Shown piece after piece: positions 1 to 64,000 of a stretch of DNA of 64,000 nt. The DNA is from Diprion similis (lineage: Eukaryota > Arthropoda > Insecta > Hymenoptera > Diprionidae). Every line of letters begins with the position of its first letter. The first letter of the stretch is position 1. The DNA is taken from assembly GCF_021155765.1 (NCBI RefSeq), contig NC_060109.1, positions 6,540,001 through 6,604,000 of the forward strand, read 5' to 3'. The notes beneath the pieces were generated by a model. It did not search any database and was not told the origin of the DNA. It saw only the letters and a list, made by a program, of their open reading frames with translations. The translations under genes and the position numbers were made by a program.

Positions 1-979
1 TGCGTGAAGTAGTGGGGGCAACTCTCGAGCGAAGATTAGGGGAAGCGGACTTATTTGGAGAGGGCTTATTCGGAGGTTGCACTGTATGTCTATGGTTACA
101 CCCAGCGGGGTGACACAACTTTCTCCTTCCACTTTCTTGTTTGAGAACTCGGATAGCATTCTTTTACCACAGCAAGAAAAAGAAATGTTGCCAAGGAAAT
201 GGACTGATAAGAATGGTAGCACTGATATAATGATAACAACCAATGTAAATTTGTTTGCTTTTCTATCTCGAGAATGCGCTGCCATAAAATTGTGTTACCA
301 GAAAACGTCGAGAAAAACTCAAAAGTTCTATTAACTTTTGTTTACTTTATCGCTGTTCGCCTAGCTCGATTCAAGTGGTAATGCTTTGCGATGCTGTGTC
401 GAATAAGAGTCCTATCCTAAGGCACTGAGTGTCACCCAGCTAATTATACCTTTCAACCATAGCCCCTAAATAAAACCCCTAATTTACGATCGTGGTTGTA
501 GCGACTCAAAGTAGTAGACACCCCTAATAGATTTTTAACTCATTACTTCATAACGATAACTTCGTAGACCAAACACACAGACGTGGGAAAAGAAATCTTG
601 GAAAGTTCACAAACAGAGAAGCGTTTATTACTAGAACTAAGGAAATCACTTTTATTTTAACGCCGACGCAACAAATCAACACTTCACCGTTTGCTTTTCT
701 TATCGTGAGCCAATCGTTTCGCGCTAACACTGCACCACAAAACTGCTTACTAATTAGAAACCTTCCCGTAAGTATCAAACAGGCTTAGCTGACCATCTTA
801 GATCTATGAGAAAATGCAACTCTTTTTTAACCCCTCCTACTTTTTCATCAATTTAACCCTGATTCAGACAAAAAAAAGCAGAGGAAATTGAGATGTTGAA
901 TAAAAAAGATTTATCTGAAGAGAATTCGTGGATAGGTAGTTTTGTAGAATAAAAAGTCTCGCAATGGAGGTCAAACACT
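1..979. other. No gene seen
   Basis: AT-rich sequence with only short ORFs that have no recognisable motif or plausible length. I see no RNA gene or complete mobile element here. Confidence 0.6.
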
Positions 980-999
980 TAATTTATTCACAATATGTA

Positions 1000-1045
1000 A
1001 AATCGACATTCTGGCCGGGCCCCGCCGACCATCTTCAGGTTAGAA
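1000..1045 (-). ncRNA. Hammerhead-like motif, upstream flank copy (decayed)
   Basis: On the minus strand CTGAAGA (1032-1038) is followed by an 18-nt segment that can fold as a 6-bp stem (GGTCGG with CCGGCC, one G-U pair) and a 6-nt loop. The following GAAAC core element is altered to GAATG. Hammerhead cores have CUGANGA, stem II, GAAA, so this copy keeps the stem but has lost the second core box. Stems I and III were not resolved. Confidence 0.4.
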
Positions 1046-1134
1046 AGATACCGAAATGTTTTTTTACACATTCGTTTCTTTAGCCATGACAATGTATTAA
1101 TTAACAAAATTGTCTAGTAAATTCTATTAGTACA

Positions 1135-1946
1135 TTGACGAAATATATACCGTCAATTTATCGAGGACAGCATGTTCTTAAAGGTTACAATGTTTGCTCG
1201 ATAAGTTCAATGATTTTCATCCTTGGTTACAATTTACCTGTGAATTTGAAACTAATAACAAAATCAGTTTTTTGGACATTTGGATTATTAATTAAAATAA
1301 CAAAATTATTCTGGATCGATACCACAAAGAAACGTGGTCAGGAAGATATTTACTCTTTGATTCAAAACATCCGATACAACATAAAAAAAATAGTTGCCAT
1401 AGCTCTATATGACCGCTGTCTCCGAATCTCACATCCACAATTTAGATCAACAAGTTTGAAATTAGTAGATAAAACCTCATTGAACAATAGTTGGCCTCCT
1501 GAATTCATTTGGGATATAAAGAAATGCTGAATCCACAAACTCTACAACACAATTAAATTGGAGGATATTAATAATAATGATGAAAAATTATCTGCTCTAT
1601 CCCTTATGTACAAGGCTTATCTCCTGATACCAAGAAAATTCTCAAGCCAGAAGGTGTTGATATTTTATTAAAAACTTTGAATACCGCTAATAGTCTTTCC
1701 ACTTCTCTTATAACCAAAACGCCTGTTCAAAATGAAATCAACACCGTTTATAAAATCGAGTGTTTAGAATTTAACAAAACCTATATTGGTCAGTCGTCGC
1801 AATATTTGAAAAAACCAATTCCTCGTCATGAATCGAATATTAAATGCTATGATCGGGGCACTTGTGCTTTAGCAGCGTATGCGTTACCATTTGGACATCA
1901 TTTTTATTTTGACAATGCGAAGGTTATAACATCAGAACCAAACTAG
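1135..1946 (+). pseudogene. Penelope-like RT C-terminus and GIY-YIG endonuclease, broken
   Basis: The first open part (1135-1530) ends with a stretch resembling the end of Penelope-like reverse transcriptases (YDRCLRISHPQF, then LVDKTSLNN and WPPEFI). A TGA at 1528-1530 interrupts it in frame. Near 1600 the frame changes and a second part (about 1605-1946) carries a linker (GLSPDTKKILKPEGV) and a GIY-YIG nuclease core with VYKIECL, TYIGQS and a downstream histidine-rich segment. In this family the nuclease nicks target DNA for target-primed reverse transcription. The RT palm with the catalytic aspartates is absent. One nonsense codon and one frameshift make it inactive. The assignment rests on motif order, with the YIG box being the clearest. 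Confidence 0.75.
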
Positions 1947-2369
1947 TATAAACGCAATGTGAGAGAGATGATCCATATTAATAAAAATACCAACACTGTC
2001 AATAAACGTACTGACATACAAATTCTGACTCGTCTATATTTTGATATATTGTAATTTAAATTTCGCGCCCAATAACATATGTTCGTAAGATTTACCTCAG
2101 ATGTTTGACTATCGTTTTGAATTCGATATTGGTGATAAATCGCAATCAATCCTTTTGTCACTTCCTTCCATAATAGCATTTAATGAATATCTACGCAAAC
2201 TATCATAGTTTTATGCAACCTAACCTTTGAGAACAAGCTGTCCTCAATAAATTGATAGTATATATTTCGTGAATGTACCAACAGAATTTTCTAGACAATT
2301 TTGGTAATCACAAATTTGGTCGTCGTAATTAAAGAAACGAATACTTAAAAAAAAATATTTCGATATCTT

Positions 2370-2412
2370 TCTAGCCTGAAGATAGTCAGCGGGGCCCGGG
2401 CGAAACGTCGAT
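2370..2412 (+). ncRNA. Hammerhead-like motif, downstream flank copy
   Basis: CTGAAGA at 2376-2382 is followed by an 18-nt GC-rich spacer and an intact GAAACGTCG at 2402-2410. This matches the CUGANGA / stem II / GAAA order of hammerhead ribozymes found in Penelope-like elements. Stem II pairing is weaker here than in the upstream copy. It is the sense orientation relative to the RT and GIY-YIG gene. Activity cannot be judged from sequence alone. Confidence 0.45.
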
Positions 2413-2445
2413 TTTATATGTTGTGAAAAAATTAAACGTTTAACC

Positions 2446-4383
2446 TTTATTCGACGAATTTTTATTCTTCTAAATAGATTTAGACATCATTCGTGCCAGA
2501 TTAGCCAAGCAACAAGAGTAGCAAATGCTACGGGCCCCGCGCATTGAAGGGCCCCGCATACCCAAGCCTGTCTGACAATGAATGTAAATAAAAATCGATC
2601 AAGATAGGAGCGTGGAAACATTTTTTGAAATTGAAATAGATATAATACCTACCACTACCAACTATCGCTACAGGCCAACGGAAAAACGTTAGTAGCAAAA
2701 TCTGAAACGATAATTTAAAGTTTTAACACATTTCAAAAGTGAGCGCGGCCACACCACATACATGTGTTGCACCCAGAGTTCCGGAATGACCACCAATCGA
2801 GAGATTCGGCCAAGTAAAAATTCATTTACCTACAACCATACAGAAATAAATTTGAGATGAATGAATTTTTTCAGTAAGCGAAATATTATTATTTCAAGCT
2901 TATTAATTGAATAAAATGAGCATTGAAGAAGTACTATTGAAAATTTTAGTGTTCGGTAAATTTTTGTGTATTAACCCCGTTCATTAAGATTATTAAGATA
3001 TTCATAAAGATCCATGTTCAAAGAACTGTGGTGTGCATATGGGGCACTCCATCCTATTTCGACCTGCGTCCGGCTTTTGACCTCTCGGATTTGGTCCACG
3101 ATTTCTTATATGATTGTTTTTACATTGAAAGACACTAATTTTTGTTTTTCTCAGTGTTTCCAACGTGATTTGAATTTTCTGCAATTTTTCAAAATGATTT
3201 TAATGATCGACACAATTGAAGAATCCGAAAAAATTCCAATAAATCGGGCGTCAGATATAAAAATTATTAAGTCTAACACCGAAGTTGGGGGAATTTTCCT
3301 TCTTTCTGTTTCAAGCTTTTTCCGAGGAAAAAACGTTCAGAAAATTAGAAGCCGGAGTCATTTTACTATAGATTGTTGCTGACAAATTTTCATGTGTCAC
3401 ACCGGATTTCTGAGAATTTTTTTTATTATACCAAATTAGTTTTCGTTTTTATCAACTGATCGTGATTAAAAAATCCTTTTTTTAGCAAAATAAAGAAAAG
3501 AGAAAAAAACAAGTCTTGCAACAAATGTGAAAAAAAATTCACAAATCGGGTGTGGCATATGAAAATGTTTCAGCAACCATCCATTGTACAATGACTCCTG
3601 CTTCCAACTTTTTAATGTTTTTTTCGGAAAAAGCTTGAAAACAGTATACAGCGATAGTGGGTACCACACAAATCTAACAAATTCGTAGCAATACGAAAGC
3701 TGAATAAGAAGACCTGAGGAGCTGATTAGTAAATTTCCGACATCTATGTGCATCGTAATACGTAAGTCATGAGTACAACTCAATTATGCAGCGAATTGGA
3801 AGCAATTCGGAACGTTCTTTTCAAATCGTAACAGGTAAATTACAACTTTTATTCCAAACTCTAATTTTCTCCCAAATAAACAAAAATTTGGAGGCTTCCA
3901 AGAGAGGCGAGTTGGTTCTTTTTCGACCAGGCAATATTCAAAGCCAATCCGTGACACTCGTATCTATTTCATGGCTATTTCTCTGAATCAACCGCTTCTT
4001 TGATTCTCTATTTCAATTGTGATATTACGTAACTGACTTATAATATTTCTTACGTCCTTGTATTGCTGATACTATCGTTGGAATTTTGCCTACAATTCAT
4101 CTAGATGAATTTTACAGCTTGTAATATTGCTATTCTCTTGATATTTCATCCTGCCCTCACTTTAATTATTTTCATCCACTCTGATCAACTGTAGATTTTT
4201 CTTGCAGGCTAGCATATTTATGAACGATTACTTCAAGCCATGCTGATTGTTATGATATTTGGGTAATATATCCGCACATCACAATAATTTCTATTTGTCG
4301 TTTATAATACAAATATGTGTCTAGCTGAATTGTTATTACTCTGTCCTAATTTCCCTAACCGTATTCAATTTTTCTGTACTTTA
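2446..4383. other. No gene seen
   Basis: AT-rich. ORFs up to 122 codons exist on both strands around 3.0-3.8 kb but overlap one another and show no recognisable motif. A short GC-rich patch near 2525-2565 (GGGCCCCGC repeated) is the only compositional anomaly. Confidence 0.5.
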
Positions 4384-4387
4384 TTAA

Positions 4388-5593
4388 CCCTCATGTGTGC
4401 GCCTAGCTTTTAATTTACACAATAATGCGCACCCAGGGTACCTGGGTACCCATCTCTAGTTTTGAATATTTTTTGAATGCGGATGTAAACGAAAATATCC
4501 AAAATCGATTAATTTTATCGAATAAACATGAATGAAAAGTATTTGAGCTTGGAAAATCGGAGCAGGGGTTCCGAGCGGAAAAATTCAAAATTTTTAGTAT
4601 TTATTATTTTTTTTAAATTATTGAATAAAAGCAATTCAAATATACATTTTTTCGAAATAAAATATTCATTCCAATCATTGTCACTTATCATTTGAATATT
4701 TAAGAATTAAAACAATGGTACTATCAATTATCTGAATATTGAATAATTAAAGACAGAAAAGTTACCAATTATTTGAAATTTGGTAATTTTTAAATTGCTG
4801 TAACTAGTCTTCTTGTAAAGATAATCATACTTTGTCTTAGAGTTTTGTAAAGCTCAAAGACTCAACTTCAAGAATATAAATTGTTTTTTTCTGGTAAAAA
4901 AATGCGTTAATTATGTGTAAATTCAATTTTAATGAAAAAAGAATTTTTTCCATGTTATTTAAATGAAAAACTAACATAAAAATAGCGATCCCTTAGAATT
5001 GAGCCATAGGGCTCACGTTTGGTGAGGATTCTTTTTACATCAAATAGAAACATTTCAGAGGGTAAGAGTTGAAAAAAAAAATTACATTTTTTTTTTAAAG
5101 CACCCTAGTATACACACAACAATGTACTATGATTACTAATGTATTGGCTGATGATTATTGAACATATTTATAATTAATAACATTGTATTATGAGTTATCA
5201 AATATTTCACAAATTAATAATATATTGGCTATCAATTAGTGAAAATCGAACTAATTAAAAATACCTCATATTGACTATTGAATATTCGAATAATTAGTAA
5301 CTTTTGTATCTTTAATTATTCAATAATTAGATAATTGATAGTACTATTGTTTTAATTTTCTAAATGTTTAAATAATTATTCGCCCTCGGCTCGTGCGGCA
5401 CTTTACACTCGTCAGGAAATCCCTATTTTATGCGCATTTACTACGAAAATAATTATTTGATATTTAAATGCAGGAATAGATTCTATATAAGTTGAATTGT
5501 GAGGATCATGAAGCTCAGATCGGAAAAAAAAACATTCAGAAAAAATGATAATAAAAATGTGAAGTAGTGCACACCCGGGTGCGCACATAAGGG
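4388..5593. mobile_element. TTAA-flanked MITE (piggyBac-type non-autonomous element)
   Basis: The element is bounded by TTAA at 4384-4387 and 5594-5597. Its ends are inverted repeats: CCCTCATGTGTGCGC at the left and, reverse-complemented, CCCTTATGTGCGCAC at the right. TTAA duplication and a CCC start are hallmarks of the piggyBac superfamily. The 1.2-kb AT-rich interior has no ORF of note, so mobilisation would need a transposase from elsewhere. A second, internal inverted repeat suggests nesting or a fold-back core. Confidence 0.75.
4683..5380. repeat. Inner inverted repeat within the TTAA MITE
   Basis: About 90 bp at 4683-4775 recurs reverse-complemented at about 5290-5380, sharing the stretches ACTATCAATTATCT and TATTGAATAATTAAAGA. 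It may be a nested smaller MITE or the stem of a fold-back core. Confidence 0.65.
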
Positions 5594-6375
5594 TTAAACG
5601 TCAAAGCATACTTTTAAGTTGTTCTTGATTGATTTTTGGCACCGAGAAACGTGCTCCGTTTTAATATTAATATCACCAGTATCATATAATACTTTCATAT
5701 TGTAACAATATTACAATTTCAATATTGGCGATACAACGCAAGTATGGTTCATGCTTTTCGTCATCCTGCGTTCCGTATTTGAAATAATTGGTAAAAAAAA
5801 ATGTAATTACTCATATTACTGTCCCAGAAATTATCGTGTGTACCATAATATCAAAGTCTTCATAGCGTGAAAGTCTCTGAAGAGGAAGGTATCCCCGGCC
5901 AATCTCTCCCATTTCATTTCTCTTGTAATGTATTATAGTAGACTAAAAACTAAGCGACACGTATTTTTTTTATCTGCCAGTAAGGGGAAGGTTCGGTGCA
6001 ATTGTTAGTTACGAGAAATGCTGGTCTTAAAGGGTTCATAGTTTCTTGTGTAGTTTCAGTTGCATTCGTGAAAGACCCGCTATGATGGCGAAAAAGAAAT
6101 CTATGACCATTTCACAAATTCTGTCTTTTGACTCAATGAAGATATTATCAAACCCATGCGTAATTTTTCAGATTATAAGTTCTCATATGCATAAAAAAAT
6201 TACGAGGGTTAAATAATAATCACCGGCCACGGCGTTCCGATGTTACGATGAAAAATTTCGTTTTTGGTGGTAAAAAAATCTATTTCGTGGTCGCACCGAG
6301 TTGGAAATCTTTTTTCATAAACATCTTTGCATAAAAAAAGTACTCCAGGGATGAAAAAAATATGCGACATTATTG

Positions 6376-7432
6376 GTGAATTATTTATAATTCGTTTACT
6401 TTATACATGTTTCATCGAAAACCACTCTTCAAGGGAAAACAAAAATTATCGGATTTCTCGTAAATTGAAAAAAAAAATGAGATTCACAAAAGATGTTGGG
6501 ATGGGTATTTGATCAAATACCTGTAGGTATTTATTCGATAGAATACCTATCCTAATATCTTTTGTGAATTTCGTTTTTTTTTTAATAGACGAGAAATCCG
6601 ATAATTTTTGCTGTCCCTTAAAGAGTGGTTTTTCGATAAAATATATGGGGCATTCCAGGTCAATTCGACAAGGGTCTGACCCTCACCCTCTCCAATCTGA
6701 GTCTTAATGACCGGAGGTGTTTCCTTAGCCTAAAATAACATCTCCAAATTTTTCTCAGATTTTTACCAAGCCCCCTGGCGCCCCCCCCCCCTCGACCCCT
6801 TAAGATGATATTTTCGAAAACGGTCAATCAGACATTTTTTAAAATTATGAAAAAAATTACATAAATTCTGTAGGCAAAAAGAAAAATATCCCAACCAAAA
6901 TCGAAGTGGGCAGGCAAGACGGTAATTTTTTATCAATTTTTTTACTGAAAAATTTTTTTTTTTCAGTAATTTCGATTTTTTTCGCATTTTTCAGGATTCA
7001 ATATATTTTATTGATCATATAGATTATATAGGAAAATATATTGAATCCTGAAAAATGCGAAAAAAATCGGAATTACTGAAAAAAAAAAATTATTCCGTAA
7101 AAAAATTGATAAAAAATTACCGTTTTGCCTGGCCACTTCGATTTTTGTTGGGATATTTTTCTTTTTGCCTACAGAATTTATGAAATTTTTTTTATAATTT
7201 TCAAAAATGTCCGATTGACCGTTTTCGAAAATATCATCTTATGGGGTCGGGGGGGCGTCAAGGGGCTTGGTAAAAATCTGAGAAAAATTTGGAGATGTTA
7301 TTTTAGGCTAACGAAACACCTCCAGTCATAAAGACTCAGATTGGAGTGAGGGTGGGTGGGTGAGGGTAAGACCTTTGTCGAATTGACCTTGAATGCCCTA
7401 TATGTATAAATTAAACAAATTACAAATAACAG
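6376..7432. repeat. Middle palindrome, interrupted by an inner element
   Basis: Sequence at about 6376-6495 (through AACCACTCTTC and TCGGATTTCTCGT) is repeated in inverted form from about 6545 to 6647 and again from 7405 to 7432. The right arm is interrupted by the 6648-7398 element: the arm sequence resumes directly after it, which independently confirms the insertion point. Confidence 0.75.
6648..7398. mobile_element. Near-perfect palindromic MITE with TATATG target duplication
   Basis: Ends are GGGCATTCC and GGAATGCCC-like inverted repeats that continue inward as one palindrome centred near 7022. TATATG flanks both sides (6642-6647 and 7399-7404). Removing the element and one TATATG rebuilds the arm of the surrounding palindrome, so boundaries are well supported. 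The short C-run near 6781 and G-run near 7249 are mirror partners. ORFs in it are shadows of the palindrome. Confidence 0.8.
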
Positions 7433-8962
7433 AGGTCGGCAAAAAAACCTTTTTTTCTGGATTTCTATTTTAAATTATGATGCTAGGCGGCGAAAAACAA
7501 CAGAATATCCATTTTTAGGTTTGAAAGTTTGCTTTTGTCTGTTTTACGTCGATAAGTAAGTCTTAAAAATTTTAATTGATTTTACGAGCAGCAGGGTTTA
7601 GTACTTTGATCGAAACGGTAGTAAATTGTACATTACTCGCGTAAGGCACAGGAGCGCGTGTTTACATGTCTATCAAAGCTGTAACAACCGTTCTTGTGAG
7701 TTAGAAAATGGCGTCAAGACAGTGTAAACAAGATGTTGATTTGTTCTGTTTTATTGGCGGTGAATTTATCAAAGTAAGAAGCAAAGAATTTTCTTTGGCA
7801 ACAAATTTTAAGTTTTGTGAAGTTTATGAAGCCAACTTCAACCGGCAAATTCGGAATCAAGATAAATAATGGATACCTTACTTCGCCTATGTTAATTTAA
7901 GATTATATCTAAAATTAAAATCTACAAATGTTTCGAACATATTTATATTTTTGTAACTTAAATACTCAATAACTGTTATTACTATACCGAAAAATCATTA
8001 GAATTGACCCTAATTGATCTCAATTCTCATACGAGAATATAATGGGAGATTACATTTGAGGTATAATACGAAAAAGTCTGAAAAAACATAAGAACATCAC
8101 TAAAATATTCATTTTTGAACTTGATTTTTTATTATTTTTCATTTGTATGCTATTGCTAATCATTATTATTGAATTAAAAACCACCCGCTGTTCAGAAAAA
8201 GTTTTTCTGATTGTAATTTGAAATAAAATTATGAGAAATTCAGTTATTCATCTTAAAATTGGAAAAATTGGTCTGGTTTCTACAAAAGCAAACTTTGATA
8301 AAAACGTATTTTTCCCTTTATTATTAACTTAGAAGAAACGTAAATGCAAAATTTTTTATGAAAAAAGATTTACAACTCAGTGCGACCACGAAAAATATTT
8401 TCTTTACCACCAAAAACGAAATTTTGCACCGTAAATCGGAACGCCGTGGCCGGTGATTATTGTTTAGCGCTGGTGATTTTTTCATGCATGTGAGAACCAA
8501 TAATCTAAAAAATTACGCATGGGTTTGATAATATCTTCATTGAGTCAAGAGATGAATTTGTGAAATGATACATATATATTATAGATAGATTTTTTTTTTT
8601 TGCCATCATAGAGGGTCCTTCGTAAATACAACTGAAGCTACACGGCGGGTTAAAAGAAGTGATTTGGAAGTTTTACCCACAAGACTATAATATATTCTAA
8701 CCGATCCAACAGGAATAGTTTTTTCATAACGCAAAATGAAAAAATGTAATTTTCTCTATGAGAGGAAAAAAAATTCTACCGATTTGCCTCTTGATATGCT
8801 TTACTTTGGAGGGTAGTTTCACCCCATTAAAGTGTTTCAATGGCGGATAAAAGGCGAAAAAAAAAGAAAAAAATAAACTGGTCGCTTAGTTTTTGTTCTA
8901 CTATAACATATGCTACAAAAGAAATTTAATCAGAGACATCGACCTTGGATACCTTCGTTGAG

Positions 8963-10959
8963 TGTAAAAGTAACGCCAGGCGTGAACACAGACCTACTTA
9001 TCGTCAGTCTCCTTGGTGCACAATATCCAAGTATCATATTCAAGTGTCCATAGATACTTCGTCTCTACAATCATACTTCTACCATGTTTCATGTGAAATG
9101 TTTTCATAATTTGATTCAAATTTTTGTTTGGTTGTTATTCGAAATATTTAATTCTTAACTATTAATAATAGAAATATTCAACACCCAATATTACTTTCGT
9201 ATTCCAATATTTCAGTTATACATGATCACCAAGCACATGCACTTGGCAGCTCTGAATTCAGAATCGTCTCTTAAGTGATAGACTAATCAATATAATGATG
9301 ACACGTGCGCCAAGCACCGACATTTCCAGCCTCACGCGCCTCGATTATTATTCCTGAATATATCAAAAACTTATATATCAATCATGAAAAATTTATAAAA
9401 ATTCCACTCAATCCTGATACCGATACGTTATTATAATACCAAATCACTAGCCACAGCTTTTCGGGTTTACATTTCTTCGATGGTTACCAAACGCTTCTCT
9501 GTTAAGTGGATAGCGTCCGGGATTCCGAAACAAAGGAGCCATAGAATAAAAGGTTTGAGTCTTCTACCATTTTTCTGAGTATTCATTAATCTTATCTGGA
9601 AGACAGTAAAGTAATATTATAAACGCATTACACCAAAGCTTATTAAAAAATATTACAAAATCATCGAAAATGGTAATCTTCTATGTGAAAGTAATGATGT
9701 TTTTATTATGTTACAACACCTGATTAGAACACTCGTAGAAACATGAAAGTATTACTCGTGTGACTGTAATATTCCTATAAAGTTGGATGGGGATAAAAAT
9801 CCCGAAAGATCAACAAGTCGATTGGTCAAAAATCCGAGACTTTCCAGATACTAATTTTAAAATAACGAATGATCAGTGTGCCGAAATTGGAATTTTCGAT
9901 AAATCATCCAGTAGAATAACTATTTTCCCGAAAGTTCATTTAACCAAACGGTCTTTTACCCGAAAAAGTATTATCAGAACAGTCGGCATTCCAAATGAGC
10001 AAAGCACAGAATGTGAAGCTATAGAAACATGAAAGTTCCAAAATTAAAAATTGAGTACGGCTAATACTTTGAACAGCCAAAAAAAAAAAATAATAATTCA
10101 CCGAAAATCGAAATTCAGAAGGAGCGAAATCTTGAACCACAAAATGCAGGACCAGATTCCCGGAATGACGTCGTTATTGAATATCCTGAGAATTCGGAAT
10201 TTTCATAATTCGTCAACTTATGGCTATTTTTATCAAGATTAAATCATTGTATTAGACCATCGTCTGTGCCATAAAAGGAATAAAGTACGCAAAGGAATAA
10301 GCAACATATTTTTAGTTACATTCAGACAGTACATCTTTTTTCCCGTACGTTAAATATATTGAAGATATTATTCCATAAAATCATGTTCCACATTCACGTA
10401 TGCGTTCTCGTGTCACTTTACAAGCATGAGGCCATCTGTAGCTGTATCTGGTAACGTTGAAAAGACGATGTGTTTCCAATGCCTTGAAACCTTTCGGTAT
10501 TTTGTTCACTCTGCATCATTGCTAGTGGATTTCATGATTTTGACCTTTGGAGTCTTTGGTCAATTGTTATTGATAAATTCGTTCTTCGAAAAAGGCACGA
10601 ATCTGAGATTTGAAAAGTCGATTTTTGAACTTTTTTGTATTTTCGCAATTCAATATTTTGCCCTCCTTGATCTTATCCATTTTCAAAAAACATACATTTA
10701 TACACTTTTGCGTTCCAAATTTTCATTTTTCTGCAAGACAACTTTCCATGTTTGTAGTCCTTCTACGTTTTCAACTGTCGGTAATTTGACTTTCGGGACT
10801 TCGTCCCGTCGAAGTTTTGGTCTTTTACATTTTTATAACCCACTCATAAATCTTTGTTCATACGAATGGGCTGTATGGGAAAGTGTAACTAACCAGCATG
10901 ACAATGGATGAATGTGTGTCAGCATGGTGTTATCGAACGATATTACATCCTAAGTGATA
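8963..10959. other. No gene seen
   Basis: AT-rich. A 161-codon ORF at 10426-10911 is low-complexity, Phe-rich and without a recognisable motif. The segment about 9790-10200 repeats CCCGAAA-like words, as in many insect MITE interiors, but no end pair was found. Confidence 0.5.
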
Positions 10960-11215
10960 TAATACACTGTAAGAAACTCTGGCTAGGTTCCAAGAAGTTT
11001 AACCGAAATGGTAGAACGGTTCAACCGGTTGACGGTTGAATCGGTCAATGACTGAATTCTATGAGAATCGATCAAACGGTTAACCAGGTAACTTTCAACC
11101 ATCATAAACAGTCAACCGATCTGAACCAGTCAACCAGTCGAACAATTAGCTAATCAATTCAATCAACTGTCTTGGCCGGTTACGCCGATTGAATTGTATA
11201 ACCTCACCTGGTACT
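10960..11215. repeat. Degenerate GGTT/AACC-rich simple repeat
   Basis: Multiple imperfect copies of words such as AACCGGTTGACGGTT and CAGTCAACCG alternate on both strands, giving a locally self-complementary tract. No period is exact. Confidence 0.55.
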
Positions 11216-14200
11216 ATAATTTTCCACAGAGCTGCCGTTTGAGATTGGAAGTATTCGATCATTGAAGAACTCTTGTGATTCAAATGAGGTTTTTAAGCTT
11301 TTCCAAGGACACTTATACGCAAACAATTACCAGATATTCAACTCGTGATCAGCAATAAAGTAGGACACTTATATTACCGTCATGATCATTGCTTACAACA
11401 AATACTGATGTACGGTTTAAATAGTGAATGTACGCACCGTTACGTCCTTGAATATCTTCAACTCGGCCGTTGACAGTATTTAAAACTTTTCACTGCACGT
11501 TATAATAACTGTTCTCACGTTCTGATACCAACACGAGACAAAATCAATATAAACGTATTCAGTATTTCCGTAAATTATAGTCGTCCAATTAGTCTGTTGC
11601 ATTTGAAAATGGTAACATCGTTGTTCATAAGAGCACCGACAATGACAGTAATAACCATAATAACAATTATCATGCAATCATTAGCAAAATAACAACACAG
11701 AAATTTTTCGCCTATAGCGAAACAACTGAAACTGTGACACGTTTTTAGTGAATGAGTACACTGGACGATTTGTTTTTTTACCAACGGGTTTAAACCCACT
11801 ATTGGATTTTTGCAAATCCTGTCGAGTTGTCCCTACGCGACACAGAAACCGCCGACAGAGCTACGTAACGCACGAAGCCCAACTGAACATCGAGAGTCCT
11901 GGCCGCGCCTTCGACTATATGAGGGATGAGCGCAGGCGCCTGGTTACGAGGATATCTCGCTGCACTCCAAGATCGTCTTCGACGGTAAGAATCAGCAGGA
12001 GGATGCGCTGTTCTGATGCTACTACACTAATGCTACAGCTGCACCCCTACAAGCCATACGCTGTATTCGTATCGTCCAATAGTACCTCTGGTGAAAAAAC
12101 CTCGTACCAGGCATACTGAAGCTGTAAGCACTTAAAATAATCGCTTTTTTTATGGAAAAAGCCATGACAATAGCTAGCCACGAAATTCCTTTACGGCAAA
12201 AAATATCTATGCCTCCAAAAACCCTCTTGGTTAAAAAAAAAACGTATCTGAATAAAGATCAGAAAAATAGTTTTCTTGCAGATGAAAAATTTTTGTATAT
12301 AAAAATCCCGTATCACGAAGTTCGTTTACACTAATCTCTGAAACCGCTCAATCGATTTTAATGAAATTTCTTAAATGTCTATTGCTTGGTCTAACTTGAG
12401 AGATAGGATAGTTTTGATCTCAATAAATGACCCTCAATATTTTTTACTGCAAATTCATTTTTTACTGTATTGCGTCATGCTGTAAATGTCTTTTGAGAAG
12501 GCACAAAATTTAAGTTAGAGCAGTCCATGGCCGTGTTACTCGAAAAGGGCCCTTATGAGAGACATTTCACACAAACTGAGTTTGCAGGTTACATTTATTT
12601 CTTAATCAACTTGTAACATATTCGAACATCATATCGTAGGTGATTCTCTTACGTGACGTACTCTAGGCCGAGAACGGAAAATCCCCTTTTAAAAGAGTTT
12701 AGGCTTTCCAATTTATACGGAAGTGAAGTAAATTTCAATCTCAAATTGAAAAATTTGTGTTCATCTTTAATTAATCTAGATGAATTCGGGCCATGTGGGT
12801 GGATCTGCGTGACTGGCAGTGAGTGGATGTGAAACAAATTGTAAAGTGATGTCTTATTTTGGTGATGAAACACCGCTTTTCAACTGCGTGGCACTATTAA
12901 GGAGAGAACACGCTTTATCAACATCAGAAAATCACAAAACTTGTTTTCCTAAAATGAATTAACATGGTGAGAAAGCGGGATTTTATTTTCCGAATGAAAT
13001 TCCAAGTATTTTATTTTTAATTGTAACTATGCGTTACAAGTGTTCGTGTCGAGGGTAGGGCATTCCATCTTCTATTTTGCGTTTTACTCGGATCTATCAT
13101 GCTTTGTACCACTATACTAGGCAGGGCAAATATTCATCAACAGCCATCAGAAGTACAGATTATAAGTTTCGAGGCGTCAAAATCATACAGTTTTTGCTTT
13201 TTGAATTTTAATCACGTTTTTCTCAGGATTGCATTTTTCTGAATTATTTGCAGGATTTGTCAAATCTGCACGAAAGATTTTGATGGAACTTGACACACAG
13301 CTTTCTCAAACTACCAGTTTATCGATAAACTAAAAGGGCCCTGAAATTTGACTGGGAACCAGCATTTGCAGAACTAAACGGTAAAATACACTATAAAAAC
13401 GAGCAATGTGAAATTAAACCGGTGTTAGTGGTTAAAAAATGTGGCGTTTTCGGCCACATCATTTTGATATCATAATTGATCACGTACCCTGTAAGCCGCT
13501 ATTGAGCAATATTCCATCGAAAATTGTCTGAGTTTGACACTAAGCGCAGTGTTTTCAACAGATTACACAATCCTTTGGCGAAACAACGCCACACCCGATG
13601 TACTTTTCGGGAGACATTAGTCTAGTGTCGAGGTTTGTTAAATCCAGTGTAGATACCGACCATCAACACCGGCTAAATGCTGTAATTGATGTTAATCAGA
13701 CCTGGAACTATTGAGTTTGATTGAGTTTGTCATACTCTTATCGAATATAATATAGAGTTATAATTTTTATTTTGGAAATTGATCAAAATTGGCGAAGACC
13801 CTTTACGCATAAAATCGATATATATATATAAAACTACGAAAACGCACAAGTTATCTGTTTCAAAAGGGAAGAGCGAGGTACAATGACGGAGGTCAAACTG
13901 TTGAATAAGGACAACCACGAGGCACAATTCTACTGGGCATATTACTGATAAGTTTTATTTTTACATCTATATTTATTTTACTATATATCTTTTATTTTTA
14001 CATCTATATTGATTTTACTCTATATCTTTTATTTTTACACCATTTACACAAGAAAAAAAACGTTGCTAATTGAGACTTGATTCCCTTAGTATTTATTATT
14101 TCTTTTTTTTTTATTATTAATAAATGAAATCGAAGTGACTAGAAAAATCCGTTACAACTTTGAAACTGTCTAATGTTTTGCTAGAAGATTAACTGGAATT

Positions 14201-14614
14201 TCTTACCCGGAAATTCTAATCCATAAATTTAAAAAATTTGTAGTGTGATTCAGTAAGAGATAAGCTGATTGGGGCTACTGATATGCGCCAACCTCTGAAA
14301 TTTCCATTTTTCGTGCTCGAAGAATACTATTTATTATCTGATTTCAAATTTTTAGATTCCAACGACAAACTTATTGTCAACGAATCAAAAAACCCTTCAG
14401 CACCAAATTCAATTAAATCTCGAATATTTTGAGATTCTTCACCCAGCATATTGCATTCGCCAATTTGAATTCGGCAATGCTGACCTCAGAACCCAAACAA
14501 TTTTCGTGTACCAATTTTCGGGTACCAATTCGGATCCACCGTTCTGAATTTTGTGCATTCGTAATCAGGTTCGTGAACAATGACAAAAGCCCTTAGTATA
14601 GTATCAATTATCAT
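11216..14614. other. No secure gene
   Basis: Mostly AT-rich. The segment about 11815-12115 is richer in GC and open for 123 codons on the plus strand (from 11748), but the product is not recognised and may be a degraded repeat. A repeat copy lies at 13865-14060. Confidence 0.5.
13865..14060 (+). repeat. Dispersed repeat, copy also at about 36990-37110
   Basis: The stretch with GGACAACCACGAGGCACAAT, GGCATATTA and GATAAGTTTTATTT resembles the sequence around 36990-37070 inside the Polinton spacer, in the same orientation. Both copies are followed by an AT-rich run of TACATxTATAT words. The family is unknown. Confidence 0.55.
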
Positions 14615-14618
14615 TTAA

Positions 14619-16761
14619 CCCTTAGCGCTCCGTTGGCCCCGCTACGGAGCCGTCCGTCATTTGTTCCGTAACTCCGTAGGCTCCGCTGCAGAGCCCAATT
14701 TTTTTAGCACGATTAGGCTTAAGATGTTAGAGAATCATCAGCGTTGGCAATTGTTATCTGTAGTTAAAAAGTGATCAGTCTCGCTATTGTTACGATTATA
14801 ACATTATTTGACTCATTTAATGGTTAACAACATGGATAATAATAACTATTGTGATGGGAATGTAGAGTTGAGTGATAGTGAAGATGCGTTTGATTTTTCA
14901 TTATCAGAAGATATTGTGGAAGACTATGTCGATGATAATTCTGACTCTTCAAGTTGTGGTTCCGAAATTATACAACCAAAGAGACGACGAATGGTCGTTA
15001 TTGAAAGTGACAGTGAAGAGTCGTCGGAAGACTTAGATGAATGGCGCGATGTCACAGAAGAATTAGATATTCCGGATAGAATACATTTAAGTGTATCGCC
15101 AAAGGTCAGTGGACCACAAATTCCTACAAATATTGTACAGCCGGCACAATATTTCAAATTATTTTTCACCAACGAACTGGTAAATGAAATTATAAAAGAA
15201 ACCAATAATTACGCAGAAAATTTTATAAAGAATAAAGAAATATCTAGTCATTCTATTTGGAAAACGTGGCGTGCGGTGGAAGAGGGTGAGTTTTGGGCTT
15301 TTATTGGAGTTATTATCAATATGGGTATGATACCCTTGGCGAATATGCAGGATTATTGGTCAATCAAGGAGAATAGTCACATCCCTTACTTTTGTAAAAT
15401 ATTTACAAGAAAGAGATTTATGCAGATATTCTGGATGCTGCATTTAAAAACACCGGATCCTGCGAAAAATGACATTAGAACACGCATTCAACAAGCATCT
15501 AATGTTTTGGAATATATGAACTCAAGATTTTCAGACTATTTCATACCTGGAGAAAACATATGCGTTGACGAATCTGTAGTTAAATTCAAAGGAAAGATAA
15601 GCTTCATCACATACCATCCCAATAAGCCTATCAAGTGGGGCATTCGAATATACGTTCTAGCAGATTCCGAAACTGGATATGTGTACAGCATTCTTCCGTA
15701 TTATGGAAGCATCACTTCTGAGAATCTTTCAAGGCCAGATTCACTGGCCAGCACCAGAATTACCCTGCATCTGTACCAATAATTATCAGATCGAGTACCT
15801 ACCGCAGAATGATATCATATGCATACCGACAGGTATTACACTAGTATACCCTTATCTCAAGAATTAAGAAAAATGAAATGCCACTTGACCGGTACCATAC
15901 AAATAAACAGAGAAGGTGTTCCAACAAGTTTGAATAAACCAAAATTAAAAGAAAAAAAAACTGTCGCATACAAACAAGGCAATACAATGCTCTTAGCTTG
16001 GAGGGATAAGAGAATAGTAACGTTATTGAGTAACTGGCATAATGCTGGAATGATAACCACTAATATATTTATTCGAGGTGGTACAAACGAAGTGATTGAA
16101 AAGCCAAGTGTAGTTGTCGGGTACACAAAGTCCATGGGTGGTGTTGATCGGGCTGATCAATACGCCTCCAGTTATTGCTTTTTGAGGATCTCACTTAAGT
16201 GGTGGCGAAAACTATTCTTTTAGGCAATGGAGATGTCAATAATTAATTCATACATCTTGTATAAAACTGTACAGCATAGTAAAAATGAGAAAGCATTGAC
16301 GCATTCAAAGTACAGGAAAATTGTAGTCGATCAACTCGTAGGAGGTTTTCGTCAGAAGAGAACAAGAGTTTCTACATCAACTTCTGAAATAAGACTAAAT
16401 GGAAAACTGCACATAATGAGGAAAGGTCCAAAGAGGGACTGTGTTGTGTGCTCTACAAGGAAACAAAGGGATGGCAGACGTCAAACAAGTGAATACTGTA
16501 ACACTTGCCCAAGTAAACCCAAAGTGCACATGGGAGATTGTTTCCAAAGATATCACACCATGGTGAATTACAAAATTTAAAATTTACTTTTCATTTATAA
16601 GAAGAAGGTGCACATGTAAAATAAATGAAATCAAAAACATTCACAAGCACGTGTATTTCTTCTCACTTAAATTAGGACTCTTTCTTTACACTCGTTCTAC
16701 TGCGAAAATGCGCCAGAGTTGCTGGTAGGCAGTGGTACAAAAACGTGCGGAGCACTAAGGG
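14619..16761 (+). mobile_element. piggyBac-family DNA transposon, both ends present
   Basis: TTAA lies at 14615-14618 and 16762-16765. The termini match as inverted repeats over 14 positions with one mismatch: CCCTTAGCGCTCCG on the left, and CCCTTAGTGCTCCG for the reverse complement of 16748-16761. The left subterminal region has inner palindromes (GCTACGGAGC, GCTCCGCTGCAGAGC). At 2.14 kb it has the size of a complete piggyBac-like element and contains a single transposase gene. It is the best preserved DNA transposon in the window. Confidence 0.92.
14820..16580 (+). pseudogene. piggyBac transposase (DDE_Tnp_1_7) with three in-frame stops
   Basis: The frame starts at the first ATG, 14820, after an upstream TTG-opened stretch, and stays in one register to 16580, about 586 codons, close to the usual length. 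An acidic N-terminus is followed by the DDE domain. The three catalytic aspartates of the family are visible in ICVDES, MHTDRYYTS and GGVDRADQ, and a C-terminal cysteine-rich segment (CVVCSTRK ... CNTCPSKP) matches the DNA-binding ring of the family. Stops at 15780-15782 (TAA), 15810-15812 (TGA) and 16221-16223 (TAG) interrupt it; no frameshift is needed. It therefore looks recently inactivated. Confidence 0.92.
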
Positions 16762-16765
16762 TTAA

Positions 16766-17642
16766 TTCCGCTCATCTGTTCTCAAGATGCCATTTTTATT
16801 TCATTTTTTGGAATTTTGCTACTCAAATGATTCGATAACTACGGAACCGATCAAGGAAAAAATCAAATCAGTTCTAAATTTGGGAAAGCCATATCTGTCG
16901 AAATTAAATTTCTTCAAAAACCGGTCAACCACTTTTTTCCGCGTGATCACTTTACAATCCAAGGAAAAACATCTGAAATGTAAAAAATTCGGCCAAGTCA
17001 ACAAAACCATATTGCAATAAACAGACAAGAACAACTTAATTTTTGGCAGTTTCTGTCGTGAAATTAGGAAAAACCCCAAGCCCTAGGACCGCTCAGCAAG
17101 TAGGTATATGTCGTGAAATCAAACGTCGCTATTTTATATAATGATATCGAAACATAATTCCAAGAGCTACATATTTGGCGGTCACGTTTACTTACGTATA
17201 TGAAGTTGACACGCCAATCGTCAAGAATGTGAATTCGGACTATTGCATAATTTTCCGTAAATAAGCCGTAAATTAGTCGTGAAACTTTTTTTTATCGCAC
17301 TTTATTCAAAAAAAGGGGGGTGGCGTGTTAACTTTTCAGAAATTTAGCGCGCCATATACCAAAAAAGCACAAAGCGAGCATCATGCGTAATTCTAATTTG
17401 GCTGATAATTGCCGTATACAAGCCGCAAATAAGTCGTGAAACTTTTTCTTTGGTCACGCTTGTTTATAATAAAAAAACAGAAAAAAAAGTTATCGCACCC
17501 CCAGACAGGTAATAATTGAGCTCATATTTTGCTTTTTTTCTGCCGTAAGCGGAACCTGACTTCAAGAGTTGTTGAAAAATTGAGAAAAATATATATATAT
17601 ATATATATCTTATGCTGCTTTTTCATAAATGTTAATTTATTA
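16766..17642. other. Gene-free, with short repeats
   Basis: Sequence at 16955-17055 (GGAAAAACATCTGAAATG, CAAGAACAACTT) recurs in direct orientation near 18785-18880. A second pair, about 17235-17290 and 17395-17465, shares AAGCCG and TAGTCGTGAAACTTTTT-like words about 160 bp apart. A TA dinucleotide run lies near 17589-17609. No coding potential was recognised. Confidence 0.55.
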
Positions 17643-18092
17643 TCATGTATCGAACCAAATTGATAGCACCGAAAACGTAATACCTCCCAAATAAATGGTT
17701 CCAATGTTATTGAACATGATCCAGAATCTGCCGAATATCAAGTAATATTTAGTCGTGCATCTGCTGCATACATATATCCAATAAACGACTGGTGGTATAT
17801 TCGACGTTGAGATAAAGTATGAACCGTAAGAGTTGGTATATAATAATATGTGTACGTTAAAAATGCGTTGAAAAATTCTTCCCAAATCACTCACAAAGAG
17901 AAGCAAGTTTACTGTTGCTGCGGTATACGCGTATAGCACGAACGTGTAATAATGGACATGGGACTTCGACTTACAAACCATAGGCAATATACGTTTAAAG
18001 CCCATTGAGCATACTACCCAATAAAATACGAAACGTTGAGAACGGTACAAACCCCATGAGTCACAGGTAAGTTCGTTTAGAATAGCCGCCAT
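17643..18092 (-). CDS. Unknown small multi-membrane protein, possibly a chemoreceptor fragment
   Basis: An open frame of 149 codons starts with a true ATG (18090-18092, MAAILNEL). It contains several hydrophobic aromatic segments (FVFYWVVCSMGF, YTFVLYAYTAATVNLLLFV, PPVVYWIYVC, MFNNIGTIYLGGI), compatible with three or four membrane spans. The composition resembles a single exon of an insect odorant or gustatory receptor, but no diagnostic motif is visible, so no function is claimed. A decayed relative lies just upstream at 18.2-18.35 kb, which suggests a tandem gene family rather than a chance ORF. Introns could join further exons outside the ORF. Confidence 0.35.
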   Translation of the reverse strand: MAAILNELTCDSWGLYRSQRFVFYWVVCSMGFKRILPMVCKSKSHVHYYTFVLYAYTAATVNLLLFVSDLGRIFQRIFNVHILLYTNSYGSYFISTSNIPPVVYWIYVCSRCTTKYYLIFGRFWIMFNNIGTIYLGGITFSVLSIWFDT

Positions 18093-18194
18093 AGAAACGT
18101 TATTTTATCCGTATTTACAACGGTTTTTATCATTTCAACGTTTTTTCAACATACATTTGAGATCGTTTAGTCAACGAAATACGTATACCTTGAC

Positions 18195-18345
18195 AAACCG
18201 GCACGATACTTTCCGTCAAATATCCTAGCTGTACCCACTAGATTAGTCAGCTCTAGTGTCAACGTTATATATGCGTAAAGCACAAGCGTGTGATAATGCT
18301 AATTGGAATTCAAATTATAAACCGTAGTGACGTACGTTGAAAATT
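18195..18345 (-). pseudogene. Decayed paralogue of the 17.6-18.1 kb ORF
   Basis: Read on the minus strand, this stretch gives residues aligning with the neighbour's VHYYTFVLYAYTAATVN segment (here HYHTLVLYAYITLTLE) with a stop inside. At the DNA level, words such as TATGCGTAAAGCAC/TACGCGTATAGCAC and ACAAACCATAG/TAAACCGTAG correspond. It is a tandem degenerate copy. Confidence 0.4.
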
Positions 18346-18898
18346 CGTTAAGTATATTCTCTTTCGATTTATCGTTCTTGAAACAACCTTGTTTTTGGTG
18401 TTTTTTCAACATTTATCATACGTAGAATAAGAAGCTGCCGCAATCTAATACCCATAATAAATCTGAATAGTAAGAGTCGTGTGGATACGCACAGTAGTAT
18501 AACTTACAATTTCGTTATTACGACAATGTTTTAGGAAAATCCATTGCATTCATACGAAAGTTTTTTTTTGGTAGCAATGTATTGCAAATTAGGTAAATCG
18601 TGAAAGTTTTAATGAAAGTCATCATACATGCTGTAATGAAAATTGTGAACTCCGGGTTGTGAAATACTACGACTACATCTGGTGAGACGTTCTAGAAGAT
18701 TATGAAATTATGAGATAACTGTGTCTGTGGAGGGCATAACTTGAATGTGATTTTCAAGTAACATAAAGATAGCACCACGCGTTTACACGAATCTAAGCAA
18801 AAACATCTTAAATGTCAAAAAATCCGCCAAGTTACCCAAACCACAATAAAAATTCAAGAACAACTCAGATGTGGCCAGTCTCTGGCCACATGTCTATA
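18346..18898. other. No gene seen
   Basis: AT-rich. It holds the second copy of a direct repeat (18785-18880, partner at 16955-17055) followed by TGGCCAGTCTCTGGCCA, a short palindrome. Confidence 0.5.
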
Positions 18899-19677
18899 CT
18901 TATAACTTTCATCCGTTCTTGTGAAATAAATGTAAATATTATGAATTTCATTTGTAGAAAAATATAATTTTGTGTAATACATAGTTTTACTCCTCGAAAT
19001 AATCCATAAAATCATCCTCATGGGTGCTTGGGCAGGGTTGACGATGAGGGATATTTCTCAGAGGATTGGTGTGTAGCATCACATTAAAATAAAATTCTAG
19101 CTTCTTCTACCCCTTTTTTCTATGTCCATCATTTTAATAAGTGAAAACTTTTCTTGGGCTACAGATTTATCAAGTATATATGTCATGCCGTCCCACTTTC
19201 TCCGAGACCTTGGATACGTCACAGACTCGGAAAATGGTTGGTCGACTGATGAATGGACTGAAGATGAGGAGGAGGTTGAGGGGGTTGCAGAGGTTGGGGA
19301 CGAAATAACCATCGGATTTTCTGAAGCAACGTCAGAGTTCTCGCTGGAGGAACTTCGGGGACTCGTTGAAGATGCGCGGGAGGTTCGAGCGCGGCCAAAC
19401 AGCCGATATTACATTAATTATTATAATCGAACGCCTATACAAATTATTATAGAAAAATGGGAAAATGAGACTGTCACCATAATGATAGATATAGAAAATG
19501 ATGCTGATGATAAAGATGATGATGATGATGATGATAGTGATCATGATAATAAGGATGATTTTATGGATTATTTCGAGGAGTAAAACTATGTATTACACAA
19601 AATTATATTTTTCCACAAATGAAGTTCATAATATTTACATTTATTTCACAAGAACGGATGAAATTTATAAAGATATA
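18899..19677. repeat. Inverted repeat enclosing an acidic ORF
   Basis: 18899-19020 and 19552-19677 are near-identical inverted copies of about 125 bp. The right copy contains the last codons and stop of the 19122-19583 ORF plus its downstream sequence. The left copy therefore carries the same gene end reversed, upstream of the start. The whole could form a hairpin with a 530-nt loop. Confidence 0.8.
19122..19583 (+). CDS. Unknown acidic protein (153 aa)
   Basis: ATG at 19122 opens 153 codons. The middle has Glu-rich segments (DEWTEDEEEVEGV) and the C-terminus an Asp run encoded by GAT repeats (19513-19535), ending in DDFMDYFEE. No fold or family is recognised. The position between inverted copies of its own 3' end makes a transposable-element origin likely. 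The GAT microsatellite could inflate ORF length by chance. Whether it is expressed is unknown. Confidence 0.4.
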   Translation: MSIILISENFSWATDLSSIYVMPSHFLRDLGYVTDSENGWSTDEWTEDEEEVEGVAEVGDEITIGFSEATSEFSLEELRGLVEDAREVRARPNSRYYINYYNRTPIQIIIEKWENETVTIMIDIENDADDKDDDDDDDSDHDNKDDFMDYFEE

Positions 19678-19725
19678 TGTATAATTGTAATAAATTCTAT
19701 AATAATCTCATTAAATACCGAATCG

Positions 19726-19790
19726 ATCCTTGTCCCGCGTGTTTCCAAATATTGTCCGATGGGAAGTATTCGTGGTATCTGTTGCAACAG
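19726..19790 (-). pseudogene. Fragment of the 288-aa gene
   Basis: CCGATGGGAAGTATTCGTGG near 19758 is nearly the same as CCGATGGGAAGTATCCGTGG near 21068 inside the 288-codon gene, with flanking similarity. It is a duplicated scrap of that gene at the left edge of the scrambled zone. Confidence 0.6.
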
Positions 19791-20293
19791 CTGCATCCGA
19801 CATTTATGATAAAATTTTGTTACACCCTTACATTGAACATATTACTCTAAAAAGATTTCAATTCAGATTTACGGAGAAAATCGAACAGTGAATTTGAAAA
19901 AAACTTTTATAAATTAATGAACAACGCAGTTTTCGGTAAAACAATCGAAGATGTTAGTGAGATCGGCGTTAACAACAAACGGGGCAGTGCCTTTGTTATT
20001 AAAATTTTTCACCTTTAAATTTAAATCTTCAGATCTTGGAAATTGTATGCACACTTTATTCGGCATAATACAATCCTGCCGGTGGTGGTCGTAGGCGTGT
20101 TTTACAGCAAAGTGGCATAGACATCTATCGCATAATTTCAACAGCTGCATCCGACATTTATGATCAAATTTTGTTACATCCTTATATTGAACATATTACT
20201 CTAAAAAGATTTCAATACTGATTTACGGAAAAAAATCGAACAGTGAATTTGAAAAAAACTTTTATAAATTAATGAACAACGCAGTTTTCTGAA
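19786..20293. repeat. Direct duplication joining sense and antisense polB pieces
   Basis: A segment of about 150 bp beginning CAACAGCTGCATCCGACATT and ending in a polB piece ([15 protein letters not shown] on the plus strand) occurs at 19786-19936 and again at 20140-20293. Between the copies, 19951-20150 is a minus-strand piece of the polB N-terminal zinc-binding region. After the second copy, sequence again switches to minus-strand element DNA. The same 5' word also occurs at about 22213. The pattern suggests repeated template switching. Confidence 0.75.
19951..20150 (-). pseudogene. PolB N-terminal zinc-binding fragment
   Basis: On the minus strand it reads CDRCLCHFAVKHAYDHHRQD, then a basic stretch and [11 protein letters not shown], matching the polB reading frame at 33.9-34.07 kb. 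It keeps the Asp of the exonuclease I motif that is changed to Gly in the large palindrome. It lacks everything beyond that point because of the junction near 19950. Confidence 0.8.
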
Positions 20294-20635
20294 AGATCTT
20301 TGATCCATGCAATGTGGAATCTTGGCATGAATTCACGGTTTCTCCCGGAGTTTGCTCGCAATTGTGGTCGACCAGGTCCGAGACTGCACATGCCCATCCC
20401 TCCCCTATCAGTGAAAAAAAATGAACACGTTGGAAATACCCAGCGGGAGAATCGGCTGGCGAAAAGCGGCTTCGAGCGGCAAAAAGATGAATTCTGATCC
20501 CTAGACTCTTGACCGGGTGATTTATGTTTATGGGATCTGACGAAAAGAATAATAATCTAAATAATTTCATTGAATACTGCATTCTAATTATATGTATCAG
20601 CGAGGATGTAATTGTTGTAAATTCTATTGGTATTC
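20294..20635 (-). other. Polinton-derived non-coding pieces
   Basis: 20294-20340 resembles the polB segment at about 40815-40865, and about 20380-20550 resembles the element's terminal-proximal non-coding region at about 42180-42340 (shared AGAATCGGCTGGCGAA and CTCTTGACCGGGTGAT). They are joined without the intervening sequence. Confidence 0.7.
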
Positions 20636-21502
20636 TCAAACATATTGCCTACATTTTTTAGGCAGACTATTGCATTCCAAACAGTCTTTAACTAGAGGGT
20701 TTGGACCATCCACTATATCGCCATCGGGTCCGGGTATATAATGCAGGGTACATCCGCGGTAACTGTAGATGCTGACATCCATTTTCATATTCTCAGGCAG
20801 CTTATCCCACGCATCATTGATGGAATTTGATGCGAACGTGTAGACGAATTCTTTCGGCAAAAAAGCGATATCCTCAGACCTCATTGCTCTCAAACCAGCC
20901 AATTCCTTGCACAGGTGGAGTGATTTCTCGAGAGAGGCGGTACACTCCTTCAAATGCCAACTTCTCAGCCGCTGCACGTTCTCAAAGGCACAGTTGTATC
21001 CCGGGATGTATTCAGGGTTGTCATCATACCAAATCGTTCCTTTTTCCGCGTATTTATAAATATCGTCCGATGGGAAGTATCCGTGGTTTAGGTCCTGCAA
21101 GGGTGCCACTTCCATATATTTCAATCTTTCCATTGTAGGGGGTTCGATGTGCAAATCTTCCATATTGAGAACCGGCGTAGTGCCACCGAGGATCTCCGTC
21201 AACCATGCTTTCTTCTCCGCTCCTTTGACGTATACGTAACACGCATTTCTCACAATTTTTCTCAGAATCTTCGGTACTTCACCGTGAGATTTGTTGCCGG
21301 CATTCCATGGTATTCCGTGATGATCGCGCGTTAACCAGGCGTTAGTAGCTCTATATTCGATTGGTAGGCTGGTCAAATCACCGGGTGGTTCAATGAGGAT
21401 GTGCTCCAAACCTGAACCGTTTATGTAGATGGCTGCGACTTCTTCGGGCACAAGCTGGTTGCCTTGACCGATGAAACATTGCACGTCCAGCATCATCTCC
21501 AT
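20636..21502 (-). CDS. Conserved Polinton-associated protein, 288 aa, function unknown
   Basis: A full open frame from a true ATG (21500-21502) to 20636. Recognisable stretches are MLDVQCFIGQGN near the start, NAWLTRDHHGIPW near residue 54, YVYVKGAEKKAWL near residue 89, NMEDLHIEPP, and CAFENVQRLRSW. I recall this pattern from proteins repeatedly found with Polinton-type polB genes in insect genomes; the family has no name I can give. The initial D-x-Q and spaced acidic residues could suit an RNase H-like or exonuclease-like fold, which is inference only. It is intact while surrounding genes are broken. Its partner is the OB-fold-like gene 243 bp upstream on the same strand. Confidence 0.6.
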   Translation of the reverse strand: MEMMLDVQCFIGQGNQLVPEEVAAIYINGSGLEHILIEPPGDLTSLPIEYRATNAWLTRDHHGIPWNAGNKSHGEVPKILRKIVRNACYVYVKGAEKKAWLTEILGGTTPVLNMEDLHIEPPTMERLKYMEVAPLQDLNHGYFPSDDIYKYAEKGTIWYDDNPEYIPGYNCAFENVQRLRSWHLKECTASLEKSLHLCKELAGLRAMRSEDIAFLPKEFVYTFASNSINDAWDKLPENMKMDVSIYSYRGCTLHYIPGPDGDIVDGPNPLVKDCLECNSLPKKCRQYV

Positions 21503-21745
21503 GTTACAGAGGGATGCCGAGCTCGATTTTTCTCAAATATCTGTAGAAGACTGACTATTCGTTCCCCCGCATACCAGCTGTTATCCCCTCGAATTTGATG
21601 GAAGTGGAGGGGATACGATGTAAATTATCTGTGACACCTAACTGCACGAAAATTCAAACTTGTTGAACTCTCCCCCGAAGTATTTCAACTGTAGACGATT
21701 TGCCCCAGCCATATCACTCATTTCGGTCAGCTGATTCGCATCAAT

Positions 21746-21952
21746 TCAATCTTCTTGCAGAACTTCCTTGATTCTTGGTGGTAGAAAGACGTTGTATTCC
21801 CCCTCAATCTCGGCCAGAACACGTACCCCGAATTTGGTTTTCACCAGTCGTAATCCGGTGACGTTATACACCTCTCCAATTTCGAGTTCCGTCATCTTCT
21901 TGGTCGGCAGATTTTCCAGGCGGCTGGCGTGGTTGATTTTGCCGAAATCCAT
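21746..21952 (-). CDS. Small OB-fold-like (putative ssDNA-binding) protein
   Basis: I place the start at the ATG at 21950-21952 (MDFGKINHAS), giving 68 aa; a GTG-opened extension runs to 21982. The core, LPTKKMTELEIGEVYNVTGL then TKFGVRVLAEIEGEYNVFLP, has the alternating beta pattern of small OB-fold proteins that I recall beside Polinton-type polB genes in insects. A role in binding single-stranded DNA during protein-primed replication is inferred. It lies upstream of the 288-aa gene on the same strand, and a TATA-like promoter precedes it by about 95 bp. No lesions are visible. Confidence 0.55.
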   Translation of the reverse strand: MDFGKINHASRLENLPTKKMTELEIGEVYNVTGLRLVKTKFGVRVLAEIEGEYNVFLPPRIKEVLQED

Positions 21953-22018
21953 AGCGTTTTCGATGAGAGTTTCTTTTTTCACAAGTACGAACAGTTCACG
22001 ACGAGAAGACGATGAGAA

Positions 22019-22055
22019 CAGAGTGACTATCGAAATGAATCGGTATTTTATATAC
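22019..22055 (-). promoter_or_regulatory. TATA box and initiator-like site for the OB-fold gene
   Basis: On the minus strand TATATAAAA (22047-22055) is followed about 20-28 nt later by AGTCACTCT (about 22022-22030), resembling an insect initiator. The ATG at 21952 lies about 70 nt further downstream. This supports choosing that ATG over the upstream GTG. Confidence 0.5.
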
Positions 22056-22269
22056 CATCCATCCCCAGCACGATTCTCCCATCAAACAAGACTCGACCTG
22101 CATATCGTGGGGAAAATTTTTATGCACCGCCCCCGCTCTCCATCGTCCCGTAACCGACATCTGGCATTATTTAATAATTTTTGAAGAATCTTTAATGTGT
22201 GACAGATTTATTTCAACAGCTGCATCCGGCATTTATGATAAGATTCAGTATGTACAAATTTATTTACAT
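22056..22269. other. Spacer between OB-fold gene and terminal repeat
   Basis: No gene. It contains the word CAACAGCTGCATCCGGCATT (about 22216), a third copy of the start of the duplicated segment at 19.8 and 20.1 kb. Confidence 0.5.
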
Positions 22270-22607
22270 TACCATCCACTGCATTCATTATCAGCATGAG
22301 CTGAAAGGCTGCATTTCCAGGAATTTTTCTCAAGTGGTCTAGCGTTATCTAACTTAGAGCTTCCCGCCGTCGAACAAGACCCGACAGGATTTTACCGTCG
22401 CCCCCCCCCCCCCCCCCCCCCGGCCACCGCCGGGGATTCACCGCGCGCCCTTCGCGGGCCTCCCCCCCACTTCCCGCGGACACCTCGCGCACCCTTCGCC
22501 CCCCCCCCCCCCCCCCCCCCAGCCGCTGCAGCCGGCCCGTAGGAATAGGGGGAACCGCCCCTCGAAACGCCGCCATTGTGTTCCAGAACTCTTCTATATT
22601 ATCTACT
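22270..22607 (-). repeat. Polinton terminal repeat with two poly-C runs
   Basis: This matches the outer end of the large element (for example GTGGTCTAGCGTTATCTAAC and CGAACAAGACCCGACAGG). It ends ...ATTATCTACT at 22607. There are poly-C runs at about 22401-22421 and 22499-22520, with a GC-rich piece of about 78 bp between them that the other copies lack. The outer run sits at the same distance from the tip as in both ends of the 10.9-kb element. Confidence 0.8.
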
Positions 22608-22609
22608 TA

Positions 22610-23930
22610 CCATACGAAATAGTTCAGTTCACGCATAACCCCGGGATTTACTTTGAAATGATAGCGACTCTACAGATCTACAAGGATGAGTGGAGCCTGG
22701 TGGTCGACATGGATTTGGATAGTATCTTTCAACGCGATAGAAGTATCAGGTCACACTGAGGGAAAATGAGTAGGATATGTAGCAGGCAAGAAAATACGGA
22801 ATCAACGCTATGCGAGTCTCTCGATAGAGACGTAAGCGGCATGTTAAACAAAGTCGAAAAAAACCTAGATGTATCACATGACGTAGTAGGCGCTGAAAAA
22901 CGGAAACGACGAGGTTTAGTTAACGCTTTAGGGTCGCTCGCCAAATCTTTATTCGGCCCCATGGACGCGGAGGACGCAGCCCGAATCGACGAGGAAATAG
23001 AAGCTCTTCGTAACGACCAGACAAACCTGAAGTTAGTTGTGCAGAAGCAGATACAGATCATCTCCTCCACCTTAGAAGTCTTTAACGGCTCCATGAGCAA
23101 CATTGAGAGCAACGAAAAGGCCCTCAGGGAGGCGACGAGACAATGAGAAACGAGCCTAAGCCTAAGTCATAAAAATACCGCTAGTTGGAAACGAGGAGTA
23201 CAGCGTCAATAAAATACACCCCCTTCCGGTACGTGCGTGGAACAATACGTCTTATTATTTGGAAATCACAGAGGAACTCGCCGTAGTAGATCACGAGTAT
23301 CAAAATTATGTGCGGATGCGCCAATCCGATCTAGAAAGCTGCAAGCACTTGGGAGTACACTATTTGTGCGACCATCGACACCCGACAAACGTGATTCGCG
23401 ACCAGGTCCCTTGTGAAATTTCGATATTTGCGAAAACTGACGTTCAACTCGGAGAGTGCCCGAAAAGAGCAATAGAACTAGGCATTTGTTGCACCGAAAC
23501 CCGAGACTATCGCGATTACTTGTAACAAAAATCCCGTCTGACGCGAAACGTTAGTAGGATCTGGCACGATAACTTTCAACGGGAAGTGTGTTGTAACTGC
23601 AAAAAATTTCCGACGGAGACTCTGCGACGTTATCAACAGACGCAAGAATTCAGCTTCTTACCTACATTTAACCTGAGTCTACACGAAGACGATCTCAAAG
23701 CGATCCCTCTTGCGAAAAATATAAGCGGCAAAATCGTATTAAATGGAGTACTTCGCGGGGCGGAGATGAACTCTTTAGGCTCTAGTTCAAATAATTTACG
23801 CAATAAGTTGTACAGCGATCAAGCTAACTATGCAGCGCATTGGACACATGCCTCAATTACGTACTTGATAAGTAGTTTCATAGTAATTGTATTCCTAGGG
23901 TACATAGCATATCATCAAACGAAGAAGTAA
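22610..23930 (+). pseudogene. env, fusion-glycoprotein type, broken and 5'-truncated
   Basis: Resembles the baculovirus F-like Env of insect errantiviruses, which mediates membrane fusion. Frame 2 from 22610 shows Env-like sequence, then a TGA at about 22757-22759, then an open part (22766-23146) with a furin-type KRKRR followed by a hydrophobic segment and an acidic helix, as expected at the SU/TM boundary. A frame change leads to 23259-23525 (Cys-rich). After stops, 23586-23930 ends in a membrane span (ITYLISSFIVIVFLGYIAY) and a short basic tail. At least one nonsense codon, a frameshift and probable deletions make it non-functional. Confidence 0.8.
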
Positions 23931-24340
23931 TGCAGTTAAAGACCAGACGGGCGTTGTGGAACCACCACGTCCACGAGAACGCAAACTGCCTTTTGGTGGA
24001 GCTTGTCTCAAAAGAAACTCACAAATCACGGGTACTATGTAAAATAAAGTAAAATAAAATAAATTAAAGCAAAACAGAAAAACCCTAAAGTAAGCTTAAG
24101 TAGAATGGTAATAATAGAATAGAGCAATAACGAGGGGTAGCAATAGGAATATAACACAATTGTAAGCCGAGCAGACCTACCTCAATAAAGTATAACACAG
24201 TTACGGTAGTCGGCAAGCATGAAAACACGCAGACAGCAGCAATATGATAAAGAAAAAAAAAAAAAAAAACATGTGTAAGCGAAATCCAACGTAATTTAAC
24301 GTAGCCAGAAAATAATAGTCCGGAGGCCTATTCTCCTGTA
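23931..24340. other. ERV untranslated region upstream of the 3' LTR
   Basis: No ORF of note. It includes AATAAA-rich stretches near 24040-24065 and a poly-A run near 24251-24269, which may be a small insertion. Confidence 0.5.
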
Positions 24341-24350
24341 GAGGGAGGGA
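24341..24350 (+). promoter_or_regulatory. Polypurine tract
   Basis: GAGGGAGGGA lies directly before the TG of the LTR, the expected position for the plus-strand primer. Confidence 0.7.
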
Positions 24351-24710
24351 TGTTGTAACCCAAAAGTAGTATGACTCGTCAAATTGCGTAAGTAGGTTAG
24401 ATTGTTGCAGTCAAGACGGCTGAGCGATGCATGACCTGGAATGTGTCGAACCGCTGAACCAATGCATCGCCCAAGCGCCTGACTCAGCATTATAGAATTA
24501 ATAAATTAACTGAATAACAAAGACAAAGGACTGTTCAGATCGGGGCCGAGCCCTGAACTACGGCAAGTGCCAGGAACGTGGAAACTGATCTAATAAACAC
24601 CTTTTATACTTTGTTTCACCAATTCGTGGCTAAGTGAGAGAAATTCATCTTTCTCCCCTCTGGGAACTACCCGCACTCTCCTATCCCTACAACTAAGTAG
24701 AGATACAACA
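24351..24710 (+). repeat. ERV 3' LTR
   Basis: 360 bp starting TGTTGTA and ending TACAACA, a perfect 7-bp inverted terminal pair with TG...CA ends, preceded by a polypurine tract. Only this LTR of the element is in the window. Confidence 0.75.
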
Positions 24711-24718
24711 GCTTCATT

Positions 24719-25116
24719 ATGGAACACACTGGCCTGAAGGAGGTTTTTTCGGTAATTTATTCCGAAGCGTCGGCTGAAAAGGCTCTACTGGGGCATGCTT
24801 ATTGAGAGGGATTCGAGGACGTTCTTTAGTTCAATTAGCTCTAGCAGACCGTGTGATATCATCTTTAACTTTCGATGAAACCGAAGTTGAGCTGTTAGAT
24901 AATATTTTGAGCAAAGTCGCAGACGCAAATTTTAATCAATTAACACACGTTAACGTATTTACTCCCATTGTGGGTAAATTCGTAGCTCGTTTGGAGACTT
25001 TGAAAAATAATGATCTAATAGCCCAACTGTGGCTCCAATATTTTCAATTGGTACTACAAACTGACATCTTGGCTACAACTAACAGCAAGTGTAAATTTTG
25101 CAATTATCAAATTTGA
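24719..25116 (+). pseudogene. Transposon-associated protein fragment of unknown function
   Basis: ATG at 24719 opens MEHTGLKEVFSVIYSEASAE and reaches a TGA at 24803; the reading continues one frame over from 24802 to 25116 (RGRSLVQLALADRVI ... LWLQYFQLVLQTD). I recall this combination (an N-terminal ME/QxTG start, GHAY, and a W-x-QYF motif) from repeated uncharacterised ORFs in insect genomes linked to transposable elements, but cannot name the family. A frameshift after GHAY and an early end after CKFCNYQI make it a relic. It starts 9 bp beyond the LTR. Confidence 0.4.
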
Positions 25117-26075
25117 TCTTTGTTCATTGCTTTACAAACCGAAATTCAACATCAAACAACGAAGGTAAGATGGATCCATTCAACATTCAACCAAAAAATT
25201 ATCAGCTGTTTAGCTATTGTGAGTACTTGTAGCTATCTAGTGAAAAAATTCAAATTTGGTATTCGTGTGGCCTTATATATAACAATATTCGAGTAGTTAT
25301 TTTCATGAAATTTTATTTCATCTGACGGTGAATCTGTACATGAGAGGCGAAGAAGATCAATTTCACAAGGTCATATTTAATGCTGCGAAGGGCAGAGACA
25401 TGATAAGATGCTTAGGTGCTACGCGATGCAGGAGACGAGCAAATAGAAAATGTCAGATGATTTATTCAAAACATTCGATTACATGCGTTACTGAATCATC
25501 TTGGACTATTTATTAAAGAGAATATAATTGTTTGTGTTGGATTTCACTAAAATGCGATTTACTCAAAACTGTATTTTTAGTTACTCAAATTGCTCCTTGC
25601 GCATGAGTTCTGCTCGGATTCACTTGTCCTTCGCAGTGAAGATTCACACATATGCTATACACAAAATGAGGGATCGATATCATTATACTGTATAAGGAAC
25701 ATAGTTTTTTAGACCCAGATTACATGAAAAATGCTAAAGTTTCGTGGAAAAAATATGTTTCTTGTTATTATGTAGGGATGAGTAGATCAATTTGAAATTC
25801 GATCCTTAAATTTCTTTGCCTGGGTGCCCTGAACACTCTCTGCGAAGATGAAGATCAAAGGATTTTTTCTAATGCGCAAGGAGCATTTTGAAGTTGGTAT
25901 GTTTTTACTACTTAACGATGCATAACTTCTGTATTTCTAAAGCAATCCTTAAGCTCAAGAGGGCATTTTCTTAGTTTTTGAGTACACTTTTACATGATCT
26001 AAAAGAAATTTCAATTATGAGAAAAGTGCCAAAGTTTTTATTTTGAGTGGGGTCTTCCCTTGAAGCAAGTTTCAA
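25117..26075. other. No gene; weak inverted repeat
   Basis: The word TGCTCCTTGCGCAT near 25590 recurs reverse-complemented near 25880 with TTCGCAG about 30-45 bp further in both, suggesting a small hairpin element spanning about 25560-25960. Short ORFs (for example 25328-25516) are unrecognised. Confidence 0.45.
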
Positions 26076-27644
26076 TTATCGAACTAAATGCACTTTATGC
26101 AGATTAGAAGGAATGGTTTGCTGCGTTTTTGAAATACTCTCGTGCTGGTGAAGGCAGTCGAGATAATTTTCGAAAGTTATTTGATTGTTCAATATATTAT
26201 TTTTGACATCTTTTGCTTTCTTCACAATCTTATTATCATCCATTCGTGTAGCATACATTTTGGAACGCAGTCCAACAAATTCAGTCATTATTTTGCCATT
26301 TCTCTCATCCTTCATTAGTCCTACGACTTTTTTGTTAACCTGAGGGATGTTATAAATATTATCAGCAGGATAATCGCTGGTGTCGAATCTGTCAATATTG
26401 TCTGGAATGAATTCATAAACGTCACAAGATTTTATTTCATAAATAAGACTATTATACCTATACCTATACCGTATCGGTATACATTAACTTACAATTTGAT
26501 TTCAACCTTGGTCACATAAAAGAATAGTGAAAGTCGTAGACGCAAATTTTGGATAAATCTAGAATTGCCATTCCGGCGTAGATTGGTTTGTTAAATATCA
26601 CTTCAAGCCTATTCAATTGTATCGCAACGAAATTTTCACTGGATATACTTTGACTGTGGAAATTTGGTCGCGATATCAATGCTTTGGCACCGTCACGCCC
26701 ATGCCATTTTTGTGCCAACGTAACATCAGAATATTTGCGAACATTTTCCATCGTTTTACCAAATACCGCGTTGTTCATCAGTTTGTATAGATTTTGTTGG
26801 AACTTTTGGCCCTCAATGCAGTGTTCAAATCAATATAACTCTTCAGCCGTTCAGGTTGTTTGAATTTCTATATTCTATGAATTTCACGCAATATCAAACC
26901 GTTTTCCGCACACTGCAAATTACGATGATGTTTAACATAGCGTGACTTATTCTGCAACGTAGCTAAAAATTTTGAAGTTTTTCCACTAAGGGCCTTTTGA
27001 TGATTTGGACAAAAGGGTAAATCTTGATGTAAATTGTGAACATTGACAGGGTATTCTAAATCCACCTCCAATATGTATCCATCGTCAGACTCTTCGCCAA
27101 CGCGCATAAAATGAATATCATGTACTCGATGCACCCATTCAGAATTTCCGCAAGGTAAGTACTGAGACATCGCCCAACCATACAAATTATTCACGTCTAA
27201 GTAGAGCAAGGATTTGGTTTTTAACTGTGGATTGCAATCTGTCATGTATTCATTATTCGCTCTGCTGTATCGGTTCGAGCATTGACTCAATCTTCCACGC
27301 AAGCCTCCTTCGATAAACAGCAGCATATCAACGTCCGTGAGCAATTCCAGTTGAATTTTTGTGTGGAATAGCATGCAATCCCACGTAAAACCGGGTAAGA
27401 TACAGTAGTGTGCCGGATCGAGCTTATATATTCGGAGGCAATTATCGCGAAAAATTTTAAAAACGCCTGCGAGGAGCATTACGTCAACTTTCAGATACAA
27501 ATCACTATACTCGCCCAATGTCATGATATTAAAACTGTCCCGGACGTTCTGTGCATGAATGTAGTCTTCATCTTTAATATGTTGATCATTCAAGACGTTA
27601 TAGATGAAATCGGACATTCGGAGTATAGTATACTTTAAGGACAT
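26076..27644 (-). pseudogene. Second Polinton-type PolB, divergent, broken
   Basis: A protein-primed family B polymerase relic. 27644-26868 carries the palm start, with motif A in LYLDVNNLYGWAMSQYLP. A TAG at about 26868-26870 and a frame change near 26790 precede 26778-26512, which holds motif B ([14 protein letters not shown]). Motif C begins (KLMYTDT) but is split by a short TATAGG-type repeat at about 26451-26470; beyond it the frame resumes near 26315 (KDERNGKIMTEFVGLRSKMY). The N-terminal exonuclease region is absent. It is clearly diverged from the 31.9-42.8 kb copy, so a different Polinton lineage or an older copy. Confidence 0.85.
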
Positions 27645-28800
27645 GGTTGTTCAAGGGCGATACTCCATGTATTACACACATTGATTGTTGTAACAGTAGC
27701 AATCAGCCGTTGATGAAGCGTGGCATTACTTTTTTTCGTCACTTTCGAATGTGACGTAGTTGACATTGTGGAGTGCCTGTTAATTATGCCGATCCCAGGG
27801 TGTTCCGAATTACAATTTACCTGTAATAACCAATTTGGGACGAATTACGGAGTTGTTTAATGACGTGATTCATTGAAATTTGACGTAACCGATTTTTCTA
27901 GAAGTCATAAAGAATGTTTCGGAATCAAGAAATGGGAGGAAAAAATGACACATGCATATATCATGAAACAGAAAAAGATTATCCTTAACTGTATCACATG
28001 CATTGGTTGCTGTAACAGCATTCATCAGCCGTTAATGAAGCCTGGTAAATCTCACTTTCTTCCGTCACTTTCGACCGTGACGTAATACGCATGTCGAGTG
28101 CCTGTAAATAGTGCGGATACCAGGGTATTCAGAACCATCAGGATTATTCAAAAACAGTTAATTTGGGATAAATAACGAAGTTGTGCAATCTTGTGATACC
28201 TTCAAATTTGACGGGATAAATTCTTCTCGAGTAACGAGGGATGCGTCGGAATCAAAAGATGTAAAGAAAAAAAATAAATAATAATAAACCGCTGGCATAT
28301 CATGGAACGAAAAAGATCATTTTCAACCGTGTTTTCAAACTATACCAAACTCCTAATATCCTGTACTCAACGTATACTGGATTCGTGAAATCATATTCTC
28401 GAAGTATAACGTACACCTCCGTCCACGTCATTGGAGTATACACTATATGAAATTTGACATTTGAAGGACAGTATGCTTTGAGGACATGCTCGTTCAAGGG
28501 CGGTATACTATGCATCACACGCATTGGTTAATATTACAGTATTTATTGGCAGTTCATCCAGCCTTGGATTTTGATCTTTGTCATTACTTCTGAACGCTAG
28601 GTGATTGGTACGTGGAATGCCTGTAAATCACGTGGATATAAGGTTATTCAGAAATGCGATTCAACAAAAGCAATCAATTGTGAATGAATAACGAAGTTGT
28701 GCGATTTTGTGATTTATTTCAAATTGATTTTACGAATTTTTACAAAGCGGAACCAATGTCCAAAGATCAAGAAATGTGAGAAAATATGAATCAGCTGTAT
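27637..28800. repeat. Degenerate tandem repeat, about 320-340 bp unit, three copies
   Basis: Landmarks recur in order: ACATGCATTGGTT-like, TCACTTTCGA/ACTTCTGAACG, GTGCCTGTAAAT, ATAACGAAGTTGTGC and GAAATGxGA. They occur in units of about 27640-27960, 27985-28290 and 28475-28800. The first unit abuts the upstream side of the polB relic. Copies differ widely. An extra 140 bp (about 28335-28475) separates units two and three. Confidence 0.65.
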
Positions 28801-29452
28801 TAGTTTATCGAAAGCAATGAACCCTGATTGCGTCCTTACAGTACACATTTCTTAAATCGTGTCCGCAAAACATACGATCCATCGGCGTCCCCGAATAATA
28901 CGAACCTGTGATGAAATATGTTTTTTCGAGGACAGTCCTCGAAGTACTACGGTTTCCAGATGTCCTCGAACTAATCGAATGACATATGATGTATTTTTTG
29001 AGGACAACCCTCAAAGTGTACGTAAGGTGTACATTTTTCCAAGGACCGGCCTCAAAACAGCCGAATGTCCTCGAAATAGCTAACGCACATACTAAAAAGT
29101 CCTCAAGCCATCCTTTACATATCTCTCTCTCTCTATCTCCCAAAAAAGTCCTGTACCGCATAGCAACAGGTGAAAAAGATTATAATAACAATAGTAGACG
29201 CATGAAGTTGGCGGTGGGGTGAGATGCCAAAAACAAAACAAAAAGCATCTAGCAAACAAAACTTACGATGTTCATAACAAGATGTGCGCTGAGAAGTCGA
29301 CCGTGGAGTATTTTTAAATAAACTTATTTAATAATAAAATTGCTGATGCTATGAAGTTAGTGTAAAGTGATTGACAGCTGTCATCGGAAGTTTATGACAG
29401 TCTTTGACAAATATCTTCACAGTTATCTGTTTCTGACACAAAAAAGATAAAT
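28801..29452. other. Gene-free, GAGGAC-rich
   Basis: 28910-29110 has repeated GAGGAC/GTCCTC words, including the palindrome GAGGACAGTCCTC near 28929, and a CTCTCTCTCT run near 29122. The rest is AT-rich leader before the OTU-like ORF. Confidence 0.5.
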
Positions 29453-29941
29453 ATGCAAACGAGAATTATAAAGATGATTCCAGACGGGAATCATCTTTTT
29501 CGCGCGCTGGCGTATTGTGTACACGGCACTCAAGATCGACATGCAGAGGTAAGACTGAGTATCGTTTCAAATACAGTTGATAATTGGTCTACATTTGCAG
29601 GTTTCATTACAGGTAATGATTCAAACGGTGCCGTGATTCGGTCACCTGGTGATTCCAAATCACACATGAATAAAAATGCAATTTACGGGGGAGAAGCAGA
29701 ATTAGCTGCAGCTGCGGAAATTTCAAAGATATGTTTAATCGTGTATCGCGGAGAACAAATTTATCCACACCAAATCGGATCCCAAGATGAAAGACAATTT
29801 TCGCTACTCTTCACCGGCGATGGAGACAGTGGACACTTTGATGTCTTGCAGAACGAAAATAAAATTCAGATAGTGAGTAATTTTGATGTCTTGCAGAACA
29901 AAAATAAAATTCAGATAGTGAGTAATAAGTATCAGAAGTAA
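29453..29941 (+). CDS. OTU-like cysteine protease domain with His in the catalytic Cys position
   Basis: ATG at 29453. The OTU fold is suggested by IPDGNHLFRALAY near residue 9, YGGEAELAAAAEI near the middle, and GHFDVL near residue 128, which supplies the catalytic His region. In OTU enzymes the residue after DGN is the nucleophilic Cys; here the codon at 29492-29494 is CAT, His. The protein should therefore not cleave ubiquitin by the usual mechanism. The C-terminus is a tandem 15-residue duplication. OTU domains occur in several insect transposable elements, for example Helentron-type, and the neighbourhood fits that origin, but this is inference. Confidence 0.65.
   Translation: MQTRIIKMIPDGNHLFRALAYCVHGTQDRHAEVRLSIVSNTVDNWSTFAGFITGNDSNGAVIRSPGDSKSHMNKNAIYGGEAELAAAAEISKICLIVYRGEQIYPHQIGSQDERQFSLLFTGDGDSGHFDVLQNENKIQIVSNFDVLQNKNKIQIVSNKYQK
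29837..29926 (+). repeat. 45-bp tandem duplication at the OTU ORF end
   Basis: 29837-29881 and 29882-29926 differ at one position. Each unit contains a possible splice acceptor (CTTGCAG) followed by a possible donor (GTGAGT), so the duplication copies a putative mini-exon of 21 nt. Confidence 0.85.
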
Positions 29942-30006
29942 CAAGCAAATGATAGTATAAATCAAAATATATCACCAAACAGTCAAAACGACAGCCAGGA
30001 TTTACG

Positions 30007-30798
30007 TTGGCAATGAAGAAAGGAGGAGTTTCAATCAGCAGACAAGGCGGTGGAGATAGTGGATGGTCGGACGTATCACAAAAGAAAAAGGAAAATAAAA
30101 TTGTAAGTGCGAATAAACAAATAAGCCATAGAATAATATCAAACAAATATTCGTATAACCAGGCAAGAGGACGACCAGGATCTATGTTGACCACAAGAGA
30201 AAGACGTGTGTCGCGGAGTGAACAGCAACGCAAATATAGAGAAAAAAATAGTATAAAGAAGGTGATTTTGGAGAATAACAGGCAGAGCGGTAGCAAAAAT
30301 AATTCAGCAATGGTGAGTGGTAGCCAAAATAATTCAGCGAAGGGTGCAGAAGAATTAGAAGAATCGATTGTGATTACTGATTTGGAAAATAAATCAAGAG
30401 AACGACCAACCAATCATACTAGCAAACATGTCAGCATAAGTAATAAAACAGAACTCGAGGAGAGTGAAGAAAAATGAAGCCAAGGAGATAGATCCATATC
30501 AATGGAGAAGGAACACCAATTTTCAAGCAACAAACAGAAGCTTAGATTGATGAACAAAAGAAAAGTAAACACAGAAGGAATTGAACTGGACAGCAAGAGA
30601 CAACGAGTAGATGAAACGACAGACGGAAAAGAAGTGTATCAACGACTTATAAGCAAAAATAACGTATCTGAAATTCGTGTTTGTGAAGAAATATTAGGTA
30701 ACAGTGATACGTCGACATCGATAGAGAAGGAACTGTCTGTATTCAGCCAAACAATAGAAGATAGCAGAGACGGTGTGACGAAATTTCTCGCCATTTAA
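30007..30798 (+). pseudogene. Unknown basic/polar protein following the OTU ORF
   Basis: Open from 30007 to a TGA at 30475-30477, and open again in the same frame from 30478 to 30798. The first part has RGRPGSM and RSEQQRKYREKNS, a basic pattern I associate with N-terminal regions of large insect selfish-element proteins. Low-complexity Gln/Asn/Glu-rich stretches follow. GTAAGTGCG at 30094 and CCAG before GCAAGAGG at 30165 could bound a short intron. It may be the continuation of the OTU gene. No enzymatic domain was recognised. Confidence 0.4.
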
Positions 30799-31205
30799 CA
30801 ATAAATAACAAATAAAATTGACAACTTGCAACTTCTGTTAAAATTAAACCGCAGGTTCCTTGGATTGATACAAATGACAATAATTCCATTCGTTTTCGTG
30901 GATGAGTTATCAAAATCTGACAATGCCGATTAACCAGAAGTATTGCATGTAGAATAAATAAATTAATAAATTTGTAAAAGTAAAATTTTGAGAAATACTA
31001 TGACGAAGTTCCTAGCCATTCAAACAATAAAATAACAAATAAAATCAACAGCTTGGCACTTATCTTAAGATTCGATCACACAGGTTCCTTGCATAAATAT
31101 AACTCTCAATAATACCATTCGTTTTCGTAGATATAGTTATTGAAATATGACACTGCAAATTAACCGAAACTCTTACATGTAGAATGAATAAATTAGTAAA
31201 ATTGT
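30777..31205 (+). repeat. Tandem repeat, about 212-bp unit, two copies
   Basis: 30777-30990 and about 30999-31205 share GACGAAxTTxCTxGCCATT, AATAACAAATAAAAT, CAGGTTCCTTG, CCATTCGTTTTCGT and ATGTAGAATxAATAAATTA in the same order. The first copy contains the stop codon of the preceding ORF, so the repeat duplicated a gene 3' end. Confidence 0.75.
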
Positions 31206-31368
31206 AAGAACAAAATGTCTACACCACACTACTACGAGGAGTACATGTTTCACATTGGGCGTCTTCTCGCAAAATGTCTGGTCAAAACTAGTTATCTATA
31301 TTTCCGCCCACCCACTGACACCGTGCTTCAACCGTCATCGCCTAGCGCGCTAATATTTGAATCTCACA

Positions 31369-31527
31369 ACAGGAGGCTGTCCGTCGCAAGTTGTGAGCCT
31401 ACGGCGACTACTCTCCGTATACGCGTAGTCTTGAACACACCTGTGATATACCCAAATATATAGTTTAGCTTAAGTGTATCCCTGTGTTATCATTATACCT
31501 ATACCCACGGTCCTAGCATACATAGCA
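31369..31527 (+). repeat. 5' LTR of the gypsy element (partial)
   Basis: 31369-31467 matches 49925-50014 with few differences (shared GGCTGTCCGTCGCAAGTTGT and CCGTATACGCGTAGTCTTGA). The right end, at ...TAGCA, is set by the adjoining primer-binding-like site. The upstream half of the 3' LTR (49850-49924) has no counterpart here, so the 5' side is truncated or replaced. Confidence 0.75.
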
Positions 31528-31541
31528 ATTGGCGACGAGGA
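31528..31541 (+). promoter_or_regulatory. Primer-binding-site-like sequence
   Basis: ATTGGCGACGAGGA follows the LTR end. TGGCGACGAGG-type sequence immediately after the LTR is common in insect gypsy-type elements. The tRNA was not determined. Confidence 0.5.
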
Positions 31542-31770
31542 TGCAGACACATGACTAACGCTCACATACATTTTGTACGGGCGCGAGAAGTAATTCGTGC
31601 GTGACTTGATAATTCGAAATAGTGCGTGAACGGGAGAGTCATCAGAAACACTCATACATACATACAGTGTACGTGCGCGAGAAATACTTCGTGCGTGGTT
31701 TGATATGAAGTGAATTGAGAACGTAGTGATAAGCCCGGGGCGATAAGTTGGGAAAGTGTGAGGTACGCCA

Positions 31771-31890
31771 ATGTCCGAGTCAGACTCCGAAAACGAATAC
31801 GCTGATTGTAAAGAGCAATTGACGCTTAGCAAAGCACATCAATTATTGAAACGGGATATCACTTCCAAGCTAAAGAAAAGAGGCTTCGGA
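31771..31890 (+). pseudogene. First ORF (gag N-terminal part) of the gypsy element, cut by the Polinton
   Basis: ATG at 31771 begins MSESDSENEYADCKEQL and runs open to the Polinton insertion after 31890. The frame resumes at 42774 in the same register (VDENTSWDILRKQLVDL) until a TGA at 42942-42944. The 6-bp target repeat is TTCGGA here and TTCGAA on the far side. The function of this N-terminal part is not recognised. Confidence 0.65.
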
Positions 31891-34800
31891 AGTAGATAAT
31901 ATTTGAGAGTTCTGGAATCTAGTTCCAATTTCCGCCACCAGCCCCCCAATTCCTACAGGCCGGGGCGACTGCAGCGCCGCTGGGGGGGGGGGGGGGGGGG
32001 GGGGGAATTCCTGTCGGGTCTTGTTCGACGGCGAGAGGCTCTAGGTTAGATAACGCTAGACCACTTGAAAAAATTCCTGGAAATGCTGCCTCTCAGCTCA
32101 TGCCGATAATAAACGCAGTGGGGTAGGGACACAAGGAGGAAATTAAAACCATGCCAGAATATTTGGTAATGTGCTTATGCATCATTATAAACCATCGCAA
32201 AAACCTTATGCAGAAATTTACCAAGCGGTTCACTCTTGGCTAATCGTCGCAGAGTCGGATTCTCACCACCTGGGTTCAATAATTACTGACTGCTGCTACG
32301 TTTTCTCGAAAGGCTTTTCCCGAACAAACCTTTTCGTCAGGTTCCATGAACATCAATCACCCGGTCAAGAGTATAGGGATGAGAATTCATCTCTATGCCG
32401 CTCGAAGCCACTCTTCGCCAGCCGATTCTCTCACTGTGTATCTTCAAAGTTTTTTTTCACTGACAGGGGAGGGATGGGCGTGTGCAGACTCAGACATGGT
32501 TGACCACAATTTTTATCTTGGAAGCTGTTGCTGCTGCAGAACGCGAAGATCCCCCCCCCCCTCTCTCTCCCTCCGTCCCACCCTCCCTCACGATCCTTTG
32601 ACATAAGGGCAACACATCCATTGCAGACTCATCAGTCTTACACAACACGTAAAAAGAAAAGGTTCAGAATATCATCGTCACCAACGTCAAAGTCATGGCC
32701 GCCGAAGCATACATGGGACTCGTCGAGCAGATGGGGGAGGCGTACAATTTGCTGCGCGAGCAAACTCCCGGAGAAAGAAGTCACGATGTCTTTAATCATT
32801 GGATTGGTATTGGAGTGGCAAATACACAAGTTTTGCAAGATATTCTTCAACAGCCGAGAATGAGTGTGGGGGTGAAACAGCGAATCCAACATAAGATCTC
32901 CCTCATACAATCCCGGGTCGCAAAGATCCAGCAGCAACAGCGGCAGCACGGCCTCGTGATAGGCGGCAATATCAGCAGTCCAGCGGGTGTACAGTGGGAC
33001 GATGTTGACAGCGCTTTTGCTGACCGGATTCGCACCGGCATTGTGACCAATCTTGGCCGTAAGGATTTGAAGGTCTTTCTGAGCGACGCGCGGCGGATCA
33101 TCGTAGGAAAATTGAAACTGGCACAGCGTAATGAGGGGAATGTGAAGGTCAACATGATATTGACATGCAAATTTGAACACGTCAAGCATGACGAGGTCGC
33201 TGCGGAAGTTAAAAGCTTCAATACATCCAACGTGACGATCCTCCCATCGAGTGATATAGACGGCTGGTTCGCGGACGCAAAGAACAAACTGCTCGTAAAG
33301 GTCGAAGATTTCGAACAACGTGATTCCGGCTGGAGTATGATCGAGATTTTAAATATTGCCGTAAATGTCAACCGATACCAGCCTCTCGCTGCAGCAGCTT
33401 CAACATTCGTCACGCTACCCATGGACATTCAACGCAAGAAGGCTGTGGTCAACGTCAAAAACGAGGATAAAAGATGTCTTCTGTGGGCTCGTTACCGCAG
33501 CTCTCCACCCAGTCGACATCAGTATTAGCCAGATGCATAGCTATCGCCGATATATTCGAGAGTTGGACTGCACAGGCAACAAATTCCCCGCTACTCTGCA
33601 TGATGTGGAAAAGTTTGAGAAATTAAATAATTTGCGAATCAATGTATATGCAATAGAATCCGAAACTTTTTCGCATCATGCAAAATCCGAGAAAAGCATC
33701 ATCATGCCGATTTATTTGAGTAAAAATCAGCGTAGCGCAAACGTTGACACGATTCATCTTCTAATGGTTGAAAGTAACAATTGTCCCAAACATGATGTGA
33801 ACCGCGAATTCACACCAAGATTCCACTTTGCTTGGATCAAAGATCTCTCGCGATTGGTTAGCAAACAATTGTCTCAACATAATGGCCAACTGTTTTTATG
33901 CGACAGATGCCTATGCCACTTCGCCGTAAAACACGCCTACGACCACCATCGGCAGGATTGTATTATGTTGAATAAAGTGCGCATGGAATTTCCAAGATCT
34001 GAAGATTCAAATTTAAAGTTTAAAAATTTCAAAAACTAAGGCACTGTCCCGTTTGTTGTTTACGCCGGTCTCGAATGTATATTAAAATCCGAACCTGTAG
34101 ACGAATTTCAAAACCGTAAAACATATGAAATTCAAAAGCATATCCCGCACAGTGTAGCATACTACGTACATTGCGCGTACGATGAGACCTTATCGGAGTT
34201 TCATGGTAAACGCGGCACCGATTGCATCGATTGGTTCATGCAAGAGGTTAAAGATTTATCGGTTGAAGTAGAGTCACGAATCAAAAATATAATTCCGATG
34301 GAGTCTCTCACCCAAGTGCAACGCGATCTTCACATGCGCGCAAAAAATTTTTATATTTGTGAAAAGCCGTTTACTCCCGAGGAGAAAAAGTGCCACGATC
34401 ATTGTCACTTCACGGGTAAATATCGCGGTCCTGCGCATAATCGGTGTAATTTGAATTTCAGAGAGTCGCATACAATTCCGATAGTTTTCCACAATTTGTC
34501 CGGTTACGATTCACATTTTTTGATTGAATCCCTGGCTTTGACTTTCCCGGAGCGGTTACACTGCTACCCATAAATGAGGAAAAATATATATCCTTCACGG
34601 AGCAGGTTGATGGAACGATGATGCATTTGAGATTCATCGATTCGTTTCGATTTATGGCTAGCAGTATTGATAAACTTTCTTCGTATTTAGGCGATGTCGA
34701 TAAACGCATAACACGTGAATTTTACAATAATCCCGCGCATTTCAGCTTGATTACCCGCAAAGGCGTTTTCCCTTACGAATACGTCGATTGTTGGGAGAAA

Positions 34801-35834
34801 CTTGACGAAACTGAATTACCTGCAAAGAATCATTTCTACTCACACCTCTGCAATTCGAATATCACAGACACCGATGTTGAGCACGCTAAAAATGTTTGGG
34901 AAGAATTCCGTTTAGAGTCTTTGGGGGTCTATTCCGATTTATATTTAAAGACGGATGTTTTGTTACTTGCTAATATTTTCCAAAAATTCCGGGCTAGCTG
35001 TTTTAAAACATACGATTTAGATCCGTTGCACTACTACACGGCGCCGGGGCTTGCTTTTGACGCGATGCTTAAACACACAAAGGTGAATTTACAACTTTTC
35101 GATGATCCCGAAACGGTTTTATTCATTGAAAGAGGCATTCGAGGTGGCGTAGCGCAGTGCTCTAATCGACACGCTCACGCCAATAACAGATTTATGGGCA
35201 AAGATTTTGATCCGGATAATGTGGAATCGTATCTTATGTATTTCGATGTGAACAATCTTTACGGTGCGGCTATGAGTGCACATTTACCAACCGACTCGTT
35301 CGAGTGGGAGCATGATCCTATCGATATAACAACCCATCCGGACGATTCACCGATCGGCTACATCCTGGAGGTGGATTTGGACTATCCTACAGAGCTCCAC
35401 GAGGAACACAAAGACCTACCTCTCTGTCCGGAGCATTTCACACCGCCAGGTAGTGAAATCCCTAAACTCGCCACCACCCTTCACCCCAAAACGAAGTATA
35501 TACTACACTATAGAAATTTGAAGCAATGTTTGAGTTTAGGTTTAAAATTAGTCAAGGTGTATAGAGTTTTAAAATTCGCACAATCTCCATGGCTCGAGCC
35601 TTACATCACGCTCAACACCAACATGCGCAAGCAGTCCAGAAACGAATTTGAGAAAAACTTTTACAAATTGATGAATAACGCTGTGTTTGGTGAGACTATG
35701 GAGAATGTACGAAATCACACAAATGTCAAATTAGTTACAAAATGGGAGGGAAGAGGTGGTGCGCGAGCGCTTATCGCTAGGGCAAACTTTCATAGCTGCA
35801 CCGGATCCGAGACTGATATGGTTATTATAGAAAT
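31891..35834 (+). repeat. Left arm of the Polinton palindrome
   Basis: Every position x pairs with 74666-x in the right arm from the middle edge out to the G-run (2-bp offset beyond it). Translated reading frames are the same residue for residue over hundreds of codons. Differences seen: G-run of 24 versus 22, one G/A next to it, one C/G near 35813, and scattered changes in the outer 70 bp. The G-run lies 91-114 bp from the tip. Confidence 0.92.
32007..32694 (+). other. Terminal-proximal non-coding region of the Polinton arm
   Basis: No gene recognised. ORFs of 60-110 codons are mirrored in the other arm and lack motifs. A C/T-rich stretch lies at about 32551-32594. A TTATAAA at about 32184 could be a promoter element, unproven. 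Confidence 0.5.
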
Positions 35835-36462
35835 GAATCGTGTCAAAGTTTACTCTAAGAAACCAATTTATATCGGTGCGGCGATGTTAGACCTTTTGAA
35901 AATTATTCTGTACGATTTTCATCACAATTATATAAAACCGAATTTTCCCGACAAAAAAGCCACGGACAGCCTTATTTACCAATTTAATGTACTTAACATC
36001 TACGATATCGTCAAACATGATGTTGATCCAATGTGTGACACCTCGGACTACCCTCCCGACGATGTGTACGGTATTCCGCTCAAGAACAAGAAACGTCTGG
36101 GCATAATGAAGGACGAGAACAACGGGAAAATTATGACAGAGTTCATTGGGTTGCGAGCGAAGCTGTACACATTCACAACGATGGGCGGAGATGAGAAAAA
36201 ACACGTCAATGGTACGAAAGTAAGCAAACGCGCAAAGGGTGTCAAGAATTCAACGCTGAACACCATCACGTTTGACGATTATAAGCGCTACCTGTTGGCT
36301 TACAAGGAATCGGCTCGATCGCAATGTCTAATTCGTAGCAAAAAACATCAACTAAACACTATCGTACAGAAGAAATTGGCTCTGAGTCGGCAAGATGACA
36401 AGCGGCAATTGATACCTGGGCAGACCGACACCTTACCTTGGGGGTTTGCCGCTGCCCCATAA
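32695..36462 (+). pseudogene. Polinton protein-primed DNA polymerase B, left copy, broken
   Basis: Four blocks form one large polymerase. 32695-33528 is the N-terminal region ending KKAVVNVKNEDKRC; a one-base frame change near 33485-33500 leads to 33500-34039 (IKDLSRLV, then a zinc-binding CDRCLCHF). A TAA at 34037-34039 precedes the exonuclease block to 34573, with an HNH/endonuclease-VII-like CHDHCHFTGKYRGPAHNRCN and FHNLSGYDSHF. A frame change near 34565 leads to the palm block to 36462. Motif A is YFDVNNLYGAAMS, motif B is [15 protein letters not shown]. The exonuclease I motif reads AGLE where the 20-kb fragment has ADL, and motif C (ATDS near 35959) lacks its first acidic residue. The enzyme is inactive. 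Confidence 0.9.
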
Positions 36463-36539
36463 AAGTAATTATAGGATTAGCTGTATGTATGAAACTGCCA
36501 CGAATACTTACGTTCGACACCTTGGACGATCCTTTGTCA
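36463..36539. other. Short region after polB
   Basis: Non-coding tail following the stop of polB; nothing further recognised. Confidence 0.4.
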
Positions 36540-37665
36540 AATCATTTATTCAAAAATGAAAAAAAGTTTTCAGATAATGAAAAAAAGTTTTCCGGAAACG
36601 AGGAAAAGTTTTCAGAAAACAAAATCCCCATTTGATTAACAAGTAAAAAAAGTTTTCTGTAACGGTTTGAATAAGCCCGCCTAATATAAATGACTAGTAT
36701 AGTAGATTTTAAGCCAAATTTGATCACTGTCGTCAGGTGTTCACGAGTTCCGTCGTGACCGTTCCTCGCCCCCACTCTCTCGTCGACGCCTGATATAATA
36801 ACATGTGAAACCATCGATATTAAGTGAGCTCGTCGAAAACGAAAAGTACATAACATATCTTAATAATTTATTTGAAAGTTAACGAAAAATATTCAAAACC
36901 TTTTATAAAAGTGCTATATAAATATATCAAAACGAACGAGGATAATAAAACGACGCAAAATTGAACGATTTACGAAAACGAAAACGAGAGAACATAATGG
37001 AAATTAAACGAATGTTAATGGACGATAACGAGGCGCAAATCTGCTAGGCATATTAACGATAAGTTTTATTTCTACATTTATATACTATATTTTCACCGAC
37101 ATTTATTCTTTATTATACATTTTCAAAACATTTACACCCACATACACCAATCTACATACAAACCTAGCTTATATACATTCATATACACGTTTCTATATAC
37201 AACCTTGTTAATTTACACTTATACACACATCTATATACATAAACCTGTCTTATTTACACTCATATACACATATCTCTATACATATTTTCGCCAATTTACA
37301 CCATATTTAACACAATATAAAACCGACTTATTTATTAATATTATTAATACTGTGTTTTCTTTTCTGATTTATTGAGCTTTTTTCATCTTGAAACCAAACA
37401 TAAAAAAAATAAAGAAAGAGTAATCATAAATGGAAAAATTAAAATAAAATTATATATGGTATACATGTTATTTATACTTTTCTTATTTCTTTTATCATAT
37501 TTCATTAGTGTTGTAATAGAAACAAAAAAAATCTGTTACATTTCCAAATATGAAAAAAAGTTTTCAGAAAACAATATCCCCATTTGATTAACACGTAAAA
37601 GAAAAGTTTTCCCACTATAAAAAAAGGTTTTCCAGAAATGAAAAAAAAAGTTTCCAAAAATAAAC
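36540..37665 (+). repeat. Direct repeats of GAAAAAAAGTTTTC type flanking a dispersed repeat
   Basis: A block with GAAAAAAAGTTTTCAGAAAA and ATCCCCATTTGATTAACA occurs at about 36558-36655 and again at about 37551-37640. Between them (about 36660-37550) lies AT-rich DNA including the copy of the 13.9-kb dispersed repeat at about 36990-37110. The layout could be an insertion flanked by a duplicated block, or a small LTR-like element with these blocks as ends. Confidence 0.55.
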
Positions 37666-37812
37666 ATGTGCCGGATGGAAAAAAATTCCTTGCATCATTA
37701 TTATTACTGTTATCACGGATATGATCTATATGTATACATGAAAAAGAATTGACGGAATATTTTGTATAACTGTATGTTTTATTGTTATTCTGGAGAATAA
37801 ATACAAATTATG
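37666..37812. other. AT-rich spacer
   Basis: Non-coding sequence before the integrase end; nothing recognised. Confidence 0.4.
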
Positions 37813-38079
37813 CTACACGTCTGTTTTATTTATCCAACTGTTGTGTGAACTGTCAAATCCCAACCACGTCACATGGAGCTGATCTCTACGCTTGCGTAAT
37901 ACTTTTCCCACTAGGTAGCCATGGGGGTATTTAACGTTACTGAGTTCCTCCTTATAGAAGCCTCCTTCGATAGGATGATCTTGATAATCGGTAAGTTTGT
38001 ACGTCAGTCGATTGGTATTTTTCAAGTCGTTTACGGTGAATATTTCCGTTATCCACGTGGGCGTATACATTAATTGCAT
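37813..38079 (-). pseudogene. Polinton integrase C-terminus with chromodomain
   Basis: Minus-strand 88 codons: YTPTWITEIFTVNDLKNT, then GGFYKEEL and YLVGKVLRKRRDQLHVTWLG with a final WINKTDV. This is the linker and chromodomain end of the retroviral-type integrase of Polintons, which inserts the linear element and produces 6-bp target repeats. The catalytic core with the DDE residues should lie at higher coordinates but is missing; a stop precedes it (about 38092). It shows that the middle of the element derives from the integrase side. Confidence 0.8.
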
Positions 38080-38831
38080 GACATCGAATCATTTCACTTA
38101 ATGCGATGCTACTTAAAGTACAAACCCTCGCCAACGCTTATCATATCCAGCCGCCTCGTCCTCGCCCCCCCCTCTCCCCATCCTCCTTCCCTTCACCCTT
38201 CCTCCTTCCCTGCCTTGTTACTTCCGCTTTATCATCTCAACCAGTCGGTCTGCGGTGAAATTTTGAGTACGTGAAAAAATATAAATATCTAAATAAATAA
38301 GCAAGAACATTGAAAAGGGCTCGAAAAAAATCATTCTGCGTACTAGTTAAATAAGAAAATGCTGGAAAATAGAAAAAAATTCAAAATGCAGATCAACCAA
38401 GACAATCAGCTAAGCCGTTTATTTTAACCCACAATATTAGGGGGTTCGCTAGGCTGAAAGATCTAACTCCGAGTCAGGTGGCCGACCTGCTATAAAATGT
38501 GTAGATATACCCGTTTGGCGCCTCGGAAAGTCCTTCTTCAGACCCAGACGCCGCCCCTCCAAGGTCGTATTGAATGGATCGAAGTTTCAAATATACGATT
38601 TCAAATTCTATGCATCGAACAATTGATGCATATTCAAACAATGGAAGCGGGAAGATCCAAACCAGCATCCATGACGTCATCTGCTGAAGCGATTGATAGG
38701 AGCGTTCAGACTCAAGCACGTTTCCCGAGCCGCATAGCTAACGTGATAGCCGAATGATATCATTTATTTTTATATCATCGCTTATAACAAGGACGTAAAA
38801 CTAAGTTTTTCATCCCAAGTATTTGCCAAGT
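38080..38831. other. Remaining Polinton spacer
   Basis: No gene recognised. It has a C/T-rich tract at about 38150-38245. An 86-codon plus-strand ORF at 38497-38757 and an overlapping minus ORF at 38474-38719 lack motifs. AAGTATTT occurs on both sides of the junction at 38831/38832 and may be junction microhomology. Confidence 0.45.
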
Positions 38832-41800
38832 ATTTCTATAATAACCATATCACTCTCGGATCCGGTGCAGCTATGAAAGTTTGCCCTAGCGATAAGCGCT
38901 CGCGCACCACCTCTTCCCTCCCATTTTGTAACTAATTTGACATTTGTGTGATTTCGTACATTCTCCATAGTCTCACCAAACACAGCGTTATTCATCAATT
39001 TGTAAAAGTTTTTCTCAAATTCGTTTCTGGACTGCTTGCGCATGTTGGTGTTGAGCGTGATGTAAGGCTCGAGCCATGGAGATTGTGCGAATTTTAAAAC
39101 TCTATACACCTTGACTAATTTTAAACCTAAACTCAAACATTGCTTCAAATTTCTATAGTGTAGTATATACTTCGTTTTGGGGTGAAGGGTGGTGGCGAGT
39201 TTAGGGATTTCACTACCTGGCGGTGTGAAATGCTCCGGACAGAGAGGTAGGTCTTTGTGTTCCTCGTGGAGCTCTGTAGGATAGTCCAAATCCACCTCCA
39301 GGATGTAGCCGATCGGTGAATCGTCCGGATGGGTTGTTATATCGATAGGATCATGCTCCCACTCGAACGAGTCGGTTGGTAAATGTGCACTCATAGCCGC
39401 ACCGTAAAGATTGTTCACATCGAAATACATAAGATACGATTCCACATTATCCGGATCAAAATCTTTGCCCATAAATCTGTTATTGGCGTGAGCGTGTCGA
39501 TTAGAGCACTGCGCTACGCCACCTCGAATGCCTCTTTCAATGAATAAAACCGTTTCGGGATCATCGAAAAGTTGTAAATTCACCTTTGTGTGTTTAAGCA
39601 TCGCGTCAAAAGCAAGCCCCGGCGCCGTGTAGTAGTGCAACGGATCTAAATCGTATGTTTTAAAACAGCTAGCCCGGAATTTTTGGAAAATATTAGCAAG
39701 TAACAAAACATCCGTCTTTAAATATAAATCGGAATAGACCCCCAAAGACTCTAAACGGAATTCTTCCCAAACATTTTTAGCGTGCTCAACATCGGTGTCT
39801 GTGATATTCGAATTGCAGAGGTGTGAGTAGAAATGATTCTTTGCAGGTAATTCAGTTTCGTCAAGTTTCTCCCAACAATCGACGTATTCGTAAGGGAAAA
39901 CGCCTTTGCGGGTAATCAAGCTGAAATGCGCGGGATTATTGTAAAATTCACGTGTTATGCGTTTATCGACATCGCCTAAATACGAAGAAAGTTTATCAAT
40001 ACTGCTAGCCATAAATCGAAACGAATCGATGAATCTCAAATGCATCATCGTTCCATCAACCTGCTCCGTGAAGGATATATATTTTTCCTCATTTATGGGT
40101 AGCAGTGTAACCGCTCCGGGAAAGTCAAAGCCAGGGATTCAATCAAAAAATGTGAATCGTAACCGGACAAATTGTGGAAAACTATCGGAATTGTATGCGA
40201 CTCTCTGAAATTCAAATTACACCGATTATGCGCAGGACCGCGATATTTACCCGTGAAGTGACAATGATCGTGGCACTTTTTCTCCTCGGGAGTAAACGGC
40301 TTTTCACAAATATAAAAATTTTTTGCGCGCATGTGAAGATCGCGTTGCACTTGGGTGAGAGACTCCATCGGAATTATATTTTTGATTCGTGACTCTACTT
40401 CAACCGATAAATCTTTAACCTCTTGCATGAACCAATCGATGCAATCGGTGCCGCGTTTACCATGAAACTCCGATAAGGTCTCATCGTACGCGCAATGTAC
40501 GTAGTATGCTACACTGTGCGGGATATGCTTTTGAATTTCATATGTTTTACGGTTTTGAAATTCGTCTACAGGTTCGGATTTTAATATACATTCGAGACCG
40601 GCGTAAACAACAAACGGGACAGTGCCTTAGTTTTTGAAATTTTTAAACTTTAAATTTGAATCTTCAGATCTTGGAAATTCCATGCGCACTTTATTCAACA
40701 TAATACAATCCTGCCGATGGTGGTCGTAGGCGTGTTTTACGGCGAAGTGGCATAGGCATCTGTCGCATAAAAACAGTTGGCCATTATGTTGAGACAATTG
40801 TTTGCTAACCAATCGCGAGAGATCTTTGATCCAAGCAAAGTGGAATCTTGGTGTGAATTCGCGGTTCACATCATGTTTGGGACAATTGTTACTTTCAACC
40901 ATTAGAAGATGAATCGTGTCAACGTTTGCGCTACGCTGATTTTTACTCAAATAAATCGGCATGATGATGCTTTTCTCGGATTTTGCATGATGCGAAAAAG
41001 TTTCGGATTCTATTGCATATACATTGATTCGCAAATTATTTAATTTCTCAAACTTTTCCACATCATGCAGAGTAGCGGGGAATTTGTTGCCTGTGCAGTC
41101 CAACTCTCGAATATATCGGCGATAGCTATGCATCTGGCTAATACTGATGTCGACTGGGTGGAGAGCTGCGGTAACGAGCCCACAGAAGACATCTTTTATC
41201 CTCGTTTTTGACGTTGACCACAGCCTTCTTGCGTTGAATGTCCATGGGTAGCGTGACGAATGTTGAAGCTGCTGCAGCGAGAGGCTGGTATCGGTTGACA
41301 TTTACGGCAATATTTAAAATCTCGATCATACTCCAGCCGGAATCACGTTGTTCGAAATCTTCGACCTTTACGAGCAGTTTGTTCTTTGCGTCCGCGAACC
41401 AGCCGTCTATATCACTCGATGGGAGGATCGTCACGTTGGATGTATTGAAGCTTTTAACTTCCGCAGCGACCTCGTCATGCTTGACGTGTTCAAATTTGCA
41501 TGTCAATATCATGTTGACCTTCACATTCCCCTCATTACGCTGTGCCAGTTTCAATTTTCCTACGATGATCCGCCGCGCGTCGCTCAGAAAGACCTTCAAA
41601 TCCTTACGGCCAAGATTGGTCACAATGCCGGTGCGAATCCGGTCAGCAAAAGCGCTGTCAACATCGTCCCACTGTACACCCGCTGGACTGCTGATATTGC
41701 CGCCTATCACGAGGCCGTGCTGCCGCTGTTGCTGCTGGATCTTTGCGACCCGGGATTGTATGAGGGAGATCTTATGTTGGATTCGCTGTTTCACCCCCAC

Positions 41801-41971
41801 ACTCATTCTCGGCTGTTGAAGAATATCTTGCAAAACTTGTGTATTTGCCACTCCAATACCAATCCAATGATTAAAGACATCGTGACTTCTTTCTCCGGGA
41901 GTTTGCTCGCGCAGCAAATTGTACGCCTCCCCCATCTGCTCGACGAGTCCCATGTATGCTTCGGCGGCCAT
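38832..41971 (-). pseudogene. PolB, right copy, truncated by the palindrome junction
   Basis: It has the same blocks and the same lesions as the left copy: the frame change near 41170, stop at 40627-40629 and frame change near 40100. The palm block (from 40048) keeps motifs A and B but stops at the junction, running into 22 bp of foreign sequence to a stop at 38810. Motif C and the thumb are absent. The identical lesions in both arms show that the gene was already broken before duplication, or that the arms have been homogenised. Confidence 0.9.
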
Positions 41972-42773
41972 GACTTTGACGTTGGTGACGATGATATTCT
42001 GAACCTTTTCTTTTTACGTGTTGTGTAAGACTGATGAGTCTGCAATGGATGTGTTGCCCTTATGTCAAAGGATCGTGAGGGAGGGTGGGACGGAGGGAGA
42101 GAGAGGGGGGGGGGGATCTTCGCGTTCTGCAGCAGCAACAGCTTCCAAGATAAAAATTGTGGTCAACCATGTCTGAGTCTGCACACGCCCATCCCTCCCC
42201 TGTCAGTGAAAAAAAACTTTGAAGATACACAGTGAGAGAATCGGCTGGCGAAGAGTGGCTTCGAGCGGCATAGAGATGAATTCTCATCCCTATACTCTTG
42301 ACCGGGTGATTGATGTTCATGGAACCTGACGAAAAGGTTTGTTCGGGAAAAGCCTTTCGAGAAAACGTAGCAGCAGTCAGTAATTATTGAACCCAGGTGG
42401 TGAGAATCCGACTCTGCGACGATTAGCCAAGAGTGAACCGCTTGGTAAATTTCTGCATAAGGTTTTTGCGATGGTTTATAATGATGCATAAGCACATTAC
42501 CAAATATTCTGGCATGGTTTTAATTTCCTCCTTGTGTCCCTACCCCACTGCGTTTATTATCGGCATGAGCTGAGAGGCAGCATTTCCAGGAATTTTTTCA
42601 AGTGGTCTAGCGTTATCTAACCTAGAGCCTCTCGCCGTCGAACAAGACCCGACAGGAATTCCCCCCCCCCCCCCCCCCCCCCAGCGGCGCTGCAGTCGCC
42701 CTGGCCTGTAGGAATTGGGGGGCTGGTGGCGGAAATTGGAACCAGATTCCCAAACTCTCATATATTATCCACT
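38832..42773 (-). repeat. Right arm of the Polinton palindrome
   Basis: Inverted copy of 31891-35834. Inner limit at 38832, outer tip at 42773 (ATTATCCACT). C-run at 42661-42682, mirror of the left G-run. Confidence 0.92.
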
Positions 42774-43060
42774 TTCGAAGTAGATGAGAATACGAGCTGG
42801 GATATATTGCGAAAGCAACTGGTCGATCTAGTACGTGCAGAGAACGAGGAAAGAATAATAACAGAGCGACTTTCTACATGGGCAAAGCAGTACGAAGTAA
42901 ACAAGGCAAGAACCAGTCACGTGGTGGATAATAACACGGGGTGAACACGATCGACATCATGACGGAAAACACGAAATTACTTGTCCATTCAAAGACAGAT
43001 GACTGGGAAGCATGAATAGAGAGAATGGAGCTTTATTTTGTCGTAAAAAGACTTGACGAT
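42774..43060 (+). pseudogene. Gypsy gag continued, between Polinton and solo LTR
   Basis: 42774-42944 continues the first ORF (ENTSWDILRKQLVDLVRAEN) to TGA. A second ATG at 42959 opens MTENTKLLVHSKTDDWEA, stops at TGA 43013-43015, and goes on (IERMELYFVVKRLDD) to 43060. A D-D-W start with an ELYF segment is typical for the N-terminal capsid region of insect gypsy gag. The frame resumes at 44202 after the solo LTR. Confidence 0.7.
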
Positions 43061-44201
43061 TGTTACCCGCAACCCCCTGGCCCGACGCTCACATGCTAAA
43101 GAGCCGGCCCTGCAAAGAAATCGGCAGCGGCCCGGCTCTGCGCCGGCTGGGAAAAGGTCGCGCGCGGGCAAATTAACACGGTTCCTTATGTAAAACCAGC
43201 AAAACCTTATACACGGCGTAAACGCCCGCGCATCCGCCCGCGCCGATCATCCAGCCGGCCGGCCTCTCTCCATGGTCCGCGCTTGCCTACAAGATCCCGG
43301 CCGCCGGCCGGGATCGACACACTCGTCATTCGGCATCCGTCAGCGACCCACACTTTACAACCAACAGCGCAGCTCATACCTCGCCCAGCTACTACACACC
43401 AAAATAAACCAAGCCGTAAAAGCAAACCACCCGTCCTTTTCAGGATTTGTTTTCGTCTTTCTTCTATACCTATTCACCTATCTCTATCCTTTCTCCCTAT
43501 CTTTTCCTACATATATATATACTTATTTCCATCTCTCTTTTTTTTCTTTCTTTCTCTACTTCTCTTCCTTTCTCTCTATCACTCTTCACACTCATTCCTT
43601 CACCATTTCACCACCACCACCATCACCATCTACGGGGCGCGAGGCCCTCGCCCCCTCCACCCTGAACAAAGGAAGGCCCTCTGCTGGGCACGGGCGTACG
43701 CTGCCCAGGTAACTTGGCAGGCCAGGCTCTTCCGGATCGACCTCCCAGACGAACCACTGGCCTGGCCTCGACAGGATCCCCGATCTTGCCTCCGGGTCCG
43801 ATTCCGCGAACCCATCCTCTCGGATTGGTCCTTCCCGGACCCCACACCCTCCACTGACAAGGAGAACGCGCCACTGGACTCAGCGGCCGTCATCCGGGTG
43901 GCCACCCGACCTATACCCCGGGACCAGTACGTGGGGGCGCCACGGCCGGTGACACACCAGATCGGGCCACGCTGGCCGACACGCATCCCCACACCCATCA
44001 TTCCCCGTCCTCTCCTACCGAACCTCCGTCCTCCTCCTCCTCCCCGACCGTGAGTCATCATCATCCCCATTCCTTATCGTCAACATCGTCTACACTAATC
44101 TTTTTCCCTACTCCCTTTTTTCTTCTTCTCCCCCTATACTTTGCTTCTTCCCCCCCCCCCCCCCCCCCCACTCTACTGATACCCACTCTCACCCAGTATC
44201 A
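43061..44201. repeat. Solo LTR, 1141 bp, in gag
   Basis: Starts TGTTAC and ends GTATCA (inverted terminal pair with one mismatch), with TG...CA ends and a 4-bp target repeat CGAT (43057-43060 and 44202-44205). Removal keeps the gag frame. It is GC-rich at the start, then C/T-rich (43440-43620), with a long C-run near 44150-44169. ORFs inside (for example 43283-44053) are proline/serine-rich compositional artefacts. Confidence 0.8.
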
Positions 44202-45021
44202 CGATGATAAAATGCAAGTGGCCACGTTACTGACGCATTTTGATGAAGAGGCGTATATACTCACTAGAAGTTTGTGTGCGCCTGAAAAGCCAGCTACAAA
44301 GAAATTCGTCGACATAGTAAAAATAATGACAGAACACCTTAACCCTAAACCCTCGGAGGGAATGGAGAGATGCACGTTTAACAGCGCCAAACAAGGGACG
44401 AACGAGTCAGTCGCCGAATTTGCAGCACGGCTACAAAAATTATCACTGAATTGTAATTTTCTGGACTTGAAGGTAGCTCTGCGTGACCAATTAGTGTGTG
44501 GCGTGCACGACGAGTCTTCAAGGGTCGAGTTATTGAAATTGACGGATCTCACCTTGGACAAAGCGCTCAAAGAAGCAACGGCTCGAGAAAGTGCAACGAA
44601 AAATGCTGCGGGAGTAGTGAAAACGTGGGCGAGCAAAAATCAAAGAGAGGAGGTATTTGCTATGAGTTATACGGAAAAAACTGACAAAGGGCAACCCCAA
44701 ACTTGATATAAAAAACCCAACAATCCAGGTACGAGCACTGAGCGGAGCTGCTTCTGCTGTGGCAAGCCGAGCCACATTTCCCGGACATGCAAACACCGAG
44801 ACGGAGCGACTTGCAGTTTCTTCCACTTAAAGGGGCATCTGGAGAGTGCCTGCTTGAAGAAGAAAAGAGCCAAAAACATATTTTTGCAAGAATCGGAGGA
44901 CGCGGGGGAAGGCAGCAGCAGTACAACGCACGAACACATCTACGACTTTTACTCACTACGGGCGAAAGATAACGAAAACGCTTGTAACTTTGTAAATAAT
45001 ATAAAGGCGGATCCACTGTAC
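44202..45021 (+). pseudogene. gag capsid and nucleocapsid part
   Basis: Open from the insertion point: MQVATLLTHFDEEAYILTRS, TMTEHL-like capsid helices, FAARLQKLSLNCNF and REQL-type repeats as in gypsy capsids. A TGA at 44704-44706 stops it, and the same frame continues with a CCHC zinc knuckle (CFCCGKPSHISRTC, about 44749-44790). A second knuckle (CSFFHLKGHLESAC) has lost its second Cys. Gag packages the RNA and forms the particle. It is cut after ADPLYC by the second solo LTR. Stop and knuckle loss make it defective. Confidence 0.8.
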
Positions 45022-46867
45022 TGTAACGTGGCATTTTTTTTGATGCTCGTTACAAGGGGCTCCCCGAACCTTAGGAGGGACTCTAACAAGGGATTTCGCG
45101 ACAAGAATGATTATCTAATTCGTAAAGAGCGCCAGGACAAGGGTCACGCATCCGAAACACTGAGAGGGGACCCTTTACAGGCTAGCGAATAGAGTATTAC
45201 AGGGTCTTTTTGTTTAATTTTGTTTTGAGTATTTGCGACACCAACCAGGGAGATAGACGACGAATTCGAGAGTGTGGAACCGGCCGTAAAGAGAGACCTC
45301 AACGGAGGATACACCGCGAGCGAAGGGTCTCACACGAGGCTACGGAGGGAGCGCCAACGCCGAGCTCTGCCGCGAGGGAAACCAAGGCGGACGAAATTCC
45401 CGCTGTTGGCCAGCGAACCGTAGCCTGCCTTCCTCGCGATACACCATCATGCCAACGATCGTGCTGCCTCTACGCCACTGACGAGGACTGAACACCGGAG
45501 AGTCCAACGACCAATCTGCGAGCCGTGACAGCGGAAACCGACGTTAGCGATAAGCTAGAATTTAAGAGACGCGTAAATCGATACCCAATAAGATTTGTCA
45601 AATTTCGGAAACGACAACGCCTCGGTTTGAATTCTTGGCTCGGTGTGACGGAGCAGGACACTTGCGTCCTGGTGCTGAATCTAGCGAAGGCTGCGAAAAT
45701 TTTGTAAAGATAGTTTTTTTGGGTTATTGAGAGAGTTGAGCGATTGGTGTTAAAATTTTGGGATTCGCGGAAGACGGAACCATTGTCCAATTATCGTGAC
45801 GGAGATTTTTCTGGTCTGGATTCATTGCGGTAAGCGCTATCGCTTCTTTGCGGACAAATTTCGAGAACGGCTTAGGTCGGCGCACCGGGTAACGGTTGGC
45901 CATGTTGAGTTGCGTCAAACAATACTCGAAATTCGTTTGCCGATTTCCTTGGTTGGTGGCCGGAGCTTGATTTTGTTTTTTTGCGATAACGTATCGAGTC
46001 AATTTTGGCTATTGTACATGTTGAGTAGAGTCATTCGTTTCGTTAATTGCGAGCAGCCCAAATTCCGCTGCACAGGGTCAAGTCGCGTTTGCGTGTTCAG
46101 AAAGTGTCACCTCTCGTGTAGGTCGCGTATCGCTAAGTGTGAGCGCTCTGTTTGGCTGGGTTATTATTTCTAGTTTCCTTGTTTGATTTGTTTCGGAAGA
46201 TAGTGAAGTTTCGGATGCGTCGCGATTAATCGCTTCGATTTAAGTTGTTAAGTAAGAATGACTGTCGAGTACTTGTAGGGTATGTTTTGCGATTAGCGCG
46301 ATAATTCTGTTAGGGTTTGGCGAATAGCGCCGATATTTATAATTAAGGGAAGGACGATCACGAGTAGCGTGTTCGTATCGTTGTCGATTTTCTGTATTTT
46401 GATTTTTGTTTTGTTGATCCCGTTGAGACGAGGAACGCGACTAGCGCACGTAGATTTAAGGTTTAGTTAAGATTTGATTTTCTTTCTATTTTGTTTGTGG
46501 AATCGCGGGAGGCGAATTGAGTATCTGTTTCTTTTTCCTTTTGTTTTGTATCGCTTCGAATTTTTTTTGAATATATTATTTTATTCTATTTTGTTAAATT
46601 CTGTATCGTGTCGAGTGTCCGTTCTTTCTCTCCGCAAAACTACCCACCCCCCTCTCCGCGGTACTGAGCTACCTGGCATAGAGAAGGATAGCCGAGGAAT
46701 TGCGAAGGTAAAGATTCGAGGCGTGTTTATCGCGCCAGGCGCCCAACAAAATTTCGCGATAGCTTTGGTAAGCTGCAGAGTGTATCGCGGGTTGCCGAAT
46801 CATTGTGCACCAGGTTAACTCTTGGGAACTTCTCCGGGTGAACAAGAGCGGCGAAAAACCTCGTCAC
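45022..46867. repeat. Solo LTR, 1846 bp, in the protease region
   Basis: Starts TGTAACG and ends CGTCACA (reverse complement TGTGACG), with a 4-bp target repeat GTAC (45018-45021 and 46868-46871). Removing it rejoins the gag-pol reading. At 1.8 kb it is unusually long for an LTR, and a short non-autonomous element cannot be excluded. ORFs inside (for example 45796-46173) have no recognisable domain. Confidence 0.75.
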
Positions 46868-48628
46868 AGTACATTAAGGTCAAACTAAATAGTAAAACAG
46901 TGTCAATGGAGGTAGACTGAGGTACGTACTATGCAGTAATGTCAGAAGGGTTCAAAATTGAAAATTTCAGAAATTGGAAAATCGATAAATGTTGCACGAA
47001 TTTATACGGTTACGTACAAGACGCGATGACGCCGATTGGGTAATTAAAGAATCTGAAAGTAAACTTAAATAATCAAACAAAAACATTGAGTTGCCTAGTG
47101 CTTAGAGGAAATGGCCTGCCACTGATTGGTGGACAGTGGCTGGCAGAGTTCGGTGTATGGCCTAATTTGTCAGACATTGCTGCATTGAGCGATACCAATA
47201 AAATGTTCAACCTGAATGTGAACGATTTAAGAGAAAAAATGTTATCGAAATTTAATGTTTTGTTCGGAGGCACGCCTGTATAATAAAAGGGAAATTAAAT
47301 TACACGTAAAAGAAAATACGAAACCGGTCACGTTGAGGGTACGACACGTGCCATACGCGCTCAAAATTAAAGTAGAGAACGAGATCGAACGTTTGGAAAG
47401 GTTGGGTCGTTTAAAAAAAGTGGAATCAAGCGAGTGGGCCACGCCAATAGTCCCCGTGCTAAAAAGTAATGGCGAAGTAAGAATCTGCGGTGATTTTAAA
47501 ATGACGGTAAACCCGAATTTGCACATGACCAAACGACCGTTTCCGCGTATTCACGACATTTTCCAAGTATTACAAAAAGGGTCATCTTTCTCGCAACTTG
47601 ACCTACCGCACGCCTACATGCAGATTCCGGTTGACGAAAAATCACAAGAATTATTAACGATTACGACCCACGTCGGTTTATTCCGGTACACGAAAATGAC
47701 AGAGGGCACGGCGCCGGCCCCAGGCGAATTTCAGCAAATAATGGATGAGTGTTTGCAGGGTATTCTAAACACCATTGCTCACCTAGACAATATTTTTGTA
47801 ACCGGCCGCACGGATAAAGAACACCTTGAAAATTTGCGCAAAGTATGTAAACAATTGGAGGAGCGCAGGCTGAGATTGAATAGAGGAAAATGCGATTTCA
47901 TGAAAGAGCGTATTGAAGTCTTAGGTTATGTGATTGATGCGGCCGGTCTACACAAGGCGAGATCAAAGGTGAAAGCAATGGTCGAAGCACCAAGACCAAC
48001 AAACAGCAAACAGCTTGCCTCATTTCTGGGACTAATTAATTTTTACGCGAGATTTTTGATGGATAGATCTGAAAAATTAAAGCCTCTTTTTGACGGTGCG
48101 CACAGAAGGAATTTTGTATGGACCAAGGAATGTGACGAGGCTTTTTGCTGGGTAAAAAAGGAGTTAATCTCTCCAAGGGTACTGGCCCATTACGATCAAG
48201 ACGAAGCATTGGTTTTGGCTTGTGATGCGTCAATGTACGGACTGTCGGCGATCTTATCGCACAGGTATAAAGACGGAACGGAAAGACCGATCGCGTATGC
48301 ATCAAAGAAAATACCGGAGATGAAACAGAGCAATTATAAATAAGGAGGCGAGCGCGATTGTATTCGGGTAGATGAAGTTTTATGATTTCGTTTAGAGCAC
48401 ATATTCGGTCCAACAAAAGGTATACCGCTCACAGCGGCGAGCCGTTTGCAAAGGTGGGCATACTTTTTGTCAGGGTTTCGGTACAAGATCGAGTACATCA
48501 AATCGGAGTGCAATGGAAACTGCGACGCGTTGTCGCGTTTACCGGTTGATGATGAAACAAATATTTTCGACGCAGAGTTCACACCGGTTTATTATGTCAA
48601 TGAGAAGATGAATATAGTAGATTGGTAG
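46868..48628 (+). pseudogene. pol: protease, reverse transcriptase, RNase H
   Basis: The protease stretch begins after 46871; the active-site triplet is interrupted by a TGA (about 46917) after VD. GNGLPLIGGQWL near 47107 is the protease-RT linker, and a frame change near 47280 leads into the RT (47255-48343). There LERLGRLKKVESSEWATPIV, FSQLDLPHAY and the catalytic box, which reads HLDN at 47780-47791 instead of two adjacent aspartates, are visible. RNase H follows (VLACDASMYGLSAIL), with a stop near 48343 and remnants to 48628 (CDALSRLP). It synthesises cDNA in intact elements; this copy cannot. Confidence 0.88.
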
Positions 48629-48661
48629 GAGGTAGTCCTTGAAACAAAACGCGATGAAGTC

Positions 48662-49764
48662 TTGAGCAGAATTGTAAAATTTTACATCTCAGGATGGCCA
48701 AGCAACAACAAAGACTTGTCCAGCGAGGAGCAAAAATATTTTGTTAAAAAGAACGAAATCGCAATAGAAGGGAATTGTTTGTTTTGGGGATGTAGGGTAA
48801 TTATACCAGAATCGTTACGGGACCGGCTATTAGCTGACCTTCATGCATCGCACCTAGGGATTGTGAAGATCAAAGCCTTGGCGCGATCGTACGTGTGGTG
48901 GCCTAATATTGATCAAGACATCGAAAATACAGTAAAGTCATGCGGAATTTGCATTAAAGAACAGAAGGCACCACCACACGCACCATTGACGCCATGGCCT
49001 TCGCCAGAGAAGGTGTGGGATAGGAAACACGCAGATTTTTTGGGCCCATTGTTCGGGGATATGTATCTAGTCGTAGTGTATGCATATTCGAAGTGGCCAG
49101 AGGTTATTAATTTCCGAAACAACACGAAGGCGTACGGAGTAGTCGAGGTGTTCGATGAGTTATTCGCTAAATACGGACTACCGAATCTGGTGGTTACAGA
49201 CAACGGCCCGCAGTTTAGAAGCGATGAGTTAGGGCAATTTTTTAATAGTAACGGTGTTCAGCACAGTTTTCTCCACCTTACCACCCGGCGACCAACGGGG
49301 CTGCCGAAAATTTCGTGGGTATATTTAAAGATGAGGTAATAAAAATCGAAAAAGGGGGAGAAAGGGTAGATAAAGCGATAAATAAATTTATGTTTGACTA
49401 CCGCAGCACGCCGCACTGCATAACCGGGAAGTCACCTGCGTGGTTATTCCACAAGCGAGAGCTCAGAACACGGTTTGACTTACTGAGACCGAATGTACGT
49501 AATAAGATACACGAGAAGCAGCAGTCACAGGTCAACAATAGTCCGCATTCACGCAATGTGCAACTGAACGTAGGTGACCCAGTCATGGTTGACAATCACG
49601 GTACATCCGGCGGGAAGCGTATCCCGGCCAAAATTATTAAAGATTTGTCACCGTCCACGTTCAGAGTAAGAACCGAATCGGTTAACGTCACGAAGCGCCA
49701 TACCGATCAAATTGTTAAAGTACGTCGTTCAGCGCGAATAATAAACCGTCAGCCAAAGTTATAA
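48662..49764 (+). pseudogene. pol: integrase
   Basis: H2C2 zinc finger: H at ASHLG and the pair CGICIKEQ; catalytic core with DFLGPLFGDMYLVV and VVTDNGPQF, the first two acidic residues. A frame change near 49290-49310 moves the third acidic residue into the 49315-49764 frame (GIFKDEVIKI follows). The C-terminal segment (LNVGDPVMVDN, IKDLSPSTFRVR) is the usual end domain. Integrase inserts the cDNA. One frameshift breaks it. Confidence 0.88.
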
Positions 49765-49839
49765 ATTGAGCGATAACATGTAACAAGCGATGTATGAATG
49801 TCGGTATGTGGAGCGATGTAGAAAACATGCTAAAAAAAA

Positions 49840-49849
49840 GGGGAGGAGA
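49840..49849 (+). promoter_or_regulatory. Polypurine tract of the gypsy element
   Basis: AAAAAAAAGGGGAGGAGA immediately precedes the TG start of the 3' LTR, as needed for plus-strand priming. Confidence 0.65.
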
Positions 49850-50014
49850 TGTCGTGTATGCGCGTTATAAGTGGGAGTGAGTATGTGTGAGGAAGTGTGT
49901 GAAGCGTGTGAGTGTGTATGTGTAAGGCGGCTGTCCGTCGCAAGTTGTGAGCCTACGGCGACCACTCTCCGTATACGCGTAGTCTTGAACACACCTGTGT
50001 TATACCCAAATATA
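49850..50014 (+). repeat. 3' LTR of the gypsy element, interrupted
   Basis: Starts TGTCGTGTATG after the polypurine tract. 49925-50014 matches the 5' LTR. It is interrupted at 50014 by a DNA element; TATAGTTTA resumes at 52706 as in the 5' LTR (TATAGTTTAGC), then another fold-back follows. The true end was not found. Confidence 0.75.
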
Positions 50015-52705
50015 CCGGGACCATCTCTAGAAACTAAACAGGAACTGCGCATGCGCGAATTTAAATCCGCCGTCCGTGCAGTCTGGCCACCCCGAGACCC
50101 TGCTGTCAAACTCTGTTTCTGTCGGCGGTGTAGTTCACATGCATTTTTGAGGTTAGAATCTCAAGTCATTGAGATAGTCACTCGGAAAGGCTTGGGAAGC
50201 ATTTGTTATTGAAAATTGATTGTTCAAAGAACGGTCGGAATTTAATGCTGATGCTCTTTGAAAATTCGTCCTATTCGATTGAAACAAGAAATCTGTTCAA
50301 ATGTTGGGTGCTTGGAAGAAACGAAGCAGGTAGGTGGGGACAATTTATTCAATCATTTTCATTACTTCATACATTAAGAATAACAATGAAATTTTTTTCT
50401 TTCAACAGAAAATACAGCCAAAATAATAGCATCTCTGCTGTTAGCTGATGTCTTCTCTTCCCATTCAATTCGTGACACATGCAGAGATCATCGGCCACTT
50501 TTGTTGGTTGGAAAAGGAAGTTGTAGATCTTACGGTTTCTTTCAATTTCAAATCTAATCTCAAGAAATCTAATCCGAAGAGTAAAACTCAGAAACATTCT
50601 GTGACACAAGTTAAAAATCAACATTTTCAAAATGTGCCTCAGTAATTAACTTTAAGGATAATCATGTTTTAGAGTAATGTTCAGAACATTCATATGAAAA
50701 TATTGACTTATCGGATTCAACATTGTACCCCTTGTTCCTTTGAAACAAATGAATATCTAATTTTCACTGAAGTTCATGAAAATATTTACTTAAACCTAAA
50801 TCCAATACAATATCTTGTTCATAGTGCTCCGAACATCATCCAGTAACATGAATATCCGGAAGGAATCCCTCTGTCGCAGAAACCGTTATAAGGTTCTTTG
50901 TTTTTAATTTGTGCCACTAGATAACTTTTGCATTGCAGATTCCATTTCCAATCTTAGGATGAGATTTTTTGTTTCGAACAGTGTTAACATGGGATGCAGA
51001 ATTAATTGTAATAAATGGAGATTCACAAACTCTCAGTTTCAATGAAGGACCATTGTAAGAGTATAAAATTGAATCTGGTTTCAAGCTTTCAATAAGTTAC
51101 CGGATGACTCCCTGATAAAGATTCATCATAAAAAAGTTAGCCAGCAAGTAAGTCCTATTGTAGACAAAGTGATCATTTGTAACGTGTACTAGTAAGTGAA
51201 TGCATTCCTTAGACCTTGCTGGGGTTGAAAGAGGCTCAAGCACGGATGATAGCTGCAACTAGCTAGTCAGATGATACTGTCGATTAATATTGATTTTAAA
51301 GACATTTTCAACTGAAGTTATCCAACATTTTTAGATTGAGATTGGTTCAGTTTACACATCAAAATTCATCCTTGGAATCTGATTCAACACTTGAAACACT
51401 ATTCATCTGAATTGAATACCAAGAGAGTGAAAAATAAAATATCAAAACTGCCGAAAATAAAATTTGAAAAATAATGCGGGCCAATAATACTGCTTGGATT
51501 ACAATGGTGCACGGAATGATTGCTCTGTAAAATTAGTTAGCAGCAATTGTTGAATAACAAACTTATTACTATTGGCTCGATAGATCTAAAATGATGGAAT
51601 ATTCAAACACCATGATCTGTAGTGTGTCGTGCTCTTCAATTTTGCCACGACTGATGTTCAGAAGGTGGCGATGACCAGAAGAAATTTCTTCGGATACCTG
51701 TTGTCTAATGGAACAACGGAACAACCAGGTTCGATGGTTGGAACGGTGGCACCAATCGAGAAACTAGGGTCCTAGCCACCAAAACGTTTTGACCATCAGG
51801 TAAGGTATGATTTTCATCCTATTATCCAAACTTGAAACTTCAAGTCTGTCAGAACAAACGAATTTTATCATTGAATACATGTGAAAATATTGTAATATGC
51901 AAATATCATAGTATCAGAAATTTACTTACACGCTTCAACGCCTGACAACTTTAGTCTCGCTTCGATGATGTTTGTTTCCCACCTGAAAATATTAAAAGAT
52001 ATTATCATCAGACAAGAGCTTCTAATTGTTTTGAATACCACTAATTTTCAATGAATTGCGACAGAAAAACGAATTGCTACTTTTTGTACTCCTAAGCTTT
52101 GTGTTTCAAGATACACTATTTCTTTTATTCCTTGTTACTGATTTTATTTTAATATTTCATGTTCATTGGCACTGATTACTGGCTTCCGGAGCACTGCACT
52201 GTAACAAATCTACTCTGGAGCAACCTTCTACTGGGTTTCAACAATCCATTTATTTTTAATTTTATGTAAATAAAGAATCTGTTTGAAATAAACAATATTT
52301 TTACTTACCTGCCTCAGTTTGTCTAGACCCCCACTCGTTGATGACGTTCCACATTTAATTTCAGTTTTCTTCTTTCAATAAATAACTGATCCAATTTCTG
52401 TAGCTTTTGATATTTGTTTCTCCATTGACGCCTTTATTGTGTCGATTAAATATCTGCTAATATCAACTACGGTATTGCTGAATGACACTTTTCTTAGAAA
52501 ATTCACGATAAGTAGGAATAAATATCAACATAACCTCAATACGCTACTTTACGCGCGAGATATTCAGAGCATTGTCACATTTCGTGTACGTTGGTCGCCT
52601 TGGTTAGCTGACGAAAATTACTCCGCGGGGCAATTTTGCTGACCAATGAAATTGAATCGTTTGGCGCATGCGCGGTTCCTGTTTAGTTTCTAGAGATGGT
52701 CCCGG
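50015..52705. mobile_element. 2.7-kb terminal-inverted-repeat element, non-autonomous
   Basis: Ends are inverted repeats of about 42 bp with one or two mismatches: CCGGGACCATCTCTAGAAAC inward, continuing through CTAAACAGGAAC and GCGCATGCGC. TATA flanks both sides (50011-50014 and 52706-52709); the 5' LTR has the corresponding single site. No transposase-like ORF is visible in the 2.7-kb interior, which is AT-rich and unremarkable. Confidence 0.82.
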
Positions 52706-52716
52706 TATAGTTTACC

Positions 52717-53409
52717 TTGTAGACCGGGAGCCCGCAACAAAATGCACGTATGATCGGCTCATGGCTAAAACTTTTTGAGAAGCTAGCCAGTATTATAAGT
52801 AACAGGGAAACGCAAGTATGGCGACCTGTCAGTGTTATCGTTGCGGTGCGCAATTTTCTGAATATGTCGGAAAAAACCATGCTCTTGGGTGATGAGGTCA
52901 CAGTCAATTCTTGTTTTATATTGTTCATTAGATAGCCAAAGTCTGAAGGAGTTGTATGCCATACCGATACGGCGTCATAAACTAGCCACCATACCTCATT
53001 AAACGTGTCGTTTTTTTTGGCCTTTTGGAAATACTTGCTCAGAGCTAATTTTTGGAACAGTGATAGAAAATGATGTTTCATCAACGAATATGACCATGCC
53101 AGCCTGATCCGGTGTTATTAAGTACCCGCCATACCGGTTCAAAGATGTCAAGTTCTTCACTTGCCCATGTATCTATATCATAGATCTAGATCTATATCTA
53201 TATCATAGATACATGGGCAAGTGAAGAACCAAGGGCATGGTTTTTTCCGACATATTCAGAGAATTGCGCACCGCAACGATGACACTGACAGGCCGCCATA
53301 CTTGCGTTTCCCTGTTACTTATAACACTGGCTAGCTTCTCAAAAAGTTTTAGCCATGAGCCGATCATACGTGCTTTTTGTTGTGGGCTCCCGGTCTATCA
53401 AGGACGTTC
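52717..53409. repeat. Fold-back element with a perfect palindromic centre
   Basis: Left end CCTTGTAGACCGGGAGCCC and right end GGGCTCCCGGTCTATCAAGG are inverted partners. The arms (52717-52895 and 53225-53409) are close copies, and the middle has TTCACTTGCCCATGTATCTA and its inverse around a palindromic AGATCTAGATCT centre near 53188. The left half carries about 250 bp that the right half lacks. ORFs of 133 and 109 codons are mirror shadows. Confidence 0.8.
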
Positions 53410-53666
53410 ACAGGTGACAATCGGAGACAAAAGTTCGGCATGCGCTCGGTTTGGTTCAACTGCGCTGTGTATAGCGCGCCGCTCTCCCCGTAGTCCAAAA
53501 CTCTTAGCACGGACTCTACGCACCAATACAAATAAGGCTGTGGCGCGCCCTATACATATACACTAACACAAGTACCCCTAGAGTGACGCGGAGAGCTGGC
53601 AGCGCTGTTTGCCTGCCTCGTGCTTGCCTGCCTCGTGTTTCAGCTTGTCAGTAGGAAGACGCCATC

Positions 53667-54294
53667 ATGCCGAGTAACAACGTGGTAGGAGCAAGCGTCT
53701 CTAGCAGAGTTCGTAGGTCAAATGGTAGATTCGAGAGGAAAAAAAAATGGAGAAAAGAGTCGATATGTGTCAAAGCTATGGTACAGGCAAAAGAAGAATG
53801 TGTGGACAACGACGTACAAAACAACAGTGTGTGTAAAGGACAACGTATCGTCGATTTATGCGAGTTAGGGAGAAACCTAAAATGCAAAAAATGCAAGAAT
53901 GTGCTCGATTTGGAAAATATAGTGGCTGAAAAACATGTAGGCCTTCATTCCGTGTTGTCAATTGTATGCAGAGAATGTGACGTAACAAATGCAGTACACA
54001 CAGGAAAAATAAACAAATCTGGGAACGGTGAACAATATGCGGAAAGCAATGTTACGGCAGTATTGGGTAAGATTTATCATAAAACAGAATAATATGTAGA
54101 GATAATATTGTGTATATGTGCATAATTATGTGTATGTATGTATTATAGGCTCTATACATAGCGACATTAGTCATACAGCGCTCCAAAAAATATTGGCCTG
54201 CATGGACATTCCATGTCTTTCCAATGAAGCTTACAAGCGTTACGAAATAGTTGTCGGCTTGGCTGTTGAGGAAGCTGCAAAGGATACCTATTGA
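53667..54294 (+). pseudogene. Mutator-like transposase N-terminal fragment with one intron
   Basis: ATG at 53667. The N-terminus is basic (SSRVRRSNGRFERKKKWRKE), then GQRIVDLCELGRNLKCKKCK and a second Cys pair (CRECD), a pattern seen in the Mutator-type transposase family common in insects. A donor at 54067 (GTAAGA) and an acceptor ending at 54148 (ATTATAG) give an 82-bp intron with the frame kept. Exon two reads SDISHTALQKILACMDIPCL and EIVVGLAVEEAAKD, the next block of that family, ending at TGA 54292-54294. The catalytic domain is missing, so it is a truncated copy. It is followed at once by a satellite. Confidence 0.65.
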
Positions 54295-54338
54295 ACCTGG
54301 CACCCGACATTTTCAAAAATCAATTTTCAAAATTTCTA

Positions 54339-55505
54339 TGGATTCTAAATCGTTTGTAGTTGTTTGTAGCGGAAAAATTTTCGTTTGTAGTAAAAAACCA
54401 AAAAAGATACAGCGTTTCCAAAAATGGGGATCACCCCACTTTGAAATTTTCAAAAATCGTGATAAGATGCAGGAGTAGAATCGTTTGTAGTTATTTGTAG
54501 TAAAAGAATTTTCGTTTGTAGTAGTCCCGAAAAAAAGTTACAGCTATTTTAAATTTTCAAAAAATTGAAATTTGGTAATATTTGAGGTGCATCGGATATT
54601 AAAGTTCCTATCGACGTAGAATAGTTTGTAGTTGATTGTAGTGAAAGAATTTTCGTTTGTAGTTAGAGCGAAAAAAAGTTACAACCATTTAACAATTTTT
54701 GAAAATGCCAACTGTTTCGTTTTTTGAGGTGCGTTCGACCTGAGGGTGGATCTCGACGCAGAATCGTTTGTAGTTGATTGTAGTGGAAGAATTTTCGTTT
54801 GTAGTTGAACCGAAAAAAAGTTACAGCCATTTATTGATTTTTGAAAATACTAACTTTTTCGTTTTTTGAGGTGCGTTTGACCTGAGTGTTGATATCGACG
54901 CAGAATCGTTTGTAGTTGATTGTAGTGGAAGAATTTTCGTTTGTAGTTGAACCGAAAAAAAGTTACAGCCATTAATTGATTTTTGAAAATACTAACTTTT
55001 TCGTTTTTTGAGGTGCGTTTGACCTGAGTGTTGATATCGACGCAGAATCGTTTGTAGTTGATTGTAGTGGAAGAATTTTCGTTTGTAGTTGAACCGAAAA
55101 AAAGTTACAGCCATTTATCAATTTTTGAAAATGCCAACTCTTTCGTTTTTTGAGGTGCGTTCGACCTGAGGGTGGATCTCGACGCAGAATCGTTTGTAGT
55201 TGATTGTATTGGAAGCATTTTCGTTTGTAGTTGAACCGGAAAAAAGTTGCAGCACTTTGTAAATTTTCGGAAAATTGGAATTAGTTATTTTTTGAGGTGC
55301 ATCGGATATTAACGTTCCTATGAACGCGGAATCGTTTTAGTTGATAGTAGTCGAAGAATTATCGTTTGTAGTTGAACCGAAAAAAAGTTGCAGCAATTTG
55401 TAAATTTTCGGAAAATTGAAATTTGTTATTTTTTGAGGCTCATCGGATATTAACGTTCCTATGCACGCGAAATCGTTTGTAGTTGATTGTAGTCGAAGAG
55501 TTTTT
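54339..55505 (+). repeat. Satellite, 142-bp unit, about 8-9 copies
   Basis: The marker GAATCGTTTGTAGTTGATTG-like word starts at 54478, 54619, 54761, 54903, 55045, 55187, 55329 and about 55470: spacings of 141-142 bp. Each unit also holds a second TTTCGTTTGTAGT and an AAAAAAGTTxCAGC. The central copies (54761-55187) are the most alike; edge copies are degraded. Confidence 0.92.
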
Positions 55506-56467
55506 TTTTTAATTTTTTTTTTATATTTATTGTATCATTTTTTTGCATTTACTTGTATTTTAGTATTTTTTTTTAAATGGATTTTTATGAATGCTGTGTT
55601 ACGTGTCATTTTAAAATATGGTAAAAGAAAGTATAAGTACATGCACACCCCAGTTTTCACGATACGATTTGTACGTTTAATGATTAAAACTCTCACAATC
55701 AACGAAAACTGAATACGAAAAGTAATTACGGGCTCATGCGCATTTGACATCGAATTCAGCAAATAGAACGTGCATAATGAGCTAAATAATCATTGGTTAT
55801 AGGCTAAGATACGTTGATTAAAATAAACAGATAGCAACACGCAATTAGGTGTAGATTATGGATATACTTCTCAAGACTGAAGAAAAAAAAAGAAATATCC
55901 AAATTATCAAGTGGTAGAATGAAAAATGTTTTAACTCAAGTCACACGCGCTAATTCTTATTGTTATAAAGACAAATGATATTATACTGATATTTAATCAG
56001 TAACATCCGTGATACTAAACTTACAAGTTTCACACGTTTCCCTCTGCTCTTTCGACGCCATCATAGGTACCAAAGAAATGTTAATGAATTAATGAAAATA
56101 CGTGAGTATCTTTCGATTTTCAGTACAATGAAAAAAAGAAACAATATAAATAATGAGAAGAAACACAAATAAGTTAGGAATAAGCATTTTTCAAGTTACG
56201 CGCAGTAACGAACTGCTCCGTGTTATGGAGATAAAAAAAAAGAAGAAATGTTATGATAGTGCATGGTCAAATAACGTCTTATGTAAAGCAAAATTTTTTT
56301 TTTTTTCGAATTAGCTGATATCATATGGTAAAAAATAAGAATAAAGTCGCTTTTCGGCAAACCACACTTAATATTATTCATCATACAGTTATTGTCACGG
56401 TAATATGTATTATTTTTTTAATCATCGCATCAAAATAGACAGGCCACCTATCTGATTGCATCTCGAT
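55506..56467. other. No gene seen
   Basis: AT-rich with T-runs (55501-55520) and short unrecognised ORFs. Confidence 0.55.
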
Positions 56468-57105
56468 TTAGATTTTTACGTAAAATAACAGATGAAAACG
56501 TTGTTTTTGCAAACGCACTCGAGCTGTCAGAGGAAAAGGCTTTTTACTGGAATGCACATCATCGTGTAGCTCCCACCGATTCGTGATCCTTCTTACGTAG
56601 GTCCGATAGTGACCGACATGAATTCCGGGTTCGACAAATTTTGCAATTATTACCCGGAGAGTCATAGTTGTGCTCTATGGATTGTTGTAACCGTTTCATG
56701 CCGAAAATATACAAGGGTATTGTGTTTGCATTCAGCACTGCATTCACAAAAATTTCTTCGTGCCCACAAGTTTTGCAAATTTTTCGTGTTTTCCAAGATG
56801 GAATGCCGCTTAGTAACTTTGTTATCAAAGTGGATACGTTACATTTGCAATCCAATTGCTGACGCTTTGAAGTAAAAATATCTAGCAAAATATTTGCTCT
56901 TGCAAGATATATTTTTGAAATCGCTCCGAAATGAGCAAAGCTTTTGACAAACTCCATGATTGGGTGGGATGAAGCTCTAACAAGCTCATTATACCGCACG
57001 TAGTCATAATATGCTGCCGTGATGCACTGTATGACAGAATCGAAAGGGCATGTATATACAAGCTTAAAAGTTCCTCTACTAGTTCGTATGGGAGATAAAG
57101 TAAGT
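56468..57105 (-). pseudogene. USP-like ubiquitin hydrolase relic (transposon-type)
   Basis: Minus strand. Upstream reading (about 57105-56640) has FKLVYTCPFDSVIQ, then KICKTCGHEE ... CKICRTRNSC, two Cys pairs resembling the zinc finger within USP domains. After a frame change near 56650, 56665-56468 reads GIHVGHYRTYVRR and ITNRWELHDD, corresponding to the USP histidine box and the following acidic residue, and ends LHLLFYVK-like. Similar USP-like proteins recur in insect mobile elements. The catalytic Cys region is not identifiable and a frameshift breaks it, so it is inactive. Confidence 0.55.
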
Positions 57106-57279
57106 CCATTAACTAGAAGTGGAATTTCTGCCTGAATTCTTGGCCTTTTGTGTATTTGATCTATATTCGCGCAAGGTTATAGCCATGACCACCGGTCGAC
57201 TTCCGGTTTTTGAGTGAACTTTTTCGGATTTTTTCCGCTCTTTCCGATACCGCTAATTATTCCAAAATCTACCGGGCCG

Positions 57280-57800
57280 TTTTTGATATTTTGAGGGGGG
57301 GGAGGGGCAAAAATGGGGGGGGGGTGCAGAATCCCCCCCGCCTGTTATGGCCCCTACGCCCCCCCCCTCCCCTTTTCGACCCCCCCGGGGGGTGAGGGGG
57401 GGGGGGGCGTTGCTGGACCTATTTGGTCCCGACATGAACTTTTAAGCCCTCGATTGATCGAAAAAAATGAGCCCATAACCAACCCTCTCCGTAGATTGGT
57501 TCAAAAGATAGGCATTTTTCGAAAAATATTACCCACCTAACCTAACCCAACCCAACCCAAAAAGTGATGGTCGGATGCATAAAAATTCTGCGCACCCCTT
57601 TCCCATGTCAGACTGACACCCCCCCCCCCCCCGCGGGGGCGTGGGGGGGGGGGGGGGACCGTCGCTGGACCTAATTGGTCCAGACATGAACTTGGTAGCG
57701 CTTGATTTATCGAACAAAACGAGCCCTCAACGAACCCTCTCCGTAGAACGGTTCAGGAGATATGAATTTTTGAAAATTATTTTCCACCTAACCTAACCTA
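57280..57800. repeat. Duplicated block with long G and C runs
   Basis: Two direct units of about 253 bp: CTGGACCTATTTGGTCC...CACCTAACCTAACC (57414-57545) and CTGGACCTAATTGGTCC...CACCTAACCTAACC (57667-57797). Each is preceded by alternating G-runs and C-runs (57294-57410 and 57619-57658) that can pair with one another or form quadruplexes. ORFs here are compositional artefacts. Confidence 0.75.
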
Positions 57801-58336
57801 TGTCGGAAACAACGGAAAGTTTCCGAAATTTTTTGTTAGACAGAAACTTGTTTTCTAGGCGTTTCAGACGATTCTGAGCCGATCTGTACCTATTTTGCGG
57901 GTACTTTTTTTTTTTTTTTTGAACGCACAACCCAAAAAACTGCAACCCCCGCCCGGGGTCCAGGGGGAACCAGGGGCGAAGCCCCCCCGACCTAAGGCAT
58001 AACCAGAGTAAAAAAAAATTACATCAGAACAATTAACGCGGATCCAACCGATTCCACAAATCGTACAACAATGCACATCTATAGTTCCGATACAGTACCT
58101 TTTCAGGGGTACTTGTAATCAAGTTTTTCGACCGCGACAGCTTGCCCGATTCTTCAGAATTTTCTCAGATTTTTTCACTGATATTTTGAAATTTTTGGAA
58201 CAGGTACAAAAATAAAAAAAACGTCTTCGAAAGTTACCCTGGGTCATCTCAGAATCGCCCGAAACGCCCAGAAAACACTTCTCCGCGTGACGAAAATTTC
58301 GAAAAAAACTTTGAAAATTTCCGACGCCCCAAAGGA
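57801..58336. other. No gene seen
   Basis: Repeat-like non-coding sequence with a T-run at 57907-57920 and words shared with the block before it (CGAAACGCC, TTTCCGA). It leads directly into the TTAGG tract. Confidence 0.5.
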
Positions 58337-58440
58337 GGTTAGGTTAGGTTAGGTTGGGTTGAGTTGAGTTGAGTTGAGTTGAGTTGGGTTGGGTTGGGTT
58401 GGGTTGGGTTGGGTTGGGTTAGGTTAGGTTAGGTTAGGTT
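58337..58440 (+). repeat. TTAGG-type pentanucleotide tract
   Basis: 104 bp in unbroken 5-bp register: TTAGG units at both ends, TTGAG units (five) and TTGGG units (about seven) in the middle. TTAGG is the ancestral insect telomere repeat. The tract abuts the 5' end of an R1-clade LINE at 58441. Confidence 0.9.
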
Positions 58441-59177
58441 TCCCCACGTGGCTGTCACCTTGTCGTGGTGTGGGGGCTCGAGGCTCTCCGTGTTGAGCCC
58501 TAGGGGCGATGCCGGCGGGACTCCAAGTCCCGGTAGGTTCAACCAAGCCGGTAAGGCCCTGGGTGGAGCGGAGGGTGACTAACGACAGCTGTGTATTAAT
58601 GGTGTGTGTGTGAATGAATGATTGAGTGTATGAGATGTGGTTGGGGCCCTGAGCGATATTCTCCAGAGACTAATCAAGGGAGGAGTAGTTGCCGACCGAC
58701 CGGGGCTGCGAGTGACGTTAGTACCTTTTAACGGACCACTGTGGCGTACTACGGGTAAATGTAAGTCCAGGAGACTTGTTCTCCTGGCAAAGGTCCCAGG
58801 AAACCACATGTCCAAAATGGGAGAACCGCTCCTCGCGGCCGTCTGGAGCCAATCTGGGGGTTGAACTTGGGGTCTCGGGCGCATGTATGGAGGATTACCT
58901 GGTCAGTATTTCCTTATATCCGACGTCCGGTAGGATAAATCCGGCACCGTCTTACCCGGCCAGTGGCCTACCCTGTTTCGGATTGACAGGGAAATCCCTG
59001 GTCGGAAGATGCTAAAGATGTGGGGACGGGGGGTTCGCACAGATAGGCCGACAACCGACAAGCCGACAGCGGCTTTCGTGCAAGGGGAATAGGTTCTTTA
59101 TCGGCGGGGATAGATGCCACACTGCGGTGTGGCTGGCATGATGCCCGAACCGTCGTTCATCTTTACAATGTTACAGA

Positions 59178-62100
59178 ATGGATTCTTTTTTCAAACAACC
59201 AACCGAGACGAGGAAGGAGGGAGCGGTACGTGGACGACCGAGTGGGAGAGGCACCCGAGGTCGTACGGCGGTCAGGGGCATCACCTGGCCACCTAGCGAC
59301 AGTGGAGGCGAAGCTGGAGCCTCGGCTCTAGCCACCACGATGGAAGCCTCAGGCGCGAACGAGGCGCAGTAACCGGAAGGTGCAGGGGAACGCCACACAT
59401 CCCCGCAGCAGCAGCGTGAGCAGCTGCGCTGTAAGCGCAAGGGGGCGGAGCTGACCCCGCCCGCGTTGCTGGCGGCCTCGGACGAGGAGCTATTTATACC
59501 GCGCAAGCCCGAGGGTTCCGGGGAAGGGACTCTGCGGGTGACAACGGTGCCAATGGCAGGGCAGCGGCCAGGGAGCCCGATTCAAACGGAAGAAGAAGAG
59601 GAGGAACGCGAACGCCCCGGCGCCCGACCTAAGGGCAAGAAGAGGCGCACTGTGGCGAGCAGAACAACGTGCCATGAGGACGACTCGGAGGCCTGGGAAG
59701 CTGGCTCGGAACGTAGCGTCCAGGGAAACAGGGGAAAGACCGGTATTCCCTTAAGGCCCCGCTGACCTGGCATGTCATATATATATTTCGTGACGTCAGA
59801 AGCGGGGAAATTAGGTGAAAACGCCTATACGAATCCTGCGATAACGAGAGTATGAATCTTACTCGGAAATATTTTAAATCGTAGCTTGAATAATAGTGTA
59901 CGTGTGAATCTCACTCACTGCTCAGGCAAATCGCTGATAATGTTTATAATAGAGAATGACGAAGTGAATAAAATCACGCGACAACAAACATGGCCGATCG
60001 GAGCTACCGCATGTTGAATATTCACTGATTGCACTGTTCCACAATTTCTTTCACCCTCGCCAGGGAGATTCACACGTACAAAAGCACACACGTTATCCGG
60101 GAAAATTTATACTATCAGTTATTTCTTTGTAAACATGGCTCGATTCGTAAACGCGTTTTTCATGTGACAGCAGCCCGTTTATGGTCGACAAGAAGTATGT
60201 TCCGATCTGTAACTGACATCATTGGTTGGATCCAACAGAACAAGCCAATGAAATCAGCGGCCTTAGTTCACCGTTCAACGTTCAGAGGCGCTGCACGTAT
60301 TTATGACGTCACGATTTGATATTTTCAAGTCACTTCAGCGGCACCTTAATGGTTGGGGAAAGAGGTGGGACTGCGTTTGACTCCCCGGAGGAGACCCCGC
60401 AGGGTGTGGGCCTTATCAAGCACAGGGTCATGTCGGCGGCCGACCTCGGCGCCCTTATCAGGGAATGGCTTGATGAGATTGATGACATCAGGATCAGGTG
60501 TAGATCCATGCAGGGAAAGCTAAGCGGTGATATGAAGAAAAGGGTGGGATGGGCTAGGCAGGCCCTTCTCACGCTCACCTGCAAAGCGGAGGGAGCAAGC
60601 GAGCCAGCGCTTCTGCAGACCCGAAACTCGGAACTGGAAGCCCAGTTGCAGAAGGCCCACAAGGAGAGAGACGAGCTCCGGCAGAAGCTGGAGGAGGGTC
60701 AGCAGGAGGTAGGCAGGCCCTATACCGACCTGCAGCCCCGTAGAGCGGGCACGTATGCCCAGGCCGCAGGTGGGAACCTTTCGGACACACCCGGTGGCCG
60801 GACAACAAGGGACCCCAACCGGACAGGTACCCTCGACTTGGCGGCAGCCAGGAGGGGGGCGGAGACCGCCAGTGAGGGGCCACCGACGGCCACGTCAGCT
60901 GGTGCCTCCGAGTTCGAGCTCCGCCTGACGGGGTCCGAACTGAGGATGGTGCCGGATGGCGACAAGGCCATAAGCGAGGAGCTGGCCAGGCAGTCCGCTG
61001 CCCTGAAGGAGGTATAGAGCGAGGTCAGCAGGATCTCTCGCATGCTCCTCAATGACGGGAATGATGAAGGAAGGGCTGGTCGAAGAGCCGGTGCTCCCGC
61101 GAGAAGCATCAGCGACGCACAGACCGCACCTGACGATCCCGCAGTGCAACTCAGCACGGCGCAAGCCACGGAGGGTGGCAGCTAGACAACCCCGGCCACC
61201 CTGGGGGGTGTACAAGAGCCCATGGAAACCGGTGAGGAGGTCTGGGTAGAGGTGGGCACTACTGGAGGAAAGAAGAGTAGAAGCAAGCCCACGGATGGAA
61301 GGGCCCGGGAACCCGGAAAGACCCCGACAGGGGCTCCGCATAACGCCACAACGGCGACGGAGGCACGCACCAACGGGGAGAAACCCCAGGAAACTGCAGG
61401 GCACCAAGGACAGCTGCAGTAGCAATCAAGGCCAAAGACAAGGGCCCGGGCTACGCAGAGATATTGAAGTTCTCCCGCGGGAGGGTCGAGCTTGCCAACC
61501 TGGGCATTGGGGAGACGAGGCTGCGACGAGCGGCCAATGGGGGGGGTCCTTATCGAGATCCCCGGCCCGGACAACTCCAAGAAGGCGGATAGCCTAGCAG
61601 CGGAGCTATCCACCGTGATCGGCGAAAGATACGGCGACGCGGTCCTGGTGACAAGGCCCGTCGTCAAGGGAGAACTAAGGGTCCAGAGCCTGGACGACTC
61701 GGTGTCCGCCGAGGAGCTGACAGGTGTCATTGCGGGACTGGGGGGTTGCGATCCGCGGGAAGTCCGTACTGGAGCCCCGAGGAGACTACCCAACGGACAT
61801 TTTAGTGCATGGGTCCAGTGCCCCCTAAGGGCTGCTTCAGCTGTGGCGGCCAAGGGCAAGTTCAGGGTTGGGTGGACTACTGTCAGGGTAGAACTGCTGG
61901 AGGCCCGGCCGAAGCAATGCTTCGAGTGTTGGGATTTCGGACACATAGGGAGCGCATGTAGGGCCACAACGGCACGTGGTGCTGCTTGCTACAGGTGCGG
62001 CGCTCATGGCCACCGGGCACGCGACTGCACGGCCGCCCCTAAATGTGCGGTCTGCGAGAGGAAGGGAAGAAGCAGCGCGCACAGGATGGGTTCAGCGCGC

Positions 62101-62187
62101 TGTTCAACTGCGATGGAGCGGGGTCGGGGGCCCGCGTTTAGAGAAAACGAGAATGGCCAGGTTTCTCCAAATCAACCTGAACCGTAG
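59178..62187 (+). pseudogene. LINE ORF1 (gag-like) with stops, frameshifts and a MITE inside
   Basis: ATG at 59178 (MDSFFKQPTETRKEG). A TAA at 59370-59372 interrupts it. The acidic/basic region follows to 59754, where a TTAA element is inserted; the frame resumes at 60346. A coiled coil (LEAQLQKAHKERDELRQKL, about 60630-60690) comes next. TAG stops lie at 61015-61017 and 61183-61185; a frame change near 61420 gives GPGYAEILKFSRGRVEL, and a second at an eight-G run (61539-61546) returns to the frame for 61550-62187. That last part holds the RNA-binding CFECWDFGHIGSAC, CYRCGAHGHRARDC and a longer C-x2-C-x8-H-x6-C knuckle. ORF1 binds LINE RNA. Confidence 0.85.
59755..60345. mobile_element. TTAA-flanked MITE in LINE ORF1
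   Basis: TTAA at 59751-59754 and 60346-60349. Ends are inverted repeats: GGCCCCGCTGA and, reversed, GGTGCCGCTGA, continuing through a TCGTGACGTCA shared on both sides (about 59790 and 60303). 591 bp, AT-rich against the GC-rich host, with no transposase. Excision with one TTAA would keep the ORF1 frame. It is a piggyBac-type non-autonomous element by its target site. Confidence 0.82.
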
Positions 62188-64000
62188 CCGTGGGGCCCAA
62201 GACCTGCTGAGTCAGTCTGTTCTGGAGGGGGGGGTTGATGTGTGCCTTATCACAGAGCCTCACACCGTCCTGCCCGCGGGCAGCTGGCTGGGCAGCGTGG
62301 ATGGCCTAGCGGCCGTTCACTGGCGGACGGATGGACACACGAGCGGGTGTGCGCTACTGAGGAGAAGAAGGGGATACATCGCCGTCAGGTGCGGAGACAT
62401 AGCCCTCGTATCCGTATACATATCCCCTAACGTTTCCCTGGATGAGTACTCCGCATACCTGGACGACCTAACGTCGGCTATCCAGTCGACGGGGGCCAAT
62501 GGCAGGGAGGTTGTAGTTGGAGGCGACTTCAACGCGCGATCTAGGATGTGGGACCCCAGCGGGGTAAACCAGAGGGGGGAACTCCTGGAGGGGTGGGCAG
62601 CGTCGTGCGGCCTGTGCCTACATAATGACGGCAGGACACCAACGTGCGTCAGACCGCAAGGATCGTCCGTGGTGGACCTGACGTGAACGACGCCGAGTTT
62701 GGTACCGATGGTCCAAGAATGGCGGGTCCTGGAGGACAGGGAGTCACTCTCTGACCATCGGTACATCACCTTTAGGATCGGTAGCTCTGGACGCGGAGAA
62801 CATAGAGGTAGGGCAAGCCACGCGCGATGGAGCTGGAGCAGGTTCGACCCCAGCCGGTTTGCCGAAGCTTTCGCTCCTGCACTCGCCTGGGGCCCGACGG
62901 GAAGGGACCGGGAAACAGCGTCAAGCCTGACGGCCTGGGTCGAACGGACCATGTCCGAGGCGTGCGACGCGGCTGCCCCGCGGGCACGCAACAGGGGCCG
63001 CAGAAAAGCGGCATTCTGGTGGAACGAGGAGCTAGCCGCCATGCGAAGGGCGTGCGTGGCAGCCAGAAGGCGTCTTACCACGGCAAGGTGGACCGCTGGC
63101 AACTCTTCCTCGCAGGAGATGGAGGACGCCTACCGGACCACGAAGAAGAGGTTTCGGGACAGCATTAAGGTGGCTAAAGCTAGGGCATGGGAGGACCTCG
63201 TGGGTTCCGTGGACTCGGATCCATGGGGCCTTCCCTACAAACTAGTGCTGGGCAAGCTCTGGACCTCCCAGAGGGGGTTGACGGAGACTCTGGACGAAGA
63301 CACCCTGAGAACTCTTCTTGGCGGCCTGTTCCCGAGAGGCGAAAGATGCGCGCTCAGGTCACTGGAAGGTTTGGACTGGAACGAAGAGTGGAGGGTCACG
63401 GATAAGGAGGTCCGAACGGCGATCGGGAGAGGTAGTGCACGCAACGTCGCCCCAGGGCCAGACGGCATAAGGGTGGTAGCCTGGTCCAAGGTCCCGGAAG
63501 AAATGGTCGCGCTCGTTGCGCGTAGCTTCACTCTCTGCCTAAGGGAGGGGACCGTACCGCGGTCATGGAAAAGGGCCCGACTGGCTCTGATCCCCAAGGG
63601 GGGCGCACCAGATGGGCCGATCCCAAAAGTGAGGCGGATCTGCATCCTCAGCGAGCTAGGGAAAACCTTCGAGAGGGTCCTCGTAGGTCGCCTAGGAGGG
63701 TGGGTCGAGGAAACCGCCAGAGCCCGCCTCTCGGAGGACCAATATGGCTTCCGGGAAGGAAGAGCAACCAGCGACGCACTGATAAGGGTGCGCCGCTTCG
63801 TCGAGAACGCCACAAAGAAGGGGGGCTGTGCGCTGGCCGTGTCCTTGGATATTGCCAACGCATTCAACAGCCCCCCGTGGCCGGTGATTAGAAGGGCGCT
63901 TAGCGATAAGGAGGTACCCGAGTACCTGCAGCGGGTACTGCAGGCGTATCTGAGTGACAGGTACGTTGAGTACCCCGATAGCAGCGGAGAAATCCGGAGT
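62153..64000 (+). pseudogene. LINE ORF2: APE endonuclease and reverse transcriptase, partial at window edge
   Basis: ATG at 62153 (MARFLQINLNRSRGAQDLL) overlaps the end of ORF1. The endonuclease has LITEPHTV, VVGGDFNARSRMWD and SSVVDLT, then a TGA at 62684-62686 exactly where the conserved continuation follows in the same frame (SDHRYITFRI). From there I read no stop to 64000. RT motifs appear in order: NVAPGPDGI, RARLALIPKGG, ICILSELGKTFERVL, QYGFREGRATSDALI and AVSLDIANAFN (motif A aspartate). The rest of the palm lies beyond the window. One nonsense codon is the only lesion seen; the enzyme nicks the target and copies LINE RNA. Confidence 0.9.

Follow-up and report, generated by a model that had tools for sequence, protein, structure and literature searches.

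Protein-primed linear genomes of the adenovirus type yield snap-back or defective forms with terminal inverted duplications. Among transposable elements, a close parallel is Galileo of Drosophila, a foldback-like member of the P superfamily; where PMC3573991 treats its terminal inverted repeats (TIRs), these are described as long (up to ~1.25 kb), variable in length and extended by absorbing internal sequence, and repair from the other TIR is proposed. The same part of that paper, citing other works of which one is a 2007 review, states that inverted-repeat expansion was also reported for Polintons. On a larger scale, the sections of PMC7023750 and PMC7999016 that deal with gene conversion in sex-chromosome palindromes describe arms which are more alike than age markers suggest. 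In the literature outside subscription journals, no title or abstract opening among the matches listed describes a palindromic Polinton.

The element studied here lies in a window of 64,000 nt, the whole stretch of Diprion similis DNA that was analysed, and resembles each of these systems in part. Its family B polymerase gene (polB, PF03175), endonuclease VII-like domain, TIRs and 6-bp target duplication (TSD) are those of a Polinton/Maverick, and its longer relatives in the same genome extend the likeness with an A32-like ATPase and an rve integrase that carries a chromo domain (L029), and with a double jelly-roll capsid protein as well as a phospholipase A2-like protein (L012). Unlike known Polintons, the palindromic copies are built from mirrored arms several kb long, frequently centred on a hairpin, and carry an integrase tail only and no ATPase or capsid match among the matches listed. 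The long, length-variable inverted repeats recall Galileo, but here the element is a Polinton and is mirrored almost in its entirety. As in the sex-chromosome palindromes, the arms are more alike than their age markers suggest, whereas the present palindrome is a small mobile element found at many sites. A terminal inverted duplication of a protein-primed linear genome is shared with the adenovirus-type defective genomes; in contrast to those, the two tips are not identical, and the form is found repeatedly, as a lineage, and is known here from integrated copies alone. The window element likely stems from a palindromic (foldback) lineage of Polintons and was inserted long ago, its arms then being homogenised by conversion and its right arm shortened at the hairpin.

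The initial annotation had described a 2 x 3.94-kb palindrome with Polinton-type ends and an inverted arm carrying most of polB, and this description was confirmed. The element (31891-42773) is a true inverted palindrome with arms at 31891-35834 and 38832-42773 around a 2,997-bp loop (Table 1). A base-by-base comparison gives arm lengths of 3,944 and 3,942 nt, with seven mismatches (31894, 31903, 31912, 31913, 31921, 31962 and 35813) and one 2-nt difference in poly-G length. Six of the mismatches fall in the outer 72 bp (31894-31962) and the remaining one lies 21 bp short of the inner junction; between 31963 and 35812 the arms are identical apart from the poly-G length. The inverted-repeat scan printed 100% identity over 3,851 nt (31984-35834 / 38832-42682), a stretch which, by the base-by-base comparison, includes the mismatch at 35813; the outer ends (31884-32003 / 42661-42780) pair at 94%. 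Both ends begin with AGT, and the AGT...ACT termini are common to the family. The annotated 6-bp target repeat is present, but its copies (TTCGGA/TTCGAA) agree at five of six positions. Since the outer flanks are unlike each other, the palindrome is no simple fold-back of a read.

Table 1. Features of the palindromic element and its target duplication (window coordinates).
Feature	Position	Strand	Remarks
Left target duplication copy, 6 bp	31885..31890	.	TTCGGA; right copy differs by one base
Left arm	31891..35834	+	TIR, endonuclease VII-like fragment, most of polB
Outer TIR tip to poly-G run	31891..31983	+	Carries 6 of 7 arm mismatches
Endonuclease VII-like ORF fragment	34238..34573	+	PF02945, E 1.3e-5
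polB ORF, 614 aa	34618..36462	+	Upstream part of gene frame-broken; short in-frame stretch missing relative to L022
Single-copy loop	35835..38831	.	Part of left half with no mirror copy in the window element
Integrase gene tail	37715..38067	-	Matches longer relatives L011 and L029 until 38067, where the match ends in both
Sequence of palindromic copies following the integrase truncation	38068..38784	.	Unmatched in L011 or L029
Surviving stem of central hairpin	38785..38826	+	Positions 1-42 of 143-nt centre; loop and second stem gone
Right-arm polB	38810..40048	-	Cut short by junction
Junction	38815..38835	+	10-bp direct repeat CCAAGTATTT; 4 bp (ATTT) common to right arm
Right arm	38832..42773	-	Inverted copy of 31891-35834
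Right-arm counterpart of endonuclease VII-like ORF	40093-40428		Right arm; equal length
Right target duplication copy	42774..42779	.	TTCGAA

The polB of the window element matches PF03175 with an E value of 1.4e-21 and is cut by the right junction; the same domain is present in L029 and L022, and protein priming of the window element would follow from its membership in this family. Of the integrase by which Polintons/Mavericks are recognised, the window element retains the tail only, whereas the family possesses it (rve plus chromo in L029). The window element is a non-autonomous derivative. A Pfam scan of nine of its ORFs gave no match to an A32-like ATPase, a capsid protein or a transposase, and the domains found were Polinton-type. 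Among the genome-wide ATPase and capsid matches listed, none falls inside the element and both genes are found repeatedly elsewhere; capsid and ATPase matches of other Polintons lie just beyond both window ends (C5:6529251, 6532857 and 6606687). The rest of the window holds a DDE transposase (PF13843, which we take to be of the piggyBac type) across two ORFs at 14808-16223, reverse transcriptase, RNase H and integrase ORFs of the LTR-retrotransposon type at 47255-49339, a tandem array at 54477-55504 (142-bp period, 6.6 copies, higher-order period 426) and, opening a GC-rich stretch (57-64 kb), 20.8 copies of GGTTG at 58337-58440.

A search of the 269-Mb genome with a 601-bp TIR query returned 42 matches (40 of 195 candidates scored). 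Ten further elements were fetched end to end from convergent end pairs, giving 11 with the window element, a choice that favours close relatives. Mirrored arms of ~3.5-6.8 kb were found in 8 of these 11, chosen among close TIR matches and including the window element, so that a one-off origin of its palindrome was rejected. The mirrored arms of L024/25 are 1.9 kb long, and L011/12 and L017 have TIRs of only 1.1-1.5 kb (~1.4 kb in L011/12). Since integrase homology to the window element ends at 38067 for L011 and L029 alike, whereas matches to the palindromic pieces that cover the joint run through this position or resume past it (L010, L013/14, L018/19, L020/21, L023, L024, L028, L033 and L034), the truncation was probably a single event common to the palindromic copies. 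Read by eye, a TSD agreeing at 5 or 6 of 6 bp flanks 10 of 11 hairpin-lineage elements (chance per element 0.005), the exception being L024/25. This count omits L018/19 and L020/21 (mirrored flanks), L015/16 (no TSD, no hairpin seen), L011/12 (no TSD, long form), L017 (6/6, outside the hairpin lineage) and the pair C3:17054k and C3:17090k, which was dropped as the ends of one element because flanks and TIR types disagree. The L018/19 palindrome (L018 150-402 and L019) takes in 154 bp of flank on each side, with a second TIR tip outside the left flank, which suggests copying inside the chromosome. Mirrored flank extends for ~200 bp or more at C12:1634k and for 154 bp at C14:721k; giant mirrored flanks around C12:1634k were not found at the two distances tested, ~4-5 and 10 kb out. 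The L020/L021 element has a 343-bp polB insert in both arms, and its centre is filled by a 2.25-kb stretch with TGTAACA...GTTACA ends.

Many palindromic copies share as their axis a 143-nt sequence with a DNA fold of -35.8 kcal/mol (z -10.5). Whole or partial, this hairpin adjoins Polinton sequence at 22 loci and in the window. Its relatives (72-90% identity, some under half length) occur at ten further loci; at nine of them the fetched 351-1,001 bp had no match to the tested Polinton pieces, and the remaining one (L051) had a weak match, 77% over 86 nt. The 143-nt centre thus reads as a dispersed hairpin repeat captured by the palindromic lineage. Rfam and tRNA scans gave no credible hit to a known RNA family or tRNA (best 34.6 bits vs a gathering score of 139.7). 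Among the matches listed, the hairpin was not seen in the palindromes L015/16, L018/19 and L020/21. Two hairpin-lineage elements, C13:10893k and C13:10946k (L054, L055), stand as mirror images separated by ~53 kb, their printed hairpin sequences being the same, and between them lie capsid and ATPase matches of another Polinton family.

The window element lacks the inner part of the right arm, and the join there was annotated as possible microhomology. Indeed, AAGTATTT is present twice at the junction, but it belongs to a 10-bp piece of the hairpin stem that occurs twice (38815-38824 and 38826-38835), and the homology with polB is ATTT only. With a 101-bp junction query, a genome match across the join was found in the window element and nowhere else (40 of 81 candidates scored), and its inheritance by other copies was not seen. 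Seven elements lack at least 1 kb of one arm beside a remaining hairpin (the window element, L009/10, L022/23, L024/25, C12:920k, C4:6820k and C3:17054k), and all of them break in the hairpin or no more than ~20 bp away, a sample biased by the fact that a remaining hairpin was required for inclusion. The break partners in the arm differ among the seven. Breaks at hairpin positions 110-112 occur at four loci (L023, L032, L033 and L034), joined to four different places, with 48 bp between hairpin and joined sequence in L034. The smaller arm difference of L026/27 (<1 kb) lies away from the hairpin.

In a 2.4-kb polB alignment and tree of 19 arms or elements, sister arms group together in all eight elements, while the elements differ from one another by 1.7-7.7%. 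Arm-to-arm differences amount to at most three bases in seven of the eight, and to 93 in L015/16. Over 2,400 bp the window element carries 40 private substitutions in both arms and none in one arm alone; 38 of the 40 fall in tested codons and have a near-neutral dN/dS of 0.71. Moreover, both window arms carry a stop and two 1-bp indels when read against the L018 frame. At the tips, a comparison with 20 others shows five of the six differences to be private to one window arm; the interior rate predicts 0.02 changes there (tip excess P ~6e-11), although tip differences could predate insertion if the tips of the replicating form vary. In the five palindromes for which both arms were measured and the TSD was usable, there are three TSD mismatches in 60 bp vs four arm differences in 24,000 bp (P ~2e-7), TSDs being not necessarily perfect at insertion. 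The L015/16 arms, with 263 differences in 5,108 bp, contain one clean run of 830 bp (P ~7e-17), a mosaic conversion tract of a kind seen in L015/16 and not in the window element. Edge mismatches, imperfect TSDs, private and disabling mutations in both arms and the L015/16 tract together point to an exchange between the arms by gene conversion after insertion, with the edges spared. Arm identity above the age markers, along with conversion tracts, is what a conversion-maintained palindrome should display, and both are seen here, the tract coming from L015/16; the near-identical window arms are not a sign of recent origin.

These observations bear directly on the interpretation offered in the initial annotation, namely that a snap-back (DI-like) molecule was made during protein-primed replication and inserted as such; for a recent insertion of this kind we consider the case weak and the event unlikely. 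It would account for a palindrome with polB and near-identical arms, for the 5/6 target repeat and for a one-sided microhomology junction private to the window element (40 of 81 candidates scored), and a nascent strand folding from the hairpin onto polB would yield the window geometry. A recent event, however, would copy to the very tip and leave identical arms beside a perfect TSD, yet the window element has six differences in 72 bases, five of them private to one arm, and a TSD mismatch. The near-neutral private substitutions and disabling mutations in both arms also speak against it, as does a left half that already holds part of the centre common to many copies. What stands of that interpretation is a palindromic Polinton with family ends and target duplication; the recent snap-back at the locus gives way to the recurring architecture and the signs of conversion. 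Arm identity is better explained by post-insertion conversion, and the locus by itself thus gives no evidence of replication as free linear DNA, as it would have done had the initial reading been real. An assembly artefact, through a fold-back read or collapsed arms, is very improbable: near-identical arms and the extension of the L018/19 and L020/21 palindromes into their flanks could be read in this way, but the outer flanks of the window element differ, its TSD is near-perfect, its arms differ in poly-G length and tip bases, and similar architecture occurs at other loci, one with ~5% arm divergence.

A more serious competitor, which we still rate well below the reading as an old palindromic insertion, is that a one-armed hairpin element moved and each palindrome was then made in place by gap repair from the left arm, TIR and hairpin stem serving as the two homologies and the window element having stopped half way. 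The one-armed element C4:6820k-6826k has a perfect 6-bp TSD, the mirrored flank of L018/19 means that arms can be copied in the chromosome, and TIR extension by recombination is what PMC3573991, in the part dealing with these repeats, proposes for Galileo. However, the asymmetric copies retain different hairpin parts (ends 33 to 112), which would not be expected from a shared one-armed progenitor ending at hairpin position 51, and several sites with a TSD hold palindromes whose hairpin is whole. For the preferred old insertion of a palindromic lineage, the common centre and integrase joint, the edge-only mismatches and the private junction are observed. The founder would have been a Polinton half, running from TIR through endonuclease/polB to truncated integrase and ending at the captured hairpin repeat, which was mirrored around the hairpin; this geometry agrees with a snap-back at the hairpin, whether in free DNA or in the chromosome, which may have founded the lineage. 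The lineage would then have spread, with 6-bp target duplications, to many sites, presumably with the help of integrase and capsid functions from longer relatives, and gene conversion after insertion would have kept the arms identical everywhere but at the edges. The central hairpin may act as a break hotspot. In the window element, the right arm could have been restored incompletely after a hairpin break, or could have lost sequence by deletion, and microhomology joining to polB would have left the 3.94-kb right arm and the 3.0-kb loop. The order of events, the repair pathway and the helper functions are inferred. Counting against this reading are the mixing in the polB tree, the three palindromes in which the hairpin was not seen, the lack of a TSD in L024/25 and the off-hairpin difference of L026/27.

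Some palindromic copies retain an open, selected polB without integrase: both arms of L026/27 carry an open frame of 1,258 aa and the left arm of L022 one of 1,261 aa, with a dN/dS of 0.28 between L022 and L026 (synonymous excess P ~4e-5, from rounded values). The L022 product matches the Pfam polB domain at 3.9e-27, whereas L026, 96% identical, has no such match, which is taken as a filter effect; against solved structures, L026 gave one match at chance level. In the polB tree, palindromic copies are mingled with the longer L011 and L029, so that recombination of polB between the forms, or more than one founding of palindromes, is likely. Tentatively, and with more doubt than assent, we suggest that a palindromic Polinton lineage without integrase and capsid, with a polB under purifying selection in its mirrored arms and a captured hairpin at its centre, multiplies as palindromic DNA; it would be a simplified replicon dependent on helpers, with a symmetry that belongs to its life cycle and a hairpin that gives rise to the palindrome and also erodes it.

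Within one genome, the family provides large palindromes that differ in age, many of them built on one centre, and so forms a natural series from which conversion between arms, breakage at the hairpin and repair on one side can be read directly. Near-identical arms are a poor clock in such elements. A Polinton derivative with polB and without integrase can become a multi-copy family, and if the palindromic form replicates, this would bear on how protein-primed elements tolerate or use foldback genomes.
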